Assembly: GCF_022012305.1 (NCBI RefSeq) | Contig: NZ_JAKLTM010000001.1 | Span: forward strand, 1,116,001-1,180,000 | Length of the DNA: 64,000 nucleotides | Direction of reading: 5' to 3' | From: Ramlibacter paludis | GTDB taxonomy: Bacteria > Pseudomonadota > Gammaproteobacteria > Burkholderiales > Burkholderiaceae_C | Shown: piece by piece, positions 1 to 64,000 of the stretch | Layout of the letters: every line of letters starts with the position of its first letter | Numbering within the stretch: the first letter of the stretch is position 1 | Translations under genes and position numbers: made by a program | The notes under the pieces: model-generated | What the model was told of the DNA's origin: nothing | Databases searched by the model: none | Seen by the model: only the letters and a program-made list of their open reading frames with translations

Positions 1-1
1 C

Positions 2-88
2 GGCGACGACCTCAAGGACCACACCGACTATGCCTACTGGCTGGGCGGGGAGTGGCCGCTGGACCTGCGCATGTTCCAGCGAAATTAA
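2..88 (+). CDS. C-terminal end of an unidentified protein (partial)
   Basis: The reading frame enters from the left edge and gives 28 residues ending DLRMFQRN before TAA at 86-88. It is rich in aromatic and acidic residues (HTDYAYWLGGEW), as in a compact soluble enzyme, but too short to assign. Its stop codon overlaps the stop of the convergent ligD gene, so both genes end inside the same small hairpin. Family and function are unknown. Confidence 0.5.
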   Translation, partial: GDDLKDHTDYAYWLGGEWPLDLRMFQRN

Positions 89-107
89 TTGGGTTCTGAC
101 CCCAATT
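83..107. terminator. Hairpin shared by the two convergent gene ends
   Basis: AATTGGG (87-93) and CCCAATT (101-107) are perfect 7-base arms around a 7-base loop, flanked by A/T-rich bases. The hairpin holds the stop codons of both the incoming plus-strand gene and ligD, so it probably serves as a bidirectional terminator. On the minus strand it also encodes the last residues of LigD. Confidence 0.5.
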
Positions 108-2514
108 TCTTGGCGGCGGCGGTGAGGGTCTGGCGGCACTTCCAGTAGTCGGCCCAGGGGTCGGAGTGCTGGAAGGACAGGTGCTCGCGCGCGGTGCGGA
201 CGGTCCATTGGTCGCTGCGTTGCAGCGAAGGCAACTCGTCCCACGAGATCGGCATCGAGACGCCCAGGCCGGGACGCGAGCGCACGGAGAAGGCGGCGGC
301 GGTGGTCGCGCCGTGGCCGTTGCGCAGGTAGTCGACGAAGATGCGGCCGACGCGGTTCGCAGGGCCGCTCCTGGCCACGAAGCGCTGCGGGATCACCCGC
401 GCCAGGTGCTGCACCACGCGCTCGGAAAAGTCCTTGACCTTGTCCCAGCCCCAGTCCCCGCGCGGCGTGAGAGGCACGACCACGTGCAGGCCCTTGCCAC
501 CGCTGGTCTTCAGCCAGCTTTGCAGCTTCAGCTCCGTGAGCAGGCCGCGCACCAGCAGCGCCGACTCCTGCACCAGCTCCCAGCGCACGCCTTCGCCCGG
601 GTCCAGGTCGAAGATCACGCGGTCCGGACGGGCGATGTCGCGCGCGCGGGCATTCCAGGTGTGGAACTCGATCACGTTCATCTGCGCGGCGGCGACCAGG
701 GCTTTGCGCGTGGGAATCTCCAGCAAGGGTGCATGGCCCGGCCACACGTCTGCCGGCAGCTCGCGCACCCCCGCGATGCGCTGCTCGTTCAGGTGCTTCT
801 GGTAGAACAGCTCGCCACCCACGCCTTGCGGCCCGCGCACGAGCGAACAGGGCCGATCCTGCAGGTGCGGCAGCATCCAGTCGGCAACCGAGGCGTAGTA
901 GCGGGCGAGTTCGAGCTTGGTGACGCCGCTGGCCGCATCGACGACGCGCTGCGGATTGGAGATCGTGACGCCCTCGACCACGGACCCCAGCGCCTCCTCG
1001 CGCCGCACTTCGCCCGCGGGCTTGTCGCTGCGCACGCCGAGGAACTTCGCGTGCCGCAACTGCTGGTCGGGCGTCCAGTCGGAGAACTCCACTTCGACGA
1101 CCATCTTCGGCTTCACCCAATGCAGCGCGCCTGCGCGCGCGGCGCCGCGCACGACCAGCACCGGCTTGGTAGCGAAGGGATGCGTCGGCGTCTCGCTCTT
1201 TGCCAGTTGCTTCTGCAGACCCGCCGCGGTCTTTGCATCCCAGCCCGTGCCGACGCCGCCGACGTAGCGCCAGCTGCCGTCGTCTTCGCGCAGGCCAAGC
1301 AGCAGTGCACCCACCTCCGGCTCGCCGCTCGAGCGATCCCGGTACCCGCAGACGACGAACTCCTGGCGCAGCTTGTTCTTGAGCTTGAGCCAGCTCTCGC
1401 TGCGGCCCGAGACGTAAGGCGCGTCGCGACGCTTGGCGAGCACGCCTTCCAGTCCCATCTGCCGCGCCGACTGCAGGATCGCCGAGGCGTCGGCGTCGAA
1501 CGCGGCGCTGTAGCGGAGGCGTTCCTGCGGACGTTCTTCCAGCAGACGCTGGAGGCGCTCGCGCCGCGCATGCAGCGGCACCTTCCGCAGGTCCTGGCCC
1601 TCCAGGTAAGGCAGGTCGAACAGGAAGTACTCGATGGCATCGGTGCGCGTGCTGGCCAGGGCTTCCTGCAGCGCGTGGAAGTTCGGCGTCCCCTTGGGCC
1701 CCAGCACGACGATCTCGCCGTCGAGCCAGGCGCTTTGCAAACCCAGGGCCGCGACCGCAAGCACCAGCGCTGGCATCTTGTCCGACCAGTCGTGGCCGTT
1801 GCGCGTGATCAGTTGCACCTTCTCGCCCTCGACCCGCGCCATCAACCGGTAGCCGTCGAACTTGATCTCCCACAGCCAGTCGCCGCCGGTGGGCGCGGCC
1901 GCGGCCAGGGACGCGAGCTGCGGCGCGATCTTCGCCGGCAGGGGCGCCGCCACGCCGAGCGGCTTCGCCAGTACGCTGTCCGGCAAGGCACTGACCACGT
2001 CGTACTGCGCCGTGGGGCGCGCGTGCCGATCCCGCTTCTTGAACAGGATCCACGCTTCCTGCCGGTCGCCGGGCTTGGCGATGCGCACCAGTTCCCACAG
2101 GCCGGCGAGCTTGTGGCCTTGCAAGGTGAACAGCAGCTTGCCGTCCTTCAAGCCTTGCCGCGGATCGCCCTCGGGCGTCCACGTCCCGCGGTCCCAGACG
2201 ATCACCGTGCCCGCGCCGTACTGGCCTTTCGGAATGGTCCCTTCGAAGCTGCCGTAGGAAAGCGGATGGTCCTCGACGTGGATCGCGATGCGCTTCTCGG
2301 CGGGGTCGAAGCTCGGTCCCTTGGGCAAGGCCCACGAGAGCAGCACGCCATCGAGCTCGAGCCGGAAGTCGTAGTGCAGGCGGCTCGCGTGATGCTTCTG
2401 CACGACGAAGGCAAGCGCGCTGTCGTCGGACGTGCCTTCCTCGCCTTGCGGCTCGCTGGTGCGGTCGAAGTTCCGCCGGGCGCGGTACTTCGCCAGGGCG
2501 CCGCCGCCGGCCAT
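85..2514 (-). CDS. ligD: Multifunctional ATP-dependent DNA ligase D (LigD)
   Basis: Predicted 809-residue NHEJ ligase with all three LigD modules in the order phosphoesterase, ligase, polymerase. Residues about 30-170 form the 3'-phosphoesterase (HHASRLHYDFRLE at 41-53). The ligase domain has its nucleotidyl-accepting lysine in EIKFDGYR (K218). The C-terminal primase-polymerase domain has the metal-binding pair D636/D638 in FDLDPG and the SGGKGLH motif. I chose the ATG at 2514 because it sits 2 bases after the stop of the upstream operon gene and begins the conserved N-terminus; the frame stays open further upstream but that part overlaps the neighbour. It seals double-strand breaks held by Ku, whose gene is two positions upstream. 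The last eight residues (KKLGSEPN) are encoded by a terminator-like hairpin. Confidence 0.95.
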   Translation of the reverse strand: MAGGGALAKYRARRNFDRTSEPQGEEGTSDDSALAFVVQKHHASRLHYDFRLELDGVLLSWALPKGPSFDPAEKRIAIHVEDHPLSYGSFEGTIPKGQYGAGTVIVWDRGTWTPEGDPRQGLKDGKLLFTLQGHKLAGLWELVRIAKPGDRQEAWILFKKRDRHARPTAQYDVVSALPDSVLAKPLGVAAPLPAKIAPQLASLAAAAPTGGDWLWEIKFDGYRLMARVEGEKVQLITRNGHDWSDKMPALVLAVAALGLQSAWLDGEIVVLGPKGTPNFHALQEALASTRTDAIEYFLFDLPYLEGQDLRKVPLHARRERLQRLLEERPQERLRYSAAFDADASAILQSARQMGLEGVLAKRRDAPYVSGRSESWLKLKNKLRQEFVVCGYRDRSSGEPEVGALLLGLREDDGSWRYVGGVGTGWDAKTAAGLQKQLAKSETPTHPFATKPVLVVRGAARAGALHWVKPKMVVEVEFSDWTPDQQLRHAKFLGVRSDKPAGEVRREEALGSVVEGVTISNPQRVVDAASGVTKLELARYYASVADWMLPHLQDRPCSLVRGPQGVGGELFYQKHLNEQRIAGVRELPADVWPGHAPLLEIPTRKALVAAAQMNVIEFHTWNARARDIARPDRVIFDLDPGEGVRWELVQESALLVRGLLTELKLQSWLKTSGGKGLHVVVPLTPRGDWGWDKVKDFSERVVQHLARVIPQRFVARSGPANRVGRIFVDYLRNGHGATTAAAFSVRSRPGLGVSMPISWDELPSLQRSDQWTVRTAREHLSFQHSDPWADYWKCRQTLTAAAKKLGSEPN

Positions 2515-2516
2515 CG

Positions 2517-3350
2517 CTAGCGCTGCAGCCGGTGGTAGGCGCTGTAGTGGCGCAGCGCGCCGCGCTCGTCGCCGGCCTGCTTGCGCAGCTCCGCCAGGTT
2601 GTAGTGGGCGTCGGCCAGGTTGGGGTCCAGTTCCAGGCTGCGCTCGTAGGCGTCCGCGGCTTCGTCCAGGCGCTCCAGGTGGTCGAGCGCCACGCCGCGG
2701 TTGAAATGCAGCACCGCGGAGTTGGGGCAATTCTGGAGCGCAGTGGCGGACAGGCGCACCAGGTCCTCGTAGCGGCCGGCGTCGGCCCACATGGCGCCCA
2801 GGTTCAGGTAGGCGTCTTCCAGGTCCGGCGCGAGCAGCAGGGCCTGCAGGTAGGCGGCCTCGGCGGCGGCGGTGTCCGTGGCTTCCAGCGCCAGCCCGCG
2901 GTCGAACAGTTCGAAGGCATCGGCCTCCCGCGCCTTGCGCGAGGCGGGACGCTGCAGCACGGTCACGTTCCCCGCCACCGTGCCCACTTCGAAGTCCATC
3001 AGCAGCTGGCCGCTGTCGGACTGCAGGCGACCGCTGCGATCGCGCACCGCGACGTCGCCGCCGACGGCCGTGATGCGCAAGCCGCTCAGGGGCAGCTCCG
3101 CCGGGAGATCGGCCTTCAGCCGCGCCAGGGAGGCCAGGATGCGCCGGGGCTTCAGGTGCTGCGCCTGCAAGGCGTGCGCCGTGCGCAGCAGCGCCAGGTC
3201 CTGGAAAGTGAAGCGCCACTCGTTGCGCTTGCCGCGCGTGGGTTGCACGAAGCCGGCTGCGATCAGGCCGAGGACGATGTGGCGCGACAGCCCCAGCATC
3301 GCCTGGACGCGGCGAAGCGTGTACGTCGTTGCTTCGTCGGCCGCGGGCAC
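2517..3350 (-). CDS. MerR-like helix-turn-helix protein with C-terminal TPR repeats
   Basis: 277 residues from a GTG start. The N-terminus (about 8-75; YTLRRVQAMLGLSRHIVLGLIAAGF then QDLALLRTAHAL) resembles the winged helix of MerR regulators. Residues about 150-275 carry tetratricopeptide repeats (for example AYLNLGAMWADAGRYEDLV and AADAYERSLELDPNLADAHYNLAEL). The middle has short beta-like segments and no recognised motif. It lies between ku (4 bases away) and ligD (2 bases away), so it is almost certainly co-transcribed with them. Inference: it regulates the operon, or scaffolds Ku/LigD through its TPRs. I know of no defined role for this architecture in end joining. Confidence 0.8.
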   Translation of the reverse strand: MPAADEATTYTLRRVQAMLGLSRHIVLGLIAAGFVQPTRGKRNEWRFTFQDLALLRTAHALQAQHLKPRRILASLARLKADLPAELPLSGLRITAVGGDVAVRDRSGRLQSDSGQLLMDFEVGTVAGNVTVLQRPASRKAREADAFELFDRGLALEATDTAAAEAAYLQALLLAPDLEDAYLNLGAMWADAGRYEDLVRLSATALQNCPNSAVLHFNRGVALDHLERLDEAADAYERSLELDPNLADAHYNLAELRKQAGDERGALRHYSAYHRLQR

Positions 3351-3354
3351 CGGT

Positions 3355-4281
3355 CTACTTGCGGGCGCGCGCCTTGGCGGGCGCCGGCGCCGCGACGGTT
3401 TCGGCGGGCGTGCTCGCCGCGCCGCGCTTGGCGCTCTTGCGCTCCTTGGGCGCGGCCGCGGCCTCCGCCACCGCCGTCTTCGCGGCGGCGGGCTTGGCCG
3501 GCGCCGGCTTCTTGATCAGGCTCGCGCGCAGCGCTTCCATCAGGTCGATCACTTGGCCGGTACCTTGCGTCTCCACCGGCGTGGAGGCCACCACCTGCTG
3601 GCCGGCGATCTTGGCATCGATGGCGGCCAGGATGCGCTTCTTCTCTTCGTCGACGTACTGCGTGGGGTCGTAGCTGTCGGTGGCGATCTGGTCGATCAGC
3701 TGCAGGGCGAGCTGCAATTCGGGCTGCGAGACCTCGACCTTCTCGATGTCCAGGTCCTTGTGCGAGCGCACTTCGGCCGCGTACAGCAGCTGCTGCAGCA
3801 CCAGGCCTTCTTCGGACGGGCGGATCTGCACCACGTATTGCTTGGCCTTCCAGGCCCACTTGGCCAGGGCGCACCGGTGGCTCTGGCGCATGGCCTCGGC
3901 CAGCAGCGCATAGGGCTTGGCGCCGCGCTTGTCGGGCGCCAGCAGGTAGGCCTTGTCGTAGAAGAGCGGGTCGACCGACTTCTCGGGGATGAAGGAGATG
4001 ATGTCGATGCTGGGGCTGCTGGACTCTTCCAGAGCCTTGAGCTCCTCGGGCGAGAAGAGCACGAAGCGGTCCTTCTCGAACTCGTAGCCCTTGACCATCT
4101 CCGAGCGCGGCACCACGGCCTGGTCCTTCTCGGACACGTACTGCTGCTTCAGCCGCGAGCCGTCCTTGGCCAGCATGTTGAACTTGACCGCGCTCGAGGT
4201 CTCGGTGGCGGAGTACAGCTTGACGGGAATGGACACCAGGCCGAAGCTCAGTGACAGCGAAGCGATCGAACGGGCGGCCAT
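3355..4281 (-). CDS. ku: Non-homologous end-joining protein Ku
   Basis: 308-residue bacterial Ku homologue. The start MAARSIASLSLSFGLVSIPVKLYSAT is the family's N-terminal beta-barrel signature, and the core continues through KAYLLAPDKRGAKPYALLAEAM. The C-terminus after about residue 255 is a lysine/alanine/proline-rich tail (KKPAPAKPAAAK, ending PAKARARK), typical of bacterial Ku tails that aid DNA binding and LigD recruitment. It forms a homodimeric ring on broken DNA ends. It is the first gene of a three-gene minus-strand operon with the MerR/TPR gene and ligD. The divergent neighbour is a sensor kinase starting at 4390. Confidence 0.95.
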   Translation of the reverse strand: MAARSIASLSLSFGLVSIPVKLYSATETSSAVKFNMLAKDGSRLKQQYVSEKDQAVVPRSEMVKGYEFEKDRFVLFSPEELKALEESSSPSIDIISFIPEKSVDPLFYDKAYLLAPDKRGAKPYALLAEAMRQSHRCALAKWAWKAKQYVVQIRPSEEGLVLQQLLYAAEVRSHKDLDIEKVEVSQPELQLALQLIDQIATDSYDPTQYVDEEKKRILAAIDAKIAGQQVVASTPVETQGTGQVIDLMEALRASLIKKPAPAKPAAAKTAVAEAAAAPKERKSAKRGAASTPAETVAAPAPAKARARK

Positions 4282-4389
4282 CGAGAACCTTCCACGCTAC
4301 GGGGGGAGGGTCATGGTAAAGGGGGCAGCCCGGGGCTGCAAGCACATGGCCGCACCGGTGTGGCGCATGGCGCAAAGCTATAGTGAGGC

Positions 4390-6783
4390 ATGTCCGCCGC
4401 CCAGGCCCCCGTCCCGTCCTTCCTGCAAGGGGGCGCAGCCATGGGCGCGCTGCTGCGTACCTTCGACTGGGCGGCCACGCCGCTCGGGCCCGCGGCCGCC
4501 TGGCCGCAATCGCTGAAGACAGCCGTCAGCCTCATCCTGCGCGCGCAGCAGCCGATGTTCATCGGCTGGGGGCCCGAGTTCATCTCCTTCTACAACGAGG
4601 GCTATGTCGCGATCCTGGGGGAGAAGCATCCCCACGCCCTCGGACGCCCGATGGCCGAAGTGTGGAGCGAGATCTGGCACGAGCTCGGGCCGCTGAACGA
4701 TGCGGTGATGCGCGGCGAGTCCCTGTCCTTCGAGAGCCGGCCGTTCGACCTGGCCGGCCGCGCCGAGCCGGGCCCATTCTTCTTCAATTTCACCTATACC
4801 CCGCTGCTGGATGACCAGGGCGGCGTGGCCGGCATCTTCTGCGTTGCGATGGAGACCACCAGCGCGGTCCGCCTGGCGCAGGAGACGCAAGCCACACGCG
4901 CCGCGCAGCGGGCCTTGCAGGACAGCGAGGAGCGGCTGCGCCTGGCCACCGACGCGGCGGAGATCGCCTTCTGGGACGTCAACACCCTGGACGGCATGCT
5001 GGTCTGGCAGCCCCGGCTGCGCGCCATGTTCGGCATCACCGGCTCCGATCCGCTGACCCTGGCCGACTTCTATGCAGGATTGCATCCCGAGGACCGGGAC
5101 GCGGTGGCCGCGGCCTTCAATGCCGCGTGCGATCCGCAGGTGCGCGCGCTGTACAACGTCGAGTACCGCACGGTCGGCCGCGACGACGGCCGGGTCCGCT
5201 GGGTGGCGGCGAAGGGCCGCGCACTGTTCGACGAGGCCGGCCGCTGCGTCCGCGCCAATGGCACCGCCATCGACATCTCGGGCCGCAAGGCCACCGAGCA
5301 GGCGATGGAAGTCGCCCTGGAGGCCAGCCGCACCGGAACCTTCCACTGGGACATCCAGGACAACACGCTGTGGTGGGACACCGCACTGGACCGCCTGTTC
5401 GGGCTGCCTCCCGGGGAGGCGGTGCGCAGCCTCGACCAGTTCGTCGCGTTGGTCCATCCCGACGATCGGGCCGAAGTGATCCGCCGCTGCGAGCGCTGCC
5501 GCGACTTCGCCGACGACTTCGAGATGGAGTTCCGGGTGGTCTACCCGGACGGTTCGGTGCACTGGCTGTACGACCGCGGGCGGACCTTTCTCGATGCGGC
5601 CGGCCGGGCCAAGACGATGACCGGCGCCTGTGTCGACATCACCGACCTGTGGCTCGCGCGCGAGGCTTTGCGGCAGGCCGATCGCCAGAAGGACGAATTC
5701 CTGGCAACCCTGGCGCACGAACTGCGCAACCCGCTCGCGCCACTGCGGACCGGCTTGCACATGCTGCAGCGAAGCGGAGCCGCGGGCGAGCAGGCGGCCA
5801 AGGTGCACGGCATCATGCAGCGCCAGCTGGACCACATGGTTCGCCTGGTCGACGACCTGCTGGACATCGCCCGCATCAGCCAGGGCAAGATCGCGCTGCG
5901 GCATGAACTGCTGCCGCTGCAGACGGTGCTGGAGCAGGCGCTGGAGGTTTCACGCCCGCTCATGGACGCGCAGGGCCTGGAGATGGCCTGGGAGGGAATG
6001 GATTCGCGGCTGATGGTCGCGGGCGACGCCACGCGCCTCGTGCAGGTCGTGGGCAACCTGCTGAACAACGCCGCGAAGTACACCCCGCGGGGCGGCCGCG
6101 TGACGCTGCGCGCGGGCGCCGACGGCGACATGCTGCGCATCGAGGTGGAGGACACCGGTGTCGGCATTCCGCCCGCCATGCTGGAGCGGGTCTTCGAACG
6201 CTTCGCCCAGGTGCAGCAGCATCTGGAGCGCGCCCAGGGTGGCCTCGGCATCGGCCTGAGCGTCGTCAAGAGCCTGGTCGAAATGCACGGCGGCCGCGTC
6301 GCTGCCGAGAGCGACGGCCCGGGCGCGGGCAGCCGTTTCCTCGTGTGGCTGCCGCGCGCCGAAGCGCGTGATCCCGTCGCTGCCCGTGCGGACGCTCGCT
6401 CGTCCATTGCCTCCATGCGCCGCAAGGTTCTGGTCGTGGACGACAATCTCGATGCCGCAACGACGCTGGCGATGGTGCTGGAACACGGCGGGCACGAGGT
6501 ATTCCTCGCGCATGACGGGCTCGCGGCGCTGGAACTGGCCACCCGCCACCACCCCGCGGTGGTGTTCCTCGACATCGGCATGCCGGGCATGAACGGCTAC
6601 GACACCGCCGGCCGCATCCGCGCGCTGCCCGGCGGCGCCGCGCTGACCCTGGTGGCGCTCACCGGCTGGGGCAGCGAGAGCGACCAGGCGCGCAGCAGGT
6701 CCGCCGGATTCGACCTGCACCTCACCAAGCCGGTGGAGATGGGCGCGGTGGAGCGGGTGATGGCAGCGTTTGCTGCGCGATGA
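4390..6783 (+). CDS. Hybrid sensor histidine kinase with PAS domains and C-terminal receiver
   Basis: 797 residues, no transmembrane segment, so probably cytosolic. An N-terminal PAS/GAF-like sensor (about 20-155; FIGWGPEFISFYNEGY) is followed by two PAS domains (about 175-300 and 305-430; LHPEDRD and VHPDDRA). Next come a HisKA dimerisation domain with phospho-acceptor H443 in LAHELRNP, an HATPase domain (NLLNNAAKYTP about 556; GLGIGLSVVKSLVEMHGG), and a receiver with D728 in FLDIGMPGMNGYD. No partner regulator lies alongside. Its kinase core closely resembles the two kai-linked hybrid kinases in this window. The ATG at 4390 has only a weak GAGG just upstream; an internal ATG at 4441 is possible. 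Confidence 0.9.
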   Translation: MSAAQAPVPSFLQGGAAMGALLRTFDWAATPLGPAAAWPQSLKTAVSLILRAQQPMFIGWGPEFISFYNEGYVAILGEKHPHALGRPMAEVWSEIWHELGPLNDAVMRGESLSFESRPFDLAGRAEPGPFFFNFTYTPLLDDQGGVAGIFCVAMETTSAVRLAQETQATRAAQRALQDSEERLRLATDAAEIAFWDVNTLDGMLVWQPRLRAMFGITGSDPLTLADFYAGLHPEDRDAVAAAFNAACDPQVRALYNVEYRTVGRDDGRVRWVAAKGRALFDEAGRCVRANGTAIDISGRKATEQAMEVALEASRTGTFHWDIQDNTLWWDTALDRLFGLPPGEAVRSLDQFVALVHPDDRAEVIRRCERCRDFADDFEMEFRVVYPDGSVHWLYDRGRTFLDAAGRAKTMTGACVDITDLWLAREALRQADRQKDEFLATLAHELRNPLAPLRTGLHMLQRSGAAGEQAAKVHGIMQRQLDHMVRLVDDLLDIARISQGKIALRHELLPLQTVLEQALEVSRPLMDAQGLEMAWEGMDSRLMVAGDATRLVQVVGNLLNNAAKYTPRGGRVTLRAGADGDMLRIEVEDTGVGIPPAMLERVFERFAQVQQHLERAQGGLGIGLSVVKSLVEMHGGRVAAESDGPGAGSRFLVWLPRAEARDPVAARADARSSIASMRRKVLVVDDNLDAATTLAMVLEHGGHEVFLAHDGLAALELATRHHPAVVFLDIGMPGMNGYDTAGRIRALPGGAALTLVALTGWGSESDQARSRSAGFDLHLTKPVEMGAVERVMAAFAAR

Positions 6784-6847
6784 TCTTGCCGGACTCCGTG
6801 CGGCGGCGTAGCTGACGCGGGTCGGCCTGACCGGGGACAATGCATCA

Positions 6848-6873
6848 TTGCACTTAAGCGTGGAAAAGTGCAA
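6848..6873. promoter_or_regulatory. Inverted repeat TTGCACTT/AAGTGCAA before the aconitase gene
   Basis: Perfect 8-base arms TTGCACTT (6848-6855) and AAGTGCAA (6866-6873) around 10 bases, ending 9 bases before the chosen ATG. The core TTGCA-N16-TGCAA recurs with identical spacing at 11218-11243, between the gntR and Bug genes of the same module. The shared 8-base block CATTGCAC and equal spacing make it a candidate operator for the GntR regulator encoded at 10260-11156. The position would let a bound regulator block initiation. Confidence 0.55.
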
Positions 6874-6882
6874 AATCCGCCG

Positions 6883-9522
<2,640 letters not shown>

Positions 9523-9530
9523 AAGAAACC

Positions 9531-10250
9531 ATGACCCAAGCCCTGGCCGCGGAAGCGGCGCCCACCGGCAAGCTGCGCATTTCCATCAACGTCGGCAATC
9601 CCATCCTCGCGCGCCGCGCTGGGGAGGGCGCCGAAGGCGTGTCGATCGACCTGGGCCGCGCCTTCGCGCAGCGCCTGGGGCTGGAAGCCGAACTGCAGGT
9701 CTACGCGTCGGCCGGCGAGTCGGTCGATGCCGTCCGTGCGCAGAAGGCGGATCTCGGCTTCTTTGCCATCGACCCGAAGCGCTCGGAGGGCATTGCCTTT
9801 TCCGCGCCCTATGTCCTGATCGAAGGCGCCTACCTGGTGAAGGATGCTTCGCCGCTGAAGGACAACGGCGAAGTCGACCGTGCGGGCAACCGCGTCGTGG
9901 TCGGCAAGGGCAGCGCCTACGACCTGTACCTGACGCGCGAGCTGAAGAACGCAGCCATCGAACGCGCGCCGACTTCGCCGGCGGTGGTGGACCACTTCCT
10001 GGCCTGCGGCGCCGAGGTCGCGGCCGGCGTCAAGCAGCAGCTGGAGTTCGATGCCGCGCGCATCGGCGGGCTGCGCCTGCTGCCGGGACGCTTCATGGTG
10101 ATCCAGCAGGCCACCGGCGTGCCGGAAGGCCGGCCGGCGACCATCGCGGCCCTGCGCGCGTTCATCGAGGAAATGAAGGCCACGGGCTTCGTCGCGCAGG
10201 CCTTGCAGCGCCACGGCATCCAGGGCGCCAGCGTCGCGCCGGCGGCTTAG
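9531..10250 (+). CDS. Family 3 solute-binding-domain protein without a signal peptide
   Basis: 239 residues with the bilobed periplasmic-binding fold of SBP_bac_3 proteins (VSIDLGRAFAQRLGLEAEL; KADLGFFAIDPKRSEGIAFSAPY; GKGSAYDLYLTREL). The N-terminus (MTQALAAEAAPTGKLRIS) is short and polar and lacks a secretion signal. As read, it would stay in the cytoplasm, which is unusual for this fold. It starts 8 bases after the aconitase stop, so the two are probably one transcript. It could be a cytosolic ligand-binding or moonlighting enzyme (some members have cyclohexadienyl dehydratase activity) rather than a transport receptor. No ABC permease is nearby. Confidence 0.75.
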   Translation: MTQALAAEAAPTGKLRISINVGNPILARRAGEGAEGVSIDLGRAFAQRLGLEAELQVYASAGESVDAVRAQKADLGFFAIDPKRSEGIAFSAPYVLIEGAYLVKDASPLKDNGEVDRAGNRVVVGKGSAYDLYLTRELKNAAIERAPTSPAVVDHFLACGAEVAAGVKQQLEFDAARIGGLRLLPGRFMVIQQATGVPEGRPATIAALRAFIEEMKATGFVAQALQRHGIQGASVAPAA

Positions 10251-10259
10251 CCCAGGCGC

Positions 10260-11156
10260 TCAGGCCTTCAGGATCTTCGCGATCTTCTGCATGTTCTTCA
10301 GCGTCGCCGCGAGGTGCTCGCGCAGCGACGCGGCCGCCTCTTCGTTGCGGCCTTGCTCCAGCAGGTCCAGGATCTCCAGGTGCTGCTGGCAATGCTGCTT
10401 GTAGCGCTTGCGATCCTGGGTGGAACGGTAGGAGAGCAGCCGGCGCACGCGGTTCACGCGCCGGATCGCGTCGATGAAGAAGGGGTTGCCGGAGCCCTCC
10501 ACCAGCGCCTCGTGGAAGCGCACGCCGCGGTCGTGGATCTGGTCGGCGGTGTCGGTCCTGATGCCGCCTTCCAGCAAGTGGATCTCCGCCGCGCGGCAGC
10601 GCGCCAGCACTTCGGGCGCGATGCGGTAGCCCGGCTCCAGCAGCGCGGCCGGTTCGAGCGCCATGCGCATGCGGTACGACTGCAGCAGGCTTTCCGACGT
10701 GGTGAGCATGGTCGAGAACTCCCAGCCGTAGCCGGGCTTCTTCTCGATCCAGCCTTCCTGCGCCATGCGATGCAGCAGGGACTGCAGCTGCGCGCTGGTG
10801 AGCTCGTAGCGCTGCTTGAGGAAGCTTTCCGCCACGGTGTCCGGCAGCTCGCCGTTGAGGCGGTCCTCGGCGATGCGGAAGTAGGTGGAGCTCGGCGGCG
10901 CGCCCTCGTTGAGCCCGAGTTCGTCGGCCAGCTGCGCCACCGGCCCCTCGATCTCGGTGGCAAGGAAGTAGCCGCGGTTCGCCTCGCGGTGCACGACGCC
11001 CTTTTCGTGCAACAGCCCCAGCGCCTGGTTGATCGGCGAGCGCGAAATCCGCAGGCGATCCGCCAGCATCTGCGCGGGCAGGTGGCTGCCGGGCGCGAGG
11101 CCGTCTTCGCGGATCAGTTCCAGGATGCGGGCGGGGACGGAGAGGTCGAGGTTCAT
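10260..11156 (-). CDS. GntR/FadR-type regulator with two apparent winged helices
   Basis: 298 residues, about 60 longer than a normal FadR-type GntR protein. Residues 8-68 form the expected winged helix (ILELIREDGLAPGSHLPAQM, then RISRSPINQALGLLHEKGVV). Residues about 90-150 look like a second one (FRIAEDRLNGELPDTVAESF, LTSAQLQSLLHRMAQEGWI, KPGYGWEFSTM). The FCD ligand domain follows, with FHEAL at 214-218 and later histidines that could bind metal. It is divergent from the Bug gene and convergent with the solute-binding gene. The TTGCA-N16-TGCAA dyads near the aconitase and Bug genes are its likely targets. Inference: it senses a carboxylate. Confidence 0.85.
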   Translation of the reverse strand: MNLDLSVPARILELIREDGLAPGSHLPAQMLADRLRISRSPINQALGLLHEKGVVHREANRGYFLATEIEGPVAQLADELGLNEGAPPSSTYFRIAEDRLNGELPDTVAESFLKQRYELTSAQLQSLLHRMAQEGWIEKKPGYGWEFSTMLTTSESLLQSYRMRMALEPAALLEPGYRIAPEVLARCRAAEIHLLEGGIRTDTADQIHDRGVRFHEALVEGSGNPFFIDAIRRVNRVRRLLSYRSTQDRKRYKQHCQQHLEILDLLEQGRNEEAAASLREHLAATLKNMQKIAKILKA

Positions 11157-11217
11157 CGGTCGAGGGACTGCTTGGGACGAAACGATAGCACTCCGTGTTT
11201 TCCACTACGTCCGCACA

Positions 11218-11243
11218 TTGCACGTTTTCAATCACAAATGCAA
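11218..11243. promoter_or_regulatory. Inverted repeat TTGCA-N16-TGCAA between gntR and the Bug gene
   Basis: ATTGCA (11217-11222) and TGCAAT (11239-11244) form 6-base arms; the core spacing of 16 bases equals that of the dyad before the aconitase gene. The site is in the 101-base divergent intergenic region and could repress both the regulator and the Bug receptor. Assignment to the GntR protein is an inference from the shared motif. Confidence 0.55.
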
Positions 11244-11257
11244 TAATCGGGACCATC

Positions 11258-12238
11258 ATGTCCCACACCCTCACTCGCCGCTCCCTCGCGCTGGCCCTCG
11301 CCGGCGCGGTCGCCCTGCCGTCGCTGTCTTTCGCGCAGGCCTATCCCGCCAAGCCGGTCACCGTCGTCGTCGCGTTTGCCGCCGGCGGCAACAACGACCT
11401 GCGCGCGCGGCAGCTGGGCATCCCGGTGGCCGCCGCCCTGGGCCAGCCGCTGGTCGTCGACAACAAGCCCGGCGCCAGCGGCAACATCGGCCACGACTTT
11501 GTCGCCAAGGCCGCGGCCGACGGCTACACGCTGGGCATAGGCGCGATGGGGCCGCTGGCGGTGAACCCCTCGCTGTATCCCAAGCTGAACTTCGATCCGC
11601 TGAAGGACTTCACGCCCATCGTGCTCATCGAAAAGGCGCCGCTGGTGCTGGTGACGCGCGCCGACAAGCCGTACAAGAGCGTGCAGGACGTGGTCGCCGC
11701 CGCCAAGGCCGCGCCCGGCAAGCTGACCATCGGCAACGCCGGCCCCGGTGGCGCACACCACTTGAGCGGAGAGCTGTTCGAGCAGGCTGCCGGCATCACC
11801 ACGCTGTCGGTGCCGTACAAGGGCGGCGGTCCCGCGTCGACCGCGTTGCTGTCCGGGGAGATCGACATGATGTTCGAGCAGACCTATGCGGCGCTGCCTT
11901 CGCTGCAAGCCGGCAAGACGCGGGCCCTGGCCGTGACCAGCGCCAAGCGCCTGCCCAGCCTGCCGGATGTGCCGACGATGACCGAGCTCGGTTATCCGCA
12001 GGTGGTGGTGTCGAACTGGCTGGGGCTGGTCGGGCCCAAGGGCCTGCCGGCGCCGGTGGTGGCCAGGCTCAATGACGCCTTCAACAAGGCGCTGGCCTCC
12101 CAGGACATCCGCGAGAAGATCACCGGCCCGGGCAACGAGGTCGGGGGCGGCACGCCGCAGGAGTTCGCCTCGTTCATCGCCGCGGAGAACCAGCGCTGGT
12201 CGGCGTTGGTGAAGAAGGCGGGGATCAAGCTGGATTGA
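11258..12238 (+). CDS. Bug-family tripartite tricarboxylate transporter receptor
   Basis: 326 residues beginning with a signal peptide (RRSLALALAGAVALPSLSFAQA). Family marks are YPAKPVTVVVAFAAGGNNDL at the mature N-terminus, VVDNKPGASGNIG, VNPSLYPKL and PYKGGGPAS. Bug proteins are periplasmic receptors for carboxylates such as citrate, tricarballylate, aromatic acids or amides; many are orphans without TctA/TctB membrane partners, as here. The ATG at 11258 fits the signal peptide. The divergent GntR gene and a shared operator motif link it to the aconitase gene 4 kb upstream, so a tricarboxylate-like ligand is plausible. Confidence 0.9.
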   Translation: MSHTLTRRSLALALAGAVALPSLSFAQAYPAKPVTVVVAFAAGGNNDLRARQLGIPVAAALGQPLVVDNKPGASGNIGHDFVAKAAADGYTLGIGAMGPLAVNPSLYPKLNFDPLKDFTPIVLIEKAPLVLVTRADKPYKSVQDVVAAAKAAPGKLTIGNAGPGGAHHLSGELFEQAAGITTLSVPYKGGGPASTALLSGEIDMMFEQTYAALPSLQAGKTRALAVTSAKRLPSLPDVPTMTELGYPQVVVSNWLGLVGPKGLPAPVVARLNDAFNKALASQDIREKITGPGNEVGGGTPQEFASFIAAENQRWSALVKKAGIKLD

Positions 12239-12250
12239 GCGCAGGCGGGG

Positions 12251-12348
12251 AAGCCGCGGTTCGCTGCGCTCACCACGGCCTACGGGGCAAGCCCGTCTTG
12301 CATGACGACCGTAGGCCGTGGTGAGCGCCGCAGGCCGAACCGCGGCTT
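12251..12348. repeat. Long inverted repeat between convergent genes (copy 1)
   Basis: Left arm 12251-12285 (begins AAGCCGCGGTTCG, ends GGCCTACGG) pairs with right arm 12309-12348 (begins CCGTAGGCCGTGGTGAGCG, ends CCGCGGCTT). The right arm has a 5-base interior insertion. Closely related arms recur at 63751-63837. It lies exactly between the ends of the Bug gene and the oppositely oriented dehydrogenase, so it may act as a bidirectional terminator or a REP-like element. Confidence 0.8.
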
Positions 12349-12356
12349 GCGGCCCC

Positions 12357-13292
12357 CTACCGCGCCAGGTTGCGCAGCGCTTCCCCGCGCAGCCAATGCG
12401 CCAGGTTCTCCAGGAAAATCTCCGCCACCCGTTCCTCGTTCGCATTCGAAAACCCCGCGCTGTGGGGCGTGGCGATCACGTTCGGCAGGTCCCACAGAGG
12501 CGAGTCCTTCGCCAGCGGCTCGTGCGCGAACACGTCGAGATAGGCGCCGGCCAGGCGGCGTTCGCGCAGTGCTTCGACCAGCGCGGCTTCGTCGATCACC
12601 TCGCCCCGCGCCACGTTGACCAGGCCGCAGTGCGCGGGCAGCAGCGCAAGTTCCTTCGTGCCGATCATTCCGCGCGTCTGCTCGTTCAGCGCACAGGCCA
12701 GCACCAGCCAGTCGGCCGAGGGCAAAGCGTCGTGCAGCGCCATCCCTCCCTGGCGCCGCACCACCACGACCTTCAAGCCGACGGCTTGCAGCAGCCGCCC
12801 GATCTCCTGCCCGACAGGCCCCCAGCCCACAACCACCGCGGTCTGCCCTTGCAGGTCCCGCGGCAGGCCGCTCGCAATCAGCGGCGCCCAGCGATGCTCG
12901 CGCTGTGCCGCCAGCAGCAGCGGCCAGTGCCGCGCCAGCGCCAGCAGGCCGAGCACCGCGCTTTGCGCCACCACGGGCGCGTTGGCGCCGGACGAGGTCG
13001 TCACCTGCACGCCGCGCTGCAGCAGCTCCTGGTAGATCGGCCGGTCGACGCCGGCGGAGTGGATATGCAGCCAGCGCAGGCCGGGGGCCGCGCGCAGCGC
13101 TTCGTAGGCCCGTTGCGTCGCCGGCAGCACCTTGTGCTTGGTGGAAAGTCCGGTGACGTCGCGCGAGACGAAGGCGATGTCGGCTTCCGTAGCCCGCGCT
13201 TCATCGAAGGAGATGAGCTCGTGTCCGGCGAGCGGCGGCCCCAGCTTCTGCGCCGCCACCCGCGACAGCAGGATGCGCAGCGGCGCAGTCAC
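12357..13292 (-). CDS. D-2-hydroxyacid dehydrogenase (NAD-dependent)
   Basis: 311 residues. The Rossmann motif is VVVGWGPVGQEIG (a GxGxxG variant), with the family's catalytic arginine in NVARGE, the acidic residue in DVFAHEPL and the histidine in TPHSAG. It should interconvert a 2-oxo acid and its D-2-hydroxy acid in the cytosol. The chosen GTG at 13292 overlaps the stop of the Bug gene as GTGA, the usual sign of translational coupling; the frame is open upstream but no better start exists. It is the third gene of the aldolase - Bug receptor - dehydrogenase operon, so the substrate is probably the imported acid or its breakdown product. Exact specificity is unknown. Confidence 0.88.
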   Translation of the reverse strand: MTAPLRILLSRVAAQKLGPPLAGHELISFDEARATEADIAFVSRDVTGLSTKHKVLPATQRAYEALRAAPGLRWLHIHSAGVDRPIYQELLQRGVQVTTSSGANAPVVAQSAVLGLLALARHWPLLLAAQREHRWAPLIASGLPRDLQGQTAVVVGWGPVGQEIGRLLQAVGLKVVVVRRQGGMALHDALPSADWLVLACALNEQTRGMIGTKELALLPAHCGLVNVARGEVIDEAALVEALRERRLAGAYLDVFAHEPLAKDSPLWDLPNVIATPHSAGFSNANEERVAEIFLENLAHWLRGEALRNLAR

Positions 13293-14251
13293 TCCGCGGT
13301 GGCCCCCGACTCGCGCACGACCACCTTCCACTTCTCGTATTCCTTGTGCACGAACTGGCCGAACTGCTCCGGCGGCCCGCCCACCGGGTCCGCGCCTTCG
13401 CGCACCATCTGCGCTTCCAGCGCGGGCAGTGCGTCGTTGACGGCCTTGTTCAGCGACGCGACGACGGCATCGGGCGTTCCCTTCGGCGCGAAGAAGCCGA
13501 ACCAGGATCCGGCCTCGAAGCCCGGGAAGCCGCGCTCGGCGACCGTCGGCACGTCCGGCATGGAACGGGAGCGCTTCACGCTGCTGACCGCAATGGCGCG
13601 CAGCTTGCCGGCCTGGATGTGCTGGATCACCGAGGGAATGGTGGCGAACATGAACTGCACGCGCCCGGCCAGCAGGTCGTTCAGCGCATCGGCGCCGCGG
13701 TATGGCACGTGCGTGGTCTCGATGCCGGCGCGTTTGCTCAGCATGTAGCCCGAGAGATGCGAGGAGGTGCCGATGCCGGTGGAGCTGTAATTCAGCTTGC
13801 CCGGCTGGGTCTTCGCGTAGGCGATGAATTCCTCGATGGTGTTCGCCGGCAGCGACGGGTGCACCACCAGCACGTTGGGCACGTCGGCGATCTGCACCAC
13901 GGGCACCAGGTCCGTGAGCGGATTGATGTTCAGCTTCTTGTACAGCGAAGGGTTCACCGCCATCGGCCCCACCGAGTTGACGATCAGCGTGTAGCCGTCG
14001 GGCGCCGCGCGCGCGGCCAGCTCGGTGCCGATGTTGCCGCCGCCGCCCGGCTTGTTGTCGATCAGGAAGTTCTGCTTGTAGCGCTCGGTCAGCTTCTGGC
14101 TCACCGCGCGGGCCAGGATGTCGGTGGTGCCGCCGGCGGTGAAGGCGACGATGATGCGCACCGGCCGCGCCGGGTAGTCCGCCGGTTGCGCCCAGGCCGC
14201 GGGCAGGGCGCAGGCGGCCGTCGCCGCGAGCAGGCTCCTTCGATTCAGCAT
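13289..14251 (-). CDS. Bug-family tripartite tricarboxylate transporter receptor
   Basis: 320 residues with an N-terminal signal peptide (LNRRSLLAATAACALPAAWAQP). Family motifs are YPARPVRIIVAFTAGGTTDILA, IDNKPGGGGNIGTE, AVNPSLYKKL and VPYRGADALNDLLAGRVQFM. It is a periplasmic carboxylate-binding receptor without adjacent TctA/TctB genes. It starts 11 bases after the aldolase stop and its own stop overlaps the dehydrogenase start. Placement between two catabolic enzymes implies the ligand is their substrate or a precursor. Confidence 0.9.
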   Translation of the reverse strand: MLNRRSLLAATAACALPAAWAQPADYPARPVRIIVAFTAGGTTDILARAVSQKLTERYKQNFLIDNKPGGGGNIGTELAARAAPDGYTLIVNSVGPMAVNPSLYKKLNINPLTDLVPVVQIADVPNVLVVHPSLPANTIEEFIAYAKTQPGKLNYSSTGIGTSSHLSGYMLSKRAGIETTHVPYRGADALNDLLAGRVQFMFATIPSVIQHIQAGKLRAIAVSSVKRSRSMPDVPTVAERGFPGFEAGSWFGFFAPKGTPDAVVASLNKAVNDALPALEAQMVREGADPVGGPPEQFGQFVHKEYEKWKVVVRESGATAE

Positions 14252-14262
14252 GCAGGTCTCCT

Positions 14263-15045
14263 TCAGGTGCGGAAAGACGGGTCCAGCCGGTCCAGCTTGC
14301 GCAGCAGCGCGGGCCATTCCATCAGGCCGTAGGGGCGGCGCGTGCCGGGCTGGTAGTTGTTCCAGGTTTCCTCCAGCACCTCCTGCGGCACCGGCCGCAG
14401 CGGGGTGTTGCACGACATGGCGGCGATCTGCGAGCGGCAGGCCAGCTCGAGCCTGTGCGTCCAGTTGAAGGTCTCGCCGCAGGTGCGTCCCACCACCAGC
14501 GCGCCGTGGTTGCGCAGCACCAGCGCCTCGCGGTTGCCGAGGTCGGCCACCAGCGACGCCTTCTCGCGGTCGTTCAGCACCACGCCTTCGTACTCGTGGT
14601 AGCCGATCTTGAGGAAGCGCATGGCCGTCTGCGTGATGGGCAGCAGGCCGCAGTCGAGCGCCGACACCGCCATCGACGCCCAGCTGTGCGTGTGGATGAT
14701 GCAGCCGACTTCCGGCCGGGCCTCGTGCACCGCGCTGTGGATCACGTAGCCGGCCTTGTTGATGCCGTAGTTCAGCGCGCCGAAGTCGGGCTTGGACAGG
14801 ATCTCGCCGGCCAGGTTGACCTTGATCAGGCAGGAGGCGGTGATCTCCTCGTACATCATCCCGTAGGGATTGATCAGGAACGATTCCTCGCCGGGCACGC
14901 GCGCCGAGATGTGGTTGGCCATCATGTCGGACATGCCGTAGAGGTCCACCAGGCGGTAGCAGGCGGCGAGGTCGACGCGGGCCTGCCACTCTTCGGGGGA
15001 ACAGCGGTCCTTCATGGACGGGAAGCTCAGGACACCGGGGTTCAT
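14263..15045 (-). CDS. Class II aldolase/adducin family protein
   Basis: 260 residues of the AraD/FucA-like fold. Zinc-binding histidines are visible in IIHTHSW and in LRNHGALVVG, and the substrate loop resembles NHISARVPGEESFLINPYG. Members perform retro-aldol cleavage or decarboxylation of hydroxy or keto acids in the cytosol; the longer, less FucA-like members such as this have poorly known substrates. The ATG at 15045 is preceded by AAGGAG at suitable spacing; a later ATG (MKDRC) is a less supported alternative. First gene of the aldolase - Bug - dehydrogenase operon. Confidence 0.88.
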   Translation of the reverse strand: MNPGVLSFPSMKDRCSPEEWQARVDLAACYRLVDLYGMSDMMANHISARVPGEESFLINPYGMMYEEITASCLIKVNLAGEILSKPDFGALNYGINKAGYVIHSAVHEARPEVGCIIHTHSWASMAVSALDCGLLPITQTAMRFLKIGYHEYEGVVLNDREKASLVADLGNREALVLRNHGALVVGRTCGETFNWTHRLELACRSQIAAMSCNTPLRPVPQEVLEETWNNYQPGTRRPYGLMEWPALLRKLDRLDPSFRT

Positions 15046-15252
15046 CGCAAGGACTCCTTGGCGCAACTGCCGCGAATGTGCCACAGGAAGCGCGCCTTGC
15101 GCCGCAGGGAAAACAGTGCCCCGACTTGCAAGTTGCTGATGGCTTCTTGCAGCGATTGCATCAGTGGCGAGGGTGGTTTCAGGGTTTGTCCGCGCACCTG
15201 CTGCGGCGGCGCGCGCCTACCGTCAAGTCTGGCCTTTCCACCGGAGCTGTCC
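15046..15252. promoter_or_regulatory. Divergent intergenic region with TTGC repeats
   Basis: This 207-base gap separates the aldolase operon from the esterase gene. It contains a perfect 10-base palindrome ACTTGCAAGT (15124-15133), three TTGCA and one TTGCT copies between 15126 and 15160, and CTGATG/CATCAG arms (15136-15141 and 15159-15164). These could bind a regulator acting on both directions, but no regulator gene is adjacent. No coding potential is evident. Confidence 0.3.
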
Positions 15253-17199
15253 GTGCGCCGCATCCTCCTTCTCGCCGCGATCCTGCTGCCGATCGCATCG
15301 CCCGCCGAAGTCACGCGCTTCGACATCGTGCAACGCGTGCCTGCCTTCGAGGGCCGCAGCTTCGGCAACGTCGGCCCCTACGAGCGCATCACCGCCAAGG
15401 CGACCATCGCGGTGGACCCGGCCGATCCGCGCAACGCGGTCATCGCCGACATCGCGCAGGCGCCGCGCAATGCCGCCGGCCGCGTCGAGGCGACGGCCGA
15501 CGTCGTGCTGCTGCGGCCCGTGGATCCGGCGCGCGGCAACGGCACGCTGCTGGTCGACGTGCCCAACCGCGGCCGCAAGCTGGCGCCGCAGCTGTTCGAC
15601 GACGCGGCCCAGCCCGGCGCCAACAACGCGGAGAAGGCCGCCGATGCGGGCCTGGGCTTCCTGCATCACCAGGGCTACACGATGGCGTGGATCGGCTGGC
15701 AGGCGGACATCCCTTCGGCGCCGGGCCAGCTGGCCCTGGCGGCGCCCGTCCTGCAAGGCGTGACCGGACCGGCGCGCGACGAATTCCTGTTCGACCACCT
15801 GCGCTCGCCGGCGACGGCGACGCTGGCGTGGCCGATCGCCGATCCGGCCTCGCTGGCCGTCACGGTGCGATCGAAGTGGGACGCCCCGCGCGAGAAGCCG
15901 GCCGGCCTGGCGATCCGGGCGACCGGCGCGCAGACGGTGGAGATCACGCGGCCGGCCGGCGGCTTCGATGCGGGTGCGCTGTACGAGGTGACGTATGTCG
16001 CGCGCGACCCGGTGGTGCTGGGTCTCGGCTTCGCCGCGACCCGTGACGTCGCCGCCTTCCTGCGGCGCGACGGCAGCGGCGGCAATCCGCTGGCGGCCAA
16101 CGGTCGCAGCAGCGTGCAGCGCGCGATCGGCTTCGGCGTGTCGCAGTCCGGCCGCTTCCTGCGCGACTTCCTCTGGTACGGCTTCAACGAGGACCTCACG
16201 GGCGGCAAGGTGTTCGACGGCCTGATGCCGCACGTGGCCGGCGCGCGCCGCATGGCCACCAACTTCCGCTTCGGCCAGCCGGGCCGCAACGCGCGCCATC
16301 CGCAGGACCCGGCGTGGCAGGCCGACCTGTTCCCTTTCACCTATGCCACGCTGGACGATCCGCTCAGCGGCAAGCGCGACGGCCTGATGCAGCGCTGCGC
16401 GCGCAGCAACACCTGCCCGCGCGTGATCCAGACCGACAGCGAACACGAGTGGTGGGCCTCGCGCGCGTCGCTGCTGGTCACCGATCTCGCCGGCAACCAT
16501 CTGGACCTGCCGGCGGACGTGCGCGCCTACATGATCGCCGGCACGCCGCATTTCGCCGAGGCCAGCGACAAGCTGCGCAGCGCGCCCACGATGGCGCTGC
16601 CGGTGAACCCGATGCATGCCGGCCCGCCGATGCGGGCGCTGATGGTGGCCATGCAGTCCTGGATCACGAACAACGTCGAGCCGCCGGCGAGCCGCGTGCC
16701 GATGCGCGCACACGGCACGCTGGTGCCGGCGGCGCAGGCATTGCCACATGCGGTGCCTGGCTTGCCGTATGCGGCGATCTACACCGGCGCAGCGCATACG
16801 GATTCGTCGGTGTTCCCGGCGAAGATCCTCGGCACCTATCCGGTGTTGGTGCCGCGGGCGGATGCGGACGGCATGGCGATTGCAGGTATCCACATGCTGC
16901 CGCTGGCGGTGCCGCGCGCGAGCTACACGGGCTGGAATCCGCGGGCGGAGGGCTACGGGGCCGGGACGTTGTTCCCGCTGCAAGGCGCGGTGGTGCCGTT
17001 CGCGGCAACGCGGGCCGAGCGCGAGGCGGCGCGGGATCCGCGGCTGTCGCTGGCGGAGCGGTATGCGGACAACGCGGCGTATCTGGCCGCGGTGCGGGCG
17101 GCGGCGAACGAGATGGTGGTGGAGAGGTTGCTGTTGCCGGAGGATGCGCAGAGGGCGGTCGAGGCGGCGGAGAAGGATCAGTTGGCGCGGTTGCGCTGA
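15253..17199 (+). CDS. Secreted alpha/beta-hydrolase-domain protein
   Basis: 648 residues from a GTG start chosen because it opens a clear signal peptide (RRILLLAAILLPIASPAE). The C-terminal two thirds match the alpha/beta hydrolase domain family represented by PF20091: the likely nucleophile is S297 in GVSQSGRFLRDFLWYGFN. The N-terminal part (VTRFDIVQRVPAFEGRSFG, NVGPYERI) is the conserved start of that family. It is probably a periplasmic or extracellular esterase/lactonase; the substrate is unknown. The frame is open for a further 798 bases upstream, but that would run antisense across the aldolase gene. The gene ends before a 21-base inverted repeat. Confidence 0.8.
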   Translation: MRRILLLAAILLPIASPAEVTRFDIVQRVPAFEGRSFGNVGPYERITAKATIAVDPADPRNAVIADIAQAPRNAAGRVEATADVVLLRPVDPARGNGTLLVDVPNRGRKLAPQLFDDAAQPGANNAEKAADAGLGFLHHQGYTMAWIGWQADIPSAPGQLALAAPVLQGVTGPARDEFLFDHLRSPATATLAWPIADPASLAVTVRSKWDAPREKPAGLAIRATGAQTVEITRPAGGFDAGALYEVTYVARDPVVLGLGFAATRDVAAFLRRDGSGGNPLAANGRSSVQRAIGFGVSQSGRFLRDFLWYGFNEDLTGGKVFDGLMPHVAGARRMATNFRFGQPGRNARHPQDPAWQADLFPFTYATLDDPLSGKRDGLMQRCARSNTCPRVIQTDSEHEWWASRASLLVTDLAGNHLDLPADVRAYMIAGTPHFAEASDKLRSAPTMALPVNPMHAGPPMRALMVAMQSWITNNVEPPASRVPMRAHGTLVPAAQALPHAVPGLPYAAIYTGAAHTDSSVFPAKILGTYPVLVPRADADGMAIAGIHMLPLAVPRASYTGWNPRAEGYGAGTLFPLQGAVVPFAATRAEREAARDPRLSLAERYADNAAYLAAVRAAANEMVVERLLLPEDAQRAVEAAEKDQLARLR

Positions 17200-17211
17200 A
17201 CGCGCAAGCGC

Positions 17212-17269
17212 TGGGGTCGCTTCGCGAACCCAGCCTACGGGCAAGTGGTGGGTTCGCGAAGCGACCCCA
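17212..17269. repeat. Perfect 21-base inverted repeat between convergent genes (copy 2)
   Basis: Arm 17212-17232 (TGGGGTCGCTTCGCGAACCC plus A) is the exact reverse complement of 17249-17269, around a 16-base loop containing GCCTACGG. It lies between the esterase and the oppositely oriented hydrolase. Design and the GCCTACGG block recall the elements at 12.3, 47.3 and 63.8 kb although the arms differ. Probable bidirectional terminator or REP-like element. Confidence 0.85.
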
Positions 17270-17296
17270 CCATGCCCAAACCTCACCCCGTCACCC

Positions 17297-18199
17297 TCAA
17301 CCCGCCACCAACTGCATCACCGCCCGCGCAAACACCTCCGGCCTCTCCTGCGGCAGGTTGTGGCCCGCGCCCGGCACGACGTGGTGCTCGCGCGGACCGG
17401 CAAAGCGATGCGCGTGCGCCGACGCCGAAGCCGGCGAACGCACGCCGTCATCGGCGCCGTCGAAGGTGATCGCGGGCACCGTGATCGCCGGCTGCTGCGC
17501 GAGCTGCCGCTCGATCTGCGCATAAGCCGGATCGCCCGCCACCAGGTTGTAGCGGTGCCGGTAGGAATGGATCACCACGTCGACGAAGTCCTCGTTGTCG
17601 AAGGCGGCGGCGCTGCGTTCGAAGGTGGCGGCGTCGAAGCGCCAGGTCGGTGACCACGTTTCCCACAGCAGCTTCGTCAGCGCGCGGCGATTGCGCCGCA
17701 GGCCTTCGCGGCCGCGTTCGGAATGGAAGTAGTACTGGTACCAGAGCTTGCGCTCCTCGTCGGGCGCGCTGGGCTCCAGCGCCTTGGCGTGGTCGAAGAT
17801 GTTGTAGCTGTTGAGCGAGACCAGCCCCGCACAACGCTGCGGCCACAGCGCCGCCACCACACAGCACGCGCGGCCGCCCCAGTCGTAGCCGGCGAGCACG
17901 GCACGCGGGATGGCGAGCGCATCCATCAGCGCCAGCAGGTCCGCGCCCAGCGCCGCTTGCTCGCCGGAGCGCGGCGTCGCTGCATCCAGGAAGCGTGTAG
18001 GCCCGTAGCCGCGCAGGTAGGGAACGATCACACGGCAACCCGCTGCCGCCAGGAGGGGCGCGACTTCCGCGTAGGCATGGATGTCGTAGGGAAAGCCATG
18101 CATCAGGAAGACCGGCGGGCCGTCGGCCGGCCCGGACTCGTGGTACGCGATGGCCAGGACGCTGGCGTCCACCGTGCGCACGGGCTGCATCGCGTTCAT
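17297..18199 (-). CDS. Alpha/beta hydrolase with aspartate nucleophile (epoxide hydrolase or dehalogenase-like)
   Basis: 300 residues, cytosolic. The oxyanion motif is HGFPYD (34-39) and the nucleophile elbow GYDWGG (D106). An Asp rather than Ser there is characteristic of soluble epoxide hydrolases and haloacid or haloalkane dehalogenases. The C-terminal catalytic histidine is in GAGHNLPQERPE. The ATG at 18199 overlaps the stop of the upstream gene (ATGA). It shares an operon with an uncharacterised EthD-like protein and lies downstream of an IclR gene, suggesting a small catabolic unit. Which of the two activities it has cannot be told from sequence by eye. Confidence 0.82.
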   Translation of the reverse strand: MNAMQPVRTVDASVLAIAYHESGPADGPPVFLMHGFPYDIHAYAEVAPLLAAAGCRVIVPYLRGYGPTRFLDAATPRSGEQAALGADLLALMDALAIPRAVLAGYDWGGRACCVVAALWPQRCAGLVSLNSYNIFDHAKALEPSAPDEERKLWYQYYFHSERGREGLRRNRRALTKLLWETWSPTWRFDAATFERSAAAFDNEDFVDVVIHSYRHRYNLVAGDPAYAQIERQLAQQPAITVPAITFDGADDGVRSPASASAHAHRFAGPREHHVVPGAGHNLPQERPEVFARAVMQLVAG

Positions 18200-18888
18200 C
18201 GCGCCGGCCCGTTCTCGCCCCGCCCCATCGACAGCGAAAGTCCGTACCAGCCCGCGACCGCGCCCGGCGCCGCGCCAAGCGCTTCGAGCGCCGCCGGCGC
18301 GAGCTCCTTCTCGCCCAACGCCTCCAGCGTCTCGCGCTCGTACCCGCACACGATGAAGATCCAGTCCGCGCTGCGGTCGGCATTGCCGCGGATCCTCTGC
18401 TCCGTCGTGGGCGCGATGGCCGGCGTGTCGGTGCGCAACAGGTGCGCGCCGCCCAGGCCCGCGCGCAGGGGCAGCTCTTCGATCAGCGCGCGCAGTGCGC
18501 CTTGCAGACGCTGCGCCTCGCCCTCGCGCGGCGACAGTCGCAGCGTCATCGCATGCCGTGAAACGCCCGCGCCATGCGAGTGCAGCACCCGCGCCTGGCT
18601 GCGCACCATGTTGCGGTGATGCGGCATCAGGCGCGTCGACCAGGGCGTGGGCGCATTGAGGCGCGCCACGTAGGCGGGCGAGCTGAGCGCCCCGTGGTCC
18701 TGCAGCTCGTAGAGGATGAAGAAACCTTCGCCGCCGTCCACCGCCGACCAGCGCGAGGCGCGCAGGAAGCCGGGCTGCGCGAGCCGCTCGGGAAAGTGTT
18801 CGTGCGAATGCCAGTGTTCGAACTCGGCGCGCATGTCGGCCGCCATGTCCCACCACATCGCCAGTGCGGAATCGCCCAGGAGTGCCAT
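18196..18888 (-). CDS. Uncharacterised protein, possibly a dimeric alpha/beta-barrel (EthD-like) protein
   Basis: 230 residues. The N-terminus (WWDMAADMRAEFEHWHSHEH followed by PERLAQPGFLRASRW) matches the style of EthD/NIPSNAP-like dimeric ferredoxin folds, in which a WHxxEH block begins the barrel. A second similar half may occupy about 115-225. I do not recognise the exact family. It ends with an ATGA overlap into the hydrolase gene and starts 17 bases after the IclR stop, so the three genes are probably co-transcribed. The ATG at 18888 has AAGGAAG upstream. A role in degrading a small organic compound is inference. Confidence 0.7.
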   Translation of the reverse strand: MALLGDSALAMWWDMAADMRAEFEHWHSHEHFPERLAQPGFLRASRWSAVDGGEGFFILYELQDHGALSSPAYVARLNAPTPWSTRLMPHHRNMVRSQARVLHSHGAGVSRHAMTLRLSPREGEAQRLQGALRALIEELPLRAGLGGAHLLRTDTPAIAPTTEQRIRGNADRSADWIFIVCGYERETLEALGEKELAPAALEALGAAPGAVAGWYGLSLSMGRGENGPAR

Positions 18889-18905
18889 CGTCGTTTCTTC
18901 CTTGG

Positions 18906-19721
18906 TCAGGCCGCGCGCGTCGCGCTGCGGCGAAGCAGCGGCGAACTGTTCGCCGCCACCGCGAGCTCGCCCGCGGCTTGCACCAGCGGCCGGCCGAGTT
19001 CCTGCATGCGCGCGGCGCTCAGGCGTTGCAGCGGCCCCGCGATGGTGATCACGCCGGCCGCCTCGCCGCCGCGCCGCAGCACCGGCGCGGCCATCGCGCT
19101 CATGCCCGGCGCATACATTTCCAGCATCAGGCTGAAGCCGCGCTTGCGGTCTTCCTCCAGCTTCTTCATCAGCGCCTTGAAGGTCGTGGGCGCTTTCGGC
19201 CCGTACTCGCGCGGCGCGCCGAAGCCCTGGCGGGCCACGAGTTCGGTCGCACGCTCCTCGCTCAGCGTCATCAGCCACGCATGGCCGCCGGCGCTGCAGG
19301 ACAGGCGCACGTCGATGCCCATGTCCGGGTCGTAGCGGAGGCCGCCGCGCGCGCCCTGCGCCTTCGCGACGAAAGTGAGGCGGTCGCCGTCCACCAGCGC
19401 GAGGCGCACCAGTTCGCCGGACTCTTCGGCGAGGCGGTCGATGATGGGTTGCGCGATGTCGACGATGCCTGCGGCGCCCAGGAAACTCAGGCCCAGGGCT
19501 GGGAGGCGCGTGGTGAGCGTGTAGTCGCCCATCTCGCGCAGCTGGCGAACGTAGCCGCAGCGCACCAGGTCCGCCAGCAGGCGGTGGCAGGCGCTGCGCG
19601 GCACGTTGAGTTCATCGGCCAGGGCGGCGAGCGCCAGCCCCTCGGGCTGGGAGGCCAGGGCTTCCAGGATGCGCAGCGTGCGATCGACCGTGCCCGTGGG
19701 GCCCGCTTCCGAGTTCATCAT
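18906..19721 (-). CDS. IclR-family transcriptional regulator
   Basis: 271 residues. An N-terminal winged helix (about 12-75; VDRTLRILEALASQPEGLAL, LNVPRSACHRLLADLVRCGYV) is followed by the IclR effector domain (about 90-260; RLALVDGDRLTFVAKAQG, LSCSAGGHAWLMTL, MSAMAAPVLRRGGEAAGVITIAG). Two ATGs in a row (19721, 19718) are possible starts. It is divergent from the TRAP receptor gene with 87 bases between them, and upstream of two possible catabolic genes, so it probably controls both directions in response to the transported acid. Confidence 0.92.
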   Translation of the reverse strand: MMNSEAGPTGTVDRTLRILEALASQPEGLALAALADELNVPRSACHRLLADLVRCGYVRQLREMGDYTLTTRLPALGLSFLGAAGIVDIAQPIIDRLAEESGELVRLALVDGDRLTFVAKAQGARGGLRYDPDMGIDVRLSCSAGGHAWLMTLSEERATELVARQGFGAPREYGPKAPTTFKALMKKLEEDRKRGFSLMLEMYAPGMSAMAAPVLRRGGEAAGVITIAGPLQRLSAARMQELGRPLVQAAGELAVAANSSPLLRRSATRAA

Positions 19722-19742
19722 GCGAAAAGAGATTCCGGTCTG

Positions 19743-19753
19743 GAACGATGTTC
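19743..19753. promoter_or_regulatory. Weak dyad in the iclR-TRAP intergenic region
   Basis: GAAC-GAT-GTTC is preceded by TTCC-GGTCT-GGAA (19733-19745), giving overlapping short palindromes in the divergent promoter region. This is where an IclR-family regulator would be expected to bind, but the arms are only 4 bases and could be chance. Confidence 0.3.
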
Positions 19754-19808
19754 TGACCCTCTGCCTATCATGCCGCACTTTCCCACAACAGCCATTCGGA
19801 GACAACGC

Positions 19809-20819
19809 ATGAAACTCATCACCCGCCGCAGCCTCGTCGCGCTTGCCATGCTCGCCGCGGCCGCCGGTGCCGGCGCGCAGGACATCCAGGAACGCACGAT
19901 CAAGTTCGGCCACCTGAACAACCCCGACCACCCCACCAGCCTCGGCGTGCGCAAGTTCGCCGAGATCGTGGCGGCCAAGACCGGCGGCAAGATCAAGGTG
20001 CAGGAGTTCCCGTCCTCGCAGCTGGGCAACGAGCTGCAGCAGCAAGCGGCGCTGCAAGGCGGCGTGCAGGAGATGCTGGTCGCCTCCACGACCTCGCTGA
20101 ACGGCATCGTCAAGGAGTTCGGCCTGCTGGACTTCCCCTTCCTGTTCGCCAACGCGAAGCAGGCCGACGCGATGGTCGACGGGCCCCTGGGCAAGGCGCT
20201 GGCCGCCCGGCTGCCGGAGAAGGGCGTGATGGTGCTGGGCTTCTTCGACCTGGGCTTTCGCAACGTCACCAACAGCAAGCACCCGATCACCAAGGGCTCG
20301 GACCTCGAAGGCCTGAAGCTGCGCGTGATCCCCAACCCGGTGTTCCTGGAAACGTTCAAGACCTTCAAGGCGAACCCGGTGCCGATGGCGTTCGCCGAGC
20401 TGTACGGCGCGCTCGAGAACAAGGCCGTGGATGGCCAGGAGAACCCGTTCGCGGTGATCGCTTCGAGCAAGTTCTACGAGGTGCAGAAGTACGTGAGCGG
20501 CACCAACCACGTCTACGCCACCAACCCGATGCAGATCAGCAAGAAGTTCTGGGACAAGCTGTCGCCGGTGGAGCAGAAGATCCTGCAGGACTCCGCCATC
20601 GAAGCGCAGAACTGGCAGCGCGTGGTCAGCCGTGAAGTGTCCGGCAAGGCCTTGACCGAACTGACCGGCAAGGGCATGGTCTACAACGACATCGCGCCGG
20701 CCGAACTGGCCAAGATGCGCGTTGCCGTGCGCCCGGTGTACGACAAGTTCTCGGCCGCCTACGACCCGGCCATCGTGACCCTGTTCAAGTCCGAGCTGGA
20801 TCGCGTTTCCAAGCTCTGA
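19809..20819 (+). CDS. TRAP transporter periplasmic receptor (DctP family)
   Basis: 336 residues with an N-terminal signal peptide (KLITRRSLVALAMLAAAAGAGAQ). Family signatures are IKFGHLNNPDHPTSLGVRKFAE, the ligand-arginine region LEGLKLRVIPNPVF, and FAELYGALENKAVDGQENPF. It captures a carboxylate in the periplasm for a DctQM-type membrane partner, but no dctQ or dctM gene follows. Instead aroQ starts at its stop codon. The IclR gene is divergent. A dehydroquinase directly behind the receptor makes quinate, shikimate or a related acid a reasonable ligand guess. Confidence 0.92.
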   Translation: MKLITRRSLVALAMLAAAAGAGAQDIQERTIKFGHLNNPDHPTSLGVRKFAEIVAAKTGGKIKVQEFPSSQLGNELQQQAALQGGVQEMLVASTTSLNGIVKEFGLLDFPFLFANAKQADAMVDGPLGKALAARLPEKGVMVLGFFDLGFRNVTNSKHPITKGSDLEGLKLRVIPNPVFLETFKTFKANPVPMAFAELYGALENKAVDGQENPFAVIASSKFYEVQKYVSGTNHVYATNPMQISKKFWDKLSPVEQKILQDSAIEAQNWQRVVSREVSGKALTELTGKGMVYNDIAPAELAKMRVAVRPVYDKFSAAYDPAIVTLFKSELDRVSKL

Positions 20820-21277
20820 TGCGAAGCGGTGCTGCCGTGAAATTCCTGGTCCTGCACGGCCCGAACCTGAACCTGTTCGGCCGCCGTGAGCCGCACATCT
20901 ACGGCCACACCACGCTGGCGCAGATCGACGCGCAGCTGGCGGCGCTGGCCGCGGAGCTGGACGTGCAGCTGGAAACGATCCAGTCGAACCACGAGGGCGT
21001 GCTGATCGACTTCCTGCACAGCCACATCGACGCGGCGCAGGGCGCCCTGGTCAACCCGGCCGGGTTGACCCAGCACGGCGTGCCCCTGCATGACGCGATC
21101 AAGGCGATGCCCTTCCCGGTGATCGAAGTGCACATGTCCAACATCGCCGCGCGCGAGAGCTGGCGCGTGCACTCGATCATCTCGCCGGCGGTGAAGGGCA
21201 CCATCCAGGGCCTGGGGCCGCTGTCCTACCTCATGGGACTGCGGTCACTGGCCGCGCTCGCCGCACAGTCTCGCTGA
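20819..21277 (+). CDS. aroQ: Type II 3-dehydroquinate dehydratase
   Basis: 152 residues from ATG at 20819, which overlaps the TRAP stop as TGATG; a GTG at 20837 would give 146 residues, the usual family length. Catalytic features are the flexible-loop FGRREPHIYG with Y28, NPAGLTQH, and H105 in EVHMSNIAARESWRVHS. It converts 3-dehydroquinate to 3-dehydroshikimate, in aromatic biosynthesis or in quinate catabolism. Coupling to a TRAP receptor beside an IclR regulator favours the catabolic role, though it may also be the only copy; that cannot be seen in this window. Confidence 0.93.
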   Translation: MRSGAAVKFLVLHGPNLNLFGRREPHIYGHTTLAQIDAQLAALAAELDVQLETIQSNHEGVLIDFLHSHIDAAQGALVNPAGLTQHGVPLHDAIKAMPFPVIEVHMSNIAARESWRVHSIISPAVKGTIQGLGPLSYLMGLRSLAALAAQSR

Positions 21278-21281
21278 AGCC

Positions 21282-21320
21282 AGGCGCCTGCGGGCGCCTG
21301 CGCCTACCTCAGCGTAGGCG
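21282..21320 (+). terminator. Two tandem hairpins after aroQ
   Basis: AGGCGCC-TGCG-GGCGCCT (21282-21299) and CGCCTAC-CTCAGC-GTAGGCG (21301-21320) are perfect 7-base stems in succession, 5 bases after the aroQ stop. There is no clear run of T, so termination would depend on structure. The rest of the gap to 21460 shows nothing recognisable. Confidence 0.45.
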
Positions 21321-21460
21321 AACATGAGGGGCGGGCTGCCACCCACGCGCGATTCGGACGATTCCGACAGGGCGCGGGCGACGGGTTCCTACGAACTTCC
21401 GGTGCCTGCACAGCCGACGATCCGTGCCACATCAACCAGTCGTTGAAGGGCACCTCCGTC

Positions 21461-23104
21461 ATGCGCCGCATCGCTCGCTCGCTCTGCCTGTTGGCAACCT
21501 GCCTCCTGCCCCTGCTGTCGCTGGCGGATAAGCAGACGGTCTGCACCATCACCATCAACTCCGCGGACGAGAAGGAAGCCTTCCGCCGTTCGCTCCCGGC
21601 CGACAAGTACCAGTTCGTCGAACTGGTCGAGAAGGGCCGCAAGGACTGGCTGCAGTCTTCCTGCGAAGCCAAGGTCTCCTGCGACATCCTGGTCATCTCC
21701 GGGCACCACGGCGAAGGCAACGTGTTCTTCTCCGACTCGCTGACCCGCAACGAGTACCTGCCGGTCGAGGAGCTGGAGCGCGTGTCCTGCTCCGGCTCCT
21801 GCCCCATGTTCGAGCACCTGAAGGAGGTCTACCTCTTCGGCTGCAACACGATGAACTCGACGGCGCAGCACACCATCTCGGGCGAGATCGCGCGCAGCTA
21901 TTCGCGCGAGGGCAAGTCCGCCGACGAGGCCGCCCGCCTGGCGCGCCTGCTGGGCCAGCAGCGCGGCGAAAGCAGCCGCGACCGCATGCGCCTGTTGTTC
22001 AAGGACGTGCCGGTCATCTACGGCTTTTCCGGCGTGGCGCCGCTGGGCCAGACGGCCGGCCCGCTGCTCAGCCGCTATTTCCAGGGCGCGGGCAGCTCCG
22101 AGATCGGCAAGGGCCGCGCGAGCGGTGGCCTGCTGCGCCAGTTCTCGTCGCACAACCTGGTGGCTGCCAGCGGCATCCGCGACGGCGATCCGCTGCAGCC
22201 GCTGCGGCAGGACGTGTGCAAGTTCGCGGACGATCGCATGTCGCCCGCCGACCGCGTGACCGCCGTCCATGCGATGCTGAAGCGGCCGACCGCCGAATCG
22301 CGCCTGCTGCTCGATCGGATCGAGGAACTCACCGACACGCTGACCGCGAGCGTGCGCAAGCAGCCTGAAGTGGCGAAGGCACTGGATGCCGTCGTTGCGG
22401 ACACCGCCGCGCGCGACCGCTACCTGGCCTTCGCCCGCGATGCCGACGAACCGGTGACCCGCGCCCGCATGATCGACGTGGCGCACGATTTCGGCTGGCT
22501 TTCCACCGGCCAGCGCAAGACGGAGCTCGTGGCCATGCTGGGCGACGTGATGGCGCGCAAGGAAGTGGCCGCGCCGGAAGTGGACCTGGCCTGCACCCTG
22601 AACAAGAGCGGCGAGCTGAATGGCGCGCTGGATGCGCAGGCCGGCAAATCCGACGCCGCCGGCCATTCCGCCTTGCTGGCCTGCCTGGGCAACCGCGAGG
22701 CCCGTGAACGCGTGCTGGCGCGCCTCGCGAGCCCCGCCGACGCGGACGTGCGCATCGCGCAGGCCTACCTGCGCCATCGGCCGCTGCAGGAGGCGACCGA
22801 GCTGCGCGGCATGACGCAGGCCATCGCCCGCATGAGCGCGCCCGACGCGCAGACCCGCGCGCTGGACGTGCTGGCCCGGCATTACCTCTCCGACCGCGAA
22901 ACGGTCGACACGCTGCGCCAGCTGTTCGCCAAGACGCGTTCGGCGCCGGTGCAGAACGCGATTGCCGGCGTGCTGATCCGCGCCGACAAGAAGTCCGTGG
23001 AAGCGGGAGAACTGTTGCGCACGCTGAAGGAAAACCGCGTGAAAACGTCGCCGGGCGACAACATGGTGGATGCGCTGATCCACCGATTGCAGGAATCTTC
23101 CTGA
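21461..23104 (+). CDS. Secreted caspase-fold (CHAT-like) peptidase candidate with helical-repeat tail, copy A
   Basis: 547 residues with a signal peptide (RRIARSLCLLATCLLPLLSLAD). I recognise no named family. The N-terminal domain (about 25-210) alternates beta strands and helices and has a conserved His in ILVISGHHGEG (H82) and Cys in VYLFGCNT (C128). The spacing and strand-end placement resemble the His/Cys dyad of clan CD caspase/CHAT peptidases. Extra cysteines (C28, C68, C74, C110, C114) are compatible with periplasmic disulfides. Residues about 240-545 are all-helical with HEAT-like units (RIAQAYLRHRPLQEATELRG). A paralogue follows 93 bases downstream. The ATG at 21461 is preceded by GAAGGG. 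Peptidase activity is a hypothesis from motif pattern only. Confidence 0.65.
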   Translation: MRRIARSLCLLATCLLPLLSLADKQTVCTITINSADEKEAFRRSLPADKYQFVELVEKGRKDWLQSSCEAKVSCDILVISGHHGEGNVFFSDSLTRNEYLPVEELERVSCSGSCPMFEHLKEVYLFGCNTMNSTAQHTISGEIARSYSREGKSADEAARLARLLGQQRGESSRDRMRLLFKDVPVIYGFSGVAPLGQTAGPLLSRYFQGAGSSEIGKGRASGGLLRQFSSHNLVAASGIRDGDPLQPLRQDVCKFADDRMSPADRVTAVHAMLKRPTAESRLLLDRIEELTDTLTASVRKQPEVAKALDAVVADTAARDRYLAFARDADEPVTRARMIDVAHDFGWLSTGQRKTELVAMLGDVMARKEVAAPEVDLACTLNKSGELNGALDAQAGKSDAAGHSALLACLGNREARERVLARLASPADADVRIAQAYLRHRPLQEATELRGMTQAIARMSAPDAQTRALDVLARHYLSDRETVDTLRQLFAKTRSAPVQNAIAGVLIRADKKSVEAGELLRTLKENRVKTSPGDNMVDALIHRLQESS

Positions 23105-23197
23105 TTTCCGCCTGCCCGAGCTAGCGCCGGTGGCCCCGGCGCTGCAGAGCCAGGGGGGTGTGGAATACTGGCCGCCTTCGCGCGCGGTTCCTCTTCC

Positions 23198-24853
23198 ATG
23201 CACCTCCTGTCGCTCTCCCGAAAGCTGGCCCTGCTGGCCTGTGTGGCCGCTGCCATGGCCGTGCAGGCCGCGCCCAGGACGGTGTGCACCATCACCGTCA
23301 ACTCGCCCGACGAGCGCGACAGCTTCAAGCGCAACCTTCCGCCCGGCGACTACAAGTTCGTCGAACTGGTCGAGCGCGGCCGCCCCGACTGGCTGGCGTC
23401 GGCCTGCCAGCAGCAGGTGCAGTGCGACGCGCTCATCATCTCCGGCCACTTCGATGGCGGCGACGAGTTCTACACCGACCGGCACGACCAGAGCGAGTAC
23501 CTGGCCGTCGAGGAAATGGAACGTGCCTCGTGCAGCGGCTCCTGCCCCGGCGTGTTCGCCAACCTGAAGGAGGTCTACCTCTTCGGCTGCAACACGCTCA
23601 AGCCGGAAGCGCGGCAGACGGCCAGCGAAGACATCGTGCGCGGCATGTTGCGCTCGGGCCGATCGCCCGGCGAGGCGCTGAAGGCGGCCGGTGTGCTGGG
23701 CGATCTCTATGCGCGCAGCAACCGCGACCGCATGAAGCACATCTTCAAGGACGTGCCGGTCATCTACGGTTTCTCCTCGCTGGCGCCCCTGGGCCGCACC
23801 GCCGGGCCGCTCCTCGACAAGTACTTCCAGACGGCGCCGGCCACCGAGGTGGGCAGCGGCCAGGTGAGCAGCAAGCTCATGGGCGCGTTCTCGAACACCG
23901 CGCTGGTCGTCACGCCGGGCCTGGGCGATGCGGACCCGCAGGCGCAGGTGCGCCGCGACGCCTGCCAGCTGCTGGACAACCGCACGACCGATGCGCAGAA
24001 GGTCGCCTTCCTGCACCAGGTGCTGCAGCGTGATGCGGCGGAAGTGCGCATGTTCCTGTGGCACCTGGAGCGCTTTGCCGGTTCGATCAAGCCCTTGCAG
24101 CGCCTGAAGCCGGACACGGCGGCGGAGTTCGACAAGCTCGCCGGCGACCAGGCTGCGCGCAAGCGCTTCATGGACTCGGCGCGCGACGCCGACGATTCGA
24201 ACGTGCGCATGCGCATGGTGGCCCTGGCTCGCAACTTCGGCTGGCTGACGCCGGAGCAGGAGCAGGCGGAACTGGTGCGCACCATCGCCGACCAGATCGC
24301 GCGCGACCGCGTGGGCCGCGACGAACTGGAGATCGCCTGCGCCGGCGGCGCGCGCGAGCGCAAGGATCCCGCGCTCCTGGCCATGGCAGCCGGCGCCTTG
24401 AAGTCCGGCAAGGTGGCACCGGCCGCGGCCATGGCCTGCCTGGGCAACGCCGAGGCGCACGCGCGCGTGGTCAACGCCATGACCAGCGCGAAGGCCGAGG
24501 ACATCGACATGGCGCGCGCCTACCTGAAGCACCGGCCTCTGGCGGCGGGCGACCTGCGCAGCATCGCCGCGGGCATCGCCCGCATGCCGGCCTCCGACGC
24601 GCAGGTGGTGGCGCTGGAGACGCTGGCGCAGCAGCGCCTGGCCGACCCGGACAGCCTGCGCGAGATCGCGCGCCTGTTCCCGCTGACGAAGTCGGTGCAG
24701 GTGCAGCGCGCGATCGCCAAGGTCCTGATCCGCTCGGACTACCGCGTGCTCGGAGCGCCGCAGCTGGCGCAGTCGCTGAAACAGAGCCGCATCAAGTCGC
24801 CGGATGGCGATGACGTGATCGACGCGTTGATTCGGGTGCTGCAGCAAAGCTAA
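23198..24853 (+). CDS. Secreted caspase-fold (CHAT-like) peptidase candidate with helical-repeat tail, copy B
   Basis: 551 residues, signal peptide LLSLSRKLALLACVAAAMAVQAA. It is clearly paralogous to the preceding gene over its whole length: TVCTITVNSPDERDSFKRNLP, LIISGHFDGGDE (H84), VYLFGCNT (C131), FKDVPVIYGFSSLAPLGRTAGP, and the C-terminal helical repeats (AYLKHRPLAAGDLRSIAAGI). The putative dyad His and Cys are both kept while surrounding residues have diverged, and the CSGSCP block is conserved. Probably periplasmic or exported. Tandem duplication with retained dyad suggests two related peptidases with different substrates, or an enzyme pair acting together. Function otherwise unknown. 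Confidence 0.65.
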   Translation: MHLLSLSRKLALLACVAAAMAVQAAPRTVCTITVNSPDERDSFKRNLPPGDYKFVELVERGRPDWLASACQQQVQCDALIISGHFDGGDEFYTDRHDQSEYLAVEEMERASCSGSCPGVFANLKEVYLFGCNTLKPEARQTASEDIVRGMLRSGRSPGEALKAAGVLGDLYARSNRDRMKHIFKDVPVIYGFSSLAPLGRTAGPLLDKYFQTAPATEVGSGQVSSKLMGAFSNTALVVTPGLGDADPQAQVRRDACQLLDNRTTDAQKVAFLHQVLQRDAAEVRMFLWHLERFAGSIKPLQRLKPDTAAEFDKLAGDQAARKRFMDSARDADDSNVRMRMVALARNFGWLTPEQEQAELVRTIADQIARDRVGRDELEIACAGGARERKDPALLAMAAGALKSGKVAPAAAMACLGNAEAHARVVNAMTSAKAEDIDMARAYLKHRPLAAGDLRSIAAGIARMPASDAQVVALETLAQQRLADPDSLREIARLFPLTKSVQVQRAIAKVLIRSDYRVLGAPQLAQSLKQSRIKSPDGDDVIDALIRVLQQS

Positions 24854-24995
24854 GGCACCCACCCAGCGGGTCCGGGCCGAAGCCAGGAAGGTCTGGAAGG
24901 GTGTCGGGCGGACAGGTGAGAATGGCGATCCGCGCGCGCGCCGATCCAGGCGGCGCGCCGGAACAACGTACAACATCACCCGAGACATTCCCCCC

Positions 24996-26306
24996 ATGTT
25001 CAAGAAGTCCCTGGCGGCCGCCGCCACCTTGCTCTTCCTCGCAGCCAGCGCCCACGCCCAGCTCACCGACACCGAACAACGCATCATCGCCGCCGTCAAG
25101 CAGCGCACGCCCGCGGCCCTGGAGCTGCTGGAGAAGTCGGTGCGCATCAACAGCGGCACGCTCAACCCCGAAGGCGTGCGTGCCGTCGGCGAGATCTACC
25201 GGGCGGAGCTCGATGCGCTGGGCTTCAGGACGCGCTGGATCGACATGCCGCCGGACATGAAGCGCGCCGGCCACCTGGTGGCGACGCAGCAGGGCGGGCA
25301 AGGCAAGCGCGTGCTGCTGCTGGGCCACCTGGACACCGTGTTCGAGAAAGCCAGCTCCGTGCCGCTGTGGGAACGCCAGGGCGACCGCGTGCGCGGCCAG
25401 GGCGTGAACGACATGAAGGGCGGCGACGTCATCATGATCGAGGCGCTGCGTGCGCTCAAGACCGTGGGCGTGCTGGACCGGGCCAACATCGAGATCATGT
25501 TCACCGGTGACGAAGAGCGCGGCGGCCAGCCGCTGGAGGTGGCGCGCGCCGACATGGTCGCGATGGGCAAGCGTGCCGACTACGCCCTGTCGTTCGAAGG
25601 CAGCGCCCGCTTCGACGGCGTCGACACCGCCAGCATCGCCCGCCGCTCCTCCGGTGGCTGGACCCTGCGCGTCAAGGGCAAGCCGGCGCACTCGATGGGC
25701 GTGTTCTCGGCGCAATCGGGCTATGGCGCGATCTACGAGACCGCGCGCATCCTCAATGCCTTCCGCGAACAGGTGATCGAGCCCAGCCTGACTTTCAACC
25801 CGGGGCTGGCCTTCGGCGGCACCAACATCTCCTATGCCGAGGACACCGCCACCGCCAGCGCCTTCGGCAAGTCCAACGTGATCGCGCGCGACGCCGAGGT
25901 GTTGGGCGACCTGCGCTACCTGTCGCCCGAGCAGGGCGAGCGCGCGCGCCAGAAGATGACGGCGATCGTCACCACGGGCAACCTGGCCGGCACGTCGGCG
26001 ACCATCAGCTTCAAGGAAAGCTACCCGCCGATGCCGCCCACCGAGGCCGGCCGGCAGTTGGCGGACCTGTATTCGAAGGCAAGCCAGGAGGCGGGGCTGG
26101 GCCGCATCGGCCTGCTCGATCCGTCGCTGCGCGGCGCGGGCGACGTGCAGTTCATCGCGCCCCACACCGTGGGCATCGACGGCCTCGGCGCCGCGGGCCG
26201 CGGCTCGCACACCGACGACGAGGACCTGGAGATCGCCTCGATCGAACGCGGCGCGATCCGTGCGGCGATCCTGATCCACCGGCTCACGCAGCCGGCCGCG
26301 CGCTAG
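24996..26306 (+). CDS. Secreted M20 family metallopeptidase (carboxypeptidase G2-like)
   Basis: 436 residues with a signal peptide (FKKSLAAAATLLFLAASAHAQ). Metal and catalytic motifs of M20 peptidases are present: LLLGHLDTVF, GQGVNDMKGGDV, TGDEERGG and the C-terminal histidine in GRGSHTDDED. The inserted dimerisation domain is visible in the middle (RRSSGGWTLRVKGKPAHSMG). It probably removes glutamate or other amino acids from N-acylated substrates in the periplasm, as carboxypeptidase G2 does. It stands alone, 142 bases after the tandem caspase-like genes; that gap shows nothing recognisable. Confidence 0.92.
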   Translation: MFKKSLAAAATLLFLAASAHAQLTDTEQRIIAAVKQRTPAALELLEKSVRINSGTLNPEGVRAVGEIYRAELDALGFRTRWIDMPPDMKRAGHLVATQQGGQGKRVLLLGHLDTVFEKASSVPLWERQGDRVRGQGVNDMKGGDVIMIEALRALKTVGVLDRANIEIMFTGDEERGGQPLEVARADMVAMGKRADYALSFEGSARFDGVDTASIARRSSGGWTLRVKGKPAHSMGVFSAQSGYGAIYETARILNAFREQVIEPSLTFNPGLAFGGTNISYAEDTATASAFGKSNVIARDAEVLGDLRYLSPEQGERARQKMTAIVTTGNLAGTSATISFKESYPPMPPTEAGRQLADLYSKASQEAGLGRIGLLDPSLRGAGDVQFIAPHTVGIDGLGAAGRGSHTDDEDLEIASIERGAIRAAILIHRLTQPAAR

Positions 26307-26351
26307 CCGGTGTCCATGCCAAGAAGAGGCAGCTCGTCTCCTGCTCGCCGC

Positions 26352-26816
26352 ATGCGCTTTTTTCTCTTGTTGCTGCCCGTGATCGCCGGCGCACAACCCG
26401 TCCCGGGTGGCTTCGCGCTGGGCATGAACGCAACGCAGTTGCAGCAGGCCGACCCGGCCCTCAAGCGCGTGCCACACCCGGCGCGCCTTTCCGGCGGACT
26501 GGCGGGCATCTGGTCGGGCGGCGACGTCCGGCTGGGCGAGGTGGCCCTCACGCCGACGTTCTTCCTTGCCGAAGGCGAACTGCGGCGCGTCGAGTACCTC
26601 GCGCACGACGGCCTTGCCGCCACCTATGCGGCGCTGCTGGCCTGGGCGCGTGGCATGTGGGGCGCGGAGCTGGCTTCCAATGCGCCGGAGGGCGCTTACG
26701 CGAGCTGGGACACGCCGGAGCTGCAGGCCTACCTGCAGCGGACCGTCACGCCGCGCGGCGAGCAGGTGCGGCTCGTCACGCGGAAACGCGCGCTCAAGGA
26801 TGCCGGCGAGCTCTGA
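26352..26816 (+). CDS. Small exported protein of unknown function
   Basis: 154 residues starting with a short hydrophobic leader (RFFLLLLPVIAGAQP). The mature part is beta-rich (FALGMNATQLQQADPALKRV; LTPTFFLAEGELRRVEYLAH), the style of small outer-membrane-biogenesis or lipoprotein-like folds, but no family is recognised. An earlier ATG at 26316 would add twelve residues, several of them basic, and still give a signal peptide. It begins shortly after the M20 gene and is probably co-transcribed with it. It ends 3 bases before the convergent thioredoxin gene. Confidence 0.6.
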   Translation: MRFFLLLLPVIAGAQPVPGGFALGMNATQLQQADPALKRVPHPARLSGGLAGIWSGGDVRLGEVALTPTFFLAEGELRRVEYLAHDGLAATYAALLAWARGMWGAELASNAPEGAYASWDTPELQAYLQRTVTPRGEQVRLVTRKRALKDAGEL

Positions 26817-26819
26817 GCC

Positions 26820-27887
26820 TCACCCGAACGTGAACGCATAGGCGTGCGCGCCGGGATCCAGGAACTCGATCTCGAACACCCGCTCGCCGCCAGACTGCGG
26901 CTGGCGCACCAGCTGGTAGAGGCGATGGCTGTCGATGGTGCCCATGCCGCTTGCATCGACGTCGGTGCCGCCCGCGGCGCCCGGCGCCTGGCCATCGAGC
27001 CGCACGCGAAAGCGCACGGGGCGGCCATCGTCGCCCGGGCCCAGCACGAGGTGCAGGTCGCGTGCCTGGAAGCGGTACACGATGCGGCTGCCGGCCCGCT
27101 TCGCCTCGGCGGCTTCATCGCCCACGTTCCACAAGCCGGCCAGCGTCCATTGGTTCAGGCGCAGGGCCGAGGCCGCCACGTATTCGTGGGACTGCCCGGC
27201 ACGCAGGCCGCCGGCGGCGGAGCGGAAGCCCTCGCTGCGCGCCGCGCCGACGTAGGTCTCGGTCGATGCCGCCGGCTGCGTCCCCGGCGCCGCTTGCGTG
27301 CCGGTGCCTTGCGGTGCGACCAGGCTGGTGGGCACGTTCTGCCGCCCGGCCTCGCGCAGCAGCTGCTGGATGACGCGCTCGGCTTCCGCGTAGCCGCCTT
27401 CCCCCACCTGGCGGCTGCGCACGCGGCCGGTGGCATCCACGAAGTACAGCGAGGGCCAGCCCTGCACGCCGAACGCGCGCCAGATGCTGCGCTGGCTGTC
27501 GACCGCCACCGGAAAGTTGATGCCCAGCATGGCGGCGGCGCGTTCCACGTTCGCCGGCCGGTGCTCGAAGCCGAACTCCGGCGTGTGCACGCCGACGACC
27601 ACGAAACCGAGCTCGCGGTACTTGTCCGACCAGGCGCGGATGTAGGGCAGGGTGCGCAGGCAGTTGATGCAGGAGTAGGTCCAGAAGTCCAGCAGCACCA
27701 CCTTGCCGCGCAAGGCTTCCGGCGCCAGCGGCGGCGAGTTGACCCACGACACCGCGGAGCCCAGCGACTGGAACGGCGACGCCGCGGCTGCTTGCGCGCG
27801 GGCTTCACCGCCCCAGTGGACGCAGGTGAAGGCGATGACCAGCGCGAACAGGGCGGCCAGGAGTTTCAGGGTGAGCTTGTTCATCAT
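26820..27887 (-). CDS. Periplasmic thioredoxin-like protein, DipZ type without membrane domain
   Basis: 355 residues. An N-terminal membrane anchor or signal (about 4-25) is followed by a TlpA/AhpC-TSA domain (about 40-190) with redox motif C73-I-N-C76 in WTYSCINCLRTLP. The cis-proline region is GVQGWPSLYFVD. The C-terminal domain (about 225-355; AGSRIVYRFQARDLHLVLG, FEIEFLDPGAHAYAFTFG) is the carbohydrate-binding-like beta domain found at the end of DipZ proteins. DipZ normally also has a CcdA-like transmembrane domain that supplies electrons; it is absent here and no ccdA is adjacent. Two consecutive ATGs (27887, 27884) are possible starts. Confidence 0.85.
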   Translation of the reverse strand: MMNKLTLKLLAALFALVIAFTCVHWGGEARAQAAAASPFQSLGSAVSWVNSPPLAPEALRGKVVLLDFWTYSCINCLRTLPYIRAWSDKYRELGFVVVGVHTPEFGFEHRPANVERAAAMLGINFPVAVDSQRSIWRAFGVQGWPSLYFVDATGRVRSRQVGEGGYAEAERVIQQLLREAGRQNVPTSLVAPQGTGTQAAPGTQPAASTETYVGAARSEGFRSAAGGLRAGQSHEYVAASALRLNQWTLAGLWNVGDEAAEAKRAGSRIVYRFQARDLHLVLGPGDDGRPVRFRVRLDGQAPGAAGGTDVDASGMGTIDSHRLYQLVRQPQSGGERVFEIEFLDPGAHAYAFTFG

Positions 27888-27990
27888 TGCGTTCCGGCCC
27901 GTCGGTTGCCTGCCGGCCAACATCATGCGAGAGATCGGGTCGCCCTGCTGCCCAAGTGACAATGGCGCATCCATACGCTGCGAGGCCCCC

Positions 27991-28995
27991 ATGCGCAAAG
28001 ACCCCCTCACACCCGCCGGAACCATCCACCGCCACGCGCTCGAAAGCCAGGTGCTGAAGACCAACCTGCTGGGCGACCCCACCCGCCGCAGCGTGGACGT
28101 CTACGTGCCGGCCGGCCACGACGGCCGCGGCCTGCCCCTGCTGGTCGACCTGGTGGGCTTCACCGCCGGCGGCCCGGCGCACACCAACTGGAAGAACTTC
28201 GGCGAGAACGTGCCCGAGCGCCTCGACCGCCTGATCGCCAACGGCGACATGCCGCCGGTGGTGGTCGCCTTCCCCGATTGCTTCACCCGGCTCGGCGGCA
28301 ACCAGTACGTCAACTCGGCCGCGATGGGTCGGTGGGACGACTTCCTTCTGACAGAAGCCGTGCCCTGGGTCGAAAAGGAATTCGGCTGCGGCGGCGCGGG
28401 CCGGCGCGGCGTCTTCGGCAAGTCGAGCGGCGGCTACGGCGCCATGGTCCACGCGCTGCTGCACCCGGACTTCTGGAGCGCGGCGGCCGTGCATTCGGGC
28501 GACATGGGCTTCGAGCTGCTGTACCGGCACGAATTCGTTCCGGTGTTGCGCGCGCTCGCCAAGCAGCCCGATCTCGCGCAATGGGTGGACGACTTCTGGC
28601 AGGCCAGGAAGCCCAAGGACAGCGACGTCCACATCCTGATGATGCTGGCGCAGGCCGCGAGCTTCGATCCCGATCCCTCGGCGCGCTACGGCCTGCGGCT
28701 GCCGGTCACGCTGGACACGTGCGAGATCGTTCCCGAGCGCTGGGCGAACTGGATGGCGTGGGATCCGCTCACGCTGGTGGAGCGGCATGGGCGCGGCCTG
28801 AAGGCCTTGAAGGCGCTGTACATCGATTGCGGCGACGTCGACCAGTACAACCTGGTCTACGGCGCGCGGCGCATGCACCAGCGCCTGTCGCAGCTGGACG
28901 TGCCGCATCTCTACGAGGAGTTCGCGGACGACCACACGGCGGTGGACTACCGCATGGACGTCAGCCTGCCGGTGCTGGCGAAGGCGCTGGCCTGA
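27991..28995 (+). CDS. Esterase D/PHB depolymerase-like alpha/beta hydrolase
   Basis: 334 residues, no signal peptide. The nucleophile elbow is GKSSGGYGA, preceded by the strand-helix PPVVVAFPDCFTRLGGNQYV. The C-terminal triad histidine is probably in FADDHTAVDYR. This is the putative esterase family (PF00756, related to antigen 85 and ferric-enterobactin esterase). It probably hydrolyses an ester in the cytosol. The promoter region is divergent from the thioredoxin gene, with 103 bases between them. Confidence 0.83.
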   Translation: MRKDPLTPAGTIHRHALESQVLKTNLLGDPTRRSVDVYVPAGHDGRGLPLLVDLVGFTAGGPAHTNWKNFGENVPERLDRLIANGDMPPVVVAFPDCFTRLGGNQYVNSAAMGRWDDFLLTEAVPWVEKEFGCGGAGRRGVFGKSSGGYGAMVHALLHPDFWSAAAVHSGDMGFELLYRHEFVPVLRALAKQPDLAQWVDDFWQARKPKDSDVHILMMLAQAASFDPDPSARYGLRLPVTLDTCEIVPERWANWMAWDPLTLVERHGRGLKALKALYIDCGDVDQYNLVYGARRMHQRLSQLDVPHLYEEFADDHTAVDYRMDVSLPVLAKALA

Positions 28996-29002
28996 GCCTG
29001 TC

Positions 29003-29269
29003 TCAGCTCAGGTGCTTGCCGACCAGCCCGGTCATCTCGAACATCGTGACCTCGTCCTTCCCCATGACGGCCTTGAGCTTGTCGTCGCAGAGGATGTTGC
29101 GCTTGTTGGCCGGGTTCTGCAGCTTGTGCTGCTTGATGTAGTCCCACAGCCGCTTGGTCACCTCGGTGCGCGGCAGGGGATCGGGCCCGATCACGGCGGC
29201 CAGCTGCGGGCTGGGCTTCAGCGCCTTCATGAAGGCGGACGGCTTCTGGGTGGGTTCGGATGGCTTCAT
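29003..29269 (-). CDS. SWIB/MDM2-domain protein
   Basis: 88 residues, nearly all one SWIB domain (about 17-86): SPQLAAVIGPDPLPRTEVTK, LWDYIKQHKLQNPANKRNIL, CDDKLKAVMG, MFEMTGLVGKHL. This helical fold is best known in eukaryotic chromatin remodellers and in chlamydial histone/topoisomerase proteins. Stand-alone copies are common in proteobacteria, where the role is uncertain; DNA-associated function is likely. It has its own short upstream gap (55 bases) before the carboxypeptidase gene on the same strand. Confidence 0.93.
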   Translation of the reverse strand: MKPSEPTQKPSAFMKALKPSPQLAAVIGPDPLPRTEVTKRLWDYIKQHKLQNPANKRNILCDDKLKAVMGKDEVTMFEMTGLVGKHLS

Positions 29270-29324
29270 GGACTCCCTCTGCTACAAAACCCGGCAGCAT
29301 ACTCGCCGGGACCGGCGGTGGGGC

Positions 29325-30548
29325 TCACTTCCCGAACATCCGCGTGACGTGCTGCCAGCCGCGCTGGAAGAAGCCGGCGCGTTCCACGTCGGCCTGCGCA
29401 ACCAGCGGCGCTTCGCCGATGGGCTTGCCGTTGGAAGTGGCAACCACCTTGCCGATGACGGCGCCCTTGGCGACAGGCGCTTCCAGGTCCGGCTTGATCT
29501 GCACCGCCGTCTGCACCTGCTGGCCGCGCGGCACGGTCAGCGACCAGGGCGCGGCGAGCGCGGCGGTGACCGTGTCGGCCTTGCCGAACGCCACCTTGGC
29601 CGTCGTCGGCGCGACGTTGGCCGTGGCCTTCTCGAAGTTGGCGAAGCCCCATCCGAGCAGCGTGCGCGTCTGGTCGGCGCGCGCCTGGGCGCTGGGGGTG
29701 TTGAGGATGACGGTGATCAGGCGCATGTTGTTGCGCTTGGACGAGGTCACCAGGCAGTAGCCGGCGTCCTCGGTGTGGCCGGTCTTCAGGCCGTCCACCG
29801 TGGGGTCGGTGTAGAGCAGGGCGTTGCGGTTGCCCTGCTTGATCTTGTTGTACGTGAAGTCCCGCTCGGCGTAGATCGGGTAGTACTCGGAGCTGTCCTT
29901 GATGATGGCGCGCGCCAGGATCGCCAGGTCGCGCGCCGAGGCCTTGTGCGCGGGGTCGGGCAGGCCGGTGGCGTTGACGAAGTTGGTGTGCGTCATGCCC
30001 AGGCGCTTGGCTTCGGCGTTCATCAGCTTGGCGAAGCCTGCCTCGGAGCCGCCCATGTGTTCGGCGATCGCCTTGGAGGCATCGTTGCCCGACTGGATGA
30101 TGATGCCGCGCAGGATGTCGATCACGGTGGCCTGGCCGTTGAGCGGCAGGTACATGCACGACTCGGTGCTGGAGCCGCGGCACCAGGCGGTCTGGCTCGT
30201 CGTGACGAGCTCGTCCTTCTTCAGCTTGCCCGAGCGCAGCGCCTGCTCCACCAGGTAGCTCGTCATCATCTTGGTCAGCGACGCGGGCGGCAGCGGCTCG
30301 TCCGGGTTGGCCGAAGCGAGGACCTCGCCCGAATCGAAGTCCATCAGCAGCCAGGCCTTGGCGGCCAGCACGGGCGCGCCGCCGCTGACCGCGGTCTGGC
30401 CGGCGGCGGGTTCGGGGGCGGAGGCCGCGGCTGCGGCGGGCTTGGCCTTGGCCGCGGGCTTGGCCGCGAGGGAGGGCGCGCTGGCCGACAGGGCGGCGGC
30501 GCCGAGGGCGAAGGCGAGGGGCAGGAGGAAGCGACGTTGGAATTTCAT
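29325..30548 (-). CDS. dacC: D-alanyl-D-alanine carboxypeptidase (PBP5/6 type)
   Basis: 407 residues with a signal peptide (about 1-29), then an Ala/Pro/Lys-rich linker (30-60). The active-site motifs of the S11 family are S90-L-T-K93, S153-G-N and K255-T-G. A C-terminal beta domain and a terminal amphipathic stretch (GFFQRGWQHVTRMF) anchor it to the outer face of the inner membrane. It removes the terminal D-Ala from peptidoglycan pentapeptides. The exact paralogue (dacA or dacC) is uncertain; the low-complexity linker after the signal is an oddity for the family. Confidence 0.93.
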   Translation of the reverse strand: MKFQRRFLLPLAFALGAAALSASAPSLAAKPAAKAKPAAAAASAPEPAAGQTAVSGGAPVLAAKAWLLMDFDSGEVLASANPDEPLPPASLTKMMTSYLVEQALRSGKLKKDELVTTSQTAWCRGSSTESCMYLPLNGQATVIDILRGIIIQSGNDASKAIAEHMGGSEAGFAKLMNAEAKRLGMTHTNFVNATGLPDPAHKASARDLAILARAIIKDSSEYYPIYAERDFTYNKIKQGNRNALLYTDPTVDGLKTGHTEDAGYCLVTSSKRNNMRLITVILNTPSAQARADQTRTLLGWGFANFEKATANVAPTTAKVAFGKADTVTAALAAPWSLTVPRGQQVQTAVQIKPDLEAPVAKGAVIGKVVATSNGKPIGEAPLVAQADVERAGFFQRGWQHVTRMFGK

Positions 30549-30628
30549 GGGGTTCACAGGAGGCGGACCGACCATTGTCGCGGTTCGCCGCAAGGCCGGG
30601 GGCCGGCTGGCCCGGCCGTTACGCTCGG

Positions 30629-32329
30629 TCACTGGGGTTTGCGGACCAGGGAGACGACCTCCATCAGCACTTCCAGCTCCACCGGCTTGACGAAATGGCG
30701 GTCGAAGCCGGCATCGCGCGACTTCTGCCGGTCCTCGGCCTGGCCCCAGCCGCTCACCGCGACCAGCAGCATCTCCTCGCCGCCGGGCGCCTGGCGGATG
30801 CGCTTGGCCACCTCGTGGCCGTTCAGCTGCGGCAGGCCGATGTCCAGGATCACCACGTGCGGACGGAACGACGCCGCGGTGTCCACCGCCGTCAGGCCGT
30901 CGTGCACCGTGCGCGTCTCGTAGCCGAGGATGCCCAGGAACTGCGCCATCGTCTCCGCGCCGTCCACGTTGTCGTCCACCACCAGCACCCGCACGCCCTT
31001 GTCGCCCGCGGCCTGCAGCTTGTGGGCTTCGATGCCGGGCTCCGCCGGCGGCAGCCTTTCCGATACCGGCAGCCGCACCGTGAACGTCGAGCCCAGGCCC
31101 GGACCCTTGCTGTCGGCCTCGACCGTGCCGCCGTGCATCTCGACCAGCTGCCGCACCAGTGCGAGGCCGATGCCCAGCCCGCCTTGCGAGCGGTCGCTGG
31201 AGCGGTCGACCTGCGTGAACAGCTCGAACACGCGCGGCAGCAGCGGCACGGGGATGCCGACGCCGGAGTCTTCCACCGAGATGACGGCCAGGCCGTCCTG
31301 CCGCTGCGCCGTGACCTGGATGCGGCCGCCATCGGGCGTGTACTTGGCCGCGTTGTTCAGGAGGTTGGCGATGATCTGGCACAGGCGCGTGACATCGGCG
31401 TCGACGAACAGGGTGCCCGCGGGCGGCAGCACCAGGGTCAGTTCGTGCTTGCCAGCCTGGATCATCGGCAGGCTGGTCTCCAGCGCCTCCTGCACCGCCT
31501 CCACCACGTCGGCCAGCTCGATGCGCAGTTCCACCTTGCCCTGGCTGATGCGGCTCACGTCCAGCAGGTCGTCCACCAGGTGCACGAGCTGCGCGAGCTG
31601 CCTTTCGATGATGGTGCGCGCCGATTCCTTCACCTGCGCTTCCGGCGAGAGCGCCATGATGTGCAGGGCGTTGCGGATCGGCGCCAGCGGGTTGCGCAGC
31701 TCGTGGGCCAGCGTGGCCAGGAATTCGTCCTTGCGGCGGTCCGCGTCCTTCAACGCCGTCGCCGTCTGCGCCAGCGCGCGCTCGGCGAGCACGCGTTCGG
31801 TGATGTCGCGGATCACGTACAGGCAGCCCATGTCCGCGCCGCCGCCGTCGCGCAGCGCGGAGATCGTCGTTTCCACGTGGGTATCGCCGCTATCGACGTT
31901 CCGGTGCACCAGGTTGCCGCGCCAGACACCGTGCACGCGCAGGGCCTCGAAGGCGGCGGCGCGCTCGGCCTCGCCCCCCGGCCAGATTTCGGTGAACACC
32001 TCGCCCTTCAGGCGTCCCAGGGTCGTCGACGCGTCCTTGGCATAGTGCTTCTCGGCGGCGGGGTTCATGAAGACCAGGTGGTCGTCGGCATCGAAGGCCA
32101 GCACCGCGTCCTTCATCTGCGCCAGCACGTCCTGCCGCAGGCGGTTGGCGGCGGCGTTCGAGGAGTCCAGCGTGTAGATGTCGCTGCCCACCACGAGGGC
32201 GTCGACGTCGCCCTGCCGGATGGCCGTGAGCGTCTCGTCCGCCTCGGCGAGGCGGATGCGCAGCTCCTGCATTTCTTCGCGCAAAAGGGCCAGGTCGCCC
32301 TGGCCGCCCAGGGCCGGTTCGCGGCTCAT
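30629..32329 (-). CDS. Hybrid sensor histidine kinase of the kai operon
   Basis: 566 residues, soluble. A short coiled-coil N-terminus (12-35) leads into a PAS domain (about 65-180; VLAFDADDHLVFMNPAAEKHY), a HisKA domain with H209 in LAHELRNPLAP, an HATPase domain (NLLNNAAKYTP; GLGIGLALVRQLVEMHGG) and a C-terminal receiver with D496 in ILDIGLPQLNGHE. Its ATG overlaps the second kaiB stop (ATGA), so it is the last gene of kaiC-kaiB-kaiB-kinase. By analogy with SasA/CikA it may read KaiC/KaiB state, but it has a PAS rather than a KaiB-like sensor. A downstream DNA-binding partner is not visible. Confidence 0.92.
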   Translation of the reverse strand: MSREPALGGQGDLALLREEMQELRIRLAEADETLTAIRQGDVDALVVGSDIYTLDSSNAAANRLRQDVLAQMKDAVLAFDADDHLVFMNPAAEKHYAKDASTTLGRLKGEVFTEIWPGGEAERAAAFEALRVHGVWRGNLVHRNVDSGDTHVETTISALRDGGGADMGCLYVIRDITERVLAERALAQTATALKDADRRKDEFLATLAHELRNPLAPIRNALHIMALSPEAQVKESARTIIERQLAQLVHLVDDLLDVSRISQGKVELRIELADVVEAVQEALETSLPMIQAGKHELTLVLPPAGTLFVDADVTRLCQIIANLLNNAAKYTPDGGRIQVTAQRQDGLAVISVEDSGVGIPVPLLPRVFELFTQVDRSSDRSQGGLGIGLALVRQLVEMHGGTVEADSKGPGLGSTFTVRLPVSERLPPAEPGIEAHKLQAAGDKGVRVLVVDDNVDGAETMAQFLGILGYETRTVHDGLTAVDTAASFRPHVVILDIGLPQLNGHEVAKRIRQAPGGEEMLLVAVSGWGQAEDRQKSRDAGFDRHFVKPVELEVLMEVVSLVRKPQ

Positions 32330-32649
32330 GGCTCGCGCCTCAGGTTCAGGCCGTCGAGCAGGCGCTCGGGGTTGGACATGTCGCCGATGAAGCGGCGCAC
32401 CGGCAGCGGCCACACGCGCAGCAGCGTCGGCGCAGCGATCACTTCGTCGATCGAGGCGCGCTCGACGTGGTCGGCGATGCTCAGGATTTCCAGCTCGTAG
32501 CGGCCGGCGAGGTGCGTTTCGCAGAAGGCTCGTGTGTTGACGACGGCGCGCGCCGACAAGGGCGCGGCGGCGCTCACCCACAGCCGCAGCTTGCAGGTGG
32601 CGGCCTCGCCCCTGGCCCGCTTGCCGCCCTCGCCCTTGCGCGCGCTCAT
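32326..32649 (-). CDS. KaiB-like protein (divergent copy)
   Basis: 107 residues with the KaiB thioredoxin-like fold: [70 protein letters not shown]. Compared with the upstream copy it has lost the canonical [10 protein letters not shown] segment and has a basic N-terminal tail ([13 protein letters not shown]). Overlaps both neighbours by 4 bases. It may compete with or modulate the first KaiB, or bind a different KaiC-type protein such as the one at 57.4-58.9 kb; that is inference. Confidence 0.9.
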
Positions 32650-32978
32650 GCCTTGCTGGACGCGAGCGGCAGCACGTTCAGGCCGACCAGCACGCGCTCC
32701 TTGTTCGAGAGGTCGCCGATGATCTTGCGGATCGGCGGCGGGAACTTGCGGACCAGGGTGGGCACCGCCAGGATCTGGTCGCCGGCGGCGAGTTTCGGGT
32801 TGACCAGCAGGTCGATCACCTCGATGCTGTAGCGGCCCGCCAGGTGGGTCTCGCAGACGGCCTTCAGGTTCTGCAACGCCGCTTCCGACTTGGCCGTCTT
32901 GCCGGCGATGTACAGGCGCAGCTGCCACTCGGCGACGCCCGGCGCGGCCTTCTTGCGCGGCGTGGCGGCGGTGCTCAT
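32646..32978 (-). CDS. kaiB: Circadian clock protein KaiB
   Basis: 110 residues. The KaiB core is well conserved: [74 protein letters not shown]. KaiB switches fold to bind the CI ring of KaiC. It starts with an ATGA overlap on the kaiC stop and ends with the same overlap on the second kaiB start. Positional pairing with kaiC makes this the canonical copy. Confidence 0.95.
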
Positions 32979-34732
32979 CGCGCGGTCCTCCGCGGTTTCG
33001 CTCCGTTGCCGCGCGCGGCCTTCTGCCGGCCGACGGCCGCGGCGATCTCGCGGGCCCGCGCGGCGACGCCTTCGGCCTCGAACTTCTCGCGGGCGATGGC
33101 GAATTCGACTTCGCCGGCCCGCTCGTCCGCCTCGGCGTTCAGCGCGGCGATCTGCGCATCGAGCGCGCGCCGCCGGTTGGCCAGGTCGCGCAGGCGCCGT
33201 TCGTGGTCGGTGCCGCGCAGCTGGCTCGCCGCGAGCTCCTGCGCCTCCTGCGCGATGCGCGCGGTGCCGGTGAGCACGCGGTCGCCGAGCAGGTAGACGT
33301 CGATCAGGTCCACGCCGTGGTCGCTGAAGACGAATTCGCGCACCTGGTTCGAGTGGTGCATGCCGCGCGACTTCAACACCTGCAAGGTGCGGGTGCGCTC
33401 GCCGTTGTAGGCCAGGTTGGTGAGCAGCAGCCAGGTGTCCATCAGCGAAGACACGCCCACTTCGGAAGCGGCCACCGCGCTCGCCGAGTCGGCGGTGAGG
33501 CTGGTGAACATCGCGGTCACGCCCGTCTGCTTCAGGAAGTCGATCAGGCGCATCAGCGTGAGCTTGAGCCCGACGTCGTCGTGCTGGTTGCTCAGGTTGC
33601 TGATCGGGTCGACGACGACCACCGAAGGCTTGAAGTCGCGCACCAGGTCGTACATCAGCACCAGGTGCTGCTCCAGCCCGTGCAGCGTGGGTCGCGAGGC
33701 GTGGATCTGCAGCAGGCCCTCCTTCACCCAGGGCGCGAGGTCCAGGCCGATGGAGCGCATGTTGCGCAGCAGCTGGCTTTCGGATTCCTCGTACGCGAAC
33801 AGCAGCGCGCGTTCGCCACGCCGGCAGGCGGCGTCGACGAAGCTGGCGGCGACGCTGCTCTTACCGGTGCCCGGCGCACCGGACACCAGGATGCTGCTGC
33901 CCTTGAACACGCCCTTGCCGCCGAACATGTCGTCCAGGCCGGGAATGCCCGTGCCCAGGCGCTTGTCCGTGACCTTGTGGTCCAGCCGCAGCGAGGTGAT
34001 GGGCAGCACCGACACGCCGTTGGTGCCGATCAGGAACGGGTATTCGTTGGTGCCGTGCGAGGAGCCGCGGTACTTGACGATGCGCAGGCGCCGGGTGGAC
34101 ACCTGGTCGACGATGCGGTGGTCCAGCAGGATGACGCAGTCCGCCACGTACTCCTCGAGGCCGTAGCGCGTGAGGGTGCCGTCGCCGCGTTCGCCGGTGA
34201 TGATGGCGGTGACGCCCTTCTCCTTGAGCCAATGGAACAGGCGGCGCAGTTCGGCGCGCAGGATCGCCTGGTTGGGCAGGCCGGCAAACAGGGCCTCGAT
34301 GGTGTCGAGCACCACCCGCTTGGCGCCGATCGAGTCGATCGCATAGCCCAGCCGGATGAACAGGCCTTCCAAGTCGTACTCGCCGGTTTCCTGGATCTCG
34401 CTGCGCTCCACCCGCACGTAGTCGAGCACGACCTTGCGCTGGCGCTGCAGCTTGTCGAGGTCGAAGCCGAGGGAGCGCATGTTGTCGGCCAGCTCCTGGG
34501 AGGTCTCCTCGAAGGTCATGATGACGCCGGGCTCGTCGAACTCGACGGCGCCGCGCACGATGAATTCGGCCGCCAGCATGGTCTTGCCGCAGCCGGCGGC
34601 GCCGCAGACGAGCGTCGGGCGGCCTTGGGGCAGGCCACCTTCGGTGATCTCGTCCAGCCCGTTGATGCCGGTCGGCGTCTTCTTCAGTTGCGGCGGGGGC
34701 GGCGCGTTCTTCGGCGGTCTTTTCTGGGCCAT
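32975..34732 (-). CDS. kaiC: Circadian clock ATPase KaiC (KaiC3-like)
   Basis: 585 residues with two RecA-like lobes. CI has Walker A GAAGCGKT (44-51) and the catalytic pair E75-E76 in TFEET. CII has GAPGTGKS (285-292) and E315-E316 in AYEES. At the place of cyanobacterial S431/T432 it has S428-S429 followed by LMD, so autophosphorylation is plausible on a double-serine site. A C-terminal helical extension (about 490-570, charged coiled coil) exceeds the ~519-residue cyanobacterial protein. The ATG at 34732 is preferred; GTG at 34759 is possible. No kaiA is present, as in most non-cyanobacterial kai loci. First gene of the four-gene kai operon. Confidence 0.94.
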
Positions 34733-34846
34733 CGCGGGACGAGAAAGTTCTCCAGTCACTCTAACTCAACCGGTTGCGGTTGGGGACGAGGCAGGCCGGG
34801 CTGGACAGCTTGCGCCGGATGCTTGCGCGGAAGAATGGCGCATCCC

Positions 34847-34877
34847 GATGAGGCAGTGCGCCAGACAATGCCTCATC
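34847..34877. promoter_or_regulatory. Perfect 9-base dyad upstream of kaiC
   Basis: GATGAGGCA (34847-34855) and TGCCTCATC (34869-34877) are perfect inverted arms with a 13-base spacer, so the half-sites are two helical turns apart. The dyad lies in the 257-base divergent gap between kaiC and the lipoprotein gene and could be an operator for either. The remainder of this gap shows no gene. Confidence 0.5.
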
Positions 34878-34989
34878 CTTCGTCCGGACGGATTCCACGG
34901 CGGCGTCGGATTTCCTACCCGAGAGCCTTTGTAAACGGGGGGTTGCGCGAAGGTGCCCGGCGGCACAATGGGCCATGGGAGAAATGGCC

Positions 34990-35577
34990 ATGAACCGCTT
35001 GCCGCGCCGCCACCTGCTGGCCCTGTCGTTCGCCGCGTTGCTGGCCGGCTGCGCGGCCCCACCGCCTTCCGCCACCGTGCAGGTGTTCACGCCGCCGGCG
35101 CTGGTGGCGAGCGGCGCCACCTACCGGCACGAACACCTGCCTTCGCAGGCCGGCCGGCCCGAACAGGCCGTGCTGGAAGGCGCCGTGGATGCGGTGCTCG
35201 CGCGGTCCGGCCTGCGGCGCGACGACACGACCCCGCGCCTGGCCGTGCAGGCCACGGTCAGCCAGGATGCGGTGGCCTATGCGCCGGTGGCGGGGCCGTC
35301 CTGGATGAGCGTGGGCCTGGGCGGCGGCGGCTGGAGTGGCGGCGGCGTGGGGGTGGGCTTCAGCTTTCCCATCGGCGGCACCGCGCAAGCCTATCCATCG
35401 CTGCGCGTCGACGTGGTCATGCGCGACCTGGCGAACGGGCAGGTCGTGTTCCAGTCGCAGGCCATGAGCAATTCCGGAGCGAACCCGGGGATGCTGCTGG
35501 AAGCGGCGCTGCGCGGATTCCCGAACATGGCGCCGGGCATCCAGGTGGTCCCGCTGGCCTTGCCGGCGCGCTACTGA
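34990..35577 (+). CDS. Lipoprotein, DUF4136-like
   Basis: 195 residues. Signal peptide with lipobox LLAGC (cysteine 21), so it is probably a lipid-anchored envelope protein. The mature domain (ATYRHEHLPSQAGRPEQAVL, VDAVLARSGLRR, PSLRVDVVMRDLANGQVVFQ) resembles DUF4136 proteins, with a glycine-rich insert (VGLGGGGWSGGGVGVGF). The ATG at 34990 has GGAGAA at suitable distance; two upstream ATGs (34975, 34984) are in frame. Function unknown. Confidence 0.78.
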   Translation: MNRLPRRHLLALSFAALLAGCAAPPPSATVQVFTPPALVASGATYRHEHLPSQAGRPEQAVLEGAVDAVLARSGLRRDDTTPRLAVQATVSQDAVAYAPVAGPSWMSVGLGGGGWSGGGVGVGFSFPIGGTAQAYPSLRVDVVMRDLANGQVVFQSQAMSNSGANPGMLLEAALRGFPNMAPGIQVVPLALPARY

Positions 35578-35578
35578 A

Positions 35579-36892
35579 TCAGGCCACGCGCCAGATCACG
35601 TCGCCCACGTCGTCGGCGACCAGCAGCGACTTCCCGTCCGCCCCGATCGCGACGCCCACCGGCCGGCCGTAGGACTCGCGTTCGTCCGGGCTGAGGAAGC
35701 CGCTGAGGATGTCGCGTGGCGGCGCGCCCGTCGGACGCCCGTTGGCGAACGGCACCAAGATGACCCGGTAGCCGCTCAGCGTGCTGCGGTTCCACGAGCC
35801 GTGCTGGCCGATCACCATGCCGTCCTCGTCGAAGCCGGTGAGCGTGCCGCGCGGCATCCAGCACAGGCCGAGCGATGCGGTGTGGCCGCCCAGCGCGTAG
35901 TCGGGCGTGATCGCCGAAGCGACCCGCGCCGTGTCCTGCGGCTGCACGCGGTCGTCCACCGTCTGCCCCCAGTAGCAGTACGGCCAGCCGTAGAAGCCGC
36001 CCTCGCGCACCGAGGTCAGGTAGTCGGGCGGCGTCTCGTCGCCGAGGCCGTCGCGCTCGTTGACGACCGTCCACAACGTGTTGCCGTGCGGCTCCCACGC
36101 CATGCCCACGGGGTTGCGCAGGCCTTCGGCGAAGGGCCGGCTGGCGCCGGTTTCCAGGTCCAGTTCGACGATGCAGGCACGCCCTGCTTCGACCTCGAAG
36201 CCGAGGTCGCCGATGTTCGTGAGCGATCCCACCCCGGCGTAGAGGCGGCGCCCGTCGTTGCTGGCGAGCAGGCTGCGCGTCCAGTGGCCACCGGGCTTGA
36301 AGCGCACCAGCGGCCGGCCTGCTGCGGTGATGCGCGTGGCGCCCGTTTCATAGGGAAAGGCGAGCACGCCGTCGGTGTTGCCGACGTAGAAGGTGTCGCC
36401 GACCAGCGCCATGCCGAAGGGCTGCGTCAGGTTCTCCAGCAGCGTGTGGCGGATCTCCGCGGTGCCGTCGCCGTCGGCGTCCCGCAGCAGCGTGATGCGG
36501 TTCGCGCTCTCGCCCATCGCGGCTGCGCGCTGCAGGGTCGCGACCATGGCCCGGTCGAACAGGGACTTGGGCTTGCGCGCCATGGCGACCGCCTCGGCCA
36601 CGGTGACGTCGCCATTGGGCAGGACCTGGATCCAGCGCGGATGCTTCAGGCCGGTGGCGAATGCGTTCGCCGCCAGGCCCGGCGCGGCGACGGGCACGTG
36701 GCCCGGCGCCCAGCCGCGCGCGGTCGGCATCTTGAGTGTGGGCACCGCACCCTGCGGGCGCGCCGTCGGGATCTGCGGGGCGCCGCCAATGGCGGGGACC
36801 GGCGTGGCCCCCTGGGTGACCCGCCGCCATGCCAATGCCGCCTGCCCCACCACTGCCACGCCGCGCGCCAACAGGCTTGTCCTTCCGCTCAT
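35579..36892 (-). CDS. Sorbosone dehydrogenase-like PQQ sugar dehydrogenase
   Basis: 437 residues. Six-bladed propeller of the glucose/sorbosone dehydrogenase family: LKHPRWIQVLPNGDVTVAE, FGMALVGDTFYVGNTDGVLA, GLRNPVGMAWEP, VNERDGLGDETPPDYL, FYGWPYCYWGQ. N-terminal hydrophobic segment (about 5-22) is a likely membrane anchor or signal, placing it in the periplasm. It would oxidise aldoses or related aldehydes with PQQ and pass electrons to the respiratory chain. Convergent with the lipoprotein gene (1 base apart). Confidence 0.88.
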   Translation of the reverse strand: MSGRTSLLARGVAVVGQAALAWRRVTQGATPVPAIGGAPQIPTARPQGAVPTLKMPTARGWAPGHVPVAAPGLAANAFATGLKHPRWIQVLPNGDVTVAEAVAMARKPKSLFDRAMVATLQRAAAMGESANRITLLRDADGDGTAEIRHTLLENLTQPFGMALVGDTFYVGNTDGVLAFPYETGATRITAAGRPLVRFKPGGHWTRSLLASNDGRRLYAGVGSLTNIGDLGFEVEAGRACIVELDLETGASRPFAEGLRNPVGMAWEPHGNTLWTVVNERDGLGDETPPDYLTSVREGGFYGWPYCYWGQTVDDRVQPQDTARVASAITPDYALGGHTASLGLCWMPRGTLTGFDEDGMVIGQHGSWNRSTLSGYRVILVPFANGRPTGAPPRDILSGFLSPDERESYGRPVGVAIGADGKSLLVADDVGDVIWRVA

Positions 36893-36970
36893 TCCCGTGC
36901 CTCCTTGAAGAGGGCGTAGGTTAGCGGAAACGTGGCGGCCTCTCCGGCACGCTGCGGCAGAATCGGCGCG

Positions 36971-37936
36971 ATGACCTTCCGCCTCCGCCGCCGCGAGCTG
37001 TTCGCGCTCGCTTCCGCCGCCATCGTCCTGCCCGCGCGTGCGCAGTCAGGCGTGCTGCGCATCATCGTTCCGTTCACGCCCGGCGGCAGCAGCGACATCC
37101 TCGCGCGCGCCATCGCGCCGGGGCTGTCGGCCGCGATCGGCCAGCCCATCGTGGTGGACAACAAGCCGGGCGCGGGCGGCTCGATCGCGGCCGCCGAAGC
37201 GGCGAAGGCCGCGCCCGACGGCAACACGCTGTTCATGGGCCATCTCGGCACGCTGGCCGTGAACCCGTGGCTCTACCCCAAGGCGGGCTACGACCCGCTC
37301 ACGAGTTTCGCCACCGTGGGCCAGGTCGCCACCGTGCCGAACGTGCTGGTCGTGTCGGCGGGCTCGCCGGTGCGCACGCTGAAGGACTTCGTCGAGCTCG
37401 CGCGCCGCAAGCCGGGCAGCCTGACGTATTCATCGGGCGGCAACGGCAGCGCGGCGCACATGGCTTTCGAGGCGCTCAAGCTGCGCACGAAGATCACCAC
37501 CGTGCACATCCCGTACCGCGGCACGGTGCCCGCGGTGACCGACCTGCTCGGCGGCCAGGTGGACACGACCTTCACCGGCGTCACCGTGCTGCTGCCGCAC
37601 ATCAAGAGCGGCCGCCTGCGCGCGCTGGCGGTGTCGAGCGCGCAGCGCATTCCCAGCCTGCCCGACGTGCCGACGGTGGCCGAGAGCGGCTATCCGGGCT
37701 TCGAGGCGGACCAGTGGTACGGCCTGGTGGCGCCCGCCAACACGCCGCCCGCACGCGTCCAGAAGCTGAATGCGGAGTTGAACAAGGTGCTGGCGTCGCC
37801 GGCGGTGGCGCAGCAGCTGGCCGGCGAGGGCGCGATCGCTGCGCCGCGCACGCCGGAGGCCTTCCGCGAACTGATCGCGCGCGAGCTGCCGCGCTGGGGT
37901 GCCGTCGTGAAGGCGGCGAACATGACGGCCAGTTGA
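36971..37936 (+). CDS. Bug-family tripartite tricarboxylate transporter receptor
   Basis: 321 residues. Signal peptide (RLRRRELFALASAAIVLPARAQ) then VLRIIVPFTPGGSSDILA, VVDNKPGAGGSIAAAEAAK, AVNPWLYPKAGYDPL and IPYRGTVPAVTDLLGGQVD. Periplasmic carboxylate receptor; no transporter membrane genes nearby. Divergent from the sorbosone dehydrogenase-like gene with 78 bases between, so the two may share regulation, perhaps binding the sugar acid produced by it. That link is inference. Confidence 0.9.
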   Translation: MTFRLRRRELFALASAAIVLPARAQSGVLRIIVPFTPGGSSDILARAIAPGLSAAIGQPIVVDNKPGAGGSIAAAEAAKAAPDGNTLFMGHLGTLAVNPWLYPKAGYDPLTSFATVGQVATVPNVLVVSAGSPVRTLKDFVELARRKPGSLTYSSGGNGSAAHMAFEALKLRTKITTVHIPYRGTVPAVTDLLGGQVDTTFTGVTVLLPHIKSGRLRALAVSSAQRIPSLPDVPTVAESGYPGFEADQWYGLVAPANTPPARVQKLNAELNKVLASPAVAQQLAGEGAIAAPRTPEAFRELIARELPRWGAVVKAANMTAS

Positions 37937-38040
37937 GCGCGCCCCGGGGACCCAGCCCGGCACGACTGTTACCCCGCCTTCGGTACTTCCGCCTTGATTT
38001 CCGGCCATCCGCGGCTAGGGTCAGGCACTGGAGGTGAACC

Positions 38041-39444
38041 ATGGCCAACCTGCGTCCCGATCCGACTTTCCACCCGTCCCCGCGGCTCGCGATGGAGGCG
38101 GAACCGGAACACCTGGCCTACACCGCCCTGCTGTCGCCCGACCGCTCCCGCCCCGACGCGCTGGCGGTGATCGACCTGGATCCGGGTTCCAAGACCTATG
38201 CCTCGGTGCTCAAGCGCGTGGACCTGCCGAACACCGGCGACGAACTGCACCACTTCGGCTGGAACGCCTGCAGCTCGGCGCTGTCGCCGCTGACCGGCCA
38301 CGCCTTCCTGCAGCGCCGCTACCTGATCGTGCCGGGCATGCGCAGCTCGCGCCTCTACATCTACGACACGCAGCCCGACCCGGCGGCGCCCAAGCTCATC
38401 AAGACCATCGAGCCCGACGAGATCCTGCGCAAGACCGGCTACTCGCGGCCCCACACCGTGCACTGCGGTCCGGAAGGCATCTACGTCAGCACGCTGGGCG
38501 GCGCCGGACCGGACGGCACGCAAGGCCCGCCGGGCGTGTTCATCGTCGACTGCCAGACCTTCGACGTGCTGGGCCGCTGGGAGATCGACCGCGGTCCGCA
38601 GAAGCTGCATTACGACTTCTGGTGGAACCTGCCGCGCGACTACATGGTGTCCAGCGAATGGGCGCTGCCGCCGCAGTTCGAGAACGGCATCGTGCCCGAC
38701 GACCTGCTGTCCAACAAGTACGGCCACCAGCTGCACTTCTGGAACCTGCGTGACCGCAAGCACGTGCAGACCATCGACCTCGGCGCCAACCACCAGATGG
38801 CGCTGGAGATCCGCCCGGCGCACGACCCGACGCGCGAGTACGGCTTCGTCGGCGTCGTGGTGGACACCACCAACCTCGAGGCGTCGATCTGGACCTGGTA
38901 CCGCGAGAACGGCAAGTTCCATGCGCGCAAGACGGCGACCATTCCGCCCGAGCCGGCGTCCGTCGACAAGCTGCCGGTGCTGCTCAAGGGCTTCGGCGCC
39001 GTGCCGCCGCTGGTGAGCGACATCGACCTGTCGCTCGACGACCGCTTCCTCTACGTGGCCTGCTGGGGCACCGGTGAGCTGCGGCAATACGACGTGAGCG
39101 ACCCGATGAAGCCCCAGCTCGCCGGCAGCGTGCGCATCGGCGGCATCGCCAACCATGCGCCGCATCCGACCGGGCGGCCCTTCGGCGGCGGCCCGCAGAT
39201 GACCGAGATCAGCCGCGACGGCAAGCGCGTGTATTTCACCAACTCGCTGTACAGCACCTGGGACGCGCAGTTCTACCCGGATGGCATCCCCGGTGCGCAG
39301 GTGATGTGCAAGGTGGGCGCCAACGGCGGCATGGAGCTCGATCGCGAGTTCTTCGTCGACTTCGGCCGCGATTACGGGGCGCACCAGATCCGCCTGCAGG
39401 GCGGCGACTGCTCCACCGATTCCTTCTGCTATCCCTCGGCTTGA
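38041..39444 (+). CDS. SBP56/selenium-binding protein family, methanethiol oxidase-like
   Basis: 467 residues. Hallmarks of the family are HHFGWNACSSAL, the HTVHCGPEGIYVSTLGG block (copper ligands in characterised members), LHYDFWWNLPRDYMVSSEW and the C-terminal DFGRDYGAHQIRLQGGDCSTDSFCYP. Bacterial MtoX and human SELENBP1 oxidise methanethiol to formaldehyde, H2S and H2O2. Known mtoX loci often carry SCO/SenC and MauG genes; here the next gene instead is a small membrane protein whose TTG start overlaps this stop. No signal peptide is visible. Function in sulfur metabolism is family knowledge, not shown here. Confidence 0.92.
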   Translation: MANLRPDPTFHPSPRLAMEAEPEHLAYTALLSPDRSRPDALAVIDLDPGSKTYASVLKRVDLPNTGDELHHFGWNACSSALSPLTGHAFLQRRYLIVPGMRSSRLYIYDTQPDPAAPKLIKTIEPDEILRKTGYSRPHTVHCGPEGIYVSTLGGAGPDGTQGPPGVFIVDCQTFDVLGRWEIDRGPQKLHYDFWWNLPRDYMVSSEWALPPQFENGIVPDDLLSNKYGHQLHFWNLRDRKHVQTIDLGANHQMALEIRPAHDPTREYGFVGVVVDTTNLEASIWTWYRENGKFHARKTATIPPEPASVDKLPVLLKGFGAVPPLVSDIDLSLDDRFLYVACWGTGELRQYDVSDPMKPQLAGSVRIGGIANHAPHPTGRPFGGGPQMTEISRDGKRVYFTNSLYSTWDAQFYPDGIPGAQVMCKVGANGGMELDREFFVDFGRDYGAHQIRLQGGDCSTDSFCYPSA

Positions 39445-40094
39445 GCGCCGCAGCGGCGCTCTGGCTGACGGTCGTCGGCATCGGGCTCTACCACGGGCTC
39501 AATCCGGCGATGGGATGGCCGCTGGCCGTGGCCAACGGCATGGGCGAGCACCGCCCGCGCGCGCTGTTCGCCACCCTGTTGCCGCTGGGCGGCGGCCACC
39601 TTGCGGCGATGGCGGTGGCGCTGCTGCCCTTTGCCTGGCTGGCTCTGTATGTCGAATGGGCGCGGCCCATCCGCCTGGGCGCCGGTGCGCTGGTGCTCCT
39701 GTTCGGTGTGTTCCTGCTCGTGCAGCGGCGCCATCCGCGCGCGCTGGCGCGGGTGCCGCCAAGCCGGCTGGCGTGGTGGTCCTTCCTGGCGGCCACCGCG
39801 CATGGGGCGGGGATGATGCTGGTGCCCTTCATGCTGAAGCTCTGTGAAGAGACGCAGGAGCAGGGCGCCCACGGCGCGCTGATGGCGGCGCTGGCCCGCT
39901 CCAGCCTGGTGATGGCGCTGGCGGTGGCCGCGGTGCACACGCTGGCGATGATGACGGCCGGACTCGCCATGGCCTGGCTGGTGTATCGCTACCTGGGGCT
40001 GCGCTTCCTGCGCAGCGCCTGGTTCAACCTGGACGCGGCGTGGGCGCTGAGCATGGTCGCGGCCGGCCTCGCCGGCGTGGCCACGGCCTGGTGA
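39441..40094 (+). CDS. Integral membrane protein coupled to the SBP56 gene
   Basis: 217 residues from a TTG start that overlaps the SBP56 stop (TTGA). About six hydrophobic helices are visible, starting AAAALWLTVVGIGLYHGLNP and including HLAAMAVALLPFAWLALYV, IRLGAGALVLLFGVFLLVQ and AWALSMVAAGLAGVATAW. Histidines within or near helices (YHGLNP, GGGHLAAMA, HGAGMMLVP) give it the look of metal transporters of the NicO/HupE type. I do not know the family by name. Coupling suggests it supplies a metal, or electron transfer, to the SBP56 protein; that is inference. Confidence 0.75.
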   Translation: MSAAAALWLTVVGIGLYHGLNPAMGWPLAVANGMGEHRPRALFATLLPLGGGHLAAMAVALLPFAWLALYVEWARPIRLGAGALVLLFGVFLLVQRRHPRALARVPPSRLAWWSFLAATAHGAGMMLVPFMLKLCEETQEQGAHGALMAALARSSLVMALAVAAVHTLAMMTAGLAMAWLVYRYLGLRFLRSAWFNLDAAWALSMVAAGLAGVATAW

Positions 40095-40099
40095 GGCGG

Positions 40100-40993
40100 C
40101 TAGCCCAGCGTGGCCTTGAAGAACGCGATCGTCCTGTCCCACGCGAGCTTTGCCGCAGCCGCGTCGTACCGCGGCGTCGTGTCGTTGTTGAAGCCGTGCT
40201 GGGTGCCTGCGTACTGGTGCATCGTGTGCTTCACGCCGGCGGCCTTCAAGGCTGCTTCGTAGGCGGGCCAGGCCGCATTGATGCGCTCGTCGGTGCCCGC
40301 CAGCTGCACCAGCAACGGCGCCTTCACTTTCGCCGCTTCCTCCGGCGCCGGCGTGTTGCCGTAGAAGGGCACGCCCGCATTCAGGTCCGGCAGCCGGGTG
40401 GCGAGCCAGTGCACCATGCCGCCGCCGTAGCAGAAGCCCACCGCGCCCATCTTGCCGTTGCCGTCGGCGCGCGCGCGCAGCCAGGCCACCGAGGCCAGGA
40501 AGTCCTCGCGCGTCTTGGACTGGTCCAGTTTGGCGAAGGCTTCGCGGGCCTTGTCCTCGTCGCCGGGGTAGCCGCCCAGCGGGGTCAGCGCGTCCGGGGC
40601 GAAGGCCATGAAGCCGTCGAGCGCGAGCCGGCGCGTGATGTCCTCGATGTGCGGGTTGAGGCCGCGGTTCTCGTGGATCACCAGCACCGCCGGCAGCTTG
40701 TTGGCGCCGGCCGCGGCCGGCCGTGCGAGATAGCCCTTGATGCTGCCGTAGCCGGCGGGCGAGTTCACGGTCACCCATTCGGTCTTCAGGCGCGCGTCGT
40801 CGGGCTTGACCTGCTGGCCCAGCGCGAAGTCGGGGCTCAGCGCGGCCAGCAGGCCGGCGGCCGTCATGCCCGCCTTGGCGAAGCGCTGCGCGCCCGCGAG
40901 GAAGCCGCGCCGGTCGATCCCGCCGTGCACGTACGCATCAAAAAGGATCAACAGTTCCTGGTCGAAATCCTGGGCGGTCAGGCGCGGCGGCAT
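40100..40993 (-). CDS. Dienelactone hydrolase family protein (YghX-like)
   Basis: 297 residues. The DLH triad is C188 in GFCYGGG, D235 in AGTDERIN and H266 in GTQHGFNN; E108 of VIHENRG is the conserved partner. An N-terminal helical extension contains IDRRGFLAGAQRF followed by a hydrophobic stretch, which resembles a Tat-type signal set back from the N-terminus, as in YghX-type members. AAGGAG precedes the ATG at 40993. It hydrolyses an ester or lactone, exact substrate unknown. Convergent with the membrane-protein gene. Confidence 0.88.
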   Translation of the reverse strand: MPPRLTAQDFDQELLILFDAYVHGGIDRRGFLAGAQRFAKAGMTAAGLLAALSPDFALGQQVKPDDARLKTEWVTVNSPAGYGSIKGYLARPAAAGANKLPAVLVIHENRGLNPHIEDITRRLALDGFMAFAPDALTPLGGYPGDEDKAREAFAKLDQSKTREDFLASVAWLRARADGNGKMGAVGFCYGGGMVHWLATRLPDLNAGVPFYGNTPAPEEAAKVKAPLLVQLAGTDERINAAWPAYEAALKAAGVKHTMHQYAGTQHGFNNDTTPRYDAAAAKLAWDRTIAFFKATLG

Positions 40994-41073
40994 GCGGTCT
41001 CCTTCGTTGGATCGCCGGAATATAGCGGCGCCGCGCGAACCGTGCACGCGCGCGGCAGGCTAGAGTGGAGACC

Positions 41074-42093
41074 ATGACCCGCGACCCCCTCGACCTGCAG
41101 GACTGGCTGGCCGCCTTGCTGGAAGCGCGCGCCGTGCCGGGCGCCGCGCTCGCCCTCGTGCGTGGCGGCGCCGTCGAAGTGATTGCAGCCGGCGTCCGTG
41201 ACATCGAAAGCGGCGAGCGCGTCACCGCCGACACGGTGTTCGACGCCGCCTCCCTCAGCAAGCCGATGGTGGCCTATGCGGTGCTGCAGCTGGCCGACGC
41301 CGGCCTGCTGGACTTGGACCAGCCGCTGGCACAGCTCGTCTCCGCCCCCGTCCCCGACGATGCGCGCTCGCTGGGCATCACCTTCCGCCACGTGCTCACG
41401 CACACCGGCGGCCTGCAGAACCTGCGGGCCCGCGGCGAGGCGCCGCGCCTGTACTTCACACCCGGCACGCGCTACAGCTACTCCAGCCTCGGCTTCATGC
41501 ACATGCAGAAGGCCATCGAGGCGCGCACCGGCGAGCCGCTGGAGCTCACGCTGCGGCGCCTCGTCTTCGTCCCGCTGGGCATGCGCCAGTCGAGCTTCGA
41601 ATGGCAGGACGCTTTCGCAGGCCGGTTCGCCAGCCCCCACCAGGGCGGAGCGCGGCTGTCCAAGCACAAGCCCGCGGCGGCCAGCGCGTCGTATTCCTTG
41701 CAGACGACGGCGGGCGACTACGGGCGCTTCGTTGCCGCTGTGCTGCAGGGTGCGTGGCTCAAGCAATCGACTTGGCGCGAGTGGTTCAAGCCGGTGGTGC
41801 CGGTGCCGCGCGGCGCGGCGGTCGATCTGGAAGAGGCGCCCTCGCCGACCGAGGACGACCTGGCGTGGGGCCTGGGCTGGGGACTGGAAGCGGGCGGCAG
41901 CTTCTTCCAGTGGGGCAAGATGGATGGCGTGCGTGCCTTCGCGCTGGGCAACGTGGCGCAACAGGCGGGGCTGGCGCTCTTCACCAACGGCAACACCGGC
42001 CTGCGGCTGATGGACGACGTGGCGGGCCTGGTGCTGCCCGGCGCGCATCCGGCCTGCGGCTGGCTTGCCGCCTGCGTGACCGAAACGGACTAG
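41074..42093 (+). CDS. Beta-lactamase-fold serine hydrolase (class C/esterase type)
   Basis: 339 residues. Motifs of the serine beta-lactamase/EstB superfamily are S60-L-S-K63 in AASLSKPM, the tyrosine motif around Y136-S137 in RYSYSSLGF, and THTGGL at 109-114. No signal peptide, so it is probably a cytosolic esterase or peptidase rather than a resistance enzyme. ATG at 41074 follows a GGAG; a GTG nine bases upstream is possible. Its stop overlaps that of the convergent small gene. Confidence 0.88.
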   Translation: MTRDPLDLQDWLAALLEARAVPGAALALVRGGAVEVIAAGVRDIESGERVTADTVFDAASLSKPMVAYAVLQLADAGLLDLDQPLAQLVSAPVPDDARSLGITFRHVLTHTGGLQNLRARGEAPRLYFTPGTRYSYSSLGFMHMQKAIEARTGEPLELTLRRLVFVPLGMRQSSFEWQDAFAGRFASPHQGGARLSKHKPAAASASYSLQTTAGDYGRFVAAVLQGAWLKQSTWREWFKPVVPVPRGAAVDLEEAPSPTEDDLAWGLGWGLEAGGSFFQWGKMDGVRAFALGNVAQQAGLALFTNGNTGLRLMDDVAGLVLPGAHPACGWLAACVTETD

Positions 42094-42296
42094 TGCAGTT
42101 CGGTCGGCTCGATTTCCGGGCAGGCCAGTTCGCGTCCCACCATCGCCCGCGCGTACAGGTAGTTGTTGCGGGCCTGGTCACTCAGCGTGTCCAGGTCGAC
42201 CTGGCCGGCGCAGTCGCAGGGAAAGGCATAGCCGCGGCCGCTGTCGAACAGGGAGCGGAAGCGCAGCTGGTAGGGGCGGGAAGTGGAGTGAAGCAC
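42090..42296 (-). CDS. Small conserved-looking protein of unknown function
   Basis: 68 residues from a GTG preceded by a strong ribosome site (GAGGAGGT, 6 bases before the start). The sequence (SRPYQLRFRSLFDSGRGYAF, CDCAGQVDLDTLSDQARNNY, YARAMVGRELACPE) has a C-x-C and a helical second half and looks like a real protein rather than noise. I recall similar short proteins in Burkholderiales but cannot name a family. The stop codon overlaps the stop of the serine hydrolase gene. Confidence 0.7.
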   Translation of the reverse strand: MLHSTSRPYQLRFRSLFDSGRGYAFPCDCAGQVDLDTLSDQARNNYLYARAMVGRELACPEIEPTELH

Positions 42297-42394
42297 GGCG
42301 GGACCTCCTCGGTTCTTGCTTCCTCCTTCAACGGCGAATGGCGGGCGGGGGCCTACCTCATCCTGCAAAGCGCGCGTGAAGACTGTGACCGACA

Positions 42395-42823
42395 ATGGCA
42401 GGCACCATGCCCAAGATCACGCCTGAACAGTTCAACGAGCGCAGCGCCGGCTGCCTGCCCGGCCACCTGGGCATCGTCATCACGGCCGTCACCGACCGGC
42501 AGGTGCACGCCGAGCTGCCGGTGCGTCCGTATGCCATGGCACCGAACGGCTTCCTGCACGCGGGCACGCTGGTGACGCTGGCCGACACCTCCTGCGGCGC
42601 CGGCTGCATCGCGCTGCTGCCGGATGGCGCCAACGGCTTCACGACGATAGAACTGAAGTCCAACCACCTCGGCACGGCGCGCGACGGCACGATCGAGTGC
42701 GTGGCGACTGTGGCCCATCAGGGCAAGTCGACCCAGGTGTGGGATGCGGTGGTGACGCACCGCGAAACGGGCCGCACGCTGGCCCTGTTCCGCTGCACGC
42801 AGATGGTGCTCTACACGAAGTGA
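42395..42823 (+). CDS. PaaI-type thioesterase (hotdog fold)
   Basis: 142 residues, one hotdog domain. The catalytic region is NGFLHAGTLVTLADTSCGAGC, with the helix lined up as in PaaI/YbgC-like thioesterases, followed by TIELKSNHLGTARDG. It hydrolyses acyl-CoA thioesters, commonly aromatic ones, in the cytosol. It stands alone, divergent from the 68-residue gene. An in-frame ATG at 42407 is an alternative start. Confidence 0.92.
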   Translation: MAGTMPKITPEQFNERSAGCLPGHLGIVITAVTDRQVHAELPVRPYAMAPNGFLHAGTLVTLADTSCGAGCIALLPDGANGFTTIELKSNHLGTARDGTIECVATVAHQGKSTQVWDAVVTHRETGRTLALFRCTQMVLYTK

Positions 42824-42830
42824 AGCTGCC

Positions 42831-43637
42831 TCAGCTGGAGAGGCCGCCTTCCGACGCCAGCTTCTCTTCGAGGTACTCGGCGCGCTGCGCGCCCCAGGCG
42901 GTGTTCTTGATGTGGCGCTGCGTGGCTTCCGGCAGGGCCGCAGTGTTGACGCCGTCCCAGACCTTGCGGCCCTTCCACGACAGGTTGTAGTACACCGACA
43001 CGCCTTCGCGCAGCTTGGTCGCGTAGACCTGCGGCGGCAGCTTCAGCGCTTCCAGCTTGTCGGCGGACCACTCGGCGGCGTGCTTCATGTGCAGCGCGGC
43101 GGCGTACACGGCTTCCACCGGGTCGTTGGGGTTCTTCAGGCCCACGCCCTTGGCCGTGCCCGGCTCGAATTGCGCGAGGCCGTAGCTGCGCGTGCCGTTC
43201 TTGCCCATGCCGGTGCGCGGAACCCACGACGTTTCCGCCATGATCAGGCCGTACACGTCCTGGTAGTTCAGGCCGACTTCCTGCAGGCCGGCACGCTCGG
43301 CGGCAAACTTGGCCAGCAGCAGGCGCGAGGCCGCATCGGGCGTCATCACCTTCTCGCCGGCATGGTTCACCGGGACCCACTTGATCTTCTCGCGCACCGC
43401 GTCGGTGTTCGCGAAAGCGACGCGCACGGCGTCCTGGGTGCTCTCGCTGAGCTTGGTGAGCGGGTTGGCGGGAGCCACGGCGGCGGCCACGGCCATCGGC
43501 GCGGTTGCCACGGCCGCCGGAGCCGCCACGGTGCGCGACACGGCTTCGCTGACGGTCGTGGGGTTCAACCCCGCGAAGCCGACGACGGCAACAGTGGCAG
43601 CCAGGGCGAGCGGGAGGCGGGCGGGCAAGCTCTTCAT
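42831..43637 (-). CDS. Lysozyme-like (soluble lytic transglycosylase) exported protein
   Basis: 268 residues. Signal peptide or anchor at 5-25, an Ala/Val-rich linker to about 60, then a lysozyme-like domain (about 75-260). The catalytic Glu is probably in LIMAETSWVPRTG, followed by the SLT-type block SYGLAQFEPGTAKGVG and DPVEAVYAAALHM. It probably cleaves peptidoglycan glycan strands in the periplasm. Divergent from the two-component operon; the 148-base gap contains short GC-rich hairpin potential but no gene. Confidence 0.82.
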   Translation of the reverse strand: MKSLPARLPLALAATVAVVGFAGLNPTTVSEAVSRTVAAPAAVATAPMAVAAAVAPANPLTKLSESTQDAVRVAFANTDAVREKIKWVPVNHAGEKVMTPDAASRLLLAKFAAERAGLQEVGLNYQDVYGLIMAETSWVPRTGMGKNGTRSYGLAQFEPGTAKGVGLKNPNDPVEAVYAAALHMKHAAEWSADKLEALKLPPQVYATKLREGVSVYYNLSWKGRKVWDGVNTAALPEATQRHIKNTAWGAQRAEYLEEKLASEGGLSS

Positions 43638-43785
43638 GTGTCTTTCTCTGTAGGAATGTATTGACAGACCTGTAGGCCGCCACCGAGTTCGGCGTAGGCG
43701 CCAACCGGCTCATTCCCAACGGTGGTTCGTGCTTTTTTCCCGCGCTAAGCTCTGCTCCTGACAGTTTCCTGGCCCAGCGATATTC

Positions 43786-44445
43786 ATGCGCATCCTCCTT
43801 GTCGAAGACGATGAAATGATCGGCCGCGCCGTTCTCGACCTCTTGCGTGGCGAGAACTACGCCACCGACTGGGTGCGCGATGGCTCTGCAGCAGACACCG
43901 CGCTGCAGGCCGGCCAGTACGACCTCGTGCTCCTGGACCTGGGCCTGCCGCGTACCGACGGACTGCAGGTCCTGCGCACGCTGCGGGCGCGCCGCAGCAC
44001 CGTGCCCGTGCTGGTGGCGACCGCACGCGACGCCGTCGGCGACCGCGTGGCGGGCCTCGATGCCGGCGCGGACGACTACATCGTCAAGCCCTACGACACC
44101 GATGAACTGCTGGCCCGCGTGCGCGCGCTGTTGCGCCGCAGTGCGGGCCGCGCCGAGCCCCTGATCAGCCACAAGGGCGTAGACCTGAACCCCGCGACCA
44201 AGCAGGCCAACCTCAACGGCCAGCCGCTGGCGCTCTCGGCGCGCGAGTGGGCGCTGCTCGAGCCCATGCTGCAGCGTCCCGGCGTCGTCTTCTCGCGCGC
44301 GCAGCTCGAAGAGAAGCTGTACGGCTGGAAGGACGAAGTCAGCAGCAACGCGGTGGAGGTCTATGTGCACGGCCTGCGCAAGAAGCTGGGCTCCGATTTC
44401 ATCAAGACCGTGCGCGGGCTCGGCTACGTGGTGCCACGCGATTGA
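43786..44445 (+). CDS. OmpR-family response regulator (QseB/PmrA-like)
   Basis: 219 residues. Receiver domain with phospho-acceptor D51 in LLDLGLPRTDG and the conserved lysine in IVKPYDTDELLARV; C-terminal winged helix (about 125-218; LSAREWALLEPMLQRPGVVF, NAVEVYVHGLRKKLG, TVRGLGYVV). Its stop overlaps the TTG start of the kinase. The pair matches the QseBC/PmrAB subgroup of envelope-sensing systems. The HtrA protease gene downstream, with a direct-repeat box at 45733-45749, is a plausible target. Confidence 0.95.
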   Translation: MRILLVEDDEMIGRAVLDLLRGENYATDWVRDGSAADTALQAGQYDLVLLDLGLPRTDGLQVLRTLRARRSTVPVLVATARDAVGDRVAGLDAGADDYIVKPYDTDELLARVRALLRRSAGRAEPLISHKGVDLNPATKQANLNGQPLALSAREWALLEPMLQRPGVVFSRAQLEEKLYGWKDEVSSNAVEVYVHGLRKKLGSDFIKTVRGLGYVVPRD

Positions 44446-45737
44446 ATCCCTTCACGAACACCCATTCGCTGCGCGGGCGCCTGCTTGCGCTGGTGCTGGC
44501 CGCCATCGGCCTGGTGTCGCTGCTGCAGGCCAGCACGACCTATCGCACGGCCTTGCGCGAGGCCGACAAGATGTTCGACTTCCACCTGGAAGAAGTGGCG
44601 CGCTCGGTGCATGGCGGCGTGCCCCTCGTGCCGGGCAGCGAAGCATCCGAATATTCGGTCCAGGTGTGGGGGCCGGACGGCAGCGAGATCTACCGCAGCA
44701 ATGGCGCGCAGCTGCCGGCGCAGGCGGTGCTGGGCTTTTCCGACACGCGCGTCAACGGCCTGCGGCTGCGCATCTACACCTTGCAGACGCCGGAGAACAC
44801 GATCCAGATCGCGCAGGACCTCGATGCGCGTGAGGCACGAGCCCGCGTGCTGGCGGCCAATGCGGTGCTGCCGGTACTGCTGCTGACGCCGCTGCTGATG
44901 CTGGCCGTAGGCTGGGTCATCAATCGCTCGCTGGCACCGCTCACGCGCATGCGCAAGCAGGTGGCGGGCCGGGCCGCCACCGACCTGTCGCCGCTGCCCG
45001 CGCAGGGCGTGCCGCTGGAGGTGCAGCCGCTCGTGGCGGAGCTGAACCTGCTGTTCGGCCGCGTGCGCGAGACCTTGCAGACGCAGCAGAACTTCGTCGC
45101 CGATGCGGCGCATGAGCTTCGTTCGCCGCTGACCGCGCTGCGGCTTCAGGTGCAGGCCGCCGAACGGGCCCGGGACGAGACGGCGCGCGCGGGCGCGGTG
45201 GCCGACATGGCGGCCGGCATCGAACGCGCGATCGCGCTGGTGGAGCAGCTGCTGGTGCTGGCGCGTGCCGAGGGGGCCGAGGAAGGCGCGGCCGAGCCGG
45301 TGGACCTGGAGGCGCTGGCGCGCGAAACGGTGTCGGAACTGTTGCCGCGCGCGCAGGCCAAGGGCCAGGACCTCGGCCTGGCGGACGGCGCGCCGGTGAT
45401 CGTGCAGGCCCCGCGCGAGGCGCTGCGGCTGGCGCTGCGCAACCTGGTCGACAACGCGATCAAGTACACGCCGGCGGGCGGCCGCATCGACATCGCCCTG
45501 GGACCGTCCTGGCTGGCGGTGGAAGACAGCGGGCCGGGGATTCCGGAGGCGGAGCGGCAGCGGGTGCTGGACCGGTTCTACCGCGTGCCGGGGAGCGGGG
45601 CGCAGGGGAGCGGGCTGGGCTTGGCGATCGTGAAGGCGGTTGCGGAGCGGATCGGCGCGGATCTCGTCCTGGCCGAATCGGCGCTCGGGGGGCTGCGCGT
45701 GGAGCTGCGCTTCGGGCGCCCCACCAGCCCGCCTTAA
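44442..45737 (+). CDS. Sensor histidine kinase (QseC/PmrB-like)
   Basis: 431 residues from a TTG start overlapping the regulator stop (TTGA). Transmembrane segments at about 13-30 and 140-160 flank a small periplasmic sensor (31-139). HAMP-like linker, then HisKA with H224 in DAAHELRSPLTALR, and HATPase motifs NLVDNAIKYTPAGG, EDSGPGIPE and GSGLGLAIVK. It phosphorylates the upstream response regulator. The signal is unknown. The TTG start is inferred from the overlap and the basic, then hydrophobic N-terminus. Confidence 0.95.
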   Translation: MNPFTNTHSLRGRLLALVLAAIGLVSLLQASTTYRTALREADKMFDFHLEEVARSVHGGVPLVPGSEASEYSVQVWGPDGSEIYRSNGAQLPAQAVLGFSDTRVNGLRLRIYTLQTPENTIQIAQDLDAREARARVLAANAVLPVLLLTPLLMLAVGWVINRSLAPLTRMRKQVAGRAATDLSPLPAQGVPLEVQPLVAELNLLFGRVRETLQTQQNFVADAAHELRSPLTALRLQVQAAERARDETARAGAVADMAAGIERAIALVEQLLVLARAEGAEEGAAEPVDLEALARETVSELLPRAQAKGQDLGLADGAPVIVQAPREALRLALRNLVDNAIKYTPAGGRIDIALGPSWLAVEDSGPGIPEAERQRVLDRFYRVPGSGAQGSGLGLAIVKAVAERIGADLVLAESALGGLRVELRFGRPTSPP

Positions 45738-45749
45738 GCTTCATCTAAG
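45733..45749. promoter_or_regulatory. Candidate response-regulator direct repeat before htrA
   Basis: CTTAAG (45733-45738), five bases, TCTAAG (45744-45749): tandem half-sites 11 bases apart, the geometry used by PmrA/QseB-type OmpR regulators (consensus near CTTAAN-N5-CTTAAN). It overlaps the kinase stop codon and lies about 50 bases before the htrA start. The second half-site has two mismatches. Confidence 0.4.
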
Positions 45750-45800
45750 CATCCGCCTGCACATTGGCAGGGTCCCTTTCCATTTCCAAGGACCCATGCC

Positions 45801-47264
45801 ATGACCAGAACGAACCTCAAGGCCGCCCCGCTGGTGCTGGCCCTGCTCGGCGCCGGCGCCCTCGGCGGCGCGGCGGTCGAAGCTTTCCACCTGCAGGCGC
45901 CGGCCCGCGCCGCCGTGCTGCCGCCCATGCCCGCAGCGACGGTCACGTCGCCGGCGACCGGCACCGCCGTCGTCATGCCGGACTTCCCGCTGATCACGCA
46001 ACGCTACGGCCCCGCCGTGGTGAACATCAGCGTGACCGGCAAGGCTTCGAGCGACGAGAACGGCGCCCAGTTCAACGGCGACCCGCTCGAATTCTTCCGC
46101 CAGTTCCAGCGCGGCATGCGGCCGCAGAAGCCGCAGCCCACGCACGGCATGGGCTCCGGCTTCATCGTCGGCGCCGACGGCGTGATCCTGACCAACGCGC
46201 ACGTGGTCAAGGACGCCACCGACGTGATCGTGAAGCTCACCGACCGGCGCGAGTTCAAGGCCAAGGTGCTGGGTTCCGATCCCAAGACTGACGTCGCGGT
46301 GCTGAAGATCAACGCGGCCAACCTGCCGGTGGTGACGCTGGGCAGCACCGAGAACCTGCGCGTCGGCGAATGGGTGCTGGCCATCGGCGCGCCCTTCGGC
46401 TTCGAGAACACGGTGACGGCCGGCGTCGTCAGCGCCAAGGGCCGCGCGCTGCCGGACGACAGCGCCGTGCCCTTCATCCAGACCGACGTGGCGGTGAACC
46501 CCGGCAACTCCGGCGGCCCGCTGTTCAACGCGCGCGGCGAGGTGGTCGGCATCAACTCGCAGATCTACAGCCAGTCGGGCGGCTACCAGGGCGTGTCGTT
46601 CGCGATCCCGATCGACGTCGCCAGCCGCATCAAGGACCAGATCGTGGCCCACGGCAAGGTGGAGCACGCGCGGCTGGGCGTGGCGGTGCAGGAGGTGAAC
46701 CAGAGCCTGGCCGATTCCTTCGGCCTGGATCGCCCCGAAGGCGCGCTGGTCTCCAGCGTGGAGAAGGGCAGCCCCGCCGATCGCGCCGGCCTGCAGGCCG
46801 GTGACGTGATCCGCGGCGTGAACGGCCGGCCCATCGTGGCCTCGGGCGACCTGCCGGCAGCCATCAGCCTGTCGACGCCGGGCGAACAGGTGGCGCTGGA
46901 CGTGTGGCGCCAGGGCAAGAGGGTGGAGGTCACCGCGAAGCTGGCCGCGGCGAGCGACAAGGTCGCGGCGGTGTCGTCGTCGCCCGATGCGTCGGCGGGC
47001 GGGAAGCTGGGCCTGGCCCTGCGGCCGCTGCAGCCCGACGAGAAGGCACAGACCGGCATCCGCAACGGCCTGGTCGTGCAGGACGTGGCCGGCGCCGCCG
47101 AGCGCGCGGGCGTGGAAGAGGGCGACGTGGTGCTGGCCGTCAACGGCACGCCGGTGGCGACCGTGGAGCAGATGAAGGCCGCGCTCGCGAAGTCCGACAA
47201 GTCGGTGGCGCTGCTGATCCAGCGCGGGGACGACAAGATCTTCGTGCCGATCCGCATCGGTTGA
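45801..47264 (+). CDS. HtrA/Deg-family periplasmic serine protease
   Basis: 487 residues. Signal or anchor at about 8-28; a Pro/Ala linker; trypsin-like domain with H133 (NAHVV), D164 (KTDVAV) and S237 (GNSGGP). Two PDZ domains follow (about 285-385 and 395-485; SVEKGSPADRAGLQAGDVI; VQDVAGAAERAGVEEGDVVLAVNG). It is a Do-like chaperone-protease for misfolded envelope proteins. The glutamine/proline-rich loop before the catalytic His (FFRQFQRGMRPQ) is the LA loop expected in DegP/DegQ. Directly behind a QseBC-like system, which may induce it under envelope stress. Confidence 0.95.
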   Translation: MTRTNLKAAPLVLALLGAGALGGAAVEAFHLQAPARAAVLPPMPAATVTSPATGTAVVMPDFPLITQRYGPAVVNISVTGKASSDENGAQFNGDPLEFFRQFQRGMRPQKPQPTHGMGSGFIVGADGVILTNAHVVKDATDVIVKLTDRREFKAKVLGSDPKTDVAVLKINAANLPVVTLGSTENLRVGEWVLAIGAPFGFENTVTAGVVSAKGRALPDDSAVPFIQTDVAVNPGNSGGPLFNARGEVVGINSQIYSQSGGYQGVSFAIPIDVASRIKDQIVAHGKVEHARLGVAVQEVNQSLADSFGLDRPEGALVSSVEKGSPADRAGLQAGDVIRGVNGRPIVASGDLPAAISLSTPGEQVALDVWRQGKRVEVTAKLAAASDKVAAVSSSPDASAGGKLGLALRPLQPDEKAQTGIRNGLVVQDVAGAAERAGVEEGDVVLAVNGTPVATVEQMKAALAKSDKSVALLIQRGDDKIFVPIRIG

Positions 47265-47277
47265 TGGGCGAACGGGA

Positions 47278-47335
47278 AGCCGGGGTTGCCACCCCGGCCT
47301 ACGGTGTCCGGTAGGCTGGGGTGGCAACCCCGGCT
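47278..47335. repeat. 25-base inverted repeat between convergent genes (copy 3)
   Basis: Arm 47278-47302 (begins AGCCGGGGTTGCCACCCC, ends GGCCTAC) pairs with 47311-47335 with one mismatch around an 8-base loop. It lies between htrA and the convergent trehalase gene; the trehalase reading frame continues through the right arm and loop and stops in the left arm. Likely a bidirectional terminator or REP-like element. Confidence 0.85.
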
Positions 47336-48909
47336 CCCTCGTGCAACCACCGCCGCACGACGCCGTTGGTCCAGCCGAAGCCGTCCTGCAGCGGATACTC
47401 GCCCCCGGTGCCGCCGCGCGGCGCCGAATCGGGCCGCAGCGCATATTTCTCCACCAGGCGGTGCTCGCGCTCGAACAGGGCCTGCACGGTGCGCATCCAG
47501 CGCGTCCGGATCTCCGCCGCCAGCGACGTGTGGCCGTAGCGGCGCAGGCCCTCCACCGCCATCCACTGCAAGGGCGCCCAGCCGTTGGGTCGGTCCCACT
47601 GCTCGGTGGTTTCGTATTCGGTCGTGCCCAGGCCGCCGGGCGCGAGCAGGCGCGCCACGATTGCGGCGGCGACGGCTTCGGCCTGGGGCGCCGTGGCCAC
47701 CCCGCAGAACAGCGGCACGACCGTCGCTGCGGTGAGCGCGCGCCGCTGCCGCCGCAGCTTCCAGTCGTAGTCGACGTAGATTCCTTCGCGCGCATTCCAG
47801 AACACCCGCGCGATCGCATGCGAGCGCGCGTCGGCGCGCTGCGCGAACTCGCGCGCCACGGTCTCGTCGCCGGCATGCCGCGCCAGCCGCGCGATGGTGC
47901 GCTCCAGTTCGTGCAGGAAGCAGTTCAGGTCCACCGGCAGCAGGTCGGTGGTGTGGATGTTGGCGAGCGAACCCGGAAGGTCTTCCCTGCACCAGCGCGA
48001 GCTGAAGTCCCAGCCGGTTTCGGCGGTGGCGCGCAGGTGCCGGTACACCTCGTGCGGGGGGCGCGCGCTCTGCGCCGCCGTCGCCACGTCTTCCGCCCAG
48101 GCTTCCTCGCGCGGCGTGTCGCGGTCGTCCCAATGACGATTGAGCACGCTGCCGTCCTCCAGCCGCACCACGCGGCGGTGCGGCGCGCCGGCCTGCACGT
48201 GGTGCTCGCCCTCCATCCAGAAGGCATGCTCGCGCCGCAGCTGCGGCAGGTAGCCGTGCGCGCTCGGCCCGCCGCGCTGCTCGCACAGCTGCGTCATCAG
48301 CGCGAACAGCGGCGGCTGCGAGCGGCTCAGGTAATAGGTGCGCGTGCCGTCCGGGACGTGGCCGTAGGTGTCGATCAGGTAGGCGAAGTTGTCGGTCATC
48401 GCGTGCAGCAGCTCCGCGCAGCCGCTCTCGGCCAGGCCCAGCATCGTGAAGTAGGAATCCCAGTAGTACTGCTCGATGAAGCGCCCGCCCGGCACGACGT
48501 AAGGGTGCGGCAGCTGCAGCAGCGAGCCGTGCACGGGATGCTGTTCGGGCTCGCGCGTGAGGCAGGGCCAAAGCGCATCGATGTGCTGGGCCAGCGTCCA
48601 GCCGTCCTGCGGCACGAACTGGCTGCGCGCGGGCGCCGGCGGATCGAAGTGCGTTTCGACGAAATGCTTCAAATCGAAGCCGGGTGCCGCGTGCTGCGCG
48701 CGGTAGGCGGTGAGGATAGTCTCCGGCGCCTGCCGCGGCGCGCAGTCGACGAAGGTCTTGCTGTCGGGGAACACGCGGCGCGATTGCACGGCGACGAAGA
48801 GTTCCCGGTAGCGGTCGGCCGGCGTCAGCGTGTCGGGCGCCGGCTGGCGTTCGGCCGCGGCGCGACGGGCATGGGGCAGGTGCGGCTCTTGGACGACAGG
48901 AGTCTTCAT
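47299..48909 (-). CDS. Trehalase (glycoside hydrolase family 37)
   Basis: 536 residues. Both family signatures are present: PGGRFIEQYYWDSY (140-153) and QWDRPNGW (437-444). It hydrolyses trehalose to two glucose molecules. No signal peptide is visible, so a cytoplasmic TreF-like enzyme is more likely than a periplasmic TreA. The final residues (AGVATPAYRTP) are encoded by the intergenic inverted repeat, so the original stop has probably been replaced by insertion or drift of the repeat. The ATG at 48909 matches the divergent acetyltransferase gene with a 42-base gap. Confidence 0.93.
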   Translation of the reverse strand: MKTPVVQEPHLPHARRAAAERQPAPDTLTPADRYRELFVAVQSRRVFPDSKTFVDCAPRQAPETILTAYRAQHAAPGFDLKHFVETHFDPPAPARSQFVPQDGWTLAQHIDALWPCLTREPEQHPVHGSLLQLPHPYVVPGGRFIEQYYWDSYFTMLGLAESGCAELLHAMTDNFAYLIDTYGHVPDGTRTYYLSRSQPPLFALMTQLCEQRGGPSAHGYLPQLRREHAFWMEGEHHVQAGAPHRRVVRLEDGSVLNRHWDDRDTPREEAWAEDVATAAQSARPPHEVYRHLRATAETGWDFSSRWCREDLPGSLANIHTTDLLPVDLNCFLHELERTIARLARHAGDETVAREFAQRADARSHAIARVFWNAREGIYVDYDWKLRRQRRALTAATVVPLFCGVATAPQAEAVAAAIVARLLAPGGLGTTEYETTEQWDRPNGWAPLQWMAVEGLRRYGHTSLAAEIRTRWMRTVQALFEREHRLVEKYALRPDSAPRGGTGGEYPLQDGFGWTNGVVRRWLHEGAGVATPAYRTP

Positions 48910-48951
48910 GTTGTTTGAAGGCAGGATAGCGCGCCGGGTTAGATTCAGGGG

Positions 48952-49437
48952 ATGGACGCTTCATTCCCGCAGATCCGCCTGGCCCGGCCGGACGATGCCG
49001 ACGTGCTGGCCGAATTCAACATCGCGATGGCGCACGAAACCGAGGGCAAGCGCCTGCTGCCGGCCGTGGTGGGCGCCGGCGTGCGCCGCATGCTGGCCGA
49101 GCCCGCGCTGGGCTTCTACCTGGTGGCCGAGGCGGACGGCGAGGTCGCGGGGTCGCTGATGGTCACCACCGAATGGAGCGATTGGCGCAACGGCCGCTTC
49201 TGGTGGATCCAGAGCGTCTACGTGCGGCCGCAGTGGCGCCGCCACGGCGTGTTCCGCGCGCTCTACCGGCACCTCACGGAAACCGCCGAGCGCACGCCGG
49301 ATGTCTGCGGCTTCCGGCTCTATGTCGAGCACGAGAACACCGCGGCGCAAGCGACCTACCGTGCGCTGGGCATGGACGGTACGGATTACCTGCTGTTCGA
49401 GCAGATGAAGCAGGGCGTGGTGTACTTGGAGCCCTGA
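48952..49437 (+). CDS. GNAT-family N-acetyltransferase
   Basis: 161 residues. GNAT fold with the acetyl-CoA loop in VRPQWRRHGVFRALYRHL and the strand VCGFRLYVEHENTAAQATYRALG typical of the family C-terminus. The residue after the arginines departs slightly from the Q/RxxGxG/A consensus (R-R-H-G-V). The substrate is unknown. It is divergent from the trehalase gene. Confidence 0.88.
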   Translation: MDASFPQIRLARPDDADVLAEFNIAMAHETEGKRLLPAVVGAGVRRMLAEPALGFYLVAEADGEVAGSLMVTTEWSDWRNGRFWWIQSVYVRPQWRRHGVFRALYRHLTETAERTPDVCGFRLYVEHENTAAQATYRALGMDGTDYLLFEQMKQGVVYLEP

Positions 49438-49492
49438 CGGGAACGCGCGGGCCGGTCGGCGCATCCATGCAGCCACCACTCTGGAGAACGCC

Positions 49493-50008
49493 ATGGTCCG
49501 CTTCCTGCCCGCCGCAGCGCTGCTGCTTCTTTCCGCCGCCCTGCCGGCGGCCCACGCCCAGGTCACCGATCCGCAGATCGCCGCCATCGTGGTGACCGCC
49601 AACGAGGTCGACATCGACGCCGGCAAGCTCGCGCACGGCAAGTCGAAGTCCGCCGAGGTGAAGAAATTTGCCGCGCAGATGGTCACCGACCACACCGGCG
49701 TCAACAAGGCGGCCACCGACCTGGTGAAGAAGCTCCAGGTCAAGCCCGAGGGCAATGCCACCGCCGACGGCCTGAAGCAGGGCGGCGACGAGAACATCGC
49801 CAGGCTCAAGAAACTCAAGGGCAAAGCCTTCGACAAGGCCTACGTGGACCACGAGGTCGACTACCACCAGGCCGTGCTGGATGCGATGGACAAGACGCTG
49901 ATCCCGTCGGCACGGAACTCGGAGCTGAAGGCGCTGCTGGTCAAGGTGCGACCCGCGTTCGTCGCCCACCTGGAGCATGCGAAGCACCTGCAGGAGGGGC
50001 TGAAGTGA
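49493..50008 (+). CDS. DUF4142 exported protein
   Basis: 171 residues, signal peptide (VRFLPAAALLLLSAALPAAHAQ) and a four-helix ferritin-like DUF4142 domain (about 25-170; TANEVDIDAGKLAHGKSKSA, FAAQMVTDHTGVNKAATDLV, YVDHEVDYHQAVLDAMDKTL). Conserved His/Glu positions (DHT, VDHEVDYH) suggest metal binding. Its stop overlaps the GTG start of the cupredoxin gene, so the two are translated together and probably work together in the periplasm, perhaps in copper handling or stress. Confidence 0.9.
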   Translation: MVRFLPAAALLLLSAALPAAHAQVTDPQIAAIVVTANEVDIDAGKLAHGKSKSAEVKKFAAQMVTDHTGVNKAATDLVKKLQVKPEGNATADGLKQGGDENIARLKKLKGKAFDKAYVDHEVDYHQAVLDAMDKTLIPSARNSELKALLVKVRPAFVAHLEHAKHLQEGLK

Positions 50009-50307
50009 GCGCGCGATTCGCACTGCTGGCGGCGCTCCTGCTGCCGGGGTTCGCCTGCGCAGCCACGCACGAGGTGAAGATCGAGGGAATGCAGTTCTCG
50101 CCTGCGGCGCTGGTGGTGAAGAAGGGCGACAAGGTCGTGTGGCGCAACGCCGACCCGGTGCCGCACACCGCCACCGCCGCCGGCAGCTTCGATTCGAAGA
50201 CGATCGCGGCGGGCAGGAGCTGGAGCCATACCGTGGGCAAGGCGGGCAAGTTCGCGTATGTGTGCAACTTGCATCCGACGATGAAGGGAACGTTGGTCGT
50301 CGAATGA
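50005..50307 (+). CDS. Small cupredoxin (plastocyanin/amicyanin-like)
   Basis: 100 residues from a GTG that overlaps the upstream stop (GTGA). Signal peptide to about 19. Type 1 copper ligands are H54 (VPHTAT), C87, H90 and M93 in YVCNLHPTMKG. It is a periplasmic blue-copper electron carrier. Coupling with DUF4142 is the only contextual clue; no cytochrome or oxidase gene is adjacent. Ends 68 bases before the convergent response-regulator gene. Confidence 0.93.
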   Translation: MSARFALLAALLLPGFACAATHEVKIEGMQFSPAALVVKKGDKVVWRNADPVPHTATAAGSFDSKTIAAGRSWSHTVGKAGKFAYVCNLHPTMKGTLVVE

Positions 50308-50375
50308 CGCCGGGCGGTGGTGGGGTCGGTTCGATCGTATAGCCGGCCCAGCATCGCAAGCCAGTTGGGGGGATG

Positions 50376-51038
50376 CTAGGAGGCCTCGAAGCTGAAGCCG
50401 ACGCCGTACACCGAGCGGATCCACTCGTGGTCGTCCTGCGCGGCCGAGAGCTTGCGGCGCAGGTTCTTCACGTGGCTGTCCAGGACGCGTTCGCTGGTGT
50501 CCAGCGCGTCGGGATAGACCAGCTCCAGCAGCTGTGGCCGCGAGAAGATGCGGCCCGGCCGGCGCGCCAGAACGGCGAGCAGCTGGAACTCCTTGCGGGT
50601 CAGCGCCAGCTTCTGGCCGGCCAGCGTCGCCACGCCCTGCGTCTCGTCGAGATGCGGGCCCTTTCCCGGCGGCGCGGGCACCGCCCGCCGCAGCACGGCC
50701 TTCACCCGCGCCACTACTTCGCGCGGCGAGAAGGGCTTGCAGATGTAGTCGTCGGCGCCCAGCTCCAGTCCCAGCAGCCGGTCGACTTCCTCGACACGCG
50801 CGGTCAGCAGGATCACCGGCAGGCTGCCTTCCTTGCGCAACGCGCGCAGCACCTCCAGGCCGCTGCGCCCCGGCAGCATCACGTCCAGCAGCACCAGGTC
50901 CGGCGGGTCGGCCAGCGCGGCCTGCAGCGCCTGCTCGCCGTCGGCGAAGTGGCGTGGCGCCAGGCCGGCGGCGCGCAGGTAGTCCACCAGCACGGGGGCG
51001 ATGTCCTGTTCGTCCTCGACGACGAAGATGCGGCTCAT
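50376..51038 (-). CDS. OmpR-family response regulator (BaeR-like)
   Basis: 220 residues. Receiver with D52 in LLDVMLPGRSG and ICKPFSPREVVARVKAVL; winged-helix domain (about 125-218; LTRKEFQLLAVLARRPGRIF, SERVLDSHVKNLRRKL, IRSVYGVGFSFE). Start overlaps the kinase stop by 4 bases, with the kinase gene upstream. In enterobacteria BaeR controls multidrug efflux genes; here the closest gene of that kind is the TolC-like gene at 52678, divergent from the kinase. Confidence 0.94.
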   Translation of the reverse strand: MSRIFVVEDEQDIAPVLVDYLRAAGLAPRHFADGEQALQAALADPPDLVLLDVMLPGRSGLEVLRALRKEGSLPVILLTARVEEVDRLLGLELGADDYICKPFSPREVVARVKAVLRRAVPAPPGKGPHLDETQGVATLAGQKLALTRKEFQLLAVLARRPGRIFSRPQLLELVYPDALDTSERVLDSHVKNLRRKLSAAQDDHEWIRSVYGVGFSFEAS

Positions 51039-52579
51039 GCGAGGGGCAGCTCCAGCGTGATGCGCAGCCCGCCCAGGGGCGAAGGCTGGGCGGCGATGCG
51101 GCCGCCGTGCGCTTCGACGATGGCGCGGCAGATCGACAGGCCGAGGCCCGAGCCGCCCGTGGCGCGGTCGCGCGAAGCGTCGCCGCGGAAGAAGCGGTCG
51201 AACAGGCGCGGCAGGTCGGCGGCGGCGGGCGCGGGCGGCGTGTCGTCGAGCGTGATGACCAGGCGTTTGTCCTCGACGTCCGCATGCAGCACCAGGCGCC
51301 CGCCCGCTTGCGTGTAGCGGGCCGTGTTCTCCAGCAGGTTGGCGAAGACCTGCGCCAGCCGCGTCGGGTCGCCCCGGACCACGGGATCGCGCTGGTCGGC
51401 CAGCGCGCGCAAGCCCTCCAGGCCTTCGACCGCGATGCGGCCCTGCTGCAGCCGCGGCTCCATCTGGTCCACCGCCTCCAGCAGCGCGGCCAGCGGCCGC
51501 ACCTCGGCCTGCGCCTGCTCGGCCCCGGCATGCGTCTCGTCCATCACCTGCCGCAGGTCCTCCACCAGCTTGCCCAGGCGCATCACCTGCGCATGCAGGC
51601 GGCTCGCGGTGTGCGCATCGAAGCTGCGCACGCCGTCCTGCAGCGCCTCGATCTCGGCACGCATGGCGGCGATGGGCGTGCGCAGTTCATGCGCGATGTC
51701 GGCCAGCCAGTGCTGGCGCGATTCCTCGACGGCGCCCAGCCGCGCGGCCATCGTGTTGAAGGTCTCGGTGAGCTGCGCCAGTTCGTCGTCGCCTTCGACC
51801 GGCACCCGCACGTTCAGCTTGCCATCGGCCACCGCACGCGCGGCACCGGCCAGCGATTGCAGCGAGGCCAGCCAGCGGCGCGCCAGCGCCAGCGAGATCA
51901 GCAGCGCCACCACCAGGCCGATCAGGCCGGTACCGAGCAGGTAGGTCGACTGGCGTGCGACGAAAGCCTCGTCGGCCCGCGTGCCCACGCCTTGCAGCGG
52001 CGCCAGGGCCAGGTAGCCGATGGTGCGGCCGTCGTGGGCAAGCGGCTTGCGCACGAGGTCTTCGAGGTCGACGTCGGCCTTGCCCGCCAGCACGGTGCGC
52101 CCGTCGGCGGCCAGCAGCGCCAGGCGGTGGTAGACGGTGATGGGGCCCGAGCGCGGGTCGTCGAGCGCGCCCGGCGGCGGGGGCGGCATGTAGCGCTGCG
52201 GCAGCACGTCCATCTGCGGCGCCAGCAGGGGCGGGCCGCGGCGCTCGTCGGGGCCGCGCCGCTGCGGCGGGCCGTCGCCGTGCGGGCCGCCGGCGAACTC
52301 GCGCCTAGGCCCGAAGCCGTTGCGCGGAAAACCGGGCAGCATCTGCGCGGCATGCCAGGCCTGCGGGTCGTCCTTCAGGAACTGCCAGCTGCCTTGCTTG
52401 GCGTAAGCCTGCTGCAGGTTGGCGGCCACCCAATCCAGGCGCGACAGCTCGATCTCCGCCACGTAAGGGCCGATGCCCCGCTGCAGTGCGAGCCGGGAGG
52501 TCGCGACGAACAGCGAGAGCAGCAACAGCAGCAGGAGCGTCAGCGCAAGGAAGACCTTGCGCTGCAAGGTGAGGCGCAT
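51035..52579 (-). CDS. Sensor histidine kinase (BaeS-like)
   Basis: 514 residues. Transmembrane helices at about 10-30 and 213-233, HAMP (235-285), HisKA with H297 in WLADIAHELRTPIAAMRAEI, HATPase with NLLENTARYTQAGG and GSGLGLSICRAIVEAHGG. The block ESRQHWLADIAHELRTP is strongly BaeS-like. The periplasmic domain contains an unusual Arg/Gly/Pro-rich insert (about 82-145; for example MPPPPPGALDDP), probably disordered. Partner of the response regulator with which it overlaps. Possible signal: envelope or metal/drug stress, by family analogy. Confidence 0.94.
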   Translation of the reverse strand: MRLTLQRKVFLALTLLLLLLLSLFVATSRLALQRGIGPYVAEIELSRLDWVAANLQQAYAKQGSWQFLKDDPQAWHAAQMLPGFPRNGFGPRREFAGGPHGDGPPQRRGPDERRGPPLLAPQMDVLPQRYMPPPPPGALDDPRSGPITVYHRLALLAADGRTVLAGKADVDLEDLVRKPLAHDGRTIGYLALAPLQGVGTRADEAFVARQSTYLLGTGLIGLVVALLISLALARRWLASLQSLAGAARAVADGKLNVRVPVEGDDELAQLTETFNTMAARLGAVEESRQHWLADIAHELRTPIAAMRAEIEALQDGVRSFDAHTASRLHAQVMRLGKLVEDLRQVMDETHAGAEQAQAEVRPLAALLEAVDQMEPRLQQGRIAVEGLEGLRALADQRDPVVRGDPTRLAQVFANLLENTARYTQAGGRLVLHADVEDKRLVITLDDTPPAPAAADLPRLFDRFFRGDASRDRATGGSGLGLSICRAIVEAHGGRIAAQPSPLGGLRITLELPLA

Positions 52580-52677
52580 GGCCGCACTCTACCCGGCGAT
52601 TGGGGAGGAATCGTGGAGGCGCCTCCCAGATGCCTGCAAGATCGCCGCGCAAGCTGGGCGCGTCGCCAGGAGCCGCC

Positions 52678-53727
52678 ATGCCGCATCGAACCCTCTCTCC
52701 CCTTGCCTTCCTGCGCCTGCTGCTGCCGGCCACCCTGGCACTCGCTTGCCTGGTGCGCGCACCCGGCGCGCGCGCCGAGGCCGCACCCGTCTGGTGGTCG
52801 GCCTTCAACGACGCGACGCTCAACCTGTTGCTGGCCGAAGCGGCGCCCCCCGCGGCTGCCGCGCCGCCGCTGCAGGCCTTGCTGGCGCTGCAACTGCAGG
52901 CCGATGCCACCGCGGCCTATGTGCTGGCGCGCGTGGCCAGCGTGCGCCTCATGAACGGCCGGTTGCTGGTCGACACCCTGCAGCGGCAGCTGGAACTCCT
53001 GCGCGCCGGCGGCGGGCCGGACGGCGATGCGGCGCGCAGTGCGCAGCAGGCGCTGGAGTCGGCGCAGGCGCGCCTGCCGCAGTTCGAGGCCCTACGCACT
53101 GCGAGCATCGACTTGCTGGCCCAGCGCACCGGCGGCACGCGCAGCGTGGCCATGTTGTCGCGCCAGCTTGCGCCCGCGCTGGGCGATGCGCGGCTGCCGG
53201 TGCCCGCCTTCGACGTGCCGCGCGAGCTGCCCGGCATCGTGCTGCGCCGCCGTCCCGACGTCGCGCAGGCGGAGGCGCAGCTCGCGCAAGCGGGCCGCGA
53301 CACCGCCGCGGGGCAGCTGCGGCTGGCGCGCTACCTGCAGGCCTTGTCGGCGCCCATTGCGCCGGCCGAGGAGTCCATCGCGTCCGCCGTCGGTTCACAG
53401 CCCGAGGATGTCCTCGAGGCGGCGCGGCAGGACATCGCGCTGCGCCTGGCCCAGCTCGATGCGGCGGTGCAGGCCGCGAAGCAGCAGGAGGCGGCGCTGC
53501 TCGCGCTGCAGCCGCAGTACCTGGCGCTGCGCGAGCGCTTCCTGCGCGGCGAAGTGCCCGAGGCGCAGGCGCTGGGCGGGCTGGCGCGCATGCTGGTCGA
53601 AGAGGACCGGCTCGCGGCCAGCGGCGGTCAGCTGGCGATCGCCTGGATCGCGTTCCAGGCAAGCATCGGTGGCGCGGGGGATGCGAGTGCGAACGCCCTT
53701 TTGGGCGCGAAGCACGAGGCGGAATGA
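52678..53727 (+). CDS. Shortened TolC/NodT-like outer-membrane factor
   Basis: 349 residues with a signal peptide (about 1-33). The central block PRELPGIVLRRRPDVAQAEA is the NodT/TolC marker (LxxRPDVxxAE), and long helices follow (AARQDIALRLAQLDAAVQAA). Full outer-membrane factors are about 450-500 residues with two repeats and a lipobox; here the first repeat is compressed and beta-strand segments are hard to see. It may be degenerate or a periplasmic relative. AGGAG precedes the ATG at 52678. Divergent from baeS; no RND pump or membrane-fusion gene is nearby. Confidence 0.7.
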   Translation: MPHRTLSPLAFLRLLLPATLALACLVRAPGARAEAAPVWWSAFNDATLNLLLAEAAPPAAAAPPLQALLALQLQADATAAYVLARVASVRLMNGRLLVDTLQRQLELLRAGGGPDGDAARSAQQALESAQARLPQFEALRTASIDLLAQRTGGTRSVAMLSRQLAPALGDARLPVPAFDVPRELPGIVLRRRPDVAQAEAQLAQAGRDTAAGQLRLARYLQALSAPIAPAEESIASAVGSQPEDVLEAARQDIALRLAQLDAAVQAAKQQEAALLALQPQYLALRERFLRGEVPEAQALGGLARMLVEEDRLAASGGQLAIAWIAFQASIGGAGDASANALLGAKHEAE

Positions 53728-53728
53728 G

Positions 53729-54841
53729 CTACCAGTCGAACAGGCTCAGGCCCAGACTCAGTACCGTCCGCCGCCGGTTGTAATCCAGCAGGCTGTCGCC
53801 GTACCCGGTGAACAGCTGCGTGTGCCACTGCAGGCTGCCGAAGTGCGAGCCCGTGAAGGGCGACTTGACGGGGATCATCCACTGCAGGCGCGCCGAGCCG
53901 CGGTCCATCCGCTTCAAGGTGGTGCGCCAGGTGAAGGAGAGCAGCTGGCCGCCGCCGGTGGTCCAGGTCGCCAGCAGTTCGCCGCGGCCCACGTAGTCGC
54001 TGATCTCGGGGTTGTCGTCGGTTGCGGGATCCTCCGACATCCGTTTCCACAGGCGGCCTTGCAGGCTCAGCCCGCCGGCATGCTCCGCGCCCGCCATCAG
54101 GTAGACGCGGTTCCAGCTGCGCGACAGCGGCAGGCTCTGGCCGTTGGACTGGTGCACGATGCCGACCCCGCCGTAGCGCAACGCCCAGCCGCCGGCCAGC
54201 GGCTGCGCGAAGGGATAGACGTAGAACACTTCCGGCTCGTGGTCGGTCACGCGGAAGGGCCGCGAGAGGTCGCCGGTGAACAGCTGCCAGTACGACTGCT
54301 GGGTGTAGCCGAACCAGAGCGAATCCTGCAGCGGACCGGGCCCGCTCAACATGCCTTCGCCCAGCTTGCTGCGCACCGAGAGCTGGATGCGCGTCTCGGT
54401 CGTGCGATAAGGGGCGTCGGCCGTCGCGTTGTTGGCCGGGTTGCCCGAAGTCGGCTGGTGGTTCACGCTGTCCGAAGCGATGACCGACAGGCTGATCGGG
54501 CGGTAGCTGCGGATGCCGAAGGTGCCGCAACTGGTCGTGCGTTCCAGCTCCCAGAAGCGCGAGAGCTCCGAGGCCTGCGGATCGTGGCAGCCTTGTTCTT
54601 CGTCGCGGTTCCCCGGCGCGATGGCCACGGTGGCGGTCGTGGCGGCCGGTGTCGAAGCGGAGGCGGCGGCCGCCGGCGGCGGCGCCTGCCGGCCGGCCCA
54701 GGCGTCGAAGCAGGCGAGCCTTTCCTTGTCGCTGCCGATGGCGGCACAGGATTGCCAGCCGGCCGCTTGCTGCGCTTGCGCCGGCACGGTCGCGGCCAGC
54801 AGCGCCAGCAGCAGGCCGCCGGCGGTGAATTTCCATTGCAT
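53729..54841 (-). CDS. pldA: Outer-membrane phospholipase A
   Basis: 370 residues. Signal peptide (about 1-24), a Cys-containing N-terminal region and Ala/Pro linker (to about 85), then the 12-strand barrel. The active site H230-Q-S232-N-G and SRSWNR matches the PldA motif HxSNG...SRSWNR. It hydrolyses phospholipids that reach the outer leaflet of the outer membrane. The N-terminal extension (C32, C44; SDKERLACFDAWAG) is not in E. coli PldA but common in betaproteobacteria. GGGAGA lies before the ATG at 54841. Confidence 0.92.
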   Translation of the reverse strand: MQWKFTAGGLLLALLAATVPAQAQQAAGWQSCAAIGSDKERLACFDAWAGRQAPPPAAAASASTPAATTATVAIAPGNRDEEQGCHDPQASELSRFWELERTTSCGTFGIRSYRPISLSVIASDSVNHQPTSGNPANNATADAPYRTTETRIQLSVRSKLGEGMLSGPGPLQDSLWFGYTQQSYWQLFTGDLSRPFRVTDHEPEVFYVYPFAQPLAGGWALRYGGVGIVHQSNGQSLPLSRSWNRVYLMAGAEHAGGLSLQGRLWKRMSEDPATDDNPEISDYVGRGELLATWTTGGGQLLSFTWRTTLKRMDRGSARLQWMIPVKSPFTGSHFGSLQWHTQLFTGYGDSLLDYNRRRTVLSLGLSLFDW

Positions 54842-54909
54842 GGGGTCTCCCTCGAGACGTGCGAGCTTAGCGTGCCGGCAGGGCAGGCTTTCACGAACGG
54901 GTGTGGCCG

Positions 54910-55791
54910 TCACCCGCGTTTCGGGAGCAGCGCCAGCGCCACCGCGCCCGCGCTGCAGGCCATCGCCAGCAGTTCGATCGGCCCGAGCGGCTCGCCGCGC
55001 ACGATCGCGCCGGTGAGCATGGCAACGACCGGCACCATCACCGAACCCAGGCCCGCGATGTGCGCCGGCAGCAGGCCGACGATGGCGAACCAGGTCACGT
55101 TGCCGAGGGCCATGGGCATGATGGTGATGTAGGCGACCACCAGGATCGACTGCCACGACGGCATAAACCAGGCGCCGCCGAACCACAGCGCACCCACGCC
55201 GATCGGCACCGCGGCGATCAGCAGCTGCCAGCCGGTCAGCACCAGCGGCGGCACCGGCGGCGGGTTGCGCTTCAGGAGGATGGTGCCGCCGGCCCAGCCG
55301 ATGGCCGCCACGATGCCCGCGGCGAATCCGAGCGGCGCCTCGGCGTACGCATGCAAGCCGCGCCAGGCCAGCAGCGCCACCGCCATGAATCCGAGGAACA
55401 GCGCGAGGAGCGAGCGGCGCTCCAGCTTCTGCCGCAGGAACACCGCGCCCAGCAAGGCGGCCCACAACGGCATGGTGAAGCCCAGCACCGCGGCCTGGCC
55501 GGACGGAATCAGCACCGCCGAATAGGTGCTGGCGATGTTCCACACCACCAGGTAGGTGAGCGCCGCGGCGACGGTGGTCTTCCAGTAGGCGCGCGGAATG
55601 GCGAGGCTCTGCCCCTTGGCCCGGGCCACCGCCAGCAGCAGCGAGCCGGCGCCGACCAGCGACACGAAGCGGAAGGTCCACACCGACAGTTCGCGAACCG
55701 CCAGGGGGAAAAGGGTCCAGTTGGTGCCCCAGACGAGGGTGAGGACGGCAATCAGCGGCAGCGCCGCGCGCAGGGGGAGGGCTTGGGGCAT
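54910..55791 (-). CDS. EamA/DMT-superfamily transporter
   Basis: 293 residues with about ten transmembrane helices in two EamA repeats (about 10-145 and 150-290), for example LTLVWGTNWTLFPLAVREL, LLALFLGFMAVALLAW, IVAAIGWAGGTILLKRN and VMVPVVAMLTGAIVRGEPLG. Exporters of amino acids or metabolites belong here; the substrate cannot be told. Separate from its neighbours by 34 and 68 bases; same strand as the kinase upstream. Confidence 0.92.
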   Translation of the reverse strand: MPQALPLRAALPLIAVLTLVWGTNWTLFPLAVRELSVWTFRFVSLVGAGSLLLAVARAKGQSLAIPRAYWKTTVAAALTYLVVWNIASTYSAVLIPSGQAAVLGFTMPLWAALLGAVFLRQKLERRSLLALFLGFMAVALLAWRGLHAYAEAPLGFAAGIVAAIGWAGGTILLKRNPPPVPPLVLTGWQLLIAAVPIGVGALWFGGAWFMPSWQSILVVAYITIMPMALGNVTWFAIVGLLPAHIAGLGSVMVPVVAMLTGAIVRGEPLGPIELLAMACSAGAVALALLPKRG

Positions 55792-55825
55792 GGACGCCCA
55801 TCGTAGCCGCGCGCGGCGGCTGCAC

Positions 55826-57388
55826 TCAGCCGGGCCGGCCCAATCGCTCCAGTTCGCGGAACACCAGCTCGGGATCCACCGGCTTGGCGAGGTGCAGGTC
55901 GAAGCCGGCTTCCAGCGCCGCCGCCTTGTCCTCCGCGGTGCCGTAGCCGGTCAGCGCCATGAACAAGGTGTCCGCCATCCCGGGGTCGGTGCGCAGTTCG
56001 CGCGCCACGTCGTAGCCGCTCATGCCGGGCAGGCCGATGTCGCACAGCAGCGCGTCGGGCCGGCGTTCGCGCGCCGCCGCGACGGCCTCCGGCCCCGAAT
56101 GGGCCACGCGCACTTCGTAGCCCGAAAACTCCAGCAGCATGCGCAGCGTTTCGGCAGCGTCCTCGTTGTCCTCGGCCAGCAGCACGTGCAGCTTCTGGCC
56201 GCCGGGGTCGGGCGCGGATCCGTCGCTCGTCGCAGCCTCGTCGGCAGTTTCTTCCTGCGGCGGGTCGCAAGCCGGCAGCGTGACCACGAAGCGGCTGCCG
56301 CGGCCCTGGCCGTCGGAGAGCGCCTGCACCTCGCCGTCGTGCAGCTTCACCAGCTCGTTCACCATGGCGAGGCCGAGGCCCAGGCCGCCGCGCGCGCGGT
56401 CCAGCGTGCGGTCGGCCTGCACGAAGGGCTGGAAGACGTAGGCCAGGTCCGCAGGCTGGATGCCGTCGCCTTCGTCGGTGACCGCGAGACTGGCCTGGCC
56501 GCCGGCGCGCGCCACTTCCAGCAGCACGCGGGTGCCGGGCGGCGAGAACTTGATGGCGTTGTCCAACAGGTTCTCGACCACCTGGCCCAGGCGCGTGGCA
56601 TCGCCGTCGACCCAGACCGGCTGGGGCGCGTCGACTTCCAGCCGCACTTCGCGCTGCACGGCGCTGCCCTGGTGCGCTTCGGCGCAGCGGCGCGCCAGGT
56701 CCGCCAGGTCCAGCGGCGCCCGGTCCAGCTCGATCTTGCCGCGCGTGAGGCGCGACACGTCGAGCAGCTGGGAAATCACGCTGCCCATGTGCGCGACCTG
56801 GCGCTCCACCACCTCGGTCAGGTGGCGTTGCCGCGGGGTCGCGGCTTCGGCACCCAGGGCGCGCGCCGCGTAACGCACCGGCGTGAGCGGGTTGCGCAAT
56901 TCGTGCGCCAGCATGGCGAGGAATTCGTCCTTGCGCCGCGCTTCCTCGCGCTGCTGGTCCAGCAGGCGGCGCACCTGGAACTGGCGGTCGCGCGCGCGCA
57001 AGGCGCTGGCCACGGCCGTTGCGAGATCGCCCAGCGCCATGGGCCGCGTCAGCAGCGTGACGTTGCCCAGCGCGGCCAGCCGCGCAGGCGCCGGCGACAC
57101 CTGCTCGCGCTGGGCGACCACGAGGATCGGCAGGTCGGACCAGGCGGGCTGGTGCTGCAGCCGGGCCTGCAACCAAGCGACCAGCGGCGCCGTCATGACT
57201 TCCTCGGCAATCAGCAGTGCGCCCGCCTCGTCGCACAGCTGGTCGCGCAGGTCGTCCGCGTCGCGGCAGCGCCGGCAGCGGTGGCCGTGGTCGTGGAGGA
57301 CGCGGCAACTGAGTTCGCCGTCGCGGCCGGGCGCGAGCACGAGCACCTCCGCCTGCTCGTCCCGCGGGAGGCCGGCCCGGGCGTTCAT
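55826..57388 (-). CDS. Hybrid histidine kinase with N-terminal pseudo-receiver, coupled to KaiC-like ATPase
   Basis: 520 residues. Residues about 12-135 look like a receiver fold that lacks the phospho-Asp: LLIAEE stands where LLLLD is expected. A short coil leads to HisKA with H162 in LAHELRNPLTPVR, HATPase (NLLDNAIKFSPPG; GLGLGLAMVNELVKLHDG) and a true C-terminal receiver with D450 in LCDIGLPGMSGYD. The start overlaps the stop of the KaiC-like gene by 4 bases. A pseudo-receiver at the N-terminus recalls CikA/KaiA-type clock proteins, although there it is found elsewhere in the chain. Likely output kinase of that ATPase. Confidence 0.9.
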   Translation of the reverse strand: MNARAGLPRDEQAEVLVLAPGRDGELSCRVLHDHGHRCRRCRDADDLRDQLCDEAGALLIAEEVMTAPLVAWLQARLQHQPAWSDLPILVVAQREQVSPAPARLAALGNVTLLTRPMALGDLATAVASALRARDRQFQVRRLLDQQREEARRKDEFLAMLAHELRNPLTPVRYAARALGAEAATPRQRHLTEVVERQVAHMGSVISQLLDVSRLTRGKIELDRAPLDLADLARRCAEAHQGSAVQREVRLEVDAPQPVWVDGDATRLGQVVENLLDNAIKFSPPGTRVLLEVARAGGQASLAVTDEGDGIQPADLAYVFQPFVQADRTLDRARGGLGLGLAMVNELVKLHDGEVQALSDGQGRGSRFVVTLPACDPPQEETADEAATSDGSAPDPGGQKLHVLLAEDNEDAAETLRMLLEFSGYEVRVAHSGPEAVAAARERRPDALLCDIGLPGMSGYDVARELRTDPGMADTLFMALTGYGTAEDKAAALEAGFDLHLAKPVDPELVFRELERLGRPG

Positions 57389-58878
57389 CGGGTGGCCAGG
57401 TCTTCGTTGCGGCCGCGCCAGTCGGGCTGGCCCGACAGCACGCCGTGGAACTCGTGCAGCGCGTCGCCGATGTGCACGCCCGGCGGCGCGATCGACAGCT
57501 CGCGGATCAACACTTCGTGCGGGCCGCAGCGGCGCTTGACCACGGAGGCCGCACGCCGCACCGCGCCGCTGGCCTCGAAGTAGCGCAGCGCGATGGCCGC
57601 GTCGGCCAGGTAGCTCACGTCCACCGGCATGCTGGGGCTTTCGCCGATCATGCCCTGCTGGTTCATCGTCAGCAGCGTCACCACGTTGCGCAGCGCCAGG
57701 TACGTCAGCAGCTCGTGCATGTGCATGGCCAGGTGCGATTCGTCGGGCATGCCGGCCATGTAGCCGTTGAGCGAGTCGATCACCACCAGCCGCGCGTCCT
57801 GCTCCTCGACGTGGGCGCGGACCATGTGCGCGAATTCGCCGGGCGAGAACTCGGCCGGGTTGACCTGCACGATCTCCACCTGCCGCGCTTCGATCCGCTC
57901 GCGCAGCGGCATCTGCAGGCCGTCGGTCCGCGCCAGGTAGGCGCGCTTGGTCTCGTCGAACAGGTAGATGACGGCGCGTTCGCCGCGCCCGGCACTCGCC
58001 AGTGCGAACTGGCTGCACAAGGTGCTCTTGCCGGCGCCGGACGGGCCCATCACCAGCAGGCTGGAGCCGCGGTCGAGACCGCCGCCCAGCATCTGGTCCA
58101 GTGCGGGAATGCCGCTCGCGATTTCCGCGCGGTCCTCGGGCAAGGCGTGCTCGCTGGCGTTCAGGCGCGGATAGACCACGAGGCCGCCGGTCTTGAGTGC
58201 CACGTCGTGAAAGCCTTCGCGGTAATCCACCCCGCGCAGCTTGTGCACCCGCAGGCGGCGCCGCGGCTTGCCGTAGTCGGGAGCCGCCTGGTACAGGCCG
58301 ATGATGCCGTGCACGACGCCTTCCCCGGCCGGGTCGCTCGGCTGCTCCAGGCCGTGCTCCTGGATCAGCAGCACGGTGGCGCCCATGCCGGCGAAGTGCT
58401 CGCGCAGCTGCAGCAGCTGGCGGCGGTAGCGCAGCGGGTCGCGAGCCAGCAGCTTGATGTCGGAAAAGGGATCGAACACCACGCGGCGGGGGCGCACCCG
58501 GGCGGCGACGTCCATGATGGCGCGCGTCACGTCGTGCAGCTCGATGTCGCCCGGCGCGAAGAAGGAGTACTCGGTGTCCTGCAGCGCGCCGCCTTCGGAG
58601 CCGGCTTGCGACACGTTGACGATGTTCACGCCGGCCAGGTCCCAGCCGTGCGCGCGGGCGGTGGAGCGCAGCTGCGACTCGGTTTCGGACAAGGTGCACC
58701 ACAGCACTGTCTCGCCGCGCCGCACGCCCTCCAGCAGGAACTGCAGGCCCAGCGTGGTCTTGCCGGCGCCGGACGCGCCTTCCAACAGGTACAGCTGGCC
58801 GCTGGGCAGCCCACCCTTGAGGATGTCGTCGAGCCCGGCAATGCCGGTCGGGTCGATGGCGGGGCGGTCTGGCTGCAT
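57385..58878 (-). CDS. KaiC-like double-RecA ATPase (second copy)
   Basis: 497 residues. Two RecA lobes: Walker A GASGAGKT (34-41) and GPSGAGKS (278-285). The expected acidic pairs are altered to S-E-T-E in CI (TLSETESQ) and D308-E309 in CII (LFDETK). At the position of cyanobacterial S431/T432 it has S422-Y423 (VSYLAD), so the threonine site is tyrosine. No C-terminal extension. It overlaps the hybrid kinase start by 4 bases and has no kaiB beside it, unlike the 32-34 kb locus. Role inferred: ATP/ADP- or light/energy-linked signalling through its kinase. Confidence 0.9.
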   Translation of the reverse strand: MQPDRPAIDPTGIAGLDDILKGGLPSGQLYLLEGASGAGKTTLGLQFLLEGVRRGETVLWCTLSETESQLRSTARAHGWDLAGVNIVNVSQAGSEGGALQDTEYSFFAPGDIELHDVTRAIMDVAARVRPRRVVFDPFSDIKLLARDPLRYRRQLLQLREHFAGMGATVLLIQEHGLEQPSDPAGEGVVHGIIGLYQAAPDYGKPRRRLRVHKLRGVDYREGFHDVALKTGGLVVYPRLNASEHALPEDRAEIASGIPALDQMLGGGLDRGSSLLVMGPSGAGKSTLCSQFALASAGRGERAVIYLFDETKRAYLARTDGLQMPLRERIEARQVEIVQVNPAEFSPGEFAHMVRAHVEEQDARLVVIDSLNGYMAGMPDESHLAMHMHELLTYLALRNVVTLLTMNQQGMIGESPSMPVDVSYLADAAIALRYFEASGAVRRAASVVKRRCGPHEVLIRELSIAPPGVHIGDALHEFHGVLSGQPDWRGRNEDLATR

Positions 58879-59051
58879 CCTGGGGCCTCTTGTTCGTATC
58901 GGGCGATGCTCGCGGAACCGGCCGTGTGCCGGACGGGAAGCAGCGAGCGAGCGGCGGACGGCCGGGAACAATGGCTGGGGTAGGCAGCCGCTGACGCGTG
59001 CAAGGGCCAGCCGACAGGCCGTGTGCGGCGATGCGGGAGAATTCAGGCGCC

Positions 59052-59828
59052 ATGACGCACCCGCCTTACGAACCCCCGCGCTACGGCGCCGACGGCGGCA
59101 TCGCCCGCATCACGCTGGCGCGTCCCGCCTACCGCAACCGCCTGCACAACGAGGACCTGGAACGCCTGCTGGCCCTGTTCGCGCAGGTGGATGCGGACGA
59201 GAGCATCCGCGTGGTGGTGCTGACGGCGGAGGTGCTGGCGCAGCGGCCGGTCTTCAGCGCGGGTTACCACACCGGCGAATTCGAAGCGGGCAAGCCGGCC
59301 GCGAACTTCGAGCAGGTGGCGCAGGCGCTGGAGCGGCTGCGGCCGCTGACGGTCTGCGCCCTGAACGGCAGCGTCTACGGCGGCGCCACCGACCTGGTGC
59401 TGGCGTGCGACTTCGCGCTCGGCGCCGAGGGCATCGAGATGCGCATGCCGGCGGCGGCGCTGGGGCTGCACTACTACGCGAGCGGCCTGGTGCGCTACGT
59501 GTCGCGGCTCGGGGTGACGGTGGCGAAGCGGGCCTTCCTGAGCGGCCAGGCGCTCGATGCGCAGACGTTGCTGCGGGTGGGCTACCTGCAGGAGCTGGTC
59601 CCGCCCGAGCGGCTGGAGGCGCGCGTGAACGAGTTCGCCGCGCACCTGGCGACACTGGCGCCGCTGGCCGCGCAGTCGATGAAGCAGTCGCTCAACGAAA
59701 TCGCGCGCGGCGAGTACGACGTGGCGCGGCTGCGCGCGCGCGAGCAGGCGAGCGTCGACAGCGAGGATTTTGCCGAGGGACGCCGGGCGTTCGCGGAGCG
59801 GCGCAAGCCGGTGTGGAAAGGGCGCTGA
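59052..59828 (+). CDS. Enoyl-CoA hydratase/isomerase family protein with altered catalytic residues
   Basis: 258 residues, crotonase fold. Oxyanion-hole segments are VFSAGYHTGEF and ALNGSVYGGATDLVLACDF. The two catalytic glutamates of rat enoyl-CoA hydratase (E144, E164) correspond to D114 (GGATDL) and A134 (MPAAAL), so ordinary hydration is unlikely; isomerase, hydrolase or decarboxylase chemistry is possible. CoA-linked substrate is still expected. Divergent from the KaiC-like gene and convergent with the SDR (3 bases apart). Confidence 0.85.
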   Translation: MTHPPYEPPRYGADGGIARITLARPAYRNRLHNEDLERLLALFAQVDADESIRVVVLTAEVLAQRPVFSAGYHTGEFEAGKPAANFEQVAQALERLRPLTVCALNGSVYGGATDLVLACDFALGAEGIEMRMPAAALGLHYYASGLVRYVSRLGVTVAKRAFLSGQALDAQTLLRVGYLQELVPPERLEARVNEFAAHLATLAPLAAQSMKQSLNEIARGEYDVARLRAREQASVDSEDFAEGRRAFAERRKPVWKGR

Positions 59829-59831
59829 GGC

Positions 59832-60620
59832 TCAGACCACCATGGGGGTCGATGCGCCATCCATCGACAGGATCGCCCCCGAGATGTAGCCGGCGCGCGG
59901 CGAGGCCAGGAACACCACCGCATTGGCGATGTCTTCCGGCTGCGCGAGTCGCCCGAGCGGCAGCTTGCTTTCGGCCTGCTTCAGCACGTCTTCGGCGCTG
60001 GTGTTGCGCAGGCGGGCATCCGCTGCGAGGCCCTCGGCCAGCCGGTCGGTGAGGGTCAGCGTCGGATTCACCGCATTCACCCGCACGCCCTTCGGTCCCC
60101 AGGCGGCGGCCAGTCCGGCGCTGGCCAGCATCAGCGCCGCGTTCGCCGCGCCGCCCGCGATGTGCGTCGTGGTCGCGATCTTGCCGCCCATGCCCACCAC
60201 GTTCACGATCGCCCCGCCGCCGCGCGCGCCCATGCGCTTGACCAGCGGGTCCATCACGTGGACGTAGGTGAAGAACTTGGCCTGCATGGCGTCGTGCCAG
60301 GCTTGCGGCTCGAGCTCGTGGAAGGGCGTGCGGCGCGCGGCGCCCGCCGAATTGACGAGGATGTCGACCGGGCCGCGTTCCTTCTCGGCCTGGTCGATCA
60401 TGGCCAGCGCCGCGGTTGCGTCCGTGAGGTCGGCGGCCAAGGCGCCCACCTCGGCCTTGCCGGAGCGCAGGCTGGCGCAGGCCCGGTCGGCGCGCGCCGC
60501 GTCGCGGCCGACGATGGTGACCTTGCAGCCTTCCCGCAGGAATTCCGCCGCGCAGGCATAGCCGATGCCGCGCGTGCCGCCGGTGATGAGCACGTGTTTG
60601 CCGGTGAGTTCGAGGTTCAT
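59832..60620 (-). CDS. SDR-family protein lacking the YxxxK catalytic motif
   Basis: 262 residues. The cofactor motif TGGTRGIG (13-20) and NSAGA are intact, and the C-terminus (GVRVNAVNPTLTLTDRL, PEDIANAVVFLASPRAGYIS) is typical. Where Tyr and Lys of YxxxK should be there are G156 and N160 (HIAGGAANAALM), and the catalytic Ser region reads VVGMGG. It therefore cannot use the usual proton relay. It may act with a different acid, bind nucleotide as a regulator, or be a lyase-like member. Lies 10 bases behind the MFS gene, so probably in an operon with it and an upstream hydrolase. Confidence 0.88.
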   Translation of the reverse strand: MNLELTGKHVLITGGTRGIGYACAAEFLREGCKVTIVGRDAARADRACASLRSGKAEVGALAADLTDATAALAMIDQAEKERGPVDILVNSAGAARRTPFHELEPQAWHDAMQAKFFTYVHVMDPLVKRMGARGGGAIVNVVGMGGKIATTTHIAGGAANAALMLASAGLAAAWGPKGVRVNAVNPTLTLTDRLAEGLAADARLRNTSAEDVLKQAESKLPLGRLAQPEDIANAVVFLASPRAGYISGAILSMDGASTPMVV

Positions 60621-60630
60621 GCCCGCATTG

Positions 60631-60688
60631 TCATCCCCGCGGAGGCGGGGAGCCAGGGTGCCCTGGATTCCCGCCTTCGCGGGAATGA
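60631..60688. repeat. REP-like element of three hairpins
   Basis: CCCCGC-GGAG-GCGGGG (60635-60650), CCAGGG-TG-CCCTGG (60653-60666) and ATTCCCGC-CTTC-GCGGGAAT (60667-60686) follow each other, enclosed by TCAT/ATGA ends (60631-60634 and 60685-60688). This is the widespread proteobacterial repeat whose translation reads HSREGGNP. It occupies the end of the MFS gene and its stop codon. Confidence 0.85.
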
Positions 60689-61863
60689 CGGAGCCGCAAC
60701 GCGCGCGCGAACCACCAGCCCGCAATCGCCAGCCCCACCGCCGGCGCCAGCAGCATCGGTCCTGCCCCGAAGCGGTCGAACACCGTTCCGGCCCAGCTCA
60801 CCCCCACCGCCTGCCCGGTGAACAGGCAGAAGGCGAACAGCGCCACCGAGGTTCCGCGCACGCTGGGCACCATCTGCGTGGCGTTGGTCTGCAAGGTGTT
60901 GTGGTACAGGTAGGTGCCGAAGCCGAGCACCAGCGAAACCGGGCCCGCGACCCAGCCCAGCGGCGACACGTAGAGCGCCACGAAGGACGCGCACATCGCG
61001 ATGCCGCCCCACCACACCATGCGCCGCTCGCCGAAGCGCTGCACGATGCGCCGTGCCGAAACGGCGTACAACAGCCCGCCCACCGCATTGAGGGCCAGCA
61101 GCCCGGAAGCGGCCGACAGCGTGAGGCCATGGCGCTGCTGCAGGTAGGCCGGCAGGTAGGCCATGGGCCCGAGCAGCAGCAGGCCTTCCACCGCAACGGC
61201 GACCAGCACCTTTCGCGCCCAGGGTTCGCGCAGCACGGTGGTCAGCTGGGCGATGACGGCCACCCTCTTGCCGGAGTTCGAGATCGGTGCCGCGATGTTG
61301 CGCAGGTTGAGCGCCAGCAGCACGGCCACGACGACATAGCCCGCGCACAGCGTGAGGAAGGCGCCGCGCCAGCCCCAGCTCGAATCGGCGAACAACCCGC
61401 CCGCCAGCTGGCCGGCCATCATCCCGGACAAGGTGCCCAGCAGCATGCGCGCCAGCGTGGCCTGCCTCTGCTCGTACGGCACGGCGTCGCCGATGAAGGC
61501 CATCGACAGCGGAATCACGCCGGCCGCGGCGATGCCCCACAGCATGCGCAGGCCGACCAGCGCATCGAAGCCGGGCGCGAAGGCGCAGGCGAGCGAGCCG
61601 AGCGCGCAGCCGAAGAGCGCGATGCAGATGAGGCGCGCCTTGCCGTAGCGGTCGCCGAGCGGCCCGAAAGCCAGCTGCGACAGTCCGTAGGCGACGGCGA
61701 AGGTCAGCACCACGCGCCCCGCCGTGCCCGCGCTGATGCCGAAGTCGTGCGACAGGCGCGGGATCAGGCTGTCGCAGATGCGCAGCGCTGCGCCGCTGAA
61801 GAAGCCGGCCAGCGCCAGCAGCGTGATGGCCGTGCGCAGGCTGCGGTCGGGAGCGGCGTTCAC
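60631..61863 (-). CDS. MFS transporter with repeat-derived C-terminus
   Basis: 410 residues, about twelve transmembrane helices. Family marks are the loop-2/3 motif GPLGDRYGKARLI and the matching half (SARRIVQRFGERRM). Starts at a GTG that overlaps the upstream hydrolase stop (GTGA). The last 19 residues (RHSREGGNPGHPGSPPPRG) come entirely from the REP-like element, so the native end was about W-F-A-R-A-L-R-L. Middle gene of hydrolase - MFS - SDR; the substrate is probably an organic acid or aromatic compound handled by the neighbours, not determinable. Confidence 0.92.
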   Translation of the reverse strand: MNAAPDRSLRTAITLLALAGFFSGAALRICDSLIPRLSHDFGISAGTAGRVVLTFAVAYGLSQLAFGPLGDRYGKARLICIALFGCALGSLACAFAPGFDALVGLRMLWGIAAAGVIPLSMAFIGDAVPYEQRQATLARMLLGTLSGMMAGQLAGGLFADSSWGWRGAFLTLCAGYVVVAVLLALNLRNIAAPISNSGKRVAVIAQLTTVLREPWARKVLVAVAVEGLLLLGPMAYLPAYLQQRHGLTLSAASGLLALNAVGGLLYAVSARRIVQRFGERRMVWWGGIAMCASFVALYVSPLGWVAGPVSLVLGFGTYLYHNTLQTNATQMVPSVRGTSVALFAFCLFTGQAVGVSWAGTVFDRFGAGPMLLAPAVGLAIAGWWFARALRLRHSREGGNPGHPGSPPPRG

Positions 61864-62624
61864 GCGCGGCGCAGGAAAGCGGTCGCCGCGGCGATCACCG
61901 TGTCGGGCTGGTCCTTGTGCGGCGAGTGGCCGCAGGCGGGCAGTTCGAGCAGCTCGGCCTGGGGCACCCGGCGCGCGATGCCGCGCACCTGCTCCAGCGT
62001 GCCGTATTCGTCGTCCACGCCTTGCACCGCCAGCAGCGGGCAGCGGATGGCCGCGAGTTCTTCCTCGATGGACCAGTCGCGGAACGCGGGGGACAGCCAG
62101 ATGTCGTTCCAGCCCCAGAAGGCCGAGTCGACGTCGTCGTGGTAGCGCGCGAGCCGCGCCCGCAAGTCCGTGTTGCGATAAGCCTCCCGGGCCTGCGCAA
62201 TGCTGGTCACGGAGACTTCTTCCACCAGGATGTGCGGCGCCAGCACGATCGCTCCGCGCAAGGCCTGCGGAAACGCGGCGGCGTAGAGCAGGGCGATGGA
62301 GCCGCCGTCGCTGTGGCCGAACAGCCAGGGCCGCTCGACCTCCAGCGCGCGCAGCAAGGCGGGCAGAACTTCGCGCGCCTGGCGGTGCATGAAGTCGGGC
62401 TGCCACTGCTCGCCGGCGGCGCGCGGCGTCGACTTGCCGTAGCCCGGCCGCGAGTAGACCAGGCCGCGCACGCCGGCCGCGTCGCACAGCCGCGCCGGGA
62501 AGTCGCGCCACATCGCCACGGAGCCCAGGCCCTCGTGCAGGAACACGACGACGGGCGCCGCCCGCTCCCTGTTGCCGACCCACTGGTATTCGATGCGGAC
62601 CCCGTCCAACGCCACGTTCTGCAT
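61860..62624 (-). CDS. Alpha/beta hydrolase (serine type)
   Basis: 254 residues. Oxyanion motif FLHEGLGSVAMW, nucleophile in LFGHSDGGSIAL, acid in VQGVDDEYGT and histidine in PACGHSPHKDQP. Resembles MhpC/TodF-like hydrolases of ring-cleavage products and lactonases. Its stop overlaps the MFS start, and its start is 30 bases from the divergent DAHP synthase start. The operon with a transporter and an SDR suggests uptake and breakdown of one compound, inferred. Confidence 0.88.
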   Translation of the reverse strand: MQNVALDGVRIEYQWVGNRERAAPVVVFLHEGLGSVAMWRDFPARLCDAAGVRGLVYSRPGYGKSTPRAAGEQWQPDFMHRQAREVLPALLRALEVERPWLFGHSDGGSIALLYAAAFPQALRGAIVLAPHILVEEVSVTSIAQAREAYRNTDLRARLARYHDDVDSAFWGWNDIWLSPAFRDWSIEEELAAIRCPLLAVQGVDDEYGTLEQVRGIARRVPQAELLELPACGHSPHKDQPDTVIAAATAFLRRA

Positions 62625-62654
62625 GGCGGAAAGTGTATGCGGTACGCTTGCCGC

Positions 62655-63752
62655 ATGAAGCCGACCGCCGCCATGCCCGAGGGCCAGGAAGAGATGCCGC
62701 AGGCCACGCGGCTGGACGACGTGCGCATCCGCGACGTGCGCCCGCTGATCTCGCCCGCGCTGCTGCAGTACGAGCTGCCCGCCGACGACGGCGTGCAGGC
62801 TTTCGTGGAGCGCAGCCGCACCGCGGTGGCGCAGGTGGTGCACGGCAACGATCCGCGGCTCCTGGTGGTGGTGGGGCCGTGCTCCATCCACGACCATGCG
62901 CAGGCCATGGAATATGCGCATCGCTTGCACGCGCTCGCCGGCGAGCTCGCGGACGACCTGCTGGTGGTGATGCGGGTCTATTTCGAGAAGCCGCGCACCA
63001 CCGTGGGCTGGAAGGGTTTCATCAACGACCCGCGCCTGGACGGCAGCTTTCGCATCAACGAGGGGCTGCGCCGCGCGCGCGAGCTGCTGCTGGAGATCGC
63101 GCAGCTGGGCCTGCCGGCCGGCACTGAGTTCCTGGACCTGCTCAGCCCGCAGTACATCGCCGACCTGGTGAGCTGGGGCGCGATCGGCGCCCGCACCACG
63201 GAAAGCCCGAGCCACCGCCAGCTGGCGTCGGGCATGAGCTGCGCGATCGGCTTCAAGAACGGCACCGATGGCGGCGTGCAGATGGCGGCCGATGCGCTGA
63301 TCGCGTGCCGCGCGCCGCATGCCTTCATGGGCATGACCAAGATGGGCCAGGTCGCGATCTTCGAGACCTCGGGCAACGACGACTGCCACATCATCCTGCG
63401 CGGCGGCAGCAAGGGCCCGAACTACGACGCGCCTTCGATCGAGGCGGCCTGCGGGCTGCTGCGCAAGTCGGGCGTGAGCGAACGCGTGATGGTCGATTGC
63501 TCGCATGCCAATTCGGCGAAGGACTGGAAGCGGCAGGTGGAAGTGGCCCACGAAGTGGCGCGCCAAGTGGAGAGCGGGGAGAAGCGCATCCTCGGCCTGA
63601 TGATCGAAAGCCACCTGCAAGCCGGCAAGCAGGACCTGAAGCCCGGCGTGCCGCTGCAGCACGGCGTGTCGATCACCGATGGCTGCATCGGCTGGACGCA
63701 GACGGAAGAAGTGATGCGCGCGCTCGCCGCGGCTTCGCGCGCGCGGCGTTAG
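62655..63752 (+). CDS. aroG: 3-deoxy-7-phosphoheptulonate (DAHP) synthase, class I
   Basis: 365 residues. Class I alpha signatures: VVVGPCSIHD, YFEKPRTTVGWKGFINDP, GARTTESPSHRQLASG, GFKNGTDG and DCSHANSAKDW. First step of the shikimate pathway, condensing phosphoenolpyruvate and erythrose-4-phosphate. Which feedback isoenzyme (Phe, Tyr or Trp type) it is cannot be told, so the symbol is a family-level guess. It is a little longer at the N-terminus than E. coli AroG; ATG at 62673 is an alternative. The 30-base divergent gap forces the promoter into the flanking genes. Confidence 0.93.
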   Translation: MKPTAAMPEGQEEMPQATRLDDVRIRDVRPLISPALLQYELPADDGVQAFVERSRTAVAQVVHGNDPRLLVVVGPCSIHDHAQAMEYAHRLHALAGELADDLLVVMRVYFEKPRTTVGWKGFINDPRLDGSFRINEGLRRARELLLEIAQLGLPAGTEFLDLLSPQYIADLVSWGAIGARTTESPSHRQLASGMSCAIGFKNGTDGGVQMAADALIACRAPHAFMGMTKMGQVAIFETSGNDDCHIILRGGSKGPNYDAPSIEAACGLLRKSGVSERVMVDCSHANSAKDWKRQVEVAHEVARQVESGEKRILGLMIESHLQAGKQDLKPGVPLQHGVSITDGCIGWTQTEEVMRALAAASRARR

Positions 63753-63837
63753 CCGCGGTTTCTTCGTCACCACGGCCTACGCGGGCCGTACATGTCGGGA
63801 ATTCGTAGGCCGTTGGTGAGCGCAGCGAACCGCGGCT
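63751..63837. repeat. Long inverted repeat between convergent genes (copy 4)
   Basis: Left part 63751-63781 (AGCCGCGGTTTCTTCG to CACGGCCTACG) pairs, with a few mismatches, with 63804-63837 (CGTAGGCCGTTGGTGAGCGC to CCGCGGCT). The arms are clearly the same family as the 12.3 kb element. It spans from the DAHP synthase stop to just before the end of the convergent DUF2630 gene. Confidence 0.8.
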
Positions 63838-63844
63838 CCCCGCG

Positions 63845-64000
63845 TCAGCCTTCGTAGTTCTCCACCGTCCCCGGATCCCGCGGCGTGGCGTTGTCCGGGT
63901 TCTCGCCGAACTCGCGTTTGGCGCGGCGCTGGCGCAGCAGGTCCCAGCACTGGTCCAGCTCCACCTCCACCTGCTTCAGGCGCGCGTCGTTGCCGGCCGC
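63845..64000 (-). CDS. C-terminal part of a DUF2630 protein (partial)
   Basis: 51 residues plus stop on the minus strand; the gene begins beyond the right edge. The segment DARLKQVEVELDQCWDLLRQ followed by RRAKREFGENPD is characteristic of the small DUF2630 family (about 80 residues), helical proteins of unknown function. The tail TPRDPGTVENYEG is typical of the variable C-terminus. Convergent with the DAHP synthase gene. Confidence 0.8.
   Translation of the reverse strand, partial: AAGNDARLKQVEVELDQCWDLLRQRRAKREFGENPDNATPRDPGTVENYEG

Follow-up and report, generated by a model that had tools for sequence, protein, structure and literature searches.

A tandem gene pair of Ramlibacter paludis encoding putative exported caspase-fold proteins with a CHAT-like His/Cys dyad

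The window analyzed here is the whole 64,000-nucleotide stretch of the Ramlibacter paludis contig, and positions are counted from its first letter. Two adjacent genes, A and B, are separated by a spacer of 93 bases and encode paralogues that are 46% identical. The features of the two genes are as follows.

21461..23104, +: gene A, predicted exported caspase-fold protein with ARM/HEAT-like tail, 547 aa
21461..21523, +: putative signal peptide of A, about residues 1-21; hydrophobic stretch, low-confidence N-terminus in the model
21524..22183, +: predicted caspase-type domain of A, residues 22-241
21704..21706, +: His82 codon of A, putative catalytic His; invariant in 54/54 rows, aligned to the CHAT His
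21842..21844, +: Cys128 codon of A, putative nucleophile; invariant in 54/54 rows, aligned to the CHAT Cys
22196..23101, +: predicted helical repeat tail of A, about residues 246-547; all-helical model, ARM/HEAT protein matches
23198..24853, +: gene B, paralogue of A, 551 aa
23198..23266, +: putative signal peptide of B, about residues 1-23; hydrophobic stretch
23267..23956, +: predicted caspase-type domain of B, residues 24-253, modelled alone
23447..23449, +: His84 codon of B; assigned by alignment to CHAT and family invariance
23588..23590, +: Cys131 codon of B; assigned by alignment to CHAT and family invariance
23945..24850, +: predicted helical repeat tail of B, by alignment to A

According to Pfam, the pair is flanked upstream by genes for a DctP solute-binding protein and a class II dehydroquinase (AroQ) and downstream by an M20 peptidase gene. 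A promoter scan returned no sigma-70-like sites and one terminator-like site, which is below the shuffled mean of 1.8. By eye, the spacer contains a GC-rich perfect inverted repeat (23123-23143) with 8-base arms, a 5-base loop, and no T run.

Signal peptides had been proposed for both paralogues (547 and 551 aa) in a preliminary description of this locus, and a hydrophobic leader is present in each, with a best 12-residue Kyte-Doolittle mean of 2.6 for both A and B by a crude check that is not SignalP. The stretch precedes a conserved TVCT strand in A and in B, and an N-terminal hydrophobic stretch lies ahead of the first strand in all 25 rows of alignment A2. Nine cysteines are conserved in the family. 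Among the 54 full-length rows, C28, C74, C110, C128, C253, C378, and C408 are invariant, while C68 and C114 occur together in 50 rows and are missing together from the remaining four. This joint loss makes C114 look like a disulfide partner rather than a part of the active site. We read C68 and C114 as a probable disulfide and C128 as the cysteine left free; how the other six conserved cysteines may pair is a guess. From the leader and the cysteine pattern, we infer that A and B are probably exported and form disulfides.

The structure models draw on 13 related sequences. For A, the modelled tail is all-helical and is matched by ARM/HEAT proteins, which bears out the HEAT-like tail proposed earlier. 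Foldseek alone did not return a caspase fold for the A model, and its matches were helical-repeat and designed proteins. When the domain was searched with Foldseek, the best match was a thioesterase (E 4.7e-4, TM 0.25), and the first caspase appeared at rank 41 (E 0.072, TM about 0.46). In the structural comparison VIA-align 2, the 50 rows listed for the predicted domain are clan CD only, C11 rows included, and most lie at 3.0-4.2 A. The earlier suggestion of a caspase-fold candidate thus agrees with these rows, and computation shows the N-terminal domain, at the level of a model, as a predicted caspase-type alpha/beta/alpha sandwich of clan CD. The model of A places H82 after strand 76-80 and C128 after strand 122-126, and B's own domain model has the same order of strand, His, strand, and Cys (H84, C131). 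Both models therefore reproduce the placement of each residue after a predicted beta strand that the sequence had suggested.

Profile comparisons used a profile of the window family alone (A3) and a combined profile of the window family and its short relatives (A6). Against an 18-row CHAT alignment, A6 scored 43.4 (E 1.5e-5, probability 79), with 60 column shuffles reaching at most 22.5, and in the alignment the H and C of the family coincide with the His and Cys of CHAT. This alignment of H82 and C128 is consistent with the clan CD-like order and placement of the dyad noted at first sight. The match of A3 to CHAT was weak (score 27.2, E 0.0036, probability 9, shuffles at most 23.1) and had the same dyad register. 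As yardsticks, CHAT scored 48.5 against C13 and 79.8 against C14. By these scores, which vary with alignment depth, the distance between the A/B family and CHAT would be similar to that between CHAT and C13 (43.4 vs. 48.5). The CHAT alignment drew on 18 of 20 loci, that of C13 on 20 of 20, and that of C14 on 15 of 20 (three not chosen and two of odd length).

Two other peptidase families were considered as the nearest relative and rejected. For C14, A6 scored 16.0, which is at shuffle level (E 0.19, 28 columns), and the dyad was unaligned. For C13, A6 scored 26.1 against a 20-row alignment (E 0.0057, probability 6; best of 60 shuffles, 20.1), and the dyad was again unaligned. Short profile matches are noisy, as shown by a reversed C14 profile that, over 13 columns, reached a score of 28.5 with A3.

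H82 and C128 are invariant in 25/25 rows of A2 (23 distinct, as two repeat locus L019 under another number) and in all 54 distinct full-length rows. Homologues routinely lacking either residue had been named beforehand as evidence against a catalytic dyad; all 54 keep both. A6, with its 16 rows, has only 14 invariant positions, and the His and Cys are among them. The residue after the His is H, F, or Y (SGH[HFY]) in 25/25 rows of A2 and H in five short relatives. The clan CD pattern is His-Gly. In having no Gly after the putative catalytic His, the A/B family departs from clan CD, and this departure is real. Residues specific to type A or type B include two near the dyad in sequence (F90/Y92 and N132/K135). 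Both genes are under purifying selection, with dN/dS of 0.23-0.29 in 6/6 comparisons among the window, L016, and L017. Function over drift, as the preliminary description had argued from the conservation of H, C, and the CSGSCP block, is accordingly favored by a dN/dS of about 0.25; the invariance of H and C and the low dN/dS agree with that argument, but for the block it holds in part, as its C114 is present in only 50/54 rows.

No family from Pfam, NCBIfam, PADLOC, PHROGs, or PDB sequences was found for A or B. In Pfam, which includes CHAT (PF12770), C14, C11, and C25, neither protein had a match at E up to 10; a side search of Pfam gave six single-member matches at E 0.11 or worse. Matches to PDB sequences were chance-like, the best (E 0.0056) being designed repeat proteins. 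Literature searches within open-licence PubMed Central brought up no paper recognized as describing the family. When the same genome was searched in six frames with PF12770, a single match came up; it lies elsewhere and falls short of the cut-off. Outside the window, this genome also contains a C13-type caspase-fold match (G000:C1:965863-966243) and its single C14-type match (G000:C12:202444-203388).

Compared with CHAT proteases (PF12770; SAVED-CHAT 8tl0, TPR-CHAT/Csx29), A and B lack a Pfam CHAT match, carry export leaders, a C-terminal ARM/HEAT-like tail, and conserved cysteine pairs, and show SGHx instead of HG, with no CRISPR or sensor gene seen alongside. To our knowledge, CHAT-type proteases are cytoplasmic and placed behind a sensor. 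The caspases, metacaspases, and orthocaspases of C14 (PF00656) differ from A and B, which have no Pfam or profile-profile match to them. Around the Cys, C14 has DxCH or DxCR, as given in PMC5756287, whereas the A/B family has FGC[NKD]T. Among exported clan CD families, C13 (legumain; exported or lysosomal) is not in dyad register with A and B, and C11 (clostripain, iotapain) and C25 (gingipain) gave no match in the Pfam scan, C11 also being compared through the structure rows. We know of no paired-gene organization for C11, C25, or C13. Separase (C50) is eukaryotic, not exported, and not paired, unlike A and B, and its solenoid lies N-terminal of the protease. Among bacterial C14 homologues, PMC3501461 describes 46 metacaspase sequences whose single N-terminal helix may be a signal peptide, which would make them exported, as well as a HEAT-repeat metacaspase that carries a NACHT domain, so a caspase fold that is exported or bears a helical repeat is not in itself new. 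What is new is a CHAT-nearest branch without an entry in the searched libraries, its export leader, and its A/B pairing.

Relatives turned up in 11 of the 60 genomes sampled from the genus and in 7 of 200 from the family. At the wider ranks they occur in 6 of 300 genomes for the order, in 1 of 274 for the class, which is the own genome, and in 2 of 299 for the phylum, namely the own genome and another member of its family. The samples overlap, and the own genome is among them. In f39, the family of genome G481, 20 of 64 genomes have relatives (E up to 0.01), three of the 20 holding short relatives only. The family is thus patchy and, as far as sampled, belongs to one order; one locus, L022, is titled an Alphaproteobacteria MAG. 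B had no match in 50,697 phage and 72,556 plasmid records, and among viral contigs 128 pattern matches included no relatives.

The short relatives are tail-less proteins of about 268-326 aa in f39 genomes G481, G1092, and G1093, and they keep H and C as SGHH and GC[DE]T. Their loci are as follows.

L137:2055-4114, -: short relatives
L136:613-2834, +: short relatives
L028:1258-2064, -: short relative

These genes are flanked by ilvD and lgt (Pfam) and form a tandem pair in two of the three loci. The five proteins are 19-27% identical to B's domain and all retain H and C. In the own genome, a profile of the short relatives matched the window pair and nothing else (E 1.3e-7 and 2.4e-5). The two short relatives that were checked whole had no Pfam match. 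One A-like copy in L136 is interrupted by a stop.

Full-length-type genes were examined at 29 distinct loci; at 27 of these, at least two copies stand next to each other, and the other two loci are cut by contig ends. The 27 include one triple, one convergent pair, one split A, and one second copy cut by a contig end; gaps between the open frames are at most 533 bases. This count leaves out L022 and the f39 genomes G1090, G1107, G1108, and G1136, which have matches. In a tree of 54 rows, which leaves out four short pieces and loci L129 (a duplicate), L065, L136, and L137, the B copies form one clade (23 rows, support 99/97). The f1 A copies cluster in a clade together with two copies of the triple L128, whereas the f39 "A" copies fall merely outside the B clade and do not join the f1 A clade. 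The rows nearest to the window genes are from Ramlibacter. B lies downstream on the same strand in 19 of 20 loci with two copies of two types (12 from f1 and 7 from f39), and in L128 the B copy is last. The twentieth such locus (L130:5004-8538) has its two copies convergent rather than tandem, still adjacent. The pairs in L020, L138, and f23 come from within one side of the tree, and the two f23 copies stand in swapped order in G221 vs. G444. In R. montanisoli (L021/L067:7790-9488, G782), the coding sequence of A is broken into two frames next to an intact B, by decay or sequencing error. Alignment A1 covers 6 of 7 loci; L022, whose contig is short and broken, is not in it, nor is the split A copy of L021. 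Among 12 f1 genomes, A-A and B-B distances are correlated (r = 0.892), and none of 5000 permutations reached this value.

In contrast to the pair itself, the surroundings vary. No third gene recurs at a fixed place beside the pair in 18 distinct loci, or in 26 loci including f39, in line with the earlier remark that a partner gene is absent. Four gene clusters occur in 3 to 7 of the 26 loci, at distances of 1.4-7.8 kb, on either side of the pair and in either orientation. The surroundings of DctP were compared in 10 stretches of Ramlibacter, nine of which have AroQ next to it. None of the 10 has the pair or the M20 gene within about 9-10 kb behind DctP (matches above 35% identity), so the downstream flank has no counterpart there, and four of these genomes (G198, G774, G772, and G782) carry the pair elsewhere, so its site differs between Ramlibacter genomes. 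The site may have changed by transfer or by rearrangement. Taken together, these comparisons show that the pair is an old unit, kept together mostly as A then B and co-diverging while its surroundings change.

Separately, by eye, a D-Ala-D-Ala carboxypeptidase-like gene lies 4.5 kb behind the pair (about 29328-30400, -), and the same gene stands directly before A in G774 (L066:11511-12593, -), with 84.5% identity over 362 residues. It is the one of nine window flank proteins that was matched beside another copy.

Since A and B are nearly always found as a matched pair and match no catalogued family, the data suggest a two-protein protease system outside the cytoplasm. A and B are probably two exported (periplasmic or secreted) clan CD cysteine endopeptidases that act together. 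In such a system, C128/C131, activated by H82/H84, would cut a peptide bond, the helical tail may bind the substrate or a partner, and the two proteins would function as a single unit: they may form a heteromeric protease, or one may activate the other in a two-step cascade; we consider these two forms about equally probable. A caspase-type protease cascade started by SAVED-CHAT is known. Our confidence in this composite was lowered slightly because the A type is less sharp in f39 and one flank gene is shared. The split A beside an intact B in R. montanisoli speaks against a strict need for both proteins, unless it is a sequencing error, and co-divergence would also be expected from joint inheritance without interaction. 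A more specific picture, which we hold to be fairly unlikely, is an initiator/effector-like couple of a new exported clan CD family, in which one enzyme would activate or complete the other, the tails would choose the target, and the genes would travel together, with a shorter couple between ilvD and lgt in another Burkholderiales lineage.

Some alternatives question the enzymatic activity itself. A and B may form a catalytically dead scaffold pair in which the caspase fold supports an exported binding complex and the His and Cys are structural. The His without a following Gly fits this idea, the activity of A and B being putative, and the caspase fold is reused without the dyad in pseudo-orthocaspases (PMC6426788). 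However, those pseudo-forms have Tyr and Ser in place of the dyad, while here both residues are kept in all 54 full-length rows and all 5 short relatives, among the 14 invariant positions of A6, and a dead scaffold is therefore unlikely. A mistaken fold assignment, with an unrelated Rossmann-like or alpha/beta-hydrolase domain mimicking a caspase, would agree with thioesterases and EF-Tu as Foldseek's best domain matches. We regard it as very improbable: the ten best of these matches have TM (query) values of 0.24-0.32 and rmsd of 11-15 A, the VIA-align 2 rows are clan CD only, and H and C align with the CHAT dyad.

Other alternatives concern how the two proteins relate and what they do. Two independent exported peptidases with different substrates, adjacent through tandem duplication and joint inheritance, are possible, if on the doubtful side, and this account overlaps with the peptidase reading. 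The type-specific residues close to the dyad (F90/Y92 and N132/K135), the split A with an intact B, and recent local duplications in L020, L138, L128, and f23 would all suit independent enzymes; against them stand pairing in three family-level groups (f1, f23, and f39) at different chromosomal sites, the downstream position of B in 19/20 two-type pairs, and the recurrence of pairing in 2/3 short-relative loci. A role in defence or self-destruction, with the peptidases acting on the envelope upon attack by a phage or rival, is a claim on role that is compatible with joint action of two exported peptidases, and we rate it as quite unlikely. The patchy presence (11/60 in the genus and 7/200 in the family), the variable chromosomal site, and the resemblance to CHAT, described in PMC9729208 and PMC10028731 as a domain of CRISPR-linked proteases, are consistent with it. 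Yet PADLOC gave no match at E up to 10, no neighbor gene is fixed, and B is unmatched in the phage and plasmid records. Moreover, the CHAT defence proteins known to us are cytoplasmic.

If A and B act together, they would offer a compact, testable model of two mutually dependent caspase-type proteases without a sensor gene, and proteins missed by five sequence libraries would gain a concrete, testable candidate activity. They represent a CHAT-nearest branch with predicted export leaders and conserved cysteine pairs that is kept as a couple across family-level groups of one order.

Finally, three loci contain one copy each without about 23 residues after the Cys (L057:8542-10215, L062:7992-9806, and L063:7758-9347). 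The missing stretch corresponds to profile positions of about 147-170, between strands 4 and 5, and the remainder of these copies, H and C included, is kept.
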